A DNA stretch of 37,825 bases from Lachnospiraceae bacterium (GTDB lineage: Bacteria; Bacillota; Clostridia; Lachnospirales; Lachnospiraceae). Position numbers and translations under genes: made by a program. The DNA lies in NCBI GenBank assembly GCA_022766515.1, contig JALEPA010000020.1, forward strand, positions 1-37,825, written 5' to 3'. Each line of letters opens with the position of its first letter. Within the stretch, counting starts at the first letter, position 1. This document shows, one piece after another, positions 1 to 37,825 of this stretch. The notes beneath the pieces are model-generated. The model was not told the DNA's origin and ran no database searches. It saw only the letters and a program-made list of their open reading frames with translations.

Positions 1-1
1 G

Positions 2-1339
2 AAAGCTCTTGCACCAACAGGCGACAAGCGTATCGGATCTAACCCACATGCAAACGGTGGTAAGCTCCTTCGCGATCTTCGTTTACCTGATTTCCGTGAT
101 TACGGAATTGAAGTTCCAACACCTGGCGCTGTAGAGGCTCAGGATATGATCGAGCTCGGTGGATTTGTAAGAGATATCTTCAAATTGAACGAGGATTCTA
201 AGAACTTCCGTATCTTTGGACCGGACGAGACTATGTCTAACCGTCTTGGCAAGGTATTCGAAGTAACAAACCGTGATTGGAATAACGACAAGTATGACAG
301 CGACGAGTTCTTAGCTGCAGATGGTCGTGTTATGGACTCTATGCTGAGTGAGCATATGTGTGAAGGATGGCTCGAAGGTTATCTGTTGACCGGACGTCAT
401 GGTTTCTTCGCAAGTTACGAAGCATTTATCCGTGTTGTAGATTCTATGTGTGCACAGCATGCTAAATGGTTGAAAGTTTGCAATCAGCTTCCTTGGAGAC
501 AGTCTATCGCTTCCTTGAACCTGATCCTTTCTTCTAATGTATGGCAGCAGGATCACAACGGATTTACTCACCAGGATCCTGGATTCCTGGATCATATCGC
601 TAACAAGAAAGCAGATGTCGTAAGACTTTATCTGCCACCAGATACAAACTGTCTGTTATCTTGCTTCGATCACTGCATCAGAAGTAAAGATTATGTCAAT
701 GTATTGGTAACATCTAAGCATCCAAGACAGCAGTGGCTGACAATGGAGCAGGCCGTTAAGCATTGTACACAAGGTATTGGTATTTGGGAGTGGGCAAGTA
801 ACGATCAGGGCGAAGAGCCGGATCTCGTTATGGCATGCTGTGGTGATACTCCTACACTGGAGACACTGGCTGCTGTTACAATCTTGCGTGAAGCTATCCC
901 AGAGCTTAAGATCCGCGTGATCAATGTAGTTGACTTGATGAAACTTGAGCCAAATACAAAGCATCCTCACGGATTGACAGATGCTGATTATGATACTTTG
1001 TTCACAAAGGACAAACCTATCATCTTCGCATTCCACGGATACCATACATTGATCCACGAGTTGACTTACAGAAGAACCAACCGCAACATCCATGTATATG
1101 GTTACAAAGAGGAAGGAACGATCACAACTCCATTCGACATGCGTGTTCAGAACGAGATCGATCGTTTCAGCCTGGTAAAGAATGCGATCAAGCATTTACC
1201 ACAGCTTGGAAATCGTGGTGCATATCTTGTACAGAAGATGAACGACAAGTTAGTTGAGCATAAGCAGTACATCCATGAATATGGTATTGATATGCCAGAG
1301 ATCAGAGATTGGCAGTGGAGCACACCGGAGGATAAATAA
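2..1339 (+). CDS. xfp: Phosphoketolase (Xfp), C-terminal part, 5' end outside window
   Basis: The frame is open from base 2, with no start codon needed in the window, and ends with TAA at 1337-1339. It therefore holds roughly the last 445 codons of a protein that is usually about 790-800 residues. The sequence matches the C-terminal half of thiamine-diphosphate phosphoketolases, including the stretch [13 protein letters not shown] near the left edge and the ending [11 protein letters not shown]. The family cleaves xylulose-5-phosphate (and often fructose-6-phosphate) with phosphate to give acetyl-phosphate and an aldose phosphate, in the cytosol. The thiamine-binding N-terminal half lies upstream, so catalytic completeness cannot be judged. 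A strong hairpin follows at 1394-1428, so it probably ends its transcription unit. Confidence 0.93.
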
Positions 1340-1393
1340 GATTCCTCTGGGCGCTTGCCCGGTCTAATCACAGATAAATATATGTGAAATCAA

Positions 1394-1428
1394 AAAACCA
1401 GCAGGAAAATCATTTTCCTGCTGGTTTT
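1394..1428. terminator. Bidirectional terminator between xfp and the metal ATPase
   Basis: A perfect 16-bp stem (AAAACCAGCAGGAAAA with its complement) surrounds a 3-nt loop. It is followed by TTTTGTTTTATT on the plus strand and has a run of A on the other side, so it can stop transcription of both convergent genes. Confidence 0.9.
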
Positions 1429-1504
1429 GTTTTATTATCATGTTGTTTGTTACGATACAAGCTCTTATAAAATATGCTCTTTCTCTCTATCGTTTACTTT
1501 CCCT

Positions 1505-3373
1505 CTATAGTTTGGATACGAACAGCGTACGAATAGCATTTAACACTGCTAATACCATGACTCCTACATCCGCAAAGATCGCTACCCACATGTTTGCGAT
1601 TCCCAATGCACCAAGTAACAGGCACAATGCTTTTACTCCCAATGCAAAGACAATATTTTGGTGAACAATGCGCAAACATTTTCTTGCGATACGAACTGCC
1701 TTTGCGATCTTCAATGGATCATCATCCATCAGCACGACATCTGCCGCCTCGATCGCTGCATCAGAGCCAAGAGCACCCATTGCGATTCCAACATCTGCAC
1801 GGGATAAAACCGGTGCATCATTGATTCCATCACCTACGAAGGCAAGTTTTGCCTTGCCCTTCTGCTCTCCCAGCAGTTTTTCTACCATTTCCACTTTGTC
1901 TGCCGGTAACAGTTCGCTATGCACCTCGTCAATCTGCAACTCAGCCGCAACACTTTCTGCCACACGACTGTCATCACCGGTCAACATAACGGTTCGCTCG
2001 ATTCCTGCCTTATGCAGTGCACGAACTGCGTCTTTTGCCGCTGGCTTCAAGACATCTGCGATCAAAATATGACCGCTGTATTCGCCATCTACTGCCACAT
2101 GAACGACCGTACCTACTTTATGACACTCTTTTGCCTCTACGCCAATTCTACGCATCAGCTTGGCATTTCCGACTGCAACGGTTCTACCATCTACTTTAGC
2201 GATCACACCATTTCCGCCAATTTCCTCTACATCGCTGACAGCACCGGCATTGATCTCTTCTCCATATGCCTGCTGCAGGCTCTTACTGATCGGATGGCTG
2301 GAATGACATTCTGCATGCGCTGCAAGACGAAGCAGTTCCTTCTCTTCCAAAGCATTGTGATGAACACCAACCACTTTGAAGACACCCTGTGTCATCGTTC
2401 CGGTCTTGTCAAATACAACACAACGGACATCCGACAATGTCTCCAAATAGTTAGAACCCTTGACCAGCACACCTTCATGACTGGCACCACCGATTCCGGC
2501 AAAAAAGCTCAATGGAATACTGATGACCAGTGCACATGGACAGCTGATAACCAGGAAGGTAAGCGCACGGTAGATCCAATCACCCCATGCTGCACTCTGT
2601 CCCAACAATAACATCTGCACTAATGGTGGCAATACTGCCAATGCTAAAGCACCATAGCATACCGCAGGTGTATAATATTTTGCAAACTTGGTAATAAAGT
2701 TCTCGGATCTGGACTTCTTGGAACTGGAATTTTCCACCAGATCCAAAATCTTAGATACCGTTGATTCTCCAAATTCTTTTGTCGTACGAATCCGAAGCAC
2801 ACCAGTCATGTTGATACATCCACTGATGACTTCATCGCCCGGCTGTACCTCGCGAGGCTTGCTCTCACCGGTCAGCGCACTCGTATTCAGCGAAGCGTTT
2901 CCCTCTTCCACAATACCATCAATCGGTACTTTCTCGCCCGGCTGCACCACGATCACACAGCCGATCTCCACCTCATCGGGATCGATCTGCTCCAGCTTGC
3001 CGTTCACCTCAATGTTGGCATAATCCGGTCGTATGTCCATCAGTTCACTGATATTGCGACGGCTCTTGCCCACTGCATAACTCTGGAACAACTCTCCGAT
3101 CTGATAAAACAGCATAACCGCTACGCCTTCGGTATACTCGCCCAAAGCGATCGCACCTACTGTTGCCACCGCCATCAGGAAGTTCTCATCAAACACCTGA
3201 CGGTTCAGGATTCCTTTTCCTGCCTTGCGTAAAATATCATAGCCAATGACCAGATAAGGAATCAAAAACAATCCAAATCGTAGCCATCCTTTTACCGGAA
3301 GCAATGCTATCGCTACCATCATCACGGAAGCCACGATAATGCGGATCAAAACTTTTTTTTGTTTTTTATTCAT
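1505..3373 (-). CDS. P1B-type metal efflux ATPase (Zn/Cd/Pb type), lacking its own HMA domain
   Basis: A 622-aa membrane ATPase expected to export Zn2+/Cd2+/Pb2+ at the cost of ATP. Visible motifs are the membrane CPC metal site (C278-P-C280), the phosphorylated aspartate in DKTGT (D322), the HP-locus dipeptide of P1B pumps (H360-P361), TGD (465-467), GDGIND (514-519) and a late membrane aspartate in ADVG (D602) that matches the ZntA-type Zn/Cd/Pb subgroup. The actuator TGE is at 168-170. Unlike many CadA/ZntA proteins it starts directly at the membrane segments; the HMA domain is supplied by the separate 72-aa protein just upstream (gap 27 bases). The two form an operon driven by the promoter at 3738-3765. 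The ribosome binding site is weak (AGAAAGTTGG region), suggesting less translation than the HMA protein. No metal-sensing regulator gene is in the window. Confidence 0.93.
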   Translation of the reverse strand: MNKKQKKVLIRIIVASVMMVAIALLPVKGWLRFGLFLIPYLVIGYDILRKAGKGILNRQVFDENFLMAVATVGAIALGEYTEGVAVMLFYQIGELFQSYAVGKSRRNISELMDIRPDYANIEVNGKLEQIDPDEVEIGCVIVVQPGEKVPIDGIVEEGNASLNTSALTGESKPREVQPGDEVISGCINMTGVLRIRTTKEFGESTVSKILDLVENSSSKKSRSENFITKFAKYYTPAVCYGALALAVLPPLVQMLLLGQSAAWGDWIYRALTFLVISCPCALVISIPLSFFAGIGGASHEGVLVKGSNYLETLSDVRCVVFDKTGTMTQGVFKVVGVHHNALEEKELLRLAAHAECHSSHPISKSLQQAYGEEINAGAVSDVEEIGGNGVIAKVDGRTVAVGNAKLMRRIGVEAKECHKVGTVVHVAVDGEYSGHILIADVLKPAAKDAVRALHKAGIERTVMLTGDDSRVAESVAAELQIDEVHSELLPADKVEMVEKLLGEQKGKAKLAFVGDGINDAPVLSRADVGIAMGALGSDAAIEAADVVLMDDDPLKIAKAVRIARKCLRIVHQNIVFALGVKALCLLLGALGIANMWVAIFADVGVMVLAVLNAIRTLFVSKL

Positions 3374-3400
3374 ATAAAACCAACTTTCTGATTGCTTTCC

Positions 3401-3619
3401 TTAGAAAAAGATCTCGCAGTCGTCTTCTACTTTTTTGCAGTTCTTAAGAACAGTAGGCATAACATCTGCAGGTGTCTTACCTTCCTCAAATTCTACGATC
3501 ATTTTCAATGCCATAAAATTCACAGTTGCGTCCTTGACACCTTCTGTCTTCTTCGCTGCCTCTTCCATCTTTGCTGCACAGTTTGCACAATCCACATCAA
3601 TCTTATAAGTCTTCTTCAT
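3401..3619 (-). CDS. Stand-alone heavy-metal-associated (HMA) domain protein
   Basis: A 72-aa protein consisting of a single ferredoxin-like HMA fold. The metal-binding motif is DCANCAAKME near residues 10-19, with cysteines at about 11 and 14. This DCANCA form is typical of HMA domains fused to zinc/cadmium ATPases rather than of copper chaperones (GMTCxxC). The C-terminus ends VEDDCEIFF, adding acidic and cysteine ligands. It probably hands metal to, or senses metal for, the ATPase encoded next. The start has a clear GGAGG 9 bases upstream. A structured leader and an ArsR-type operator precede it. Confidence 0.9.
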   Translation of the reverse strand: MKKTYKIDVDCANCAAKMEEAAKKTEGVKDATVNFMALKMIVEFEEGKTPADVMPTVLKNCKKVEDDCEIFF

Positions 3620-3643
3620 AATAATCCTCCATTCTTGACGATT

Positions 3644-3680
3644 GATCCATTGCTATTGGGGATAGTCCCGACAATGGATC
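3644..3680 (-). other. Leader hairpin upstream of the HMA protein gene
   Basis: A 9-bp perfect inverted repeat (GATCCATTG / CAATGGATC) encloses a second small stem (GGGA-CTA-TCCC) in the transcript. It sits between the operator and the Shine-Dalgarno sequence, so it belongs to the 5' leader. It has no U-tract. It may stabilise the message; a regulatory role is only inferred. Confidence 0.55.
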
Positions 3681-3705
3681 GCCGATGCTTAATCTGTTGC
3701 CTTTT

Positions 3706-3729
3706 ACATATGAACAATTATTCATATGT
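3706..3729. promoter_or_regulatory. ArsR/SmtB-type metal-sensor operator
   Basis: A perfect 9-bp inverted repeat, ACATATGAA - 6 nt - TTCATATGT, lies just downstream of the -10 box on the minus strand. The ATATGAA...TTCATAT palindrome is the form bound by zinc/cadmium-sensing ArsR/SmtB repressors (SmtB, CzrA and CadC group). Binding here would block initiation at the efflux promoter. The cognate repressor is not encoded in this window. Confidence 0.75.
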
Positions 3730-3737
3730 TTGTTTGT

Positions 3738-3765
3738 ATTATAGCACCCTCCCTCTTTTTGTCAA
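3738..3765 (-). promoter_or_regulatory. Sigma-A promoter of the metal efflux operon
   Basis: On the minus strand TTGACA (3765-3760) and TATAAT (3743-3738), both perfect consensus hexamers, are separated by 16 bases. Transcription would start near 3731, directly against the palindrome at 3706-3729. This is a strong promoter kept silent by a repressor. Confidence 0.85.
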
Positions 3766-3799
3766 GTATTTCTCTAAAAATATTAGAAAAAGTGTATTA

Positions 3800-5977
3800 T
3801 TATGAATCCTGCTGCTGTAATCCCATCGACAGATCATATTTGGTGATTTTTCCGTTCACGCGCAATTCTCCGTAAGGATATGCGTCAAAGTCTGCAAAGC
3901 GGCTCACTTTCGGAATCATCTGCATGGAGTTTTTACCAATATAAGTCAAACGCAGCAAATAACCTTCCTGTGTTGCATGTTTCATTTTTTCCGGTGCGAC
4001 AACAAACTCACCCTTTTTATTTAGATCTCCAATCCCGATCTTCTGCTTGTAAAATACTTTCTTCGTTGCCTGATCCTGCAATTCTATCAGGTACTCCGGT
4101 GTTGATGGCAGTATCGGCTGTTCCGGCAACTCAAAATATAAGGTCAATCGATTCCACTGTCCCTTTCGCACATACTGATTTTGTTGCAAAGTCTGCTCTA
4201 ACAGATAGGGAACGACACCCAGTTCTTCCTGTACGGAAACAGAGTCTCCCACAATACGGCTCTGATAGAAATGCCTCCGTACCCGATGGCGTTCCTGTTT
4301 CCAAATAACGCCCTGTGTGATCACGACCGCAGCCGCACTGATCACCAATAAACCCCTGCCTGCAATATGCTGCACTTTTTTTCTATGCGAATCCTGCCTG
4401 TTAGCAAATACTCCTGCATAACCATATTCCATTCCGTCTGCCATCAGGATCAGATAGACGCCCATAAAGCAGATATTATATTTTCGATTGGCCTCCCAAA
4501 GCATAAAGAACAAGACTGCTCCCAAAAAAGTCAACGCAAACAGAAACATTTCACTGCATTGTTTTTCTCTAAGCTGACGCACCAAGGAAAAACAGAGGAA
4601 CAGAAAAATGCACATACGAAATGCCTGTGTGTATAATAAGAAGTTTCCGTTATTGTTACCCATGACATATTCATACAGTACCGGATACTCCTTTGCATAT
4701 CCCGCTTTTGGCAGAGAATCATCGTCACCCATCGCCCACACACGGAACATTTTTACGAGTAACTGTCTTCCCAGACCCAGTGGTCCCATCCGTTGCAGAC
4801 GGTGTTTTGTCTCCTCGATCGTCGCCTTTGTTTTCTCTTCTTTGGTCGGAAAACTTCTCGTAAAATTCTCGTCATCTCTGGAGAATCCACCGTAGCTTTC
4901 CTCGTTCAATCCCATCATGATCCAATGTGTTACCGGAAATTCACCTGTCAATTTACTTTGATCAACATGGCGGTTGACCAACTCCCCACATCCGGCATAA
5001 ACGACACCAAAAACAGCAAGAACCAACACGGCTTTCACGACAGTATTTCGTTTTTCTGTCTTTCCGCGCACCAGATTCCAGCGTGGATTGAATCTTCGTT
5101 TGGTCGTTCCCGCAGCCTGTTTGCCTGTCTCCGGAAGCAGGATCGGCTCCTGGAAAAATTTCACCGCTGCAAACAGGATCATTGCCAATATAGGCAGGAT
5201 CGTGGTAGGACGAAGCCAATAACCGATCGCCATGAAGGAACCTAACAGGATGCATTTGACAATGTTCTTGACCGTCAGCTTCCCCCCACGCAACCACAGA
5301 CACAGATACAAGATCCCGATAACAAATGGGAATGACATCGTATTAGTATAGGCTGTTGTCAACCAGACATAAGTGGTAGGACAAAGCAAAAAGCAAAGCA
5401 GCACCATATTTGCCATACCGCGCCCTTTTAAGCGTTTTGCCGTACGATAACTAATGTAAATTCCTACATCTACAAAACAAGTATTTAAGATAACTAATGG
5501 CAGCCAGATCTGCTCAATGCGGCAGGCATTTAATATTTTGAAAAAATAATAAAACAGTACCGTAAGAAAATGATTATTCGTATATCGCTGAAAATAATCA
5601 TTTGCCATATTCATCTGTCCATGCTGCTCTCTTGCCATCGCAAGTGCTTCTTCCTGCACTCGTGCTGCATCACTGATCGACATTGGTCGCGACACCAGCG
5701 TCAAAAATGCAATCTGTGCCAGTACAATGAGAACAAAAATTGCGATCGTTGTCTTGCGCCCCGTCTGTTCCATTTTAGGATACAGCTTGATCGCCAAGAC
5801 AGAAAGCACGATTGCTAACGCTACTACCGCTCCAATTTCCAGTGCGATCCACGCAGCCCCGGGTAATACCTTTCGATAATACACGACCGATATCCCCGAC
5901 ATCACCAACAGGATCGTCCCGATCACCAGCGTCATCCACAGACTGAGTCTGTGACAAAAATTAACTACTTGTTTCAT
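3800..5977 (-). CDS. GT-C-like polytopic membrane protein, possible glycosyltransferase
   Basis: A 725-aa protein with about ten or more membrane spans (for example residues 13-33, 42-64 and 78-95) and a last span near 550-570. A soluble tail of about 150 residues follows, predicted to lie outside the membrane. The first extracytoplasmic loop carries SISDAARVQEE (D103), in the place where GT39/PMT-like GT-C enzymes carry their acidic metal- or acceptor-binding motif. Such enzymes transfer sugars from polyprenyl-phosphate donors to surface glycans or proteins. Substrate and exact family cannot be read from the sequence. It starts with AAGGAGGG 6 bases before ATG, 47 bases after pepD, with no terminator between them. 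No terminator is visible after its stop, only about 35 bases before the metal-pump promoter. Confidence 0.6.
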   Translation of the reverse strand: MKQVVNFCHRLSLWMTLVIGTILLVMSGISVVYYRKVLPGAAWIALEIGAVVALAIVLSVLAIKLYPKMEQTGRKTTIAIFVLIVLAQIAFLTLVSRPMSISDAARVQEEALAMAREQHGQMNMANDYFQRYTNNHFLTVLFYYFFKILNACRIEQIWLPLVILNTCFVDVGIYISYRTAKRLKGRGMANMVLLCFLLCPTTYVWLTTAYTNTMSFPFVIGILYLCLWLRGGKLTVKNIVKCILLGSFMAIGYWLRPTTILPILAMILFAAVKFFQEPILLPETGKQAAGTTKRRFNPRWNLVRGKTEKRNTVVKAVLVLAVFGVVYAGCGELVNRHVDQSKLTGEFPVTHWIMMGLNEESYGGFSRDDENFTRSFPTKEEKTKATIEETKHRLQRMGPLGLGRQLLVKMFRVWAMGDDDSLPKAGYAKEYPVLYEYVMGNNNGNFLLYTQAFRMCIFLFLCFSLVRQLREKQCSEMFLFALTFLGAVLFFMLWEANRKYNICFMGVYLILMADGMEYGYAGVFANRQDSHRKKVQHIAGRGLLVISAAAVVITQGVIWKQERHRVRRHFYQSRIVGDSVSVQEELGVVPYLLEQTLQQNQYVRKGQWNRLTLYFELPEQPILPSTPEYLIELQDQATKKVFYKQKIGIGDLNKKGEFVVAPEKMKHATQEGYLLRLTYIGKNSMQMIPKVSRFADFDAYPYGELRVNGKITKYDLSMGLQQQDS

Positions 5978-6024
5978 AATAACCCTCCTTGCCCCCCCGG
6001 CATTTTATCTTTTGCAGTGTGTTT

Positions 6025-7470
6025 TTATAACTGCTTTAAAACCTCTAATGTAAAGTCCCATGTGCGTTTTACACTTTCTACACACATCGACTCTTTTGGC
6101 GTATGAATATCCTTCATATCCGGTCCATAGGAAACACAATCAAGTCCCGGAAGTTTACCGGAAAACAGACCGCACTCAACGCCTGCATGCAATCCCTGTA
6201 CAACCGGATCTTTTCCATACATCTTTTGGTAAGTTGCAACCATCGTGTCACGAAGCGGAGAATCCTTGCGATATTCCCAAGCAGGATAATTTCCTGCATT
6301 TTCGAGCGTGCCACCCTTTGCCTGAATAAAACTCTCCAGACGATCTACCAACGCCACCTTCTGGCTGTCTACGCTGCTTCGCACGCAGAACGAGAACCGA
6401 ACTTCCTCTTCACTGCTTGTCAATATACCCATATTCAGAGAAGTCTGCACCATATGATCCATGATAGGATCCATTGCTACGATGCCGCCCGGAAGATTGA
6501 GCAGACAATCAATAACCATTTGTGTGCTCTCCTTCGTCATTGGCTGCCATTCGCTCTGTTCTGCTTCGTTAAGAGAGATCGTAATCTCTGCATCGGTGTA
6601 TTGATACTCGTCGCGCAGTTCTTTTTGCTGTGCCTCAGCAATACGGTATAGCGACTCTTTTTGACTTTCCTCTACAACCAGATCTGCCTGTGCCTGTCGT
6701 GGGATCGCATTGTCCTTGCTGCCACCCTGAACCTGATACAGTGCAATATCTGCCTCTTTCTGCATCGCATATAATACACGACCCAAAAGCTGATTGGCAT
6801 TGGCTCTTCCTTTATGAATCTCTGCACCGGAATGACCTCCCTGCAATCCATCAATGACTAAGCGAAGTGCTGTGCCTGTCTTCGCCTCTCTCTGTACCGG
6901 TAAATGTGCTACAGAAGTGCATCCTCCCGCACAACTTACCAGGAAAAATCCCTCATCCTCAGAGTCCATATTTAACATGGTACGAGACTTTAAGACAGAG
7001 GCATCAAGCGCTGCTGCGCCAAGCATACCGATCTCTTCATCTACTGTTAATACCACTTCCAATGGTGGATGCGGAATATCATCGGACGCTAAGATTGCTA
7101 ACGCATACGCCACTGCGATACCATCATCTCCGCCCAAAGTCGTACCCTTTGCGGAGATAATTCCATCTTCCAACCGGAGATCCAAACCATCTTTCGTAAA
7201 ATCGATCGTGCAATCTGCTTCTTTTTCACACACCATATCCATGTGTCCCTGAAGCATGACCGGTGCATGATCTTCATATCCTGCCGTACCATCCTTCCAA
7301 ATGATCACATTGTTGCTCTCATCCTGCACATAACGAAGTCCCTGCTTCTTGGCGAACTGTACAAGATAATCACTGATCTTCTTTGTATCTCTTGAGCCAT
7401 GCGGAATTCCGCAGATGTCCTCAAAATATTTAAATACACTTGCCGGTTGTAATCCTTCTAAAACACTCAT
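6025..7470 (-). CDS. pepD: Aminoacyl-histidine dipeptidase (PepD, peptidase family M20C)
   Basis: A 481-aa cytosolic dinuclear zinc dipeptidase that hydrolyses Xaa-His and many other dipeptides. The full M20 metal/catalytic set is visible: HMDMV (H76, D78), GGDDGIA (about D115), VDEEIGM (E145-E146) and, near the C-terminus, GLHAGVECG. The N-terminal FEDICGIPHGS segment is characteristic of the M20C PepD group. Length is normal for the family (about 480-490). It lies 21 bases after the beta-galactosidase and 47 before the GT-C-like gene, all on the same strand. Co-transcription is likely, although no functional link between these activities is evident. Confidence 0.94.
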   Translation of the reverse strand: MSVLEGLQPASVFKYFEDICGIPHGSRDTKKISDYLVQFAKKQGLRYVQDESNNVIIWKDGTAGYEDHAPVMLQGHMDMVCEKEADCTIDFTKDGLDLRLEDGIISAKGTTLGGDDGIAVAYALAILASDDIPHPPLEVVLTVDEEIGMLGAAALDASVLKSRTMLNMDSEDEGFFLVSCAGGCTSVAHLPVQREAKTGTALRLVIDGLQGGHSGAEIHKGRANANQLLGRVLYAMQKEADIALYQVQGGSKDNAIPRQAQADLVVEESQKESLYRIAEAQQKELRDEYQYTDAEITISLNEAEQSEWQPMTKESTQMVIDCLLNLPGGIVAMDPIMDHMVQTSLNMGILTSSEEEVRFSFCVRSSVDSQKVALVDRLESFIQAKGGTLENAGNYPAWEYRKDSPLRDTMVATYQKMYGKDPVVQGLHAGVECGLFSGKLPGLDCVSYGPDMKDIHTPKESMCVESVKRTWDFTLEVLKQL

Positions 7471-7491
7471 TTTTCTATTTCCTTTCTTATT

Positions 7492-9459
7492 TTATTTCTC
7501 CGGGTATACCTGCATTTCAAATGGTTGTAACACATCTCCTGTCCATATTTTCTGGGAATGCATGGTATTGTTAAAGACAAAAGTCCAGCTCTTCTGTCCC
7601 TTTTTGCGGACAGTAACTTCCACACCGGGCGGCAGATCATTTCGATAAGACACGCCTGTCTCTTCGACGATCGTTTGTGCCAGACTGTGGTAAGCAGATC
7701 GGTTCATGACCGTTCCTACATAGTATGCTCTTCCTTCGCCATATTCATTACAGGTCACGGCTGCTCTTCCACCGTAAAACAGTGAGAAACCCTTCGGTCC
7801 ATACACTGCCATAGTCTTTGCAGTCGTAGGCGCAAGAATATCGCACCACTGCATCGCCTTAGCAGATTGCTCTCCATGCACCTGCTTCCACGCGCTATCA
7901 CAGAGTTGCAGATCATGTTCGTGCGACCCTATCGCATCATACTCTTCTACGCGCACTCCTGCAAGTTCTTCATACACGGTTGGCAATGCCTGCATGATGC
8001 AGCAGTTATAGGAATCTTTCACACCGCATCGATTGGTCAGTACCACACTGCCACCATCCTCTGCAAAATGATACAGATGATCTTTCACCTCTTCGTTCGT
8101 GATCAGCAGGGTCGGTGCGATCACGATGCGGTACTGCTCTAAGGATGCCGTCTCATTAATGATATCCACACCTACACCGATGGAAGTAAAGGCATCGTGA
8201 AACAATTTAAGCTGTTCCAGATAATACATTCCTTCTGCCTGATGTTGCAGTTTGAAGGCATATTCCTGTGCAGAACCATATAGGATCGCCACCTCATTTT
8301 GAATAACAGCCCCCTCTGCTTCCTTCCATTTCTTCGCCCAGGAACAAAGTTCGGCGAACTCACGATACCGTCTTCCCGGAACATTGTTGTGATCCAAAAT
8401 ACCATGCCAATACATCTCCGCTCCGGAGCAAGCCGTCCGCCAGCGAAAATGCAATACGGTATCTGCTCCGTGCGCAAACGCCTGTGCTGCATATCCCCGG
8501 ATCATTCCCGGTCTTGGTGTCGGTGACATCGGCATCCAACTACCCATCGCACCGCTTAACTGCTCCATGATCCAGAAATTCTGTTGCTTGATCCCACGCA
8601 TCAAATCCAAATGAAACGCATGGGAATAGAGGCTTTCTTCGTCCTCCGGCAACACCGACAACGGGTAATTGTCATAGGACACAAAGTCCAAATGCTCAAA
8701 CAGATCATAAAAATCCGGCATATTTTCGCAAAACCAATTATTTGTCGTGATCGGCACTGTTGCATCCCACTTGCGGATGCACTGTCTCTGAAACTCTATA
8801 TAGTCGACAATGCTGTCTGATGCATAGCGGTTGTAGTCCAATGTCAGTGATGGATTTTGCCACTGCAAAACACCTGCCGTAGGCGGCTTTACTTCCTCCC
8901 AGGAAGAATACTCCCCGCTCCATACTGTATTGCGGTAAGCTGCATTGACTGCCTGTGGCGTTCCATATTTCTTTTGCATCCATGCACGAAATCCCTGCGT
9001 ACACTCCTCACAGCGGCAATGGTTAGCCTCCACCTCATTATCGATCTGATAGGCTATGATCCTTGGATTGTCGTGATACCGTTCCACCAAGGCTTGAATG
9101 ATCTTCTCACACAACCTGCGATAAGTGGCGTTCGTCACACAACGGTGGCCACGAATCCCAATGGGAATCTTTGCGCCATCTGCTCCCACTTGAATGATCT
9201 CCGGATATTTTTCAAACGCCCATTGTGGTGGTGTACAAGTTGGCGTACACAATACCAGATCAATTTCTCTATCCGTAAAAATCTGCACCACTCGGTCCAG
9301 CCATGCAAAATCATAAACACCTTCTGTAGGTTCCATGCGGCTCCATGCAAACTCTCCCACGCGAACAATCTCGACACCGATCTCCTTCATCCGGTCGGCA
9401 TCCTGTTCCCACATGGTTTCATCCCATTGTTCCGGATAATAATCTACGCCAATGCGCAT
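7492..9459 (-). CDS. GH42 beta-galactosidase
   Basis: A 655-aa cytosolic family 42 glycoside hydrolase, expected to release galactose from beta-galactosides such as transported oligosaccharides. The TIM barrel carries the acid/base glutamate in YQIDNEVEAN (E142) and the nucleophile in WIMEQLSG (E299). The cysteine cluster C107, C148, C150 and C153 (NHCRCEEC) matches the structural zinc site of GH42 enzymes. The reading frame extends to a GTG at 9510, but that has no ribosome binding site. ATG at 9459 has AAAGGGGG 9 bases upstream and begins MRIGVDYYPEQW, the usual GH42 beginning. No signal peptide is seen. A LacI-family regulator gene lies 2.3 kb away, but no matching operator is visible directly upstream. 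Confidence 0.93.
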   Translation of the reverse strand: MRIGVDYYPEQWDETMWEQDADRMKEIGVEIVRVGEFAWSRMEPTEGVYDFAWLDRVVQIFTDREIDLVLCTPTCTPPQWAFEKYPEIIQVGADGAKIPIGIRGHRCVTNATYRRLCEKIIQALVERYHDNPRIIAYQIDNEVEANHCRCEECTQGFRAWMQKKYGTPQAVNAAYRNTVWSGEYSSWEEVKPPTAGVLQWQNPSLTLDYNRYASDSIVDYIEFQRQCIRKWDATVPITTNNWFCENMPDFYDLFEHLDFVSYDNYPLSVLPEDEESLYSHAFHLDLMRGIKQQNFWIMEQLSGAMGSWMPMSPTPRPGMIRGYAAQAFAHGADTVLHFRWRTACSGAEMYWHGILDHNNVPGRRYREFAELCSWAKKWKEAEGAVIQNEVAILYGSAQEYAFKLQHQAEGMYYLEQLKLFHDAFTSIGVGVDIINETASLEQYRIVIAPTLLITNEEVKDHLYHFAEDGGSVVLTNRCGVKDSYNCCIMQALPTVYEELAGVRVEEYDAIGSHEHDLQLCDSAWKQVHGEQSAKAMQWCDILAPTTAKTMAVYGPKGFSLFYGGRAAVTCNEYGEGRAYYVGTVMNRSAYHSLAQTIVEETGVSYRNDLPPGVEVTVRKKGQKSWTFVFNNTMHSQKIWTGDVLQPFEMQVYPEK

Positions 9460-9564
9460 CCCTAAAAGCCCCCTTTTTACTATGCGTATGTAATCTTTTT
9501 TGTGCGTCACTGCATCCCTACAAAATGTTTTTTACTTTATAAGGATGACTACAAAACCCCAAAA

Positions 9565-9598
9565 TGGGGATAGACTATCCTGCGATAGCCTGTCCCCA
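9565..9598 (-). terminator. Terminator of the coiled-coil protein gene
   Basis: In the minus-strand transcript a 15-bp stem with one C-A mismatch and one G-U pair (TGGGGACAGGCTATC paired with its partner, loop GCAG) is followed by TTTTGGGGTTTTG. It separates the coiled-coil gene from the GH42 operon. Confidence 0.85.
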
Positions 9599-9622
9599 TC
9601 TGCTTTGTGTACGATTTATGTC

Positions 9623-11389
9623 CTACATTTTTGCAAGCTCCGCTTCTTTCTGCAAAAGACTCTGCTTCTCAGCAGCAACACTCTGCTCTAATTGTTTCAT
9701 CTTCTCTAGGTTTTGCTTGATCTCTTCCTGCAGCTTATCTGTATCTCCCACAAGATCTTTGAGCTTGCGATTCCATTCGTCCGCAACCTGCTGTCTCTCT
9801 GCCTCAAGATTCTTACCAACATCTCTATATTTGTTAATAAAGGTCATGTTGTACTCGATCGTATCACGGATCGTCTTCTTGCGGCCCAACGCAAATCCGG
9901 ATGCATCTTTCAATTCATCCTCTAACTTCTTGTTCTCAACTTCCATCTCTTCGATGCGCATGTTGTTTTCACGAATACGCTCATCCACTGCTCCTACCGC
10001 AGCTTCGCCTCTGGAAACAAGTTTCTTGCGATCTTCTTCCAGATTGCCCTTGCTGGATTCCAACTGCTTATTCGCATATTCTACAACTGCCTTCGCATCG
10101 TTGTAATCCTTGATCATGAGATTGATCTTCTGACGGATCTCGTTGATCGCATCCTCCACCTGTTTGCGCACCTGATTCTTCTTCTCTTCCTCCAGCGCAC
10201 GGATTACAGATGGCAATCCCTTATATACCTCTTCCCAATGCTCGTGATTTCTGGATACACGACGGGAGATACGATACTCCACAGTACCCAGATTATCAAA
10301 CTCTGCACGGAGATTTGTCAACTCTGCATAGCAGTCTCTCTCCAGATCCAATACTGTCTTCATGACATCCTCTGGCACACCCTGCTTCTCAAGATCATCA
10401 ATATGATCGTATAAGTCTTCTAAGATTTCTTCCAGATCCGCACCGAAATCTTCCTGTGCATCTGCAAGCTTGTCTCTCATTTCCTTGATCTTTGGATCAG
10501 AGAAACCGGTAAAACGAACCTCGGACAACTCTTTCTTGAAATCTTCCAAATATTTCGTCCAGCCATCAGCCACTTTCTGCAGCTTTGGCTTAACCTCATC
10601 TGCATAAGATCCAAACTCTGCCGGAAGCTCTGCTGCCGGTGCTGCCGCTGCCATTGCTGCCGGACTCGCTGCTGTCGTAGTTTCCATCGGTGCTGCCACC
10701 GGATCCATCGCTCCGCTGTCTGATACCGCTGTCTCTACAATAGATGCCACCTGGGTCGCATCTCCTTCCGGCTCTGCCTGCTCACTTGCTGTCGCCGGAG
10801 CGGACATTGGTGCAGGCTCCGGAGCCTGTTCCGGTATCGGAGCTGTTGTGGTATCTTCCTTAGGGACTTCATGTCCATTGGCATCTACTTCTACCACCGT
10901 GATCTCTACACTCTTTGGATCTGTTCCGTTGTAGGCAACGAGCATCTCAACCAACTCTCTGACTTTCTCTTCTGCCTCCGGAATACATTTGCGGACACGA
11001 GTCTCCATAGAAGCCGTAATGCCATTCACCGTACGATTCAACGCCAGTAAATGCCATTTGAACAGGTAGAAAAATGTCATACCTGTCATGTCCTCATTCT
11101 GCAAAAACTCCCGGATCTCTTCCCCCAAATCATCTAACTTCACTCGGAATTTTACATTTTTCTCAATATATACCATCAAGTTGACCAATTCCGGTGCAAG
11201 CGTGTCCATCTTATCAAAGATACCTGGGAAATCACGCATCGCAGTCGTATTTGCCTGCATTCCCTTCACCTGATGATATGTTCCATCGTAATACAGTTCT
11301 CCCGGCTTAAAGAAAAAGACCCCGCCGTCCAACAGTACCTGGGCTGCCAGAATGCCATCAATCTTTCCGTTTTTACCTATAAGATCCAT
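9623..11389 (-). CDS. Unrecognised coiled-coil protein with Ala/Pro/Thr-rich linker
   Basis: I do not recognise a named family. The 588-aa protein has three parts: an N-terminal globular region of about 170 residues rich in FF/YY aromatics (FFFKPGELYYDG, FFYLFKWHLLALN); a low-complexity linker (about 180-255) dominated by Ala, Pro, Thr and Glu, such as APIPEQAPEPAPMSAPA; and a C-terminal 320 residues of almost continuous charged heptad-like helix, a long coiled coil. There is no signal peptide or membrane span, so it is probably cytosolic. It has its own consensus-like promoter (11552-11580), a leader of about 150 nt, an AAGGAGG ribosome binding site and its own terminator, so it is a monocistronic, probably well-expressed gene. 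The architecture suggests a scaffold or structural role; that is inference. Confidence 0.8.
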   Translation of the reverse strand: MDLIGKNGKIDGILAAQVLLDGGVFFFKPGELYYDGTYHQVKGMQANTTAMRDFPGIFDKMDTLAPELVNLMVYIEKNVKFRVKLDDLGEEIREFLQNEDMTGMTFFYLFKWHLLALNRTVNGITASMETRVRKCIPEAEEKVRELVEMLVAYNGTDPKSVEITVVEVDANGHEVPKEDTTTAPIPEQAPEPAPMSAPATASEQAEPEGDATQVASIVETAVSDSGAMDPVAAPMETTTAASPAAMAAAAPAAELPAEFGSYADEVKPKLQKVADGWTKYLEDFKKELSEVRFTGFSDPKIKEMRDKLADAQEDFGADLEEILEDLYDHIDDLEKQGVPEDVMKTVLDLERDCYAELTNLRAEFDNLGTVEYRISRRVSRNHEHWEEVYKGLPSVIRALEEEKKNQVRKQVEDAINEIRQKINLMIKDYNDAKAVVEYANKQLESSKGNLEEDRKKLVSRGEAAVGAVDERIRENNMRIEEMEVENKKLEDELKDASGFALGRKKTIRDTIEYNMTFINKYRDVGKNLEAERQQVADEWNRKLKDLVGDTDKLQEEIKQNLEKMKQLEQSVAAEKQSLLQKEAELAKM

Positions 11390-11551
11390 AAAACGCGCCT
11401 CCTTACTACATGTTCTGTCCTTCTCTAATCTATGTAAATGGTATAATTAACCTATTTTTCAGTAGTTTTTTGCAGTCTATGCTTTACATTTCATTCATAT
11501 TTGTGTTACATCTCCTCCCAAAGGGTAGACTGCCCATAGGTTACCTTTCCT

Positions 11552-11580
11552 ATTATACTTTTCTTTTGTGATTCTGTCAT
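11552..11580 (-). promoter_or_regulatory. Promoter of the coiled-coil protein gene
   Basis: On the minus strand ATGACA (11580-11575), 17 bases, then TATAAT (11557-11552). Initiation near 11545 would give a leader of roughly 155 nt. Confidence 0.7.
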
Positions 11581-11707
11581 CACCTTTTTGTGATTTAATA
11601 TGTAAACAATTTGTAAACTTTTCGTGAATATGCCCTATTTGTGGTCTGCTTTCCATCTAGGTACTACATGGTGTGCCTTTGAATTTTTTGTGAAATTTGT
11701 TTTTTCG

Positions 11708-11736
11708 TTGCCACCCTTTTCAAACTATGCTATACT
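11708..11736 (+). promoter_or_regulatory. Promoter of the LacI-family regulator gene
   Basis: TTGCCA (11708-11713), a 17-base spacer, then TATACT (11731-11736). The predicted start lies within or next to the operator-like sequence at 11740-11755, as expected for an autorepressed regulator. Confidence 0.75.
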
Positions 11737-11739
11737 GAT

Positions 11740-11755
11740 AGCGAAAACGATTAAG
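11740..11755. promoter_or_regulatory. LacI/CcpA-type operator, probably autoregulatory
   Basis: The sequence AGCGAAAACGATTAAG contains the LacI/GalR-family core (GNAANCGNWW around a central CG), though the outer half-site bases do not match. It overlaps the predicted transcription start of the adjacent regulator gene. I did not find a convincing second copy in front of the sugar-related genes in the window. Confidence 0.5.
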
Positions 11756-11775
11756 AATGGAGGATTTAACAATTC

Positions 11776-12792
11776 ATGGCATCAATCAAAGACATTGCAA
11801 AGCTGTGTGGAGTGTCGGTTGCGACGGTGAGTAAAGCCTTAAACGACAAGACGGACATCAGCGAAGAAACAAAGCAGCACATCAAACAAGTTGCCAAGGA
11901 AATGGGGTATGTCCCTCAGTATTATGCCAGAGCGATCCGTACGAATAAAAGTTACAACATTGGTGTGCTTTTTATGGACGATGCAATGAGTGGACTGACG
12001 CATGATTATTTTTCCTATATTTTGAATAGCTTTAAGGTGACTGCCGAAAAGAAAGGCTATGATATCACCTTTATCAACAGCGACCAAACGCATAACAAAC
12101 ATAAAACCTACCTGGAGCATTGCCGGTATCGTGGACTGGATGGCGTGATGATCGCTTGTATTAATTTTGACAATGAGGATGTAAAGGCATTGATCCAAAG
12201 CGACATTCCGGTCGTGACTGTTGACCGCTCTTATCCTAATACGATATCGGTCATGTCCGACAACATTAACGGAATGGAGTCTCTTGTCGAATATATTATT
12301 TCTCAGGGTCATAAGCGTATTGCTTATTTTTCCGGGGAAGATTCTACTGTTACGACCCAGCGTATCAACAGCTATCAAAATACCATGCGCAAGCACGGAT
12401 TAGAGATTCCGGAGGAATATCACATTCGGACAGAGTACCGCAATCTCGCGGCAGCCAGAAAATATACCAAGCTGCTATTGTCTCTGCCAACACCGCCTAC
12501 CTGTATCATCTATCAGGATGACTACTCCGCAGTGGGTGGCATGGAATTGATCCGCGAAATGGGCTTGTCTGTTCCGGAGGACATCTCCGTAGCAGGATAT
12601 GATGATATCTTCATCGCCAGACAGTTACAGCCTCGTCTTACAACGGTACACCAGGATACCGAAGTCATCGGCTGTCTCGCTGCTGAGCAGCTTATCGCAT
12701 TGATTGAAAACAAAAAACGGGGTTCTTTCGAGCCGATCATTGTAGGCTCACACTTAGAAAAAGGTGAATCGGTTGGAAAAATTACCGAATAA
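11776..12792 (+). CDS. LacI/GalR-family transcriptional regulator
   Basis: A 338-aa DNA-binding repressor. The N-terminal helix-turn-helix is textbook: MASIKDIAKLCGVSVATVSKALN, with the hinge helix near residues 45-60. A periplasmic-binding-protein-like ligand domain follows (about 60-335), with typical GVMIACINF, SVAGYDD and PRLTTVHQD segments. GGAGG lies 12 bases before the ATG, a little far but acceptable. The ligand is probably a sugar, but the sequence does not say which. Nearby candidates are the GH42/PepD operon and the divergent coiled-coil gene. The operator-like site at its own promoter suggests autoregulation. Confidence 0.93.
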   Translation: MASIKDIAKLCGVSVATVSKALNDKTDISEETKQHIKQVAKEMGYVPQYYARAIRTNKSYNIGVLFMDDAMSGLTHDYFSYILNSFKVTAEKKGYDITFINSDQTHNKHKTYLEHCRYRGLDGVMIACINFDNEDVKALIQSDIPVVTVDRSYPNTISVMSDNINGMESLVEYIISQGHKRIAYFSGEDSTVTTQRINSYQNTMRKHGLEIPEEYHIRTEYRNLAAARKYTKLLLSLPTPPTCIIYQDDYSAVGGMELIREMGLSVPEDISVAGYDDIFIARQLQPRLTTVHQDTEVIGCLAAEQLIALIENKKRGSFEPIIVGSHLEKGESVGKITE

Positions 12793-12795
12793 AAA

Positions 12796-12812
12796 ATGAG
12801 CAATTTCCTATT
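12796..12812 (+). repeat. Fragment of the interspersed palindromic repeat (tail only)
   Basis: ATGAGCAATTTCCTATT is identical over 17 bases to the tail of the full repeat unit at 24675-24691. The hairpin parts are absent. It lies right after the lacI-type stop codon. Confidence 0.6.
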
Positions 12813-12829
12813 CCATAAAAAAGCGCAAA

Positions 12830-12865
12830 AAATAGAGGCTGATCGTTAGATCAAAGCCTCTATTT
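12830..12865 (-). terminator. Terminator of the HD-GYP gene, overlapping its stop codon
   Basis: An 11-bp stem (AAATAGAGGCT with its complement) has its 3' arm followed on the minus strand by TTTTTTGCGCTTTTTT. The stop codon of the HD-GYP gene (12848-12846) lies inside the loop. On the plus strand only a weak T-run follows, so it may also partly stop the convergent lacI-type gene. Confidence 0.8.
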
Positions 12866-13931
12866 GTATGTGAAAATTTTTAGACAAGTCATAACTATTT
12901 CCCTGCTCCGTGATCACAACCGGACGCGATATAAACGATTTATTCAGCAAGACAACTTTTCCATTTTCTCCATTGGACAAACGCACTTCGGTGTTGACAT
13001 AAGCTTCTATCGTTCGCTCCATGAACAAAAGCAGCACGCTTGGTTCATACAAGTCTTTTTCCCGCTCCATCATCTCGATGACCGTAAACGGACAGATTCC
13101 TTTGCGATAACAACGGTTTGCCGTCATGGCATCATACACATCCGCCACCGCTACGATCGACGAAAAATATCCAATCTCCGAACGAGAAAGACCTAACGGA
13201 TAGCCACTTCCATCAAATCGCTCATGATGCTGCAACGCTGCGAGTTTGATTCGATCATCCAGATTTTTATCTTTTAAGATCTCGTATCCGTAAGCCGGAT
13301 GTTTCTTGACTAACTCATATTCTTCTGCTGTCAATTTACCCGGTTTGGTAATGATCTCTGATGGTATTTTTAACTTGCCAATATCGTGCAGCAGTCCACA
13401 AGTGACCAACACATTCAGATCGTCTTCATTCATGCGAAGCCAGTTGCCGATCACATTACAGATCAGCGCTACATTCATGGAGTGCGTGTAAGTCAAGTCG
13501 TCATAACCACGCATACACTGCAGCATATCCAGCAAATGCAGAGGATTCCGTGTCTTTTTCAAGATCGACTTCACATCGTTTAACATATTGTCGACCAGAC
13601 CATCGGTACTCTTCGTCACAATATCATTCAATGACTGACGAAATCCATTGACACAATCGGTAAATTCACTCTCAAATTCCTTAAAATCCTCGGAATTTTG
13701 CACGCGTTCAAAATAGGTCAGTGTTTCTTTCGGCTGTTCCGCTACCGCAGACACTTCCTCCTGTGCATACACTTTCACTGCCTTGACCGCATAATATTTC
13801 AGCTTTTCTATAATTTCTTCTGTTAATACCGTGTTACTTTGAATGACCAGATGATTTGTCGATGTATACGCCGCCTCCGACGAAACCATTCCCGGTTTGA
13901 GATTTGCTGTTAATACTTTTTTAATCTTCAT
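12846..13931 (-). CDS. HD-GYP domain cyclic-di-GMP phosphodiesterase
   Basis: A 361-aa cytosolic protein. The HD-GYP domain (about 140-330) is complete: H150, LLHDIGKLKIP (H182-D183), H211, QHHERFDGSGYP (H235-H236, GYP at 243-245) and a later AVADVYDAMT (D264). Such enzymes hydrolyse cyclic-di-GMP and thereby favour motility over sessile growth. The N-terminal 140 residues resemble the helper region common in this family and hold no recognised sensor. It follows a small membrane protein gene by 29 bases and shares its promoter (14420-14448). GAAGGGAT serves as ribosome binding site. A link with the flagellar genes elsewhere in the window is plausible but inferred. Confidence 0.92.
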   Translation of the reverse strand: MKIKKVLTANLKPGMVSSEAAYTSTNHLVIQSNTVLTEEIIEKLKYYAVKAVKVYAQEEVSAVAEQPKETLTYFERVQNSEDFKEFESEFTDCVNGFRQSLNDIVTKSTDGLVDNMLNDVKSILKKTRNPLHLLDMLQCMRGYDDLTYTHSMNVALICNVIGNWLRMNEDDLNVLVTCGLLHDIGKLKIPSEIITKPGKLTAEEYELVKKHPAYGYEILKDKNLDDRIKLAALQHHERFDGSGYPLGLSRSEIGYFSSIVAVADVYDAMTANRCYRKGICPFTVIEMMEREKDLYEPSVLLLFMERTIEAYVNTEVRLSNGENGKVVLLNKSFISRPVVITEQGNSYDLSKNFHIQIEALI

Positions 13932-13960
13932 ATGTTCATCCCTTCATTATGTGAATTTCC

Positions 13961-14347
13961 CTAATGTTTTGGGAAATAGATCAATAATAAATACGCCCAC
14001 CGAAGAAGTCCTCCCGTTATCAGCAGACCCGCCTGCAAGATCACATCAAACTTTTTGCGTTTTATGCGGTCCTTGCCTGTCTTCTCCTCTTTTTCCACCA
14101 GATCAATCTGTATTGTATTTCTTTGTATCACATATCGATATACCGCCAGCACGAAAAACCAAAGCAGAAACATGACCGCTCCCGCCAGCTGCAATAGTCC
14201 CTCTTTCTGAGGTCGATACGCTCCACTGTCGTTTGCCGCTCCCGTCAGGAGACGAAACGCATAATACAGATAATCCAAGGAAATAAATCCCCACACCAAA
14301 CTAATCACAGAAAACACGATGCGTTTTCCCAGCATCTTTCGTGACAT
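13961..14347 (-). CDS. Small membrane protein of unknown function
   Basis: A 128-aa protein beginning MSRKMLGKR with about three membrane segments, a central basic/acidic cytosolic loop (LVEKEEKTGKDRIKRKKF) and a final hydrophobic hairpin. I recognise no family. The reading frame extends upstream to 14515, but a good promoter (14420-14448) lies inside that extension and AGAAGGGGG stands 6 bases before ATG 14347, so the shorter start is preferred. It is co-transcribed with the HD-GYP gene 29 bases downstream and could be its membrane partner, which is inference only. Confidence 0.6.
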   Translation of the reverse strand: MSRKMLGKRIVFSVISLVWGFISLDYLYYAFRLLTGAANDSGAYRPQKEGLLQLAGAVMFLLWFFVLAVYRYVIQRNTIQIDLVEKEEKTGKDRIKRKKFDVILQAGLLITGGLLRWAYLLLIYFPKH

Positions 14348-14419
14348 AAACATCCCCCTTCTATCTTCCATCCAAAGTACGGATTTTTGCTTTGTCACTG
14401 CATGGTACAGATTGTTATT

Positions 14420-14448
14420 AGTATAAACCGCAACCAGACAAAAAGCAA
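14420..14448 (-). promoter_or_regulatory. Promoter for the small membrane protein and HD-GYP genes
   Basis: On the minus strand TTGCTT (14448-14443), 17 bases, then TATACT (14425-14420). Predicted start near 14413, giving a leader of about 65 nt. Confidence 0.7.
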
Positions 14449-14532
14449 GCAGACAGCGTCCGATCCCACATAAGAAGGCTCGACTTTCTTCTACCCGCTT
14501 TTTGCCAGATTGCATTCCCTCTTTTCAGTCAA

Positions 14533-16398
14533 TTATTTCTTCTTGTTTTTGCCAAGCTTTGCTTTCGCATTCGCTGCTACAACAATCGCTTTCTTCTTTT
14601 TGTCCACCGTATTGGACTTGATCTTTCCGCTGACAACCGCGCGGTTCAATACATAAATGCTAAATTGTTTTGCCTTGCTGACTTTGTTTTTGGAAACGCC
14701 GCCTTTGACCTTAACATAATTGTTGATCATGATGCCGTTCCATCCGGCGCCGATCACCTTGTTGCCCTTAATGCCCTTGCCAACACGCGACTTATTTAAT
14801 ACATAAATACCATTCAGCTTTGACTTGCGGATCAAGTTAGACAAAATCGAGCCATTCACGATCGATCCATTGTCAATGCTGATTGCTGTCTGCTTCGCAT
14901 TTTTGATCGTATTTTTCTCAATGTTTTTCAACACCTTGGATTTTCCGTACATATGAATTCCATTTTTGCCCGGATTGACGATCGTATTGTTGCTGATCCT
15001 GGAGGCAGAGCTCTTGTCCTGCAGGAAAATTCCATTCTGCTGTACATTGTTGATCACATTTCCTGCGATCACATTTTTCACACTGGCTTTGCCTAAATGA
15101 ATACCATTGTACTTCTTCGCCTTAGCGATCGGATCGTTCTTATCGTATCCCACGCCCGTGATCACATTGTTGTAGAGTGAACATTTCTTGGCATCATCCA
15201 AAGAAATTCCATAACCGGATGTCGTAATCTTGTTGCCTGCCACTGTGACGCCTGCTACATAATAATCACCAGGTGTCACTTTTCCGTGATCTACCGGATT
15301 CGTCTCTGTCTTTGTAATCTTTCGCCCAAACAGTTTGATACCAAAATCGCCTTCGCTCAGTTTGTTATATTTCGTGATGATCGTATTTCCACTGATCAGA
15401 GAAGCCGCATCTGTGCGAACCGTTCCCTTGTATTTCTTCTTTCCATCCTGGATCGTCGTGAAGATCGTCTTTGCATCACCCTTAGAATACTGGAACAAAA
15501 CACCTGATCCGCAGTTCGTCATCACATTACCGGTGATCGTTGCTTTATAATAGTTCAAAGCGGTAACACATTCCTGATCTACATTGGTAAAAGTATTATT
15601 CAAGATCTGAATGTTCTCAATATATGCACCCTGCAATAAGGAATGAGAACCGATTCCACGAGATACATTGATAAATTTACATCCACTGATCACTACATTT
15701 TTCATCATCGTTCCATCATAAATGATCTCCGGATAAATGCTGTTATGTGCGGCAAGATCCAGCTGCAGTGCCTCTCTCTTACCGGATGCTTTCGTCATAT
15801 CACGAAATGTACATCCTGTCACCTTAAAGTCATCGATCGCTGCAACCTCTAACTGATGGTTGTTGTTGCCGCCTTTGATCGTTACATCTTTGACAGTAAC
15901 ATGACTTGCGTGGAAAATACGCATCTGCGTCTTCTTGTTTTTGCTTGATCCTACCCAGGTTCCACCTAAAATATTAATATTTTCAAATCCCTTGTAACCA
16001 CTGCACTTAGCAGAATTCACATAGGAAACTGTTCCCGATACCAGCATATTGAAATTTCCGGCAGATGGATCACAAGTGATCGTCGCACCATATGCGGATA
16101 ATGTTGTGTTGCTAAGAATATGCGTAATACCGGACAGCTTATAATTTCCAGCCGGAATCTTTACCGTATAGTGCTTCTTGGAAGTCGCTCTCGCTCCCAC
16201 ATTACGCAAAGCACCGTCCAGCGCACCCGTAATATCATCTCCATTTTTAACATCCAGCGTGGCAATGCATTTATCCGTGTCAACTTCATATCCGTATTGC
16301 TGCTCGACTGCCGCCTTAGATGAAGCCGGGATCAACACTGCTGCCGCAAGCAATGCCACTCCGGCTACCGTCCATTTTGTGATCATTTTTTTGAACAT
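14533..16398 (-). CDS. Secreted right-handed parallel beta-helix protein
   Basis: A 621-aa exported protein. It starts MFKKMITKWTVAG, with a hydrophobic signal core and a likely signal-peptidase site after SSKA near residue 30. The rest is a long run of parallel beta-helix coils: repeated patterns such as NTIVNPGKNGIHM, NLIRKSKLNGIYV and NKVIGAGWNGIMI, with asparagine ladders. This fold is typical of pectate lyase-like polysaccharide enzymes and surface glycan-binding proteins. A definite catalytic set cannot be assigned by eye. The C-terminus is very basic (AKAKLGKNKKK), which may bind anionic wall polymers; no LPXTG or transmembrane anchor is seen. The frame runs to 16446, but GGGGAGG 8 bases before ATG 16398 marks the start, and the extension crosses a repeat remnant. 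Confidence 0.82.
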   Translation of the reverse strand: MFKKMITKWTVAGVALLAAAVLIPASSKAAVEQQYGYEVDTDKCIATLDVKNGDDITGALDGALRNVGARATSKKHYTVKIPAGNYKLSGITHILSNTTLSAYGATITCDPSAGNFNMLVSGTVSYVNSAKCSGYKGFENINILGGTWVGSSKNKKTQMRIFHASHVTVKDVTIKGGNNNHQLEVAAIDDFKVTGCTFRDMTKASGKREALQLDLAAHNSIYPEIIYDGTMMKNVVISGCKFINVSRGIGSHSLLQGAYIENIQILNNTFTNVDQECVTALNYYKATITGNVMTNCGSGVLFQYSKGDAKTIFTTIQDGKKKYKGTVRTDAASLISGNTIITKYNKLSEGDFGIKLFGRKITKTETNPVDHGKVTPGDYYVAGVTVAGNKITTSGYGISLDDAKKCSLYNNVITGVGYDKNDPIAKAKKYNGIHLGKASVKNVIAGNVINNVQQNGIFLQDKSSASRISNNTIVNPGKNGIHMYGKSKVLKNIEKNTIKNAKQTAISIDNGSIVNGSILSNLIRKSKLNGIYVLNKSRVGKGIKGNKVIGAGWNGIMINNYVKVKGGVSKNKVSKAKQFSIYVLNRAVVSGKIKSNTVDKKKKAIVVAANAKAKLGKNKKK

Positions 16399-16435
16399 CT
16401 TCTTTTCCTCCCCATTTTCTTTTTTCTTAAGCAAG

Positions 16436-16480
16436 ACCAACGCCAACGCTTTGCTCTTACATTACGAGCCTTTTTCTTAT
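16436..16480 (+). repeat. Degenerate copy of the interspersed palindromic repeat
   Basis: CCAACGCTTTGCTCT matches the right half of hairpin 1 of the full units (CCAGCGTTTTGCTCT). TACGAGC followed by a T-rich tail then matches the unit tail (compare TACGAGCAATTTCTTAAT at 28645-28662). The second hairpin is deleted. It lies between the GH26-like gene terminator and the beta-helix gene. Confidence 0.5.
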
Positions 16481-16488
16481 TCCCTAAA

Positions 16489-16517
16489 CACAACGGGAGC
16501 CAGCGGCTCCCATCGTG
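16489..16517 (-). terminator. Probable terminator of the GH26-like gene
   Basis: In the minus-strand transcript a 13-bp stem, including G-U pairs, closes on a 3-nt GCT loop (CACGATGGGAGCC-GCT-GGCTCCCGTTGTG). Only TTTAG follows, so termination strength is uncertain. It lies 61 bases after the stop codon. Confidence 0.6.
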
Positions 16518-16577
16518 ATATTCTCATTTAATTGTTCTCCGAGCGCTCCGAACCTCAGATTGCCCTATTCGTCCTGC

Positions 16578-18029
16578 TTATTTTACGATTGGTGCAAAAC
16601 GGATACGAACCTGTGGCAGAGACTTCAACTCTGTATAGTAATTTGTCATCCAGTCATCACCCTGCTCCGGATCATTTTCACCTGATGCAGGTGGTGCAAA
16701 GATCTTCAAAGTCATATCTGCTTCACCCTGCAATGGTTTCTTGAAAAATGCACTCATCATATCGATGCATTTTACACCCGGTGCCTTATAGAACCAATGT
16801 CCATTGATCTCCATCATAAGGTTCATGTCGATGTTATCATCGTCAAAATATACCTCGCAGAATACCGGATTCTTCTCAAAATGCAATGGAATTGCAACAC
16901 CCTCTGCATCTTCAGATCCGCCCCAGCGCATCTTTGCAGGCAATGCGATCTCTTCTCCCTCGTCCATAGCAGGGCTAAAGAAATCTTCATGAATGATCTC
17001 ACGGTAAGTATCTAAAATTGGCTGCTCGATTCCGACATTTGCGTTATTAGGATCCTCGATCTCAAGTCCCAAACGACCTCTGTCGCGCATCTGATACAAT
17101 GTGAAACCGGAAAGCCATTTTTCCTTGTCTGCCTTGAGCATCTCACAGAAGTCTTTCAACATCTGTGCCTGATCGTACGCACCCGTAACATCACCGTCTG
17201 CGTTAAACTCAGACAATACCATTGGCTTCTTTTCTCCATGATTTACATAGGTATATCTCTCATAGCTGTTCTTTGCAAGCTTGTAGATCTTCTCTACCGT
17301 ATGACGAGCGAAAGTATCGCCGCCCTCCTCTGCAACATCGTATGGCCATCCCCAGTGAAGTGCCATGTAACGGTCTACAGATACAATGTCAGCTGCACGG
17401 GATGCCTCTGCGAAGATGTCTTCCATTTCCATCTTCTCATCCTCTAACTCCTTGCAGCCATCCAGACAAATGATCGTCTTAACATTTGGAGCTTCTCTAT
17501 GGATGATCTCACAGCAATGGGTAAAGAATGCTGCTACTTCCTCATAAGATGCTCTCTTGTTGAAAGAGAACCAGTTACCTGTTGCCTCATGGTTGATACG
17601 AAGCTGTACACGACCAAAAGTACGAAGATCCTTTGCGATCGCTACGATATGATCATCGGTCAGCTTTGGATCGATCGTGATCGTCAACAAAACATCCTGT
17701 CCATGTTTACGGACATCTCTCATATAAGTAAATGGCTCATCGTCTAATGTTCCATTCAAGCCACCCTTGTAAGTAAAGTAATCATCGTATGGGAAGTCCC
17801 ATGCAAACTGTACGGATGGATCTGCATGTACCACGCTGGCACGACCAGGCCACTTGTCATCGTTTGGATAATAACAATACATCAAATTGATCGCTCTATG
17901 TGGACGGCCAAGTTTGTGGAGAATGTAATCCTGATCTACATACTCTCCTCTCTCGCTTCCATCCCCCAGATCTACTGCACACTGTGCAGGTCCCATATGC
18001 AACGCCTTAACTTTCAACTGTTCGCTCAT
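16578..18029 (-). CDS. GH26-like TIM-barrel glycoside hydrolase homologue (cytosolic)
   Basis: A 483-aa protein without a signal peptide. Two segments look like the catalytic pair of clan GH-A enzymes: QLRINHEATGNWF (H147-E148, resembling the HExNGxW acid/base motif of GH26) and KPMVLSEFNADGD (E274, nucleophile position). The middle reads as a beta/alpha barrel, and the C-terminal 150 residues form a beta-rich domain with many Asp and Trp residues. The substrate is unknown; beta-mannan or a related beta-glycan is only a guess. The longer frame to 18065 begins before the predicted transcription start. GGAGG 6 bases before ATG 18029 and the promoter at 18069-18097 support this start. It follows metY but has its own promoter. 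Confidence 0.6.
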   Translation of the reverse strand: MSEQLKVKALHMGPAQCAVDLGDGSERGEYVDQDYILHKLGRPHRAINLMYCYYPNDDKWPGRASVVHADPSVQFAWDFPYDDYFTYKGGLNGTLDDEPFTYMRDVRKHGQDVLLTITIDPKLTDDHIVAIAKDLRTFGRVQLRINHEATGNWFSFNKRASYEEVAAFFTHCCEIIHREAPNVKTIICLDGCKELEDEKMEMEDIFAEASRAADIVSVDRYMALHWGWPYDVAEEGGDTFARHTVEKIYKLAKNSYERYTYVNHGEKKPMVLSEFNADGDVTGAYDQAQMLKDFCEMLKADKEKWLSGFTLYQMRDRGRLGLEIEDPNNANVGIEQPILDTYREIIHEDFFSPAMDEGEEIALPAKMRWGGSEDAEGVAIPLHFEKNPVFCEVYFDDDNIDMNLMMEINGHWFYKAPGVKCIDMMSAFFKKPLQGEADMTLKIFAPPASGENDPEQGDDWMTNYYTELKSLPQVRIRFAPIVK

Positions 18030-18068
18030 TCTATTCCTCCATTTCTTCGCATAGCATAATCTCATTGG

Positions 18069-18097
18069 ATTATAGCAGATTCCACATCAATCTTCAA
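18069..18097 (-). promoter_or_regulatory. Promoter of the GH26-like gene
   Basis: On the minus strand TTGAAG (18097-18092), 17 bases, then an extended -10 TGCTATAAT (hexamer 18074-18069). The -35 box lies inside the last codons of metY. The predicted start near 18062 excludes a protein start at 18065. Confidence 0.8.
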
Positions 18098-19376
18098 TCG
18101 CTTCTAATGCCTGTTTCAGATCAGCGATCAAATCCTCTTTATCTTCCAATCCACACGAAATGCGGACCAGACCTGCCGGAACTCCGGCTGCTGCCAGCTG
18201 CTCATCATTCATCTGACGATGTGTAGAAGTTGCCGGATTCAGGCAACAGGTTCTCGCATCTGCCACATGAGTCTCGATCGCTGCCAGTTTTAAGTGCTTC
18301 ATAAATGTCTCTGCAGCCTTTCTGCCACCTTTTAATTCAAAAGAAACAACACCGCAGCCGCCATTTGGCAGGTATTTCTGTGCAATCTCATAATATTTAT
18401 CTGTAGGCAGACCGCTATAATTGACATAGGCTACCTGTGGCTGATCCTGCAAAAACTCTGCCACTGCCTGTCCATTCTCTACATGGCGAGGCATGCGGAC
18501 ATGCAACGATTCCAAGCCGAGATTTAACAAAAATGCATGTTGTGGTGACTGAATACATCCAAGATCACGCATAAGCTGTGCCGTACATTTCGTGATAAAC
18601 GCGCCCTCTTTGCCAAATTTCTCTGCATAAGTAATGCCATGATAAGAATCATCCGGTGTGCAGAGTCCGGGGAACTTGTCCTTATGCGCCATCCAGTCAA
18701 AGTTACCGGAATCTACGATCGCACCACCTACTGCTGCACCATGTCCATCCATATACTTTGTCGTAGAATGGGTAACAATATCAGCACCCCACTCGATCGG
18801 ACGACAGTTGATCGGTGTTGGGAAAGTATTATCCACGATCAACGGAACACCATGTGCATGTGCTGCTTTCGCAAATTTCTCGATGTCCAGTACCGTCAAT
18901 GCCGGATTCGCGATCGTCTCACCAAATACTGCTTTCGTGTTATCCTGAAAAGCTGCATTTAACTCTTCTTCCGTACAGTCCGGTGACACAAAAGTTACCT
19001 CGATACCCATTTTCTTCATCGTCACTTCGATGAGATTAAAAGTACCACCATAGATCGATGAAGATGCCACGATATGACTGCCACACTCACAAATATTAAA
19101 CAGCGCAAAAAAGTTTGCTGCCTGACCGGAAGATGTCAGCATAGCTGCCGTACCGCCTTCCATCTCCGCTATTTTGGCTGCCACATGATCATTTGTTGGA
19201 TTTTGCAGACGCGTATAAAAATAACCCGATGCTTCCAGATCAAACAACTTTCCCATATCCTCGCTCGTGTCATACTTAAATGTCGTAGACTGCACGATAG
19301 GAATCTGTCTTGGCTCTCCATTTCCCGGCGTATATCCCGCCTGTACACATTTCGTGTTCATCTTGTAATCACTCAT
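18087..19376 (-). CDS. metY: O-acetylhomoserine sulfhydrylase (MetY-type)
   Basis: A 429-aa PLP enzyme of the Cys/Met metabolism family. It joins O-acetylhomoserine with sulfide to make homocysteine in methionine synthesis. The PLP lysine is K207 in THSTTKYMDGHG, the ring-binding aspartate is D182 (VDNTFPTP) and the phosphate loop is SSGQAANFF. The length and the long GYFYTRLQNPT segment fit the O-acetylhomoserine group better than the shorter cystathionine enzymes. GAGGAGAATT precedes the ATG. The 90-base gap upstream has a GC-rich hairpin (19416-19437) but no recognisable SAM or T-box element, so the control of methionine synthesis here is not evident. Confidence 0.93.
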   Translation of the reverse strand: MSDYKMNTKCVQAGYTPGNGEPRQIPIVQSTTFKYDTSEDMGKLFDLEASGYFYTRLQNPTNDHVAAKIAEMEGGTAAMLTSSGQAANFFALFNICECGSHIVASSSIYGGTFNLIEVTMKKMGIEVTFVSPDCTEEELNAAFQDNTKAVFGETIANPALTVLDIEKFAKAAHAHGVPLIVDNTFPTPINCRPIEWGADIVTHSTTKYMDGHGAAVGGAIVDSGNFDWMAHKDKFPGLCTPDDSYHGITYAEKFGKEGAFITKCTAQLMRDLGCIQSPQHAFLLNLGLESLHVRMPRHVENGQAVAEFLQDQPQVAYVNYSGLPTDKYYEIAQKYLPNGGCGVVSFELKGGRKAAETFMKHLKLAAIETHVADARTCCLNPATSTHRQMNDEQLAAAGVPAGLVRISCGLEDKEDLIADLKQALEAIED

Positions 19377-19466
19377 AATTCTCCTCTTTTCTGCGCTGTC
19401 TCGTGTTGTGTTACACAGTGCTGCAGCGCGCGCACTGCGTTTGTATCATGATTGACCTCTTTATTC

Positions 19467-20018
19467 TTATCCTATCAGCGACTCACAGGCAAAATCCTGC
19501 AGGCTTCCCTGATAGACAACTCGCCACTCCGGCAGTTGCATAAAATTAGTCGGATGAACCACTCCGGTAATCTCCCCTTGCCCGATCATATCAAACTCCG
19601 CCAGCACATGACGCACAAACTCCGAACAATAGTAATGATCCCTCGATTGGTACGCCAAATGAAACAATGCCAGAAAAAGTCCAATATAGTTGTAGGTATA
19701 CTGTGCTCTATGATCGTACATTTCCTCTAAATACCGCTTTATGTCCTGATAAACCTGTTCCCCGACCGGAAGTGCCAACACGACAATCTTTGTATTTTGG
19801 AATCTATGAAATGTCCCATAAGCGGGACTCTCCTTTACAAATCCTCCCCAAACAGGATTGTACGGATGCATCCGTCCAAAAGAATACATCGTCTGCAGGG
19901 TCGGATCGACACTAATCGATGCATGATTATAAACAGCTCTCGTAACCGCTTTAATAATACGTGATAATATCGTGCCCGTCTGACTGATCACGATATAGAT
20001 CTGTCTTTGCTCCTCCAT
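19467..20018 (-). CDS. Permuted papain-like (NlpC/P60 clan, YiiX/YaeF-type) protein
   Basis: A 183-aa protein without a signal peptide. The order of its catalytic candidates is that of circularly permuted papain-like amidases: histidine first in YNHASISVD (H32), cysteine later in HYYCSEFVRHV (C131), followed by a conserved HPTNF near residue 155. Members of this superfamily cleave amide bonds in peptidoglycan peptides or lipids; the precise substrate is unknown. It sits 23 bases downstream of murI on the same strand. This fits a loose connection with cell-wall metabolism, but co-occurrence is the only evidence. Confidence 0.7.
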   Translation of the reverse strand: MEEQRQIYIVISQTGTILSRIIKAVTRAVYNHASISVDPTLQTMYSFGRMHPYNPVWGGFVKESPAYGTFHRFQNTKIVVLALPVGEQVYQDIKRYLEEMYDHRAQYTYNYIGLFLALFHLAYQSRDHYYCSEFVRHVLAEFDMIGQGEITGVVHPTNFMQLPEWRVVYQGSLQDFACESLIG

Positions 20019-20041
20019 TCTCTTCCCCCTTATCTTCAGTA

Positions 20042-20821
20042 TTATAAAGACATTAGCTTATGAAATAAGATTTCTTCCTCTTTATCCGCTTTACTGCACT
20101 GAAATTCGATCTTTCCCTGCTCCTCGCTATCCGACAAAAGTCCGGATTCCTGCAAACGTCTTCTCATCTCGCACGCTGTGCCGCAAGCTCCATCGTAGAT
20201 TGCCACGCACTCACCTGCTACCTGCACGACCATATCCTGTACAAATGGATAATGTGTGCAGCCAAGCACGATCGCATCGATTGGCTGATCCTGTACACTC
20301 CACAATAATTCCGTCAGATATTTACGCAGGTTGTCTCCTGTTGTCTCTCCCCGTTCTACAAACTCCATCAGTCCCGGACAGGGTAAAGGTACGATCTGTG
20401 CCTTGTCCTCATAACGCCCCATCAGCTTTTGAAATTTTTCCTGCCGCAATGTCATTGGTGTTGCCATAACGACCACTCTTCCGCCCGGATGTTCTAACAC
20501 TGCCGGTTTGATCGCCGGTTCAATCCCTACTAAAGGTACTTCCGGATGCATTTGGCGTAACTTTGCCACCGCAGCACTTGTCGCTGTATTACATGCCACT
20601 ACGATCCCCTTCGCTCCCTGCTCTAACAGGCGCTCCACATTGGCGATCGTCAGTTCACGGATCTCCTGCAGCGGTTTCGTTCCATATGGTGCATGTGCGG
20701 AATCTCCGTAATACAAAAAATCCTCACCCGGCATCACACGAACAAGCTGACGCAATACGCTGACGCCGCCCATACCGGAATCAAATACACCAATCGGTCT
20801 ATTTCGTAATTCTGTATCCAT
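20042..20821 (-). CDS. murI: Glutamate racemase
   Basis: A 259-aa cytosolic enzyme making D-glutamate for peptidoglycan. Motifs are complete: GVFDSGMGG (D14-S15), YYGDSAHAPYG, the first catalytic cysteine in VACNTATS (C77) and the second in LGCTHYPF (C188, H190). The longest frame begins with TTG at 20896. I chose ATG 20821 because the family begins close to the RPIGVFDSG motif and because a hairpin with a T-rich tail (20854-20878) lies in the proposed extension; an ATG at 20881 is the alternative. It lies downstream of the aldolase-like gene and upstream of the papain-like gene. Confidence 0.92.
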   Translation of the reverse strand: MDTELRNRPIGVFDSGMGGVSVLRQLVRVMPGEDFLYYGDSAHAPYGTKPLQEIRELTIANVERLLEQGAKGIVVACNTATSAAVAKLRQMHPEVPLVGIEPAIKPAVLEHPGGRVVVMATPMTLRQEKFQKLMGRYEDKAQIVPLPCPGLMEFVERGETTGDNLRKYLTELLWSVQDQPIDAIVLGCTHYPFVQDMVVQVAGECVAIYDGACGTACEMRRRLQESGLLSDSEEQGKIEFQCSKADKEEEILFHKLMSL

Positions 20822-20853
20822 GCTCTTACTCTTTTCTTTCCCCACAAACAACA

Positions 20854-20878
20854 CCCTGCGCCAAATATCGACACAGGG
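20854..20878 (-). terminator. Hairpin between the aldolase-like gene and murI
   Basis: A 9-bp stem (CCCTGTGTC with GGCGCAGGG, including G-U pairs) with a 7-nt loop, followed on the minus strand by TGTTGTTTGTG. It could be a weak terminator or attenuator and supports the short murI start. Confidence 0.5.
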
Positions 20879-20892
20879 CATCTTTATCTCTA

Positions 20893-21876
20893 TCAATCTT
20901 TATCAATGATTTCTTTATAAAAGCCGGAATAATCCTTGCGGCCCTCTTTCATCGCTGCGATCGCTGCACGAGGATGCTGATTGAGATGTCCTGTCAGCAG
21001 ATACGGAATATCAAATCCCCATTCCACACCTTGCTCTTTCAATGGAACAATGTTCTCCTCGATAAACCGGATTACCGGGAACAGTTTATATCTTGGATTC
21101 TTCAAAAATCCTAACAACAGTTCCATTGCACAGTTACCGGCACCTCTTCCCATGCCGCTCATTGTCGCATCCAGGTAAGATACACCACGCGCACAAGACT
21201 CAATCGTATTAGCAAATGCCAACTGCTGATTGTTATGTGCATGCATTCCTATGTATTTATTGTACTTATCTCCAATCTCCATATATTGATCGGAGATCGT
21301 GCGGATCTGCTCTGGGAACAAAGAACCAAAACTATCAACGATATAAATGCCGTCTACACAAGATTTTCCAAGCATCTCCAGCGCCTGATTGATGTCAGAC
21401 TCCTTTGCATTAGAAATCGCCATAATGTTACAAGTCGTCTCATAACCTTTGCGATTGGCATCTTCGATCATGTCTAATGCTGCCGGCATTGTATTTACAT
21501 AGGTTGCCACTCTGACCAGATCTACCGGGCTTTCGCTGCGATCATGAATATCCTCTTTGTAATTGCAGCGTCCTACATCTGCCATAATGGATATTTTCAG
21601 ATCAGTATCATTGTCACCAACAATTTTGCGGATCGTGTCATCTTCGGCAAATTTCCAAGGTCCAAACTCGTCCACATTAAACATTTCTTTATCGGCACGA
21701 TAACCAAACTCCATATAGTCTACGCCAGCTTTCACATTGGCATGATATAATGCTTTGATAAATTCATCCGTAAAGTAAAAATCGTTGACAAGTCCTCCAT
21801 CACGAATCGTTGCATCCAACACCTTAATATCGGGACGGAACGATAATAAATCTCCTTTTTTTGACACTTTCTTCAT
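20893..21876 (-). CDS. HMGL-like (DRE-TIM) aldolase/lyase family protein
   Basis: A metal-dependent TIM-barrel enzyme of the 4-hydroxy-2-oxovalerate aldolase / HMG-CoA lyase / isopropylmalate synthase superfamily. Seen motifs are LDATIRDGG (catalytic R25-D26), metal ligands in GMHAHNN (H212, H214), DSFGS (D181) and the loop GMGRGAGN (241-248). There is no accessory partner dehydrogenase and no regulatory C-terminal domain, so it is not a leucine-pathway synthase. The exact carbon-carbon cleavage or condensation is unknown. GGAGG touches the ATG at 21876 with no spacer. The GTG three codons later (21867) has ideal 9-base spacing and may be the true start. The 6S RNA gene lies directly upstream. 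Confidence 0.75.
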   Translation of the reverse strand: MKKVSKKGDLLSFRPDIKVLDATIRDGGLVNDFYFTDEFIKALYHANVKAGVDYMEFGYRADKEMFNVDEFGPWKFAEDDTIRKIVGDNDTDLKISIMADVGRCNYKEDIHDRSESPVDLVRVATYVNTMPAALDMIEDANRKGYETTCNIMAISNAKESDINQALEMLGKSCVDGIYIVDSFGSLFPEQIRTISDQYMEIGDKYNKYIGMHAHNNQQLAFANTIESCARGVSYLDATMSGMGRGAGNCAMELLLGFLKNPRYKLFPVIRFIEENIVPLKEQGVEWGFDIPYLLTGHLNQHPRAAIAAMKEGRKDYSGFYKEIIDKD

Positions 21877-21936
21877 CCTCCACTCATTTGTTCGTTTGAC
21901 TCTGCTATGCGAGTAATTTCCAGTTTCTCAAAATAA

Positions 21937-21956
21937 GAGCGTTATTGCTAACGCTC
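21937..21956 (-). terminator. Terminator of the 6S RNA
   Basis: An 8-bp perfect stem (GAGCGTTA-GCAA-TAACGCTC), extendable by A-U and G-U pairs, is followed in the transcript by TTATTTTG. It lies just after the 3' end of the 6S RNA. Confidence 0.8.
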
Positions 21957-21964
21957 CTATTTAT

Positions 21965-22149
21965 TAATCCATATAGCCCAAAATGCCGGTTCCTGAATTT
22001 TGACGCCTAGCAGAAGCTAGGTGGGTCACCGCATACAAGATTTTGTCTTCCTCTGCAAACGAAGGCCTGACATCCACTTATAAATATAGGAATCCCAATT
22101 CAAAAGTGTAGGTTCAAAATATCAGAAGTTGTCGTACATTCCAGGTACT
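21965..22149 (-). ncRNA. ssrS: 6S RNA (RNA polymerase holoenzyme decoy)
   Basis: The minus strand of this gene-free stretch reads as a clostridial 6S RNA of about 185 nt. It has GATATTTTGAACC and GGATTCC near the 5' half, a long central GAAGACAAAATCTTG segment, GTGACCCACCTAGC with the hairpin CTAGCTTCTGCTAGG, and CAAAATTCAGG near the 3' end. The closing helix is visible: ATAG..CC..GAATG at 22151-22134 pairs with CATTT..GG..CTAT at 21973-21990. A good promoter (22154-22182) and a terminator (21937-21956) frame it. 6S RNA mimics an open promoter and sequesters sigma-A RNA polymerase in stationary phase. Identification rests on remembered family sequence, not a covariance search. Confidence 0.85.
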
Positions 22150-22153
22150 ATTA

Positions 22154-22182
22154 AGTATATACAATTCCGTACAAAAATACAA
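22154..22182 (-). promoter_or_regulatory. Promoter of the 6S RNA gene
   Basis: On the minus strand TTGTAT (22182-22177), 17 bases, then TATACT (22159-22154). The start would fall at about 22147-22150, the 5' edge of the RNA. Confidence 0.8.
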
Positions 22183-22239
22183 CTAAAAATTATAACTGCC
22201 ACGATCTACCATATTGCCTTCGTTCTGCCGCCGTTTTCA

Positions 22240-23778
22240 CTACTCAAACTGTGTGGTGTCCGTCAGTTCTGCAAAAGTAAACACAAAAGCAGTTCCCTGT
22301 CCTTCTTTACTCTCTACCTGAATATCACTATCATGGCGCAGTGCGATCTGTCGGGCGATCATCAATCCAAGTCCGGTTCCTTTTTCGTTTTGCTTTAATT
22401 TGGATTTATAAAACTTCTCGAAAATATAAGGAAGCTCCTCTTCTTTGATGCCCACTCCATGATCCCTGATCTCCACCTGTATCTGCTCCTGTTCCTCGGC
22501 GACCGTGATCTCTATCGCGCCGCCTTCGTGCGAGAATTTGACGGCATTGTCCAAAATGATCATAAACATTTGGCGAAGTCGCACATAGTCTCCCAAGATC
22601 AAACACGGCTGCTCCTCCGGTGCCTGCAGCTTGATCTCTACCTGTTTGCTCTGTGCTACCACTCGCGCACTTCGCACAACATCCGAAAAGATCTGCGTGA
22701 TGCTGACCGGTTCTTTGTCGATCTGGAAGTCCGGATTTTGCATTTTGGATAACACAAACAGATCCCCTACCAGTCGTTCCATGCCCTGACATTCCGTCAA
22801 GATCCTGCGGTAGATCTCCTGAATATTGTCCTCGCCTTCGATCACACCATCTGACAAGCTCTCCGCATAACCCCGCATGACCGTGATCGGTGTGCGAAGT
22901 TCATGCGACACATTGGCGAAAAAGTCTTTTCGCACCTGCTCCAGTCCCTCGCGCTCTTCCTCTGCCTTGGCAAGCTGCGCTGACAATGCATCCAGCCGCT
23001 CCTCTAACGCTGCAAGCTGGCGGCTCCTGCTCTTCTTCTCGATCGGTAAATAATCTCCCTGTGAGATCCGGTAAATATCGCGTTCAATCTTATTCAATGG
23101 CCGTGACAGATATCTGGCAAATGCAATGGCAAGAATAAATGATATCAACACAGCGATGATCGCACTCAAAGTGATCAAATACTTGCCTTCCTGCAATCCC
23201 ATCGTCTGTTTATCGATCATCGACACCATCATGATACCGCCGATCACTTCTTCCGTCTGAATATCGCGTATCGGCACCGCCACACGAAGAATCATCATGC
23301 CGTAAGCCTTATCATAGCTGGAAGATGCCGTCACCTGACCTGCAAATGCCCCCTGCAGGACCTTATTCATTTCTGCCGTCATGGCATCGTCGCCCAAGCT
23401 GGCATTGGTGTATTCCTCTTCCAGGCAATTTTCTCCGTTTCCATTGCTGACGATCCAGACATCCGTCTGCTCTGCTCCTTCCAGTTCGTCAACATAGACG
23501 GAATATTTCTCATATTGTTTGAGATTTCCGTTGTAATGAAATCTGGCGACACGACGAGAGATTTTCTTTCCCTGCTTCGTGAGCAATTCCGTGTAAGAAC
23601 GAATATAATTTTTTTGATATAAGCGGGTAAATATAATGCCGGTCAGTACTAAAGTGACCGTCAATACAAAGACAAAGGACGCATAAATCCGAATCGCGAT
23701 ATCATTTTTATAGATCGCTTTCTGCCCTGCCACTGACTTCTGTTGTTTCTCCGCCCGTTTCTTCTTTCTGTTCCACAT
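22240..23778 (-). CDS. Membrane sensor histidine kinase (two-component)
   Basis: A 512-aa kinase that pairs with the response regulator encoded 9 bases upstream. Order of parts: basic cytosolic N-terminus; membrane span 32-54; an extracytoplasmic sensor of about 150 residues (55-200); second span 201-220; a HAMP linker (220-275); HisKA domain with phospho-acceptor H292 in NVSHELRTP; and the ATPase domain with N411 (LDNAVKFS), DHGVGI (439-444) and GTGLGL (467-472). The sensor shows no known ligand motif; its DELEGAEQTDVWIVSN segment resembles a dCache/PAS-type fold. In family context it likely autophosphorylates H292 and passes the phosphate to D52 of the partner. Confidence 0.93.
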   Translation of the reverse strand: MWNRKKKRAEKQQKSVAGQKAIYKNDIAIRIYASFVFVLTVTLVLTGIIFTRLYQKNYIRSYTELLTKQGKKISRRVARFHYNGNLKQYEKYSVYVDELEGAEQTDVWIVSNGNGENCLEEEYTNASLGDDAMTAEMNKVLQGAFAGQVTASSSYDKAYGMMILRVAVPIRDIQTEEVIGGIMMVSMIDKQTMGLQEGKYLITLSAIIAVLISFILAIAFARYLSRPLNKIERDIYRISQGDYLPIEKKSRSRQLAALEERLDALSAQLAKAEEEREGLEQVRKDFFANVSHELRTPITVMRGYAESLSDGVIEGEDNIQEIYRRILTECQGMERLVGDLFVLSKMQNPDFQIDKEPVSITQIFSDVVRSARVVAQSKQVEIKLQAPEEQPCLILGDYVRLRQMFMIILDNAVKFSHEGGAIEITVAEEQEQIQVEIRDHGVGIKEEELPYIFEKFYKSKLKQNEKGTGLGLMIARQIALRHDSDIQVESKEGQGTAFVFTFAELTDTTQFE

Positions 23779-23787
23779 ATATTTTTC

Positions 23788-24483
23788 CTATGCTTCATTC
23801 ACTTCAAACTTGTAGCCGACACCCCAAATGGTCTTGATCGCCCAACCCGGATGATCCACAGTGTCTAATTTGGCGCGCAGTCTCTTGATGTGTGAATCCA
23901 CCGTACGGCTGTCGCCATAATAATCATACCCCCACAAGCTGTCCAACAAGTTGTCTCTGGTAAATACCTTTCCCGGTGTACTTGCCAAAGTCCACATCGT
24001 CTCGACTTCTTTTTTGGTCAGCGGAATCTTCTTGCCATCCACCTTAAAAGTATACTCTTCAATATTCACGACCATATTGGAAATCCGGATCTGGCTGTCT
24101 GACTTTTGCACCCCATCCTGTCGATTCATTCTTCTGAGTACCGCACGAAGTCTCGCCATAACCTCACTCGGACTAAATGGTTTGACAATATAATCGTCCG
24201 CGCCAATATCCAATCCCATGATCTTGTCGTAATCTTCTCCTCTTGCCGTGATCAAAATGATCGGTACTGCCGATTCACTGCGGATATCCCGACACACTTC
24301 ATATCCGTCCTTGTGAGGCATCATAACATCTAACAGGATTGCTGCCGGATCATACTGATGAAACAACTTCTCGGCTTCGATACCGTCTTTTGCAATGATC
24401 GGCTCATATCCTTCTTTTTTCACATAAGCTTCCAAAATATCCGTAATGTCCTTATTATCGTCTGCAATTAATATGTATTCCAT
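23788..24483 (-). CDS. OmpR/PhoB-family response regulator
   Basis: A 231-aa transcription regulator. The receiver domain (1-118) has the acidic pocket in IADDN, phospho-acceptor D52 in LLDVMMP, T79 and K101 in IVKPFSP. The C-terminal winged helix (about 132-228) ends GVGYKFEVNEA, with the recognition region SRTVDSHIKRLRAKL. The frame remains open to 24663, but that extension is translated from the palindromic repeat and lies beyond the promoter. GGAG 6 bases before ATG 24483 marks the start. It is the first gene of the two-component operon. The regulated genes are unknown; the adjacent divergent secreted Ig-like protein gene is one candidate. Confidence 0.94.
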   Translation of the reverse strand: MEYILIADDNKDITDILEAYVKKEGYEPIIAKDGIEAEKLFHQYDPAAILLDVMMPHKDGYEVCRDIRSESAVPIILITARGEDYDKIMGLDIGADDYIVKPFSPSEVMARLRAVLRRMNRQDGVQKSDSQIRISNMVVNIEEYTFKVDGKKIPLTKKEVETMWTLASTPGKVFTRDNLLDSLWGYDYYGDSRTVDSHIKRLRAKLDTVDHPGWAIKTIWGVGYKFEVNEA

Positions 24484-24513
24484 ACGCTTCTCCTCACTTA
24501 TCCATTTTGTATC

Positions 24514-24542
24514 ATTATAATACCTATTTTCAAAAACTACAA
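24514..24542 (-). promoter_or_regulatory. Promoter of the two-component operon
   Basis: On the minus strand TTGTAG (24542-24537), 17 bases, then TATAAT (24519-24514). The start near 24507 gives a leader of about 25 nt. Confidence 0.8.
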
Positions 24543-24604
24543 AATATTTATGGCAAACCTTTGACATCTTTCTGCCATTTCTCTCTTTTACAATCTTACC
24601 ATAC

Positions 24605-24698
24605 AAAAGAGCAAAACCAGCGTTTTGCTCTGCAAGAATTGCGAAAGAAATTCTTGGTGGCATAACACCACATTATGAGCAATTTCCTATTTAGGAAC
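24605..24698 (+). repeat. Interspersed palindromic repeat, full unit 1
   Basis: A 94-bp unit made of hairpin 1 (AGAGCAAAAC-CAGC-GTTTTGCTCT), hairpin 2 (CAAGAATT, 8-nt loop, AATTCTTG), a variable spacer, then GAGCAATTTCCTATTTAGGAAC, which itself folds (TTCCTA-TT-TAGGAA). It is immediately followed by unit 2 as a direct tandem. Confidence 0.85.
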
Positions 24699-24785
24699 AA
24701 AAGAGCAAAACCAGCGTTTTGCTCTGCAAGAATTGCTTTCACAATTCTTGGTGGTATATTTATAAGCAATTTCCTATTTAGGAAC
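24699..24785 (+). repeat. Interspersed palindromic repeat, full unit 2
   Basis: An 87-bp direct tandem copy of unit 1. Hairpin 1 and the tail are identical. Hairpin 2 has a 9-bp stem with a different loop, and the spacer is different and shorter. It lies 60 bases upstream of the secreted Ig-like protein gene. No other feature is evident in the remainder of this gene-free stretch except a small hairpin GGCTTC-TTATA-GAAGCC at 24800-24816. Confidence 0.85.
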
Positions 24786-24844
24786 AAAGCTATCTTTTCG
24801 GCTTCTTATAGAAGCCAATTTTCAACCAACGAAAGGAGATCGCT

Positions 24845-25612
24845 ATGCATTTATTTCGCAGATTTGCGAGCGTCACACTGCTTGGTGCTTTGGCGGTGAC
24901 CATGTTGTGCAGCAGCCATACACTGGCAGCCACAGCCTTGAAGAATGACAATACGCGACAAGTCGTTGCGACTGTCAATAGGCAAATACACAATTCCATA
25001 CAGACCACCGGGACAACATTGACTGTCACGGACGAATTGCAGCAAAAGGTCTTGAGTTCTACGAAAGGACGCAAGGCATCGAAATCACAGTTCAAAAAAC
25101 AGTTCAAAAAGCTGCTCTTTGTAAGAGACTCTTCGAGCCTGACTTTGATCGGTGATACCGAGGATTACGATGTTACTTTTAAGAGTTCAGATACCTCTAT
25201 TTTAAGAGTAGACAAAGTGTCTGATAACACTTGCGATTACTATGGTATTGCTGCCGGAAAGGCAACGATCACCATTCGCATCAAGAATAAAAACGAACTG
25301 TTTTTCTGGAATCGACCTCTGGTGCTTAGGGCGAAAATAACCGTTTCGCCACGCGCAGTCAGCGTGAAGTTCCGTCACTCCAAATATAAGATCATAAAAG
25401 GCAGATCCAGACAGCTGCGGACTACGATCCGTCCAAGTATCACCAAGGAAAAGCCAAATTATCAGTCTCTCAACCCTTCTATTGCAACGGTCAACGCAAA
25501 AGGAGTTGTTCGTGCCAGGTCGGAGGGTACCGCATATATTACGGCAACCTTGGCAAACGGTATGCAATCCAAATGCAAGATCATTGTCAAAAAGCAAAAC
25601 GGCACCTCGTAA
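24845..25612 (+). CDS. Secreted protein with bacterial Ig-like (BIG2-type) domain
   Basis: A 255-aa exported protein. A signal peptide (MHLFRRFASVTLLGALAVTML, cleavage likely after LAA near residue 29) is followed by a lysine-rich helical segment (about 65-90), a beta domain (about 93-165) and a C-terminal BIG2-like domain (about 168-250). The latter shows the usual pattern KYKIIKGRSRQL...NPSIATVNAKGVV...GTAYITATLANG. Such domains serve in surface adhesion or glycan binding. No anchor, LPXTG or catalytic motif is visible, so it is either released or held by charge. GGAG is 6 bases before the ATG. It is divergent from the two-component operon, with tandem repeats between. Confidence 0.82.
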   Translation: MHLFRRFASVTLLGALAVTMLCSSHTLAATALKNDNTRQVVATVNRQIHNSIQTTGTTLTVTDELQQKVLSSTKGRKASKSQFKKQFKKLLFVRDSSSLTLIGDTEDYDVTFKSSDTSILRVDKVSDNTCDYYGIAAGKATITIRIKNKNELFFWNRPLVLRAKITVSPRAVSVKFRHSKYKIIKGRSRQLRTTIRPSITKEKPNYQSLNPSIATVNAKGVVRARSEGTAYITATLANGMQSKCKIIVKKQNGTS

Positions 25613-25627
25613 CAGAGATGCCGTTTT
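25596..25627. terminator. Bidirectional terminator overlapping the Ig-like gene stop
   Basis: A stem AAAACGGCAnCTC / GAGnTGCCGTTTT with one mismatch. The plus strand continues TTTTATTAC; the minus strand continues TTTTGCTTTTT. The TAA stop at 25610-25612 is in the loop. It ends both the Ig-like gene and the convergent rmlC transcript. Confidence 0.85.
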
Positions 25628-25731
25628 ATTACTTTCTCAGATCTCATACCTATAACCGGACTGCTTTCGCATTTTGCCTCAGGCACGATATTGGTCATAT
25701 TTCAAATACTGCATCACCGACATTTCCAAAA

Positions 25732-26295
25732 TTATAGATCCAAGAAAATATCTTTTGAGAATTTAGGATGTTTCGTGTCTTTCTCTGACACAATAGGTGT
25801 TTCTCCCGCAGGGATCGGCCAGTCGATCTGCAGTGACTCATCATCCCATGCAATGCCTGCTTCTGATGTTGGATCATAATAATCCGTACATTTGTAGAAA
25901 AACTCTGCGGTATCTGACATGACATAAAATCCATGTGCAAATCCTGCAGGTACAAAGAAGGAAGTAGCATCCTCTCCACTAAGTTCCACGCCATACCATT
26001 GACCATATGTCTTAGAACCTTTGCGTATGTCTACGACAACATCATACACTCTGCCCTGCAGTACACGGACCAATTTTCCCTGTGTATGCTGCTTTTGATA
26101 ATGCAATCCACGCAAAACACCTTTTGTTGAACTAGACTGATTATCCTGTACAAATTCTGCCGTAATACCACCCTTGGCAAATTCCTCTTTCTGATAAGTC
26201 TCCATGAAGTAACCTCTGGAGTCTCCAAACTTCTTGGTGTGCACCAAGTACAATCCTTCAAAATCTCCACATTGCTCAAATGTAAAATTTCCCAT
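25732..26295 (-). CDS. rfbC: dTDP-4-dehydrorhamnose 3,5-epimerase
   Basis: A 187-aa cupin enzyme of dTDP-L-rhamnose synthesis. It epimerises dTDP-4-keto-6-deoxyglucose at C3 and C5. Motifs: DSRGYFMETY, NQSSSTKGVLRGLHYQ (R62, catalytic H65), VVVDIRKGS and PAGFAHGFYV. The longest frame starts at 26400 inside the neighbouring gene; AGGAGG 9 bases before ATG 26295 marks the true start. The partners rmlA, rmlB and rmlD are not in the window, so the gene is an orphan here and must work with enzymes encoded elsewhere. Confidence 0.92.
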   Translation of the reverse strand: MGNFTFEQCGDFEGLYLVHTKKFGDSRGYFMETYQKEEFAKGGITAEFVQDNQSSSTKGVLRGLHYQKQHTQGKLVRVLQGRVYDVVVDIRKGSKTYGQWYGVELSGEDATSFFVPAGFAHGFYVMSDTAEFFYKCTDYYDPTSEAGIAWDDESLQIDWPIPAGETPIVSEKDTKHPKFSKDIFLDL

Positions 26296-26378
26296 AACTC
26301 TGTTCCTCCTGCTCAGAAGTATACTCCTTTCCTTCCACATGAGCAACCCTGTCCAATTTTCCGGACAGAAATATATCG

Positions 26379-27101
26379 TTAGATCGGCAGATGCAGCCAC
26401 CGCTTTCTGGCTTCTTTTTTCTTTTCCCGATCATCCCTCGTCTGTATCGTCTGCACTTCTACCTCTTCTGTTGCTGCGATCTCCCGTGTTTTATCCGGCT
26501 TTAGTTCGACAAGGATCTGCTGAAGGATGTCGATCTGTTTCTCCTGCAGCTCCTCTTTTTCACGCATCAGATAGTTCATTTCTTTGGTCAGATTTTCCGT
26601 GACATGATCTGTGATCCTTTTTTCGGATTCCTCCCATGACTCCTGCATCATCCCCTGCATCATCTCACGCAATACCGTCTGAAACTTTTCTAATTTTTCT
26701 TCTTTTCTCTCCACATCTTCCAGCCCTGTACCGCTGTCGCTGCGGATCGGCATCTCCATCACCTTCCCCATGCTGCTGTGTTTATGATGCTCTTCTTCCA
26801 TTTGCACACGCTGGTTCAATTCCTGACGCAGAGCATATAACTCCTGTCCGGTCATCTTCTCCACCCTTGCCATATCCGGTAACAGTCTGCGGATCGAGCG
26901 CAGCAAAAATCCCTGCTCTTTCCACTCCTTGATCTTGTGTAATATATGAATGTCCTGATCCCGGTAAATACGATGTCCCTGTGCATTTCTTGGTATGTGC
27001 AGATCCAATTCTTCTTCCCAATAACGCAGCACATGCGCCTCTACATTCACCTGCCTTGCCGCATCTGAAATACTGTATCTTTTCTCCATTCCAACCACCA
27101 T
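26379..27101 (-). CDS. MerR-type HTH regulator with long C-terminal coiled coil
   Basis: A 240-aa protein. The N-terminal winged helix-turn-helix (about 5-75) has the MerR pattern YSISDAARQVNVEAHVLRYWEEE...RIYRDQDIHIL. The remaining 160 residues are charged, methionine- and glutamate-rich helix (EKFQTVLREMMQGMMQES, EELQEKQIDILQQILVEL), probably a coiled coil, instead of a ligand pocket. There are no metal-binding cysteines, so it is unlike classical MerR metal sensors and closer to DNA-binding proteins that oligomerise. It starts 7 bases after the membrane protein gene, in the same operon. AGGA is near ATG 27101; ATG 27089 is an alternative. Confidence 0.8.
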   Translation of the reverse strand: MVVGMEKRYSISDAARQVNVEAHVLRYWEEELDLHIPRNAQGHRIYRDQDIHILHKIKEWKEQGFLLRSIRRLLPDMARVEKMTGQELYALRQELNQRVQMEEEHHKHSSMGKVMEMPIRSDSGTGLEDVERKEEKLEKFQTVLREMMQGMMQESWEESEKRITDHVTENLTKEMNYLMREKEELQEKQIDILQQILVELKPDKTREIAATEEVEVQTIQTRDDREKKKEARKRWLHLPI

Positions 27102-27108
27102 GCCTTTC

Positions 27109-27759
27109 CTAAAAATATTCCTCTATCACTTCTCCGATCAACTCGATCTTTTCCCGTTCACTCATCGTATGGTTCTCTTCTTTTCTTTCTTCTTCCTCAA
27201 AATATTCACGCTGATATTCTTCCTGCTCCTCCGGATACAGATATTGATTTTCATAGCGAGACTTCAATGTATTTTCCAGATAATCCAATAGATACACCCG
27301 TATCATTTTCTGTTTGGCATGGATCTGTAGCAGCAGATCACAGCCAAAGATCATGCACAACAGCACCAGCGTATAGATACAATAGACACCATACACCCGC
27401 AGGCTGGAACCCGTGTACAACGCCAGGATCGTGCAGACGCCAAAATAAGTTGCCACCAGCCATGCTCCGTAAATGCCCATACTTTCCCAGGTATGCAGCC
27501 GAATATTTCCATAACGGTACTCCCATAGGTAACGGTCCAAGAAACCGCCCACATCCTGCACGGGAATGTGCAACTCGTAGCACACTTCAAACTTATTCCT
27601 TAAGTTTTTTATCCATTGATTCTTTGTTCCAGCAGGCTGTTTACATTCAACCAGAAGTTCTCCTTGTATTTTACTTGCCATACACTGTAACACGATCGCG
27701 ACACCACCGATGGCTAACATTCCCCATAGTAGAATAAAACTTTCATACCATCCTTTCAT
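27109..27759 (-). CDS. Membrane protein of unknown function, paired with the MerR-type gene
   Basis: A 216-aa protein I do not recognise. It has one N-terminal membrane span (about 7-27), a soluble stretch of about 65 residues (KNQWIKNLRNKFEVCYELHIP), two further spans (about 95-142) and a strongly acidic, Glu/Tyr-rich cytosolic tail (YPEEQEEYQREYFEEEERKEEN). GGAAGGAAAA precedes the ATG. It lies 7 bases upstream of the MerR-type gene, so the two are almost certainly co-expressed. The acidic tail could contact the partner, which is inference. Confidence 0.7.
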   Translation of the reverse strand: MKGWYESFILLWGMLAIGGVAIVLQCMASKIQGELLVECKQPAGTKNQWIKNLRNKFEVCYELHIPVQDVGGFLDRYLWEYRYGNIRLHTWESMGIYGAWLVATYFGVCTILALYTGSSLRVYGVYCIYTLVLLCMIFGCDLLLQIHAKQKMIRVYLLDYLENTLKSRYENQYLYPEEQEEYQREYFEEEERKEENHTMSEREKIELIGEVIEEYF

Positions 27760-27853
27760 TTTTCCTTCCTTTCCAAGCTGTCCACTTTCTTTTCCTTATC
27801 ATACTCCCTGCAGACATTCCAAAAAAGTCTATACAATACGCCATTTTCTTTCC

Positions 27854-27882
27854 TTGTTCGACTTTTATTTTTTTGCTATAAT
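27854..27882 (+). promoter_or_regulatory. Promoter of the rhomboid gene
   Basis: TTGTTC (27854-27859), 17 bases, then extended -10 TGCTATAAT (hexamer 27877-27882). The start near 27889 rules out a protein start at 27886 and supports ATG 27955. Confidence 0.8.
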
Positions 27883-27954
27883 CGAATGATTAAGAGCTTG
27901 ATGAACAATTTTTGTCAAAGATTAGTTTGCCAAACAAAGAAAGGTGGAATTGAA

Positions 27955-28572
27955 ATGCAGACAAACGAAGAACCACATTTACCGCTGCCACTCGTAACGA
28001 TTGCCTTGGTCGTGATCAATACACTGATCTTCCTCTATACGGATCTGATCTGCGACAACAACAGTGATATTATCCAATCCGGCGGACTCAGCTACCTGTT
28101 CATCACAGAGGATAGACAATGGTACCGCTTTCTCACTTCCATGTTTTTGCACCTGGATCTGGATCACATTTTCAACAACATGGTCGTACTGCTTGCCACA
28201 GGGTATTACCTGGAACATTATCTGGGACATCTCCGCTACGGGATCTTATACTTTTTATCAGGACTTCTTGCAGGTGGTACCTCTATCGTTTATAATATGA
28301 TGTTGAATGACCCGACCATTTCCGTTGGCGCATCAGGAGCTATCTTTGGCTTACTGGGAGGTCTGATCGTTGCCGTAATATCCATAGGCAGACGAACCGG
28401 ACATTATAATCTGTATCAATTGGGAATTATGGTCGTGCTGAATTTATATGCCGGATTTGCCAATCCGCAAGTCGATAATGCAGCACATATCGGTGGTTTA
28501 GTATTTGGCATTATTTTGTGCCTGATCTTGTCCCATAGACATTCCCTCGATATGACGCCTTATGGAGAATAG
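27955..28572 (+). CDS. Rhomboid-family intramembrane serine protease
   Basis: A 205-aa polytopic membrane protein. The catalytic serine is in VGASGAIFGLLGG (S127) and the histidine in DNAAHIGGLVFG (H178). The oxyanion-side HIFNNM (H71, N75) and the membrane-span layout fit the six-span rhomboid core. Rhomboids cut transmembrane substrates within the bilayer; the substrate here is unknown. AAAGGTGG is about 10 bases before ATG 27955. Repeat unit 3 starts 2 bases after the stop codon. Confidence 0.92.
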   Translation: MQTNEEPHLPLPLVTIALVVINTLIFLYTDLICDNNSDIIQSGGLSYLFITEDRQWYRFLTSMFLHLDLDHIFNNMVVLLATGYYLEHYLGHLRYGILYFLSGLLAGGTSIVYNMMLNDPTISVGASGAIFGLLGGLIVAVISIGRRTGHYNLYQLGIMVVLNLYAGFANPQVDNAAHIGGLVFGIILCLILSHRHSLDMTPYGE

Positions 28573-28574
28573 TT

Positions 28575-28662
28575 AAAAAGAGCAAAACCAGCGTTTTGCT
28601 CTGCAAGAATTGCTAATGCAATTCTTAATGGTGCTCTATTATACTACGAGCAATTTCTTAAT
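28575..28662 (+). repeat. Interspersed palindromic repeat, unit 3
   Basis: Hairpin 1 is identical to units 1 and 2 and hairpin 2 is AAGAATTGC-TAAT-GCAATTCTT. The tail starts ACGAGCAATTTCTTAAT and then stops at the edge of the 162-bp foldback element, which may have interrupted it. The unit begins 2 bases after the rhomboid stop codon and could serve as its transcript's 3' structure, though no U-tract follows. Confidence 0.8.
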
Positions 28663-28824
28663 AGATTAAGGTGTCAAAAGTCCATTTTCATGACGGAGAT
28701 ATTTTTTTGAAGATTTGTGCTACAATATCTTGAGGCGATGCGGCGCATCGTTGATAGATATTGTGGTCAAAGATTCGAGAAAATAGCCCGTCAGGGAAAT
28801 TCAGACCTTTTGACACCTTAATCT
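28663..28824. repeat. 162-bp foldback (MITE-like) element
   Basis: Terminal inverted repeats of 18 bp (AGATTAAGGTGTCAAAAG at 28663-28680 and its complement at 28807-28824) enclose concentric inner pairings: 28691-28696 with 28788-28793, 28722-28730 with 28756-28764, and 28736-28741 with 28745-28750, all centred near 28743. The whole stretch can form one long imperfect hairpin. TAAT stands on both sides (28659-28662 and 28825-28828), as in a target-site duplication. It contains an extended -10 like TGCTACAAT (28718-28726) pointing at the next gene and encodes no protein. It could be a non-autonomous mobile element or a structured leader. Confidence 0.65.
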
Positions 28825-28855
28825 TAATATAAAAAAAAGAAAGGACGATAGTCAC

Positions 28856-29869
28856 ATGACAAAAGTAAATATCTATTATGGCGGAAGAGGTTTGATCGAA
28901 GACCCTACTATTTCTGTCATGAATAAGATTACGCAGGTATTAAACGAATTAAATGTCGTGGTACAACGATACAACCTGTATGAGGAGAAAAAAGGAATTA
29001 CGGCACTTCCCAAAACGCTGAAAGAGGCGGATGCCATCATTCTCGCTGCCTCCGTCGAATGGTTCGGCGTTGGCGGATTGTTACAGCAGTTTTTGGATGC
29101 CTGTTGGCTTTACGGTGACAAGGACACCATTCATTCACTTCATATGATGCCGGTCGTTCTTTCGACCACTTATGGCGAAAAGGATTCCTACACTTACCTG
29201 ACGAAAGCGTGGGATATTCTCGGTGGATTGACTTGTGACGGTATTCATGCCTTTGTAAAAGATGCCTTAGAATTTGAAAACAATGCCGGCTACAATGGCG
29301 TGATCGAGAAACGCGTGGAGGATTTTTTCCGATGCTTTACCGGCAAATTAAGCACTTTGCCATCAAGCGACAATGCCGTACGCGATACGGTATCCAGACC
29401 AACGAGCATTGATCTGACTCCGCAAGAAAGCGAACAGCTTTCGGAATATGTATCTAACGACACTTATGTCAAGAAACAAAAAGAAGATATTCAGGAGCTT
29501 AGCGCGATTTTCCGAAATATTCTCGGTGATGAGGCACCGGAAGGCAGCACACAGAGCAATCCTTATGCGCAGGCATTTTCGAGCCATTTTCATGGCATGG
29601 CAGATATTGCCGTCTGCTTCGCACTGGAACTAACCGATATCGAGCAAACTCTCTATCTGTACGCAGACGGACAAACACTCCACTGCTCCGATGTTGCTGC
29701 TCAGGTACCGGATCCTAATGTATCCATCAAGCTGAAAACAGCTTTATTAGATAAGATCACAACCGGACAGACCACCCTGCAGGAAGCATTCCGCCAAGGC
29801 GATGTGATTGCCAAGGGAGATTTTAAGATCTTAGGAAACTTTGACCATCTGTTTCGGTTTCACAATTAA
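28856..29869 (+). CDS. Flavodoxin-like / SCP2 sterol-carrier-like fusion protein
   Basis: A 337-aa cytosolic protein. The N-terminal ~165 residues look like a flavodoxin/NADPH-FMN reductase fold: VNIYYGGRG, DAIILAASVEWFGVGGLLQQFLD and VVLSTTYGEKDSYTYL match the three FMN-facing loops. A linker of about 60 residues follows. The last ~110 residues resemble an SCP2 lipid-binding domain, with the pattern NVSIKLKTALLDKITTG...GDVIAKGDFKILGNFDHLF. An FMN domain joined to a lipid-binding pocket suggests a redox reaction on, or sensing of, a hydrophobic molecule; this is inferred from architecture only. AAAGGA lies upstream of the ATG. The leader contains the foldback element. Confidence 0.75.
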   Translation: MTKVNIYYGGRGLIEDPTISVMNKITQVLNELNVVVQRYNLYEEKKGITALPKTLKEADAIILAASVEWFGVGGLLQQFLDACWLYGDKDTIHSLHMMPVVLSTTYGEKDSYTYLTKAWDILGGLTCDGIHAFVKDALEFENNAGYNGVIEKRVEDFFRCFTGKLSTLPSSDNAVRDTVSRPTSIDLTPQESEQLSEYVSNDTYVKKQKEDIQELSAIFRNILGDEAPEGSTQSNPYAQAFSSHFHGMADIAVCFALELTDIEQTLYLYADGQTLHCSDVAAQVPDPNVSIKLKTALLDKITTGQTTLQEAFRQGDVIAKGDFKILGNFDHLFRFHN

Positions 29870-29887
29870 GGAAAGGGGATAATAAAC

Positions 29888-30304
29888 ATGAACAAACACA
29901 CAGACGATAATTGCATTTTTTGTAAATTGGCTAACGGACAGATTCCTACCAATTCCATCTACGAAGATGATGATTTTAATGTCATCCTGGATCAGGAACC
30001 TGCTGCCAAGGGCCACTGCATTATTTTACCAAAAACACATGCGGCAAATCTGTACGAACTGCCGGATGATTATTGCAGCAAGATCATGGGCGTGGCAAAG
30101 AAATGTGCTTCCGCTCTGAAAAACACCTTGCACTGCGATGGTATCAATGTACTGCAGAACAATGGTGATGCGGCTGGACAAACCGTGTTCCATCTTCATG
30201 TACATGTGATCCCACGCTACGACAACGACTCTGTAACGATCACATGGGACAAAAAAGAGGCACCGACTGCTGCCGATGCCGAAGAGATCAAAAAAGGATT
30301 CTAA
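29888..30304 (+). CDS. HIT-family nucleotide hydrolase/transferase
   Basis: A 138-aa protein with the histidine triad FHLHVHVIPR (H102, H104, H106) and the N-terminal CIFCKLANGQIP motif (C9, C12) of the HINT/protein kinase C inhibitor-like group. Such enzymes hydrolyse purine nucleoside phosphoramidates or dinucleotides in the cytosol. It has GGAAAGGGG before the ATG and lies 18 bases after the flavodoxin-SCP2 gene, so both are probably co-transcribed. A strong terminator follows at 30330-30366. Confidence 0.93.
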   Translation: MNKHTDDNCIFCKLANGQIPTNSIYEDDDFNVILDQEPAAKGHCIILPKTHAANLYELPDDYCSKIMGVAKKCASALKNTLHCDGINVLQNNGDAAGQTVFHLHVHVIPRYDNDSVTITWDKKEAPTAADAEEIKKGF

Positions 30305-30329
30305 TCGTCCTACTTGACCATCTATATTG

Positions 30330-30366
30330 CTGCACCGCATACGATTATCGATCGTATATGGTGCAG
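30330..30366 (+). terminator. Terminator of the HIT gene, overlapping the malQ 3' end
   Basis: A 16-bp stem with one mismatch and a TATCG loop (CTGCACCGCATACGAT and its partner) followed by TATTTTTTTAA. The stop codon of the convergent malQ (30347-30345) is within the stem, so the last malQ codons double as part of the terminator. The minus side has no U-tract. Confidence 0.9.
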
Positions 30367-31829
30367 TATTTTTTTAATCTTGAAATCTGTTCTTTTTGGA
30401 AAGCTCCCGGTTTCATACGCCAGCGCCAGTTGGTTCCTACTGTCGAAGGCTCATTCATTCTTGCCGTGTCATCAAGTTCCAAAATATCCTGCATCTGGAA
30501 GATGACCGTATCCGCAATACTTCCATACGCCAAACGAAGCATCGCCTTCGGGATCTGCTTTACCTTTTTGATATGCAGATATTTCATCAAAAAGGACAAC
30601 TGCTCCGGTGTACGATTTCCATAATATCCCATCAAAGTCTGGTTATCATGCGTTCCACCATAGACGATGCAGTTGCTGTTTTGATAGTGATGAGGAAGAT
30701 ATTCATTTTCTGCACCACCATCAAAGGCAAACTCCAAAATTTTCATGCCGGGCCATCCGGTCTGATTGATCAATGCTCTGACCTGGTCACTGACGATTCC
30801 CAGATCTTCTGCGATAATGTCAGAACCCTTGGTTGCCTTACGGATCACTTTGGTCAAATGCTTGCCCGGTCCCTTGCGCCATTTTCCTTCTACAGCCGTA
30901 GGACATTCTGCAGGGATCGACCAATAATGTACGATGCCGATAAAATGATCGATACGGATCACATCATACAATGCGGCATTTGCCTGCATACGATGTTTCC
31001 ACCAATCATATCCATCCTTTTTCATGCGTTTCCAGCAATACAACGGATTGCCCCATCGCTGACCATCCTCTGAAAAACAATCCGGTGGCACACCTGCTAC
31101 CTGCGTTGGTCTTTTTCTCTCATCCAGTTCAAACAGATCCGTATGTGTCCAGACATCTGCGCTGTCCAGTGCCACATATAACGGAATATCTCCGATGATC
31201 TTAATGCCTTTTTTGTTGGCATATTTTTTTAATTTCTTCCATTGATCAAAAAAGTGATACTGTGCAAACTGCCAAAAACCAATCTCTTCCTGCAACAGTT
31301 CTTTATATTTCACCAAAGCATCTTTTCTGCGATACTTGAGGGAGTCTTCCCACAAAGACCATTCCTGTCCTCCGAAATAAAACTTCAGCGCCATATAAAA
31401 GCTATAGTCTTCCAGCCAATAACGATTGGCTGACTGAAATTTTCGGAACGATTTGGTCTGCTTATGTTCACTCCGCTCATATGCTTTATGCAAAAGCGGA
31501 AAACGATTTTGATACAATGTCGCATAATCCACCTGCTCTGCATCATCTCCCCAGTCATATGCCTCGATCTCTTCTTTTGTCAATAATCCCTGTTTGACCA
31601 ACTCATCCAGATCAATGAAATAAGGATTACCGGCAAACGCCGAAAAAGACTGATACGGACTATCGCCAAAACTGGTAGGTCCTACCGGAAGTACCTGCCA
31701 ATATTTCTGTCCTGCCTTGTCTAACTGATCTACAAAATGATATGCCTCTGCCCCCAGTGTACCGATCCCATAAGGGGATGGCAAACTGCTGATCGGCATC
31801 AAAATACCTGCTCCTCTTTGCTTCTTCAT
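30345..31829 (-). CDS. malQ: 4-alpha-glucanotransferase (amylomaltase, GH77)
   Basis: A 494-aa cytosolic enzyme that transfers alpha-1,4-glucan segments between maltodextrins, used in starch, maltodextrin and glycogen metabolism. Catalytic residues: nucleophile D294 in IRIDHFIGI, acid/base E341 in IIAEDLG and D395 in GTHDNQ. The 250s-loop and SSLPSPYGIGTLG start are typical. ATG 31829 overlaps the fliS stop as ATGA, with GGAG 7 bases upstream; an ATG two codons earlier (31835) has the ribosome binding site too close. It is thus the last gene of the fliC-fliS-malQ unit, and its translation is coupled to fliS. The pairing with flagellar genes is unusual. Confidence 0.94.
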   Translation of the reverse strand: MKKQRGAGILMPISSLPSPYGIGTLGAEAYHFVDQLDKAGQKYWQVLPVGPTSFGDSPYQSFSAFAGNPYFIDLDELVKQGLLTKEEIEAYDWGDDAEQVDYATLYQNRFPLLHKAYERSEHKQTKSFRKFQSANRYWLEDYSFYMALKFYFGGQEWSLWEDSLKYRRKDALVKYKELLQEEIGFWQFAQYHFFDQWKKLKKYANKKGIKIIGDIPLYVALDSADVWTHTDLFELDERKRPTQVAGVPPDCFSEDGQRWGNPLYCWKRMKKDGYDWWKHRMQANAALYDVIRIDHFIGIVHYWSIPAECPTAVEGKWRKGPGKHLTKVIRKATKGSDIIAEDLGIVSDQVRALINQTGWPGMKILEFAFDGGAENEYLPHHYQNSNCIVYGGTHDNQTLMGYYGNRTPEQLSFLMKYLHIKKVKQIPKAMLRLAYGSIADTVIFQMQDILELDDTARMNEPSTVGTNWRWRMKPGAFQKEQISRLKKYCTIYDR

Positions 31830-32293
31830 ACCCATTCTCCATTTCCATTGGTCGAATATTCTGTCAATGTACCTTTTCCATAAGTCAACCCTGCGTAAAC
31901 TTGCTGCTGTCCACCCATCACCGGTGTAGAAGAATCCTCCTTGGCGATCTGTGCAAAGCTGTCCATCAAGCCGGACAGAACCTGCGTAACAGATGCAAAA
32001 TTCACAGGCTTTCTGCGAATGATCGTATGGATCAACTGCTCATTGACATAACGGTATAACTGTCGCAGATTTGCAGAAATCTCATATTGCATATCAAGAC
32101 TTCCGATAAGCTCTGTCAAATACGCCTGCGCCTTTTTGACATGCTCTTCACCCTGCTCCGTTTCTCCGGCATTGTATGCCTTTTCCGCCTCATTGACACT
32201 GTCTAAGATCAGTTCATAAATGATCACTACCAACTCTGTGCGATTTGCCTGCACCACTCTGGCAGTATATTGTTTCTTTTCCTCACTCGTCAT
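31826..32293 (-). CDS. fliS: Flagellar export chaperone FliS
   Basis: A 155-aa cytosolic chaperone that binds the C-terminus of unfolded flagellin and keeps it from polymerising before export. Typical features are an N-terminal QANRTELVVIIYELILDSV segment and an all-helical core ending near residue 120. A glycine/glutamine-rich tail (GGQQQVYAGLTYGKGTL) is longer than in many homologues. GAGGAAAAACT precedes the ATG, 14 bases after fliC. Its TGA stop overlaps the malQ ATG. Confidence 0.92.
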   Translation of the reverse strand: MTSEEKKQYTARVVQANRTELVVIIYELILDSVNEAEKAYNAGETEQGEEHVKKAQAYLTELIGSLDMQYEISANLRQLYRYVNEQLIHTIIRRKPVNFASVTQVLSGLMDSFAQIAKEDSSTPVMGGQQQVYAGLTYGKGTLTEYSTNGNGEWV

Positions 32294-32307
32294 AGTTTTT
32301 CCTCATA

Positions 32308-33663
32308 TTAGCTCTGTAACAAGCTCATAATCTGCTGTGGACGGTTGTTTGCCTGTGACAACATGGAAGTTGCCGCCTGTGACAATACGCTCTGCTGTGT
32401 ATATTCTGTCATCTCTGCCGCCATATCCGTGTCCGTAATACGGGACATAGAGTTTGTCAGGTTTTCGCTGCTGACATCCAATGTATCTCTCGTTGCCTCG
32501 AGACGGTTCTGATAAGCACCCAATGCAGAACGCGCCTGTGATACTTTGTTGATCGCGTCATCCAGCGCACTGATCATATCATTTGCTCCGATCTGTGTGC
32601 AGGCATTGATCAGATCCACACCATCGCTGTCGCGCAGGCAGAGACTTTTACAAGTAAGCTCTGTGAAATCCATCTCCAATGTCTGATGCTCGTTTGCTCC
32701 AATCTGAAGTACCATCAATCCGGCATCCTCAACCTGAATATTACCGGTGTCTCCCGCACTTGCTTTTGCTACATCGATCTGCATCTCAAAACCACCATTT
32801 CCAACGATCGTTACGATGCCGCCATCTGCCTTATAGCTATATGCGTCCGCAGGAGTAAACTGTGCTCCAAGTTCGATCTCTGCGTCTTTACCCTGTGCCG
32901 TTCTATCCTGTGTCTCATTTGCAGATCTGACAGAGATTTTCTGTGCTGATCCTGCCGCACGACTTGTCAAGGTAAAGGAATCACCTGTCTGTGAGACATC
33001 CAGATTCATCGCATCACACATGGAGATCATTCTCTCACGGATCTCATCTGTCGTCTCCCCTGCTGAAATCTCAAAAGTATAACCATTCACACGAATCTTA
33101 GAAGGCACGGTATAGTCCACAGTAATCTCAGCCTTCTCCGCTACCGCTGTAACAGTTACATCATAACCGTTCTCCAATCTTGGCACTTTGGTCGATGCGG
33201 AAATTGTCTGTACAGATAAGGTATTGGACATTGTTGTTCTGGAAGAAGATCCATCCAATAATGGCTTGCCGTTAAACTGTGTCGTCTCAGCAATTCGATC
33301 CACCTCATCCAACATTTTGTCAACTTCTTCCTGCACAGTCATTCGGTCTTCCAATGCTAAGGTATCATTAGATGCCTGTACTGCAAGCTCACGTACTCTC
33401 TGTAAAATACTCTCGATCTCGCCCATTGCTCCTTCCGCTGTCTGAATAATGGAATCACCATCTGCGGCATTTCTGGAAGCCTGATCCAGTGCTTTGATCT
33501 GGGTACGCATTTTATTCGAGATCGCCATTCCGGCAGAATCGTCTGCTGCCTTGTTGATCTTATATCCTGTGCTCAAACGCTCCAAGCTGGCGCTTAATTT
33601 GTTGTCGATCTTCTTCAAGCTGACATTTGCCAACTGTGCAGAAATGTTGTGATTAATTCTCAT
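32308..33663 (-). CDS. fliC: Flagellin
   Basis: A 451-aa filament protein. The conserved N-terminal D0/D1 region (MRINHNISAQLANVSL, LSTGYKINKAADDSAGMAIS, ELAVQASNDT) and the C-terminal D1/D0 region (RITDTDMAAEMTEYTQQSVLSQAATSMLSQAN) flank a variable, surface-exposed middle (about 150-370). No cysteine-rich or enzymatic insert is seen in the middle. GGAGG is 8 bases before the ATG. A sigma28-type promoter (33685-33710) overlaps the end of the upstream gene, giving a very short leader. fliS and malQ follow on the same transcript. Confidence 0.96.
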   Translation of the reverse strand: MRINHNISAQLANVSLKKIDNKLSASLERLSTGYKINKAADDSAGMAISNKMRTQIKALDQASRNAADGDSIIQTAEGAMGEIESILQRVRELAVQASNDTLALEDRMTVQEEVDKMLDEVDRIAETTQFNGKPLLDGSSSRTTMSNTLSVQTISASTKVPRLENGYDVTVTAVAEKAEITVDYTVPSKIRVNGYTFEISAGETTDEIRERMISMCDAMNLDVSQTGDSFTLTSRAAGSAQKISVRSANETQDRTAQGKDAEIELGAQFTPADAYSYKADGGIVTIVGNGGFEMQIDVAKASAGDTGNIQVEDAGLMVLQIGANEHQTLEMDFTELTCKSLCLRDSDGVDLINACTQIGANDMISALDDAINKVSQARSALGAYQNRLEATRDTLDVSSENLTNSMSRITDTDMAAEMTEYTQQSVLSQAATSMLSQANNRPQQIMSLLQS

Positions 33664-33684
33664 GTTTCGTCCTCCATTCTATCG

Positions 33685-33710
33685 TTATCGGTCTGTATCC
33701 GATGTCTTTA
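33685..33710 (-). promoter_or_regulatory. Sigma28 (SigD/FliA) promoter of flagellin
   Basis: On the minus strand TAAA (33710-33707), 15 bases, then CCGATAA (33691-33685), close to the flagellar sigma consensus TAAA-N15-GCCGATAA. The last four bases of the -10 coincide with the arginine codon end and TAA stop of the upstream FliK-like gene. The start would be near 33678. Confidence 0.8.
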
Positions 33711-36700
33711 CGGTGTCTACTACCTGTGCAACCAAAACCTTTGCTACTGCATACAAAATTCTGCCATCTGTCTCTGACGCATCTGCTTCATTTTTCTGCC
33801 AGAAATCTGCCTGTTTGAAATCCATGCCGTAGGATAAGTTCTTCACCTCACAACCTAATGATTCCAAACTTGTCTGAAGAGATTCCTGCATATCCTGCAA
33901 ACGCTCATAACCTGCTCGGTCCCCACAAAGGATCAATCCCTTGACCTCGCCTTCTTTGATACGCAGCTCCATCGAGATCTGCATCGGCTCATCAATGGAG
34001 ACTTGTACTCTTCCCGCATGATCTCCTGTTCGACGAACTGTCAGGTTCATGCAGACAATCGAATCTCCTGCCTGCATCGGTATTTCATATTTCTCATTCG
34101 CTGCCAGGCTGCGATGCAGCTGTACCAATCCTCTCAGTCTAGCACTCTCTACCATGTCACTGTATGTTATATCGGCTGTTTGCTCATATTCCGTGAGAAC
34201 CCGCTCCAAATAGGCATCGTTTTGTTCCAGCTTAGCCTGCAGATCCTCTTGACTTTCCCAATCATCCGGTTGTCCGTCAAATGCCGCATCCCACCGGTCC
34301 GTACTCTCCGCAAATCTGCGGCCGCCACGATACATATCTTTCCACAGAGATCCCTGCTCCATATAGGTAGCTGCTGCCTGTATATGTTCATAATGATCCG
34401 TAAGGTCATTATTTGCCAAAAACTCTACCGTCTTGTCAGCATCTGCAAAAGTATCGCGAAGTTCTTTCGCCTGCTCCGCATAATACTCTTTCTCCAGCAC
34501 TTCATCGCCCTGCATCTCCTGCATGGCATCTGCTGCTGCATCCAAAGTATACTGTAGCATTTCTTCAGGATGTCCATCGGTCAATGTCTGTATTTTTTCC
34601 GGTGTCGCCTGATCCCACGCCTGGAAAGCCTGCTCTTTATAAAATGCCGTCTCGATCTGACGGGTAATGCTGCCAGCCGACTCGACCGATTGCTTCAGAT
34701 CGCTGGTATCATCCACGCGTTGGTCAATCCCGTTCCCCTTCTCTGTGCGCACCGCTGTCAGCAGATTGGCTAATGTCATCTGTCTGCCGGACTGCAATAC
34801 CGCTCCGATCGCTGCGCCATCGCTTTGTTCGATCTGATGCAGTAATCTAAAAATTCCTATATAGCCACTACGCTCCTGCTCCGTGATCTGATCACTTTTT
34901 TCTAACTGCCATAAATATTTGCTAAAGTTTTGCTGTTCTTTCGCCTCTTGATCTGCCTGCTGATCCAACTGCTCGTTAAGCTGCTCTACTGTCTGTTCCA
35001 AAGGATTGTTTCCCTGACGGATCATGTCCAATACAACAGACGGTTTCATCTGACGGATCATTTGGTTGACCTGTGCATCCCACGAACGCATCGTCTGCAC
35101 ATTATCCAGCGTAATTTCCATGCGATTGTATCCCAAAATACGGACAGCTCTTTGATTCGCCTCCGTGTCTTCTAAGCCAAGCTCCTGCAACAAATCCGGG
35201 ATGCTGTCCCATGCCTTGCGGATATTATCCCCCAAGTCCGGACGAACCTGCGTACTGACTGCCTCATAATCCTGCTGATACTGCCATGCACTTCTCGTTG
35301 CACTGATCGCCACACTGTGCAATTCCTGCACCGTCATCAAGGCATGCTGCCGCATACTTCCTGCCAGCACAACTGCGGGTGCTTGTGCGATCTCTCTTAC
35401 CGCTGACACGGTATCCTGCATCAATGTGATCTGATCTGCCTCAACCGGTGTCCCATTTTGCGCCCCCTGGCTCTGGAAATATACTGCTTCCATCTGACGA
35501 AGCCGGTCCACCAGGTCTGCCAACGGCTGTGTCTCCACTTGGATTCCCTGCTGCCACATCTTCATAATGGAAGAGGAAGTCATGCGAAGACGGATTTCCT
35601 CCAAACGACGATATAAAGTAATCTGCTCAATAGATTGCCGGTCTATCGTCTCACTTTCCTGCAGATATGAGCCCTGTTCCGTCTCTGAACCGGAGAAAGA
35701 AACATCCTGTCCGGTTTTAGCTGCTATCGAATCCAAAGTACCCTGCTGTTGTACTGTATGCGCCTGTTCCAAAGCACCTTGGTCCTGTCCGCTTTCCTGT
35801 ACAGCAAGCGCCTGTTCCAGCGTGACTTGGTCCATGTCCTGTGCCTGTCCATTACGCTCCATCTGCATGACAATATTTGCCGAGTCCAGTTCGCTAACAC
35901 GATCTGCAAGCTGTTCTGCCTGCCATGCCGTGTCACTGCCGGGTATCGTATCGACACCTCTCTGTCCGTATGCCATCGTCTGCACAATATCTGCTGCAAC
36001 CTGCTCCAGCGGCAATTCCGTCCGCATATTCTGCAAAACATCTAAAACCGCCATGTTATTTTCTGTAATCGGAAGTTCATTGGCAAACAGCCACTTTGCC
36101 TGTTCCAGACTGTCCGCATCTGTCTGACCCAGTTTCTGTAAAAGTGTCTGCACCTGATCGGCATACTCCGTCCACTCACTCTCAGATACCGCATCCGCCG
36201 GCACGCCATTCGCTCCCGAATACATCCCCTGATAAATATTGGCGATAGAAGGCGTGTACCCTCCGTCAATGATGTAATGCATCGCCGCATCCGAGACACT
36301 GCCGATCTGTGTATACATCTGCAAGCCATTTACGACCTGATTGACATTTTGGGTCGTCACAGGCAGATCTGCCTGTGCCAGCATCTCACGGATCTGTGCG
36401 TCACTTTTTTGCGACAAAAATCCGCCCGCCTGCATGCTCTCCAAATCTTCCTGCATCTGTCTGCGAAATTCCAGATTTTCTTCCTGTCGATCCCGCTTCC
36501 ATTTGCGCTCCGTACGAATCCTCTCGACTGCGCGTTCCAGACTGGACTCCTGATACTTCTCTAACGCACTGCCTTCTTCCTGTGACAATGCCTGATAGTC
36601 CTCTCCCGTCAAAACAGCAAGATTCTGTCCCGCTGTTTCCTGGGTCTGTCCGGCATCAGAGACAAACTTTGCCTCATCTTTCTGCTGATCTGTGTACACC

Positions 36701-36900
36701 TTTGTAACCTGATCATTGTAATCACTATTGGGTGTAACAGGAACCTCCATGTTCCTCCATCTTGCAGATACTTTTTCCACAGAGCGTTTCATTGCCTGCT
36801 GCGAAGCTGTATTGATTCGCGTCCCGGAAAGTCCTGCATGATAGGCATCCGTGCCCTTTTGTTGTTTTTGTTCCTGTAAAACTACATCCCTTATATTCAT
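33685..36900 (-). CDS. Large FliK-like flagellar-locus protein
   Basis: A 1071-aa cytosolic protein without membrane spans or signal peptide. About residues 940-1040 read like the FliK C-terminal (Flg_hook) domain: a pair of beta segments NLTVRRTGDHAGRVQVSI and ISMELRIKEGEVKGLIL, then the helix LQDMQESLQTSLESLGCEVKNL. The preceding 900 residues are glutamine- and methionine-rich helices with a recurrent motif LP[VI]T..N followed by a helix (LPVTTQNV, LPITENNM, MEITLDNV). FliK measures hook length and switches flagellar export; if homologous, this is an unusually large version (typical FliK is 400-600). I am not certain of the family. The start at 36900 has GAGGGACAGC before it; a longer frame to 36930 lacks a ribosome binding site. 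Confidence 0.7.
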   Translation of the reverse strand: MNIRDVVLQEQKQQKGTDAYHAGLSGTRINTASQQAMKRSVEKVSARWRNMEVPVTPNSDYNDQVTKVYTDQQKDEAKFVSDAGQTQETAGQNLAVLTGEDYQALSQEEGSALEKYQESSLERAVERIRTERKWKRDRQEENLEFRRQMQEDLESMQAGGFLSQKSDAQIREMLAQADLPVTTQNVNQVVNGLQMYTQIGSVSDAAMHYIIDGGYTPSIANIYQGMYSGANGVPADAVSESEWTEYADQVQTLLQKLGQTDADSLEQAKWLFANELPITENNMAVLDVLQNMRTELPLEQVAADIVQTMAYGQRGVDTIPGSDTAWQAEQLADRVSELDSANIVMQMERNGQAQDMDQVTLEQALAVQESGQDQGALEQAHTVQQQGTLDSIAAKTGQDVSFSGSETEQGSYLQESETIDRQSIEQITLYRRLEEIRLRMTSSSIMKMWQQGIQVETQPLADLVDRLRQMEAVYFQSQGAQNGTPVEADQITLMQDTVSAVREIAQAPAVVLAGSMRQHALMTVQELHSVAISATRSAWQYQQDYEAVSTQVRPDLGDNIRKAWDSIPDLLQELGLEDTEANQRAVRILGYNRMEITLDNVQTMRSWDAQVNQMIRQMKPSVVLDMIRQGNNPLEQTVEQLNEQLDQQADQEAKEQQNFSKYLWQLEKSDQITEQERSGYIGIFRLLHQIEQSDGAAIGAVLQSGRQMTLANLLTAVRTEKGNGIDQRVDDTSDLKQSVESAGSITRQIETAFYKEQAFQAWDQATPEKIQTLTDGHPEEMLQYTLDAAADAMQEMQGDEVLEKEYYAEQAKELRDTFADADKTVEFLANNDLTDHYEHIQAAATYMEQGSLWKDMYRGGRRFAESTDRWDAAFDGQPDDWESQEDLQAKLEQNDAYLERVLTEYEQTADITYSDMVESARLRGLVQLHRSLAANEKYEIPMQAGDSIVCMNLTVRRTGDHAGRVQVSIDEPMQISMELRIKEGEVKGLILCGDRAGYERLQDMQESLQTSLESLGCEVKNLSYGMDFKQADFWQKNEADASETDGRILYAVAKVLVAQVVDTVKTSDTDR

Positions 36901-36964
36901 GCTGTCCCTCACTTTGAATTTTACTAACAATTATTTCGGCACCTTTGGCGATTTTCTGAAGTAT

Positions 36965-37056
36965 ACAAGAGCAAAGCCCGCGCTTTGCTCTGCAAGAATT
37001 GCTTTCGCAATTCTTGGTGATATATCACTACACTATGGGCAATTTTCTATATAATG
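36965..37056 (+). repeat. Interspersed palindromic repeat, unit 4
   Basis: Hairpin 1 here is AGAGCAAAGC-CCGC-GCTTTGCTCT: compared with units 1-3 one A-T pair has become G-C on both sides of the stem. Hairpin 2 is perfect (CAAGAATTGC-TTTC-GCAATTCTTG). A spacer and GGGCAATTTTCTATATAATG tail follow. The unit lies between the transglycosylase gene and the FliK-like gene, both transcribed leftward. Confidence 0.85.
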
Positions 37057-37088
37057 CACAAGAGCAAAGCCCGCGCTTTGCTCTTGTG
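37057..37088. repeat. Partial palindromic repeat (unit 5), long hairpin
   Basis: A perfect 14-bp stem, CACAAGAGCAAAGC-CCGC-GCTTTGCTCTTGTG, is a copy of hairpin 1 only, with the stem lengthened. It directly follows unit 4 and is 6 bases from the end of the transglycosylase gene, so it may act as a transcript-end structure, although no U-tract is visible. Confidence 0.8.
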
Positions 37089-37094
37089 TCCTCT

Positions 37095-37825
37095 TTATGA
37101 TTTTTTGGCTGTCTTGAAAGCTTCCTGATAACTAAGTACTTTACTGATGTAGCTTTTGCACTGCGATGGTATTCCGCCTGTTCGGCGCACCGTACCACTT
37201 CCTGCGTTATATGCCGCCAATGCCAGCTTGACATTTCCCTGAAATTCTTTTAACTTCTGCGCAATGCACTTTGCTCCGCCCATAATATTCTGTTCCGGAT
37301 CAAACGGATCATCCACACCCAAACCTCTTGCGGTATCCGGCATTAACTGCATGATGCCCATTGCTCCGGAGCTGGAAACATCTTTTGGATTGAAGTTGGA
37401 CTCCGCTTTTGCGATTCCTTTCAGCAGGCTCTCGTCCACACCATATTTTTTTGCTGCCTTTTTGAAATAGCTGTCATATGGTGTTGTTTTCATAGAAGAT
37501 GCCGTTGTCGTTGTTACTTTATTAGAAGTAGACTTAGAACGACTGGTTGAAGAAGTCGATGTCTTTTTCGCTCCTTGACTTTCCACATATTGCACATTGC
37601 TGCCCGTAGATGGATCTTTGTAAGTAACCACACCGGAGCGACTGTTCGTGGAAGTATCACCAGACTCTGATGATGTCTTCTGCGCTGTTTGTTCTGTCTC
37701 TTTTTGCGTCTGTAATGCTGCTTCAAAACTTGTGATGGAGGTATGTCTGCCGCTTTCCCCATGATGCGTCACCAAGGGTTTGATCTGTAATGTAGAAATC
37801 GCCTGCGTTGTCAAACCACATCCTC
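37095..37825 (-). CDS. Lytic transglycosylase (SLT domain), possibly flagellar
   Basis: The C-terminal ~125 residues form a soluble-lytic-transglycosylase domain: AKAESNFNPKDVSSSGAMGIMQLMP (catalytic glutamate in AES), then AAYNAGSGTV. This enzyme type cuts the glycan chain of peptidoglycan. The part before it is a Ser/Thr/Lys-rich linker with low complexity (about 45-110) and shows no signal peptide in the visible part. The frame is open to the window edge. A TTG at 37814 with GAGG 7 bases upstream could be the start, but the gene may also continue beyond the window. Its position beside flagellar genes suggests a role like FlgJ in opening the wall for the rod. Confidence 0.85.
   Translation of the reverse strand, partial: GCGLTTQAISTLQIKPLVTHHGESGRHTSITSFEAALQTQKETEQTAQKTSSESGDTSTNSRSGVVTYKDPSTGSNVQYVESQGAKKTSTSSTSRSKSTSNKVTTTTASSMKTTPYDSYFKKAAKKYGVDESLLKGIAKAESNFNPKDVSSSGAMGIMQLMPDTARGLGVDDPFDPEQNIMGGAKCIAQKLKEFQGNVKLALAAYNAGSGTVRRTGGIPSQCKSYISKVLSYQEAFKTAKKS

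Follow-up and report, generated by a model that had tools for sequence, protein, structure and literature searches.

A short hairpin repeat behind transcription terminators in gut Lachnospiraceae, probably a mobile element

What kind of sequence is a hairpin element of about 83 bases that is present in about 100 copies in the genome of a Lachnospiraceae gut bacterium? The question is raised by a single contig (C248) of 37,825 nucleotides, which is the whole stretch of DNA analysed and is referred to here as the window. The genome to which it belongs (G000) comprises 2.35 Mb in 283 contigs and is 90% complete. A first-pass annotation, made from the letters of the window, had described an interspersed repeat of three hairpins whose paired base changes indicated selection on folding, in RNA or in single-stranded DNA. 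That annotation described the complementary strand; the informative (sense) strand of the element is the minus strand of the window. It also passed over three features that are central to the present analysis, namely the site right behind host terminators, the copy-specific direct repeats on the flanks, and the nesting of the element in itself. The repeat is read here, with a probability of roughly six in ten, as a short, non-autonomous mobile element whose target is the 3' side of intrinsic transcription terminators.

The anatomy of the unit was built from 106 hairpin-1 places in G000 and from 103 hairpin matches in loci of other species, a few of which are matches by chance. On the sense strand a conserved ATAGGAAA.TGC is followed by hairpin 2 and then by hairpin 1. 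The 5' part reads ATAGGAAA(T/A/C)TGCTC..TA..GT(A/G)G....CCA and leads into hairpin 2 (CAAGAATTGC loop GCAATTCTTG), after which come hairpin 1 (AGAGCAAAAC GCTG GTTTTGCTCT) and a T-rich flank. The conserved GT(A/G)G lies about 10-12 nt ahead of hairpin 2 and abuts no palindrome. Terminal inverted repeats are absent, the 5' end being kept and the 3' end, which is the outer stem of hairpin 1, varying freely between species. Tandem copies are arranged head-to-tail with a period of 91-95 bp, and incomplete units are frequent, consisting of hairpin 1 only, of a unit with hairpin 2 missing, or of the 5' end only. The third hairpin of the first-pass annotation, a folding tail (TTTCCTATTTAGGAAC), is not a general part of the unit: its GGAAC part is flank that is repeated beside the copy and differs by copy. 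The reading as a plus-strand RNA of three hairpins was dropped because its tail hairpin depends on the flank. A weak third hairpin (GTGG...CCAC, between the tail and hairpin 2) is paired in 67.6% of cells, mainly in this species.

All the copies that had been named in the window are present in their places, both by reading of the window and by pattern search, the hairpin-1 pattern giving 8 strand matches in the window and 0 in shuffled windows.

12796-12811, minus strand: solo 5' end (ATAGGAAATTGCTCAT on the sense strand), between convergent genes
16434-16457, minus strand: degenerate hairpin 1, between two minus-strand genes
24608-24690, minus strand: full unit 1, with its 5' ATAGGAAATTGCTC end at 24690; covariance-model hit of 96.8 bits
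24608-24631, minus strand: hairpin 1 of unit 1
24633-24656, minus strand: hairpin 2 of unit 1
24694-24701, T-run side: flanking repeat GGAACAAA between units 1 and 2 (TTTGTTCC on the sense strand); the same 8 bases occur again at 24781-24788
24702-24777, minus strand: full unit 2, in tandem with unit 1 (94 bp start-to-start); covariance-model hit of 85.3 bits
24702-24725, minus strand: hairpin 1 of unit 2
24781-24788: flanking repeat GGAACAAA beside unit 2, from direct reading and the permutation test across all copies
28579-28661, minus strand: full unit 3, hairpin 1 at 28579-28602; covariance-model hit of 84.9 bits
36968-37050, minus strand: full unit 4, a G-C pair replacing A-T in hairpin 1 (36968-36991); covariance-model hit of 96.7 bits
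37061-37084, minus strand: hairpin 1 alone, its stem extended by CACA/TGTG; terminator-like, just beyond the stop of the gene at 37095-37814

The exchange of an A-T for a G-C stem pair, together with the change of the loop from CAGC to CCGC, was correctly noted at 36968 and 37061, and hairpin 2 indeed keeps its stem and varies its loop. Beyond the window, some copies depart from the common layout. Those at L145, L141 (RUG13384) and L161 have no hairpin 2, and their hairpin-1 stem is lengthened by bases complementary to the outside flank, such as GTAGAAA/TTTCTAC (L145) and AAATCG/CGATTT (L141); these stems look as if they had been perfected by template switching. At three loci of the genome G155 (L345, L302, L317) what follows the unit and its T-run is another ATAGGAAA-like end that has no body, perhaps left over from a tandem copy that was deleted.

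Pairing of the two hairpins is preserved across species. In an alignment of 67 units from about ten species (A1), hairpin 2 is paired in 98.7% of cells and hairpin 1 in 98.1%, and the three-helix structure contains double changes at 11 pairs (3.6 in shuffles) and in 40 cells (11.8 in shuffles, 0/500). A second set holds 75 distinct diverged members, almost entirely outside the training set of the covariance model. There 97.5% of cells pair and double changes are seen in 210 cells, where shuffles give 54 and sliding of the partner gives at most 59, in an alignment that was fitted to the covariance model and is hence biased towards the structure. The stem sequences of the diverged members plainly differ (AGGGCACCAG..., AGGGGAATGC..., AGCGTAAGCC...), and across genera the stem sequence is almost wholly replaced and the stems are retained. 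The part of the earlier claim that concerned stems with compensatory changes therefore stands, and holds across species; the folding selection that it drew from them is one of several possible readings, and selection on the RNA of one strand finds no support. Selection on sense-strand RNA alone would tolerate G-U more than A-C on that strand. In hairpin 1 of G000, G-U is found 9 times and A-C 10 times, which is no excess; in other species the counts are 24 and 15, a single position accounting for 16 of the 24, and related copies make all these counts non-independent events. With no clear asymmetry, the case for RNA-level selection on one strand is not made, and the stem matching may come from selection on the DNA or from repair that makes palindromes perfect.

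The first-pass annotation had proposed a search for further copies, and these are abundant. When up to 3 mismatches are allowed, the hairpin-1 pattern matches G000 94 times on the forward and 96 times on the reverse strand, and the reversed control 0 times; because the motif is nearly palindromic, these amount to about 95 places. Covariance-model hits number 104 in G000, 62 in G155, 60 in G172, 55 in G154 and 39 in G150. The last of these genomes is that of B. intestini, its loci being identical to LLKB01 loci, and the named relatives that carry the repeat include Butyribacter intestini TF01-11 and several uncultured Lachnospiraceae MAGs. Among the 28 genomes (28 species) of the genus, the hairpin pattern is matched in 11 and the covariance model in 16, the number of hits per species lying anywhere between 104 and 0. 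Matches of this layout are thin outside the genus: a 33-nt core pattern has 0 matches in 149 other sampled genera of the family, and covariance-model matches at E<=1e-5 occur in 8 of 334 sampled family genera, its own included. In an order-level sample the matches fall in genomes of the same family only; the large scans scored 11 candidates per genome, and their counts are lower bounds. A distant relative in another genus (L370 and L377 in G060, L372 and L379 in G404) keeps both hairpins and is missing the ATAGGAAA end; a TTATATCAT-like sequence is repeated beside it in L370 and L377. One exact match to the 22-base hairpin core in an Alphaproteobacteria MAG (L154), where the rest of the unit is absent, is taken as chance. 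The repeat belongs to none of the RNA families in Rfam 15: in a search with its covariance models at gathering score, the units drew chance-level hits only. The sole Rfam match in the window is a 6S RNA gene (21971-22150, minus strand).

The placement of the units is highly specific. A terminator-like hairpin, defined with a T-rich stretch after the stem, lies upstream of 115 of 151 units at a median distance of 11 nt, and 66% of units have one at 7-14 nt, compared with 2.8% of random positions. In a separate scan a hairpin ends just ahead of the unit in 72% of cases; shuffles and shifted positions each give 6%. About a quarter of the units have no recognisable terminator upstream. The preceding gene is co-oriented with the element in 51 of 68 cases in G000 (p=2e-4), in 29 of 30 in SUG799 and RUG13384 together (p=2e-7) and in 17 of 23 in B. 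intestini, against a background of 74 of 141 over all intergenic gaps, the gene calls being simple open reading frames. On the other side of the unit, 4 or more of the 8 nt that follow hairpin 1 are T in 87.5% of cases in G000 and in 100% in the other genomes, compared with 18% in the control, and hairpin 1 with its T-run would act as a terminator. Within the window, only the pair at 36968 and 37061, downstream of the minus-strand gene at 37095-37814, and the remnant at 12796, which adjoins a terminator-like inverted repeat (AGAGGC/GCCTCT), clearly obey this rule. Units 1-3 (24608, 24702 and 28579) are exceptions in orientation with no co-oriented gene ahead, unit 3 immediately following a plus-strand gene that ends at 28572.

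The flanks carry a further signature. The stretch that separates the unit from the stem of the host terminator, including the T-run, recurs after hairpin 1 and is specific to each copy. Similarity of the left and right flanks exceeds that of all 1000 within-genome permutations (0/1000), for G000 as well as for the diverged non-tandem set. Examples are TTTTTTACTG on both sides of the unit in L343, TTTTTTACTCT, present three times, in L299, TTTTTATTG in L333, TTTGCTCC in L336, and TATTTAAGTT, which recurs within the array of L350. The length of the repeat is variable, at about 4-10 nt, and the best cases are roughly 7-8 bp and A/T-rich. Because the length varies, shared T-richness or recombinational tandem duplication could be the source of part of the match. 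The repeats fit insertion with target duplication, blurred by composition and by old tandem events.

Presence and absence were compared between B. intestini and MSJ-13, the best available species pair. A search of MSJ-13 with the flanks of 23 B. intestini copies recovered 13 loci, with an identity of 86-89% where best alignable. One copy is common to both species (L233/L260). At L237/L261 both species have the same host terminator hairpin, and the element is present in B. intestini and absent from MSJ-13. No exact empty site was recovered; intergenic turnover is high between the two species, and apart from this one informative site their intergenic sequences have diverged too far for a scar to be defined. 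A matched site in another pair, L123:2420-2740 (RUG13384) and L169:3720-4100 (SUG799), differs in arrangement: two sense units in one species stand against a sense 5' end with an oppositely directed nested pair of hairpins in the other.

A mobile element that homes on terminators would bring together the copy number, structure, covariation, terminator position, orientation, flanking repeats, tandem period and the one presence/absence site. In the sense direction, the proposed arrangement would run from the host gene to the host terminator hairpin, then to the T-run with a few bases, the element, and a second copy of the T-run with its neighbouring bases. On insertion, about 6-10 bp at the foot of the host terminator would be copied, and the duplicated T-run would turn hairpin 1 into a new terminator. 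Ending thus in a T-run, hairpin 1 would itself offer the next target, which would explain the head-to-tail arrays. Such spread would probably be by active transposition, through an enzyme that presumably recognises the hairpin and moves the element; the 5' end would be recognised by its sequence, and the sequence-variable 3' end by its shape as a hairpin.

Several other readings have to be weighed against this one. Much of the stem matching might have come from repair at the DNA level, template switching having perfected palindromes that were imperfect, in an element whose folding is unconstrained. This agrees with the missing excess of G-U over A-C in G000 and with the hairpin-1 stems that extend into arbitrary flank at L145 and L141; it sits poorly with stems that outlast almost complete replacement of their sequence across genera, and with a hairpin 1 that is always 3'-terminal and adjoins a T-rich stretch, and we consider it rather doubtful. 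The same retention of stems across species might instead mark the units as functional parts of 3' UTRs (backup terminators, mRNA stabilisers or small RNAs) that are selected, and are spread by recombination or tandem duplication and not by transposition. Units at 3' ends, T-rich sequence after hairpin 1 and a minus-strand fold whose T-rich end resembles a terminator would all be expected of such parts. A spread of copy numbers between 104 and 0 within one genus, sites mostly unshared by the two closest species, copy-specific flanking repeats and a hairpin 1 free of G-U versus A-C asymmetry would not, and 3' UTR function is an unlikely account of the repeat.

The remaining two readings keep the element mobile and change what moves it. 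A REP/BIME-type element, formerly or remotely moved by a RAYT (an IS200/IS605-type Y1 tyrosine transposase) acting on hairpins as single-stranded DNA, would resemble the repeat in being palindromic and intergenic, in its roughly 100 copies, and in its mosaic arrays with truncated units; the conserved GT(A/G)G ahead of hairpin 2 would suit it too, and recognition of the hairpin would allow free change of the stem sequence. This becomes improbable when set against a GT(A/G)G that is separate from any palindrome, arrays that run head-to-tail instead of alternating (with one nested inverted case, at L123), and flanking direct repeats, which do not fit IS200/IS605 chemistry. Furthermore, PF01797 (Y1 transposase, IS200/IS605, RAYT) has no match in G000, G150, G155 or G172, which hold 104, 39, 62 and 60 copies, and PF00078 (reverse transcriptase) has none in G000 or G172, negatives that are weakened by incomplete assemblies (G000 is 90% and G172 83% complete). 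Mobilisation by a RAYT or a reverse transcriptase was set aside, since neither domain is found in G000 or is evidently related to copy number in the genus. A MITE of a classical DDE transposase would leave target duplications of fixed length, and the flanking repeats, which are short and A/T-rich and in the best cases measure roughly 7-8 bp, recall these. Their length nevertheless seems variable, and a transposon with terminal inverted repeats is unlikely because the 3' end, which differs freely between species beside a constant ATAGGAAA.TGC, is not conserved in sequence; we hold a MITE to be quite improbable.

A second repeat family ('B') of about 150 bp has the ATAGGAAA end in common with the main repeat, with a different body and a terminal GAGTCGCAAGCGACTC. 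Its layout is GAGTCGCTTGCGACTC ... CTCCGCGAGATGCGCATCCTCGCGGAG ... TTTTTTACTTTATAGGAAAC/GTTTCCTATAAAGTAAAAAA, and it often abuts units of the main family.

L008:1690-1850, family B in G000
L028:1594-1740, family B in G000
L003, L031, L092, L094, L013 and L025, further family B loci in G000

A variant at L074:2200-2370 and L092:12580-12720 differs in its end hairpin (AAAGTGGGC/GCCCACTTT) and in its middle part. A search of the fetched loci for a longer autonomous element with the ATAGGAAA end returned other short forms only and no coding element.

If the reading as a terminator-targeting mobile element is right, a parasite of about 83 bases spreads with little harm by landing mainly behind terminators, and builds its own terminator from the host T-run, thereby providing its next landing site. 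It would offer a concrete handle on the enzyme that mobilises the element in this major family of gut bacteria, and a warning that covarying hairpins in intergenic repeats may not be regulatory RNA. A bolder proposal, which we offer tentatively and would not bet on, is that the repeat represents a minimal mobile element of a new class, whose 5' end is defined by sequence and whose 3' hairpin is defined by shape. Such an element would home on terminators, duplicate the T-run and rebuild its target, and it would be moved by an RNA- or single-strand-based enzyme of the Lachnospiraceae that has hitherto gone unrecognised.

Among known systems, group IIC (class C) introns insert directly behind intrinsic terminators (PMC4424553). 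The element likewise lies behind a terminator-like hairpin, but its unit of about 83 nt has no intron domains and no Rfam match, and G000 has no reverse transcriptase. The orientation of these introns relative to the upstream gene is the same as that of the element. The element also has flanking direct repeats, whereas to our knowledge introns make none. REP/BIMEs are high-copy intergenic palindromes with mosaic arrays and paired stem changes (PMC2817692). The element is similarly abundant and mosaic, with paired changes in its stems; it differs in having no RAYT in high-copy genomes, a head-to-tail arrangement, a GT(A/G)G off the palindrome and a terminator-specific site. Tests of membership in the REP/RAYT group and among the group IIC introns fail. 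The pneumococcal BOX, RUP and SPRITE are small modular Firmicute repeats enriched at gene 3' ends, SPRITE being terminator-like (PMC3049150), and the element shares these properties. By description it is set apart from BOX, which is composed of boxA, boxB and boxC modules, by its ATAGGAAA 5' end, two hairpins and site behind terminators. Bacterial MITEs are like it in being short, non-coding and dispersed with apparent target duplication, and unlike it in that the element lacks terminal inverted repeats; a parent transposon was not found for it. Searches of a literature collection that covers few subscription journals returned no described family of this kind, nor the combination of a terminator-specific site, a self-renewing target and a shape-defined end. 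The element is accordingly filed among the small palindromic mobile repeats.
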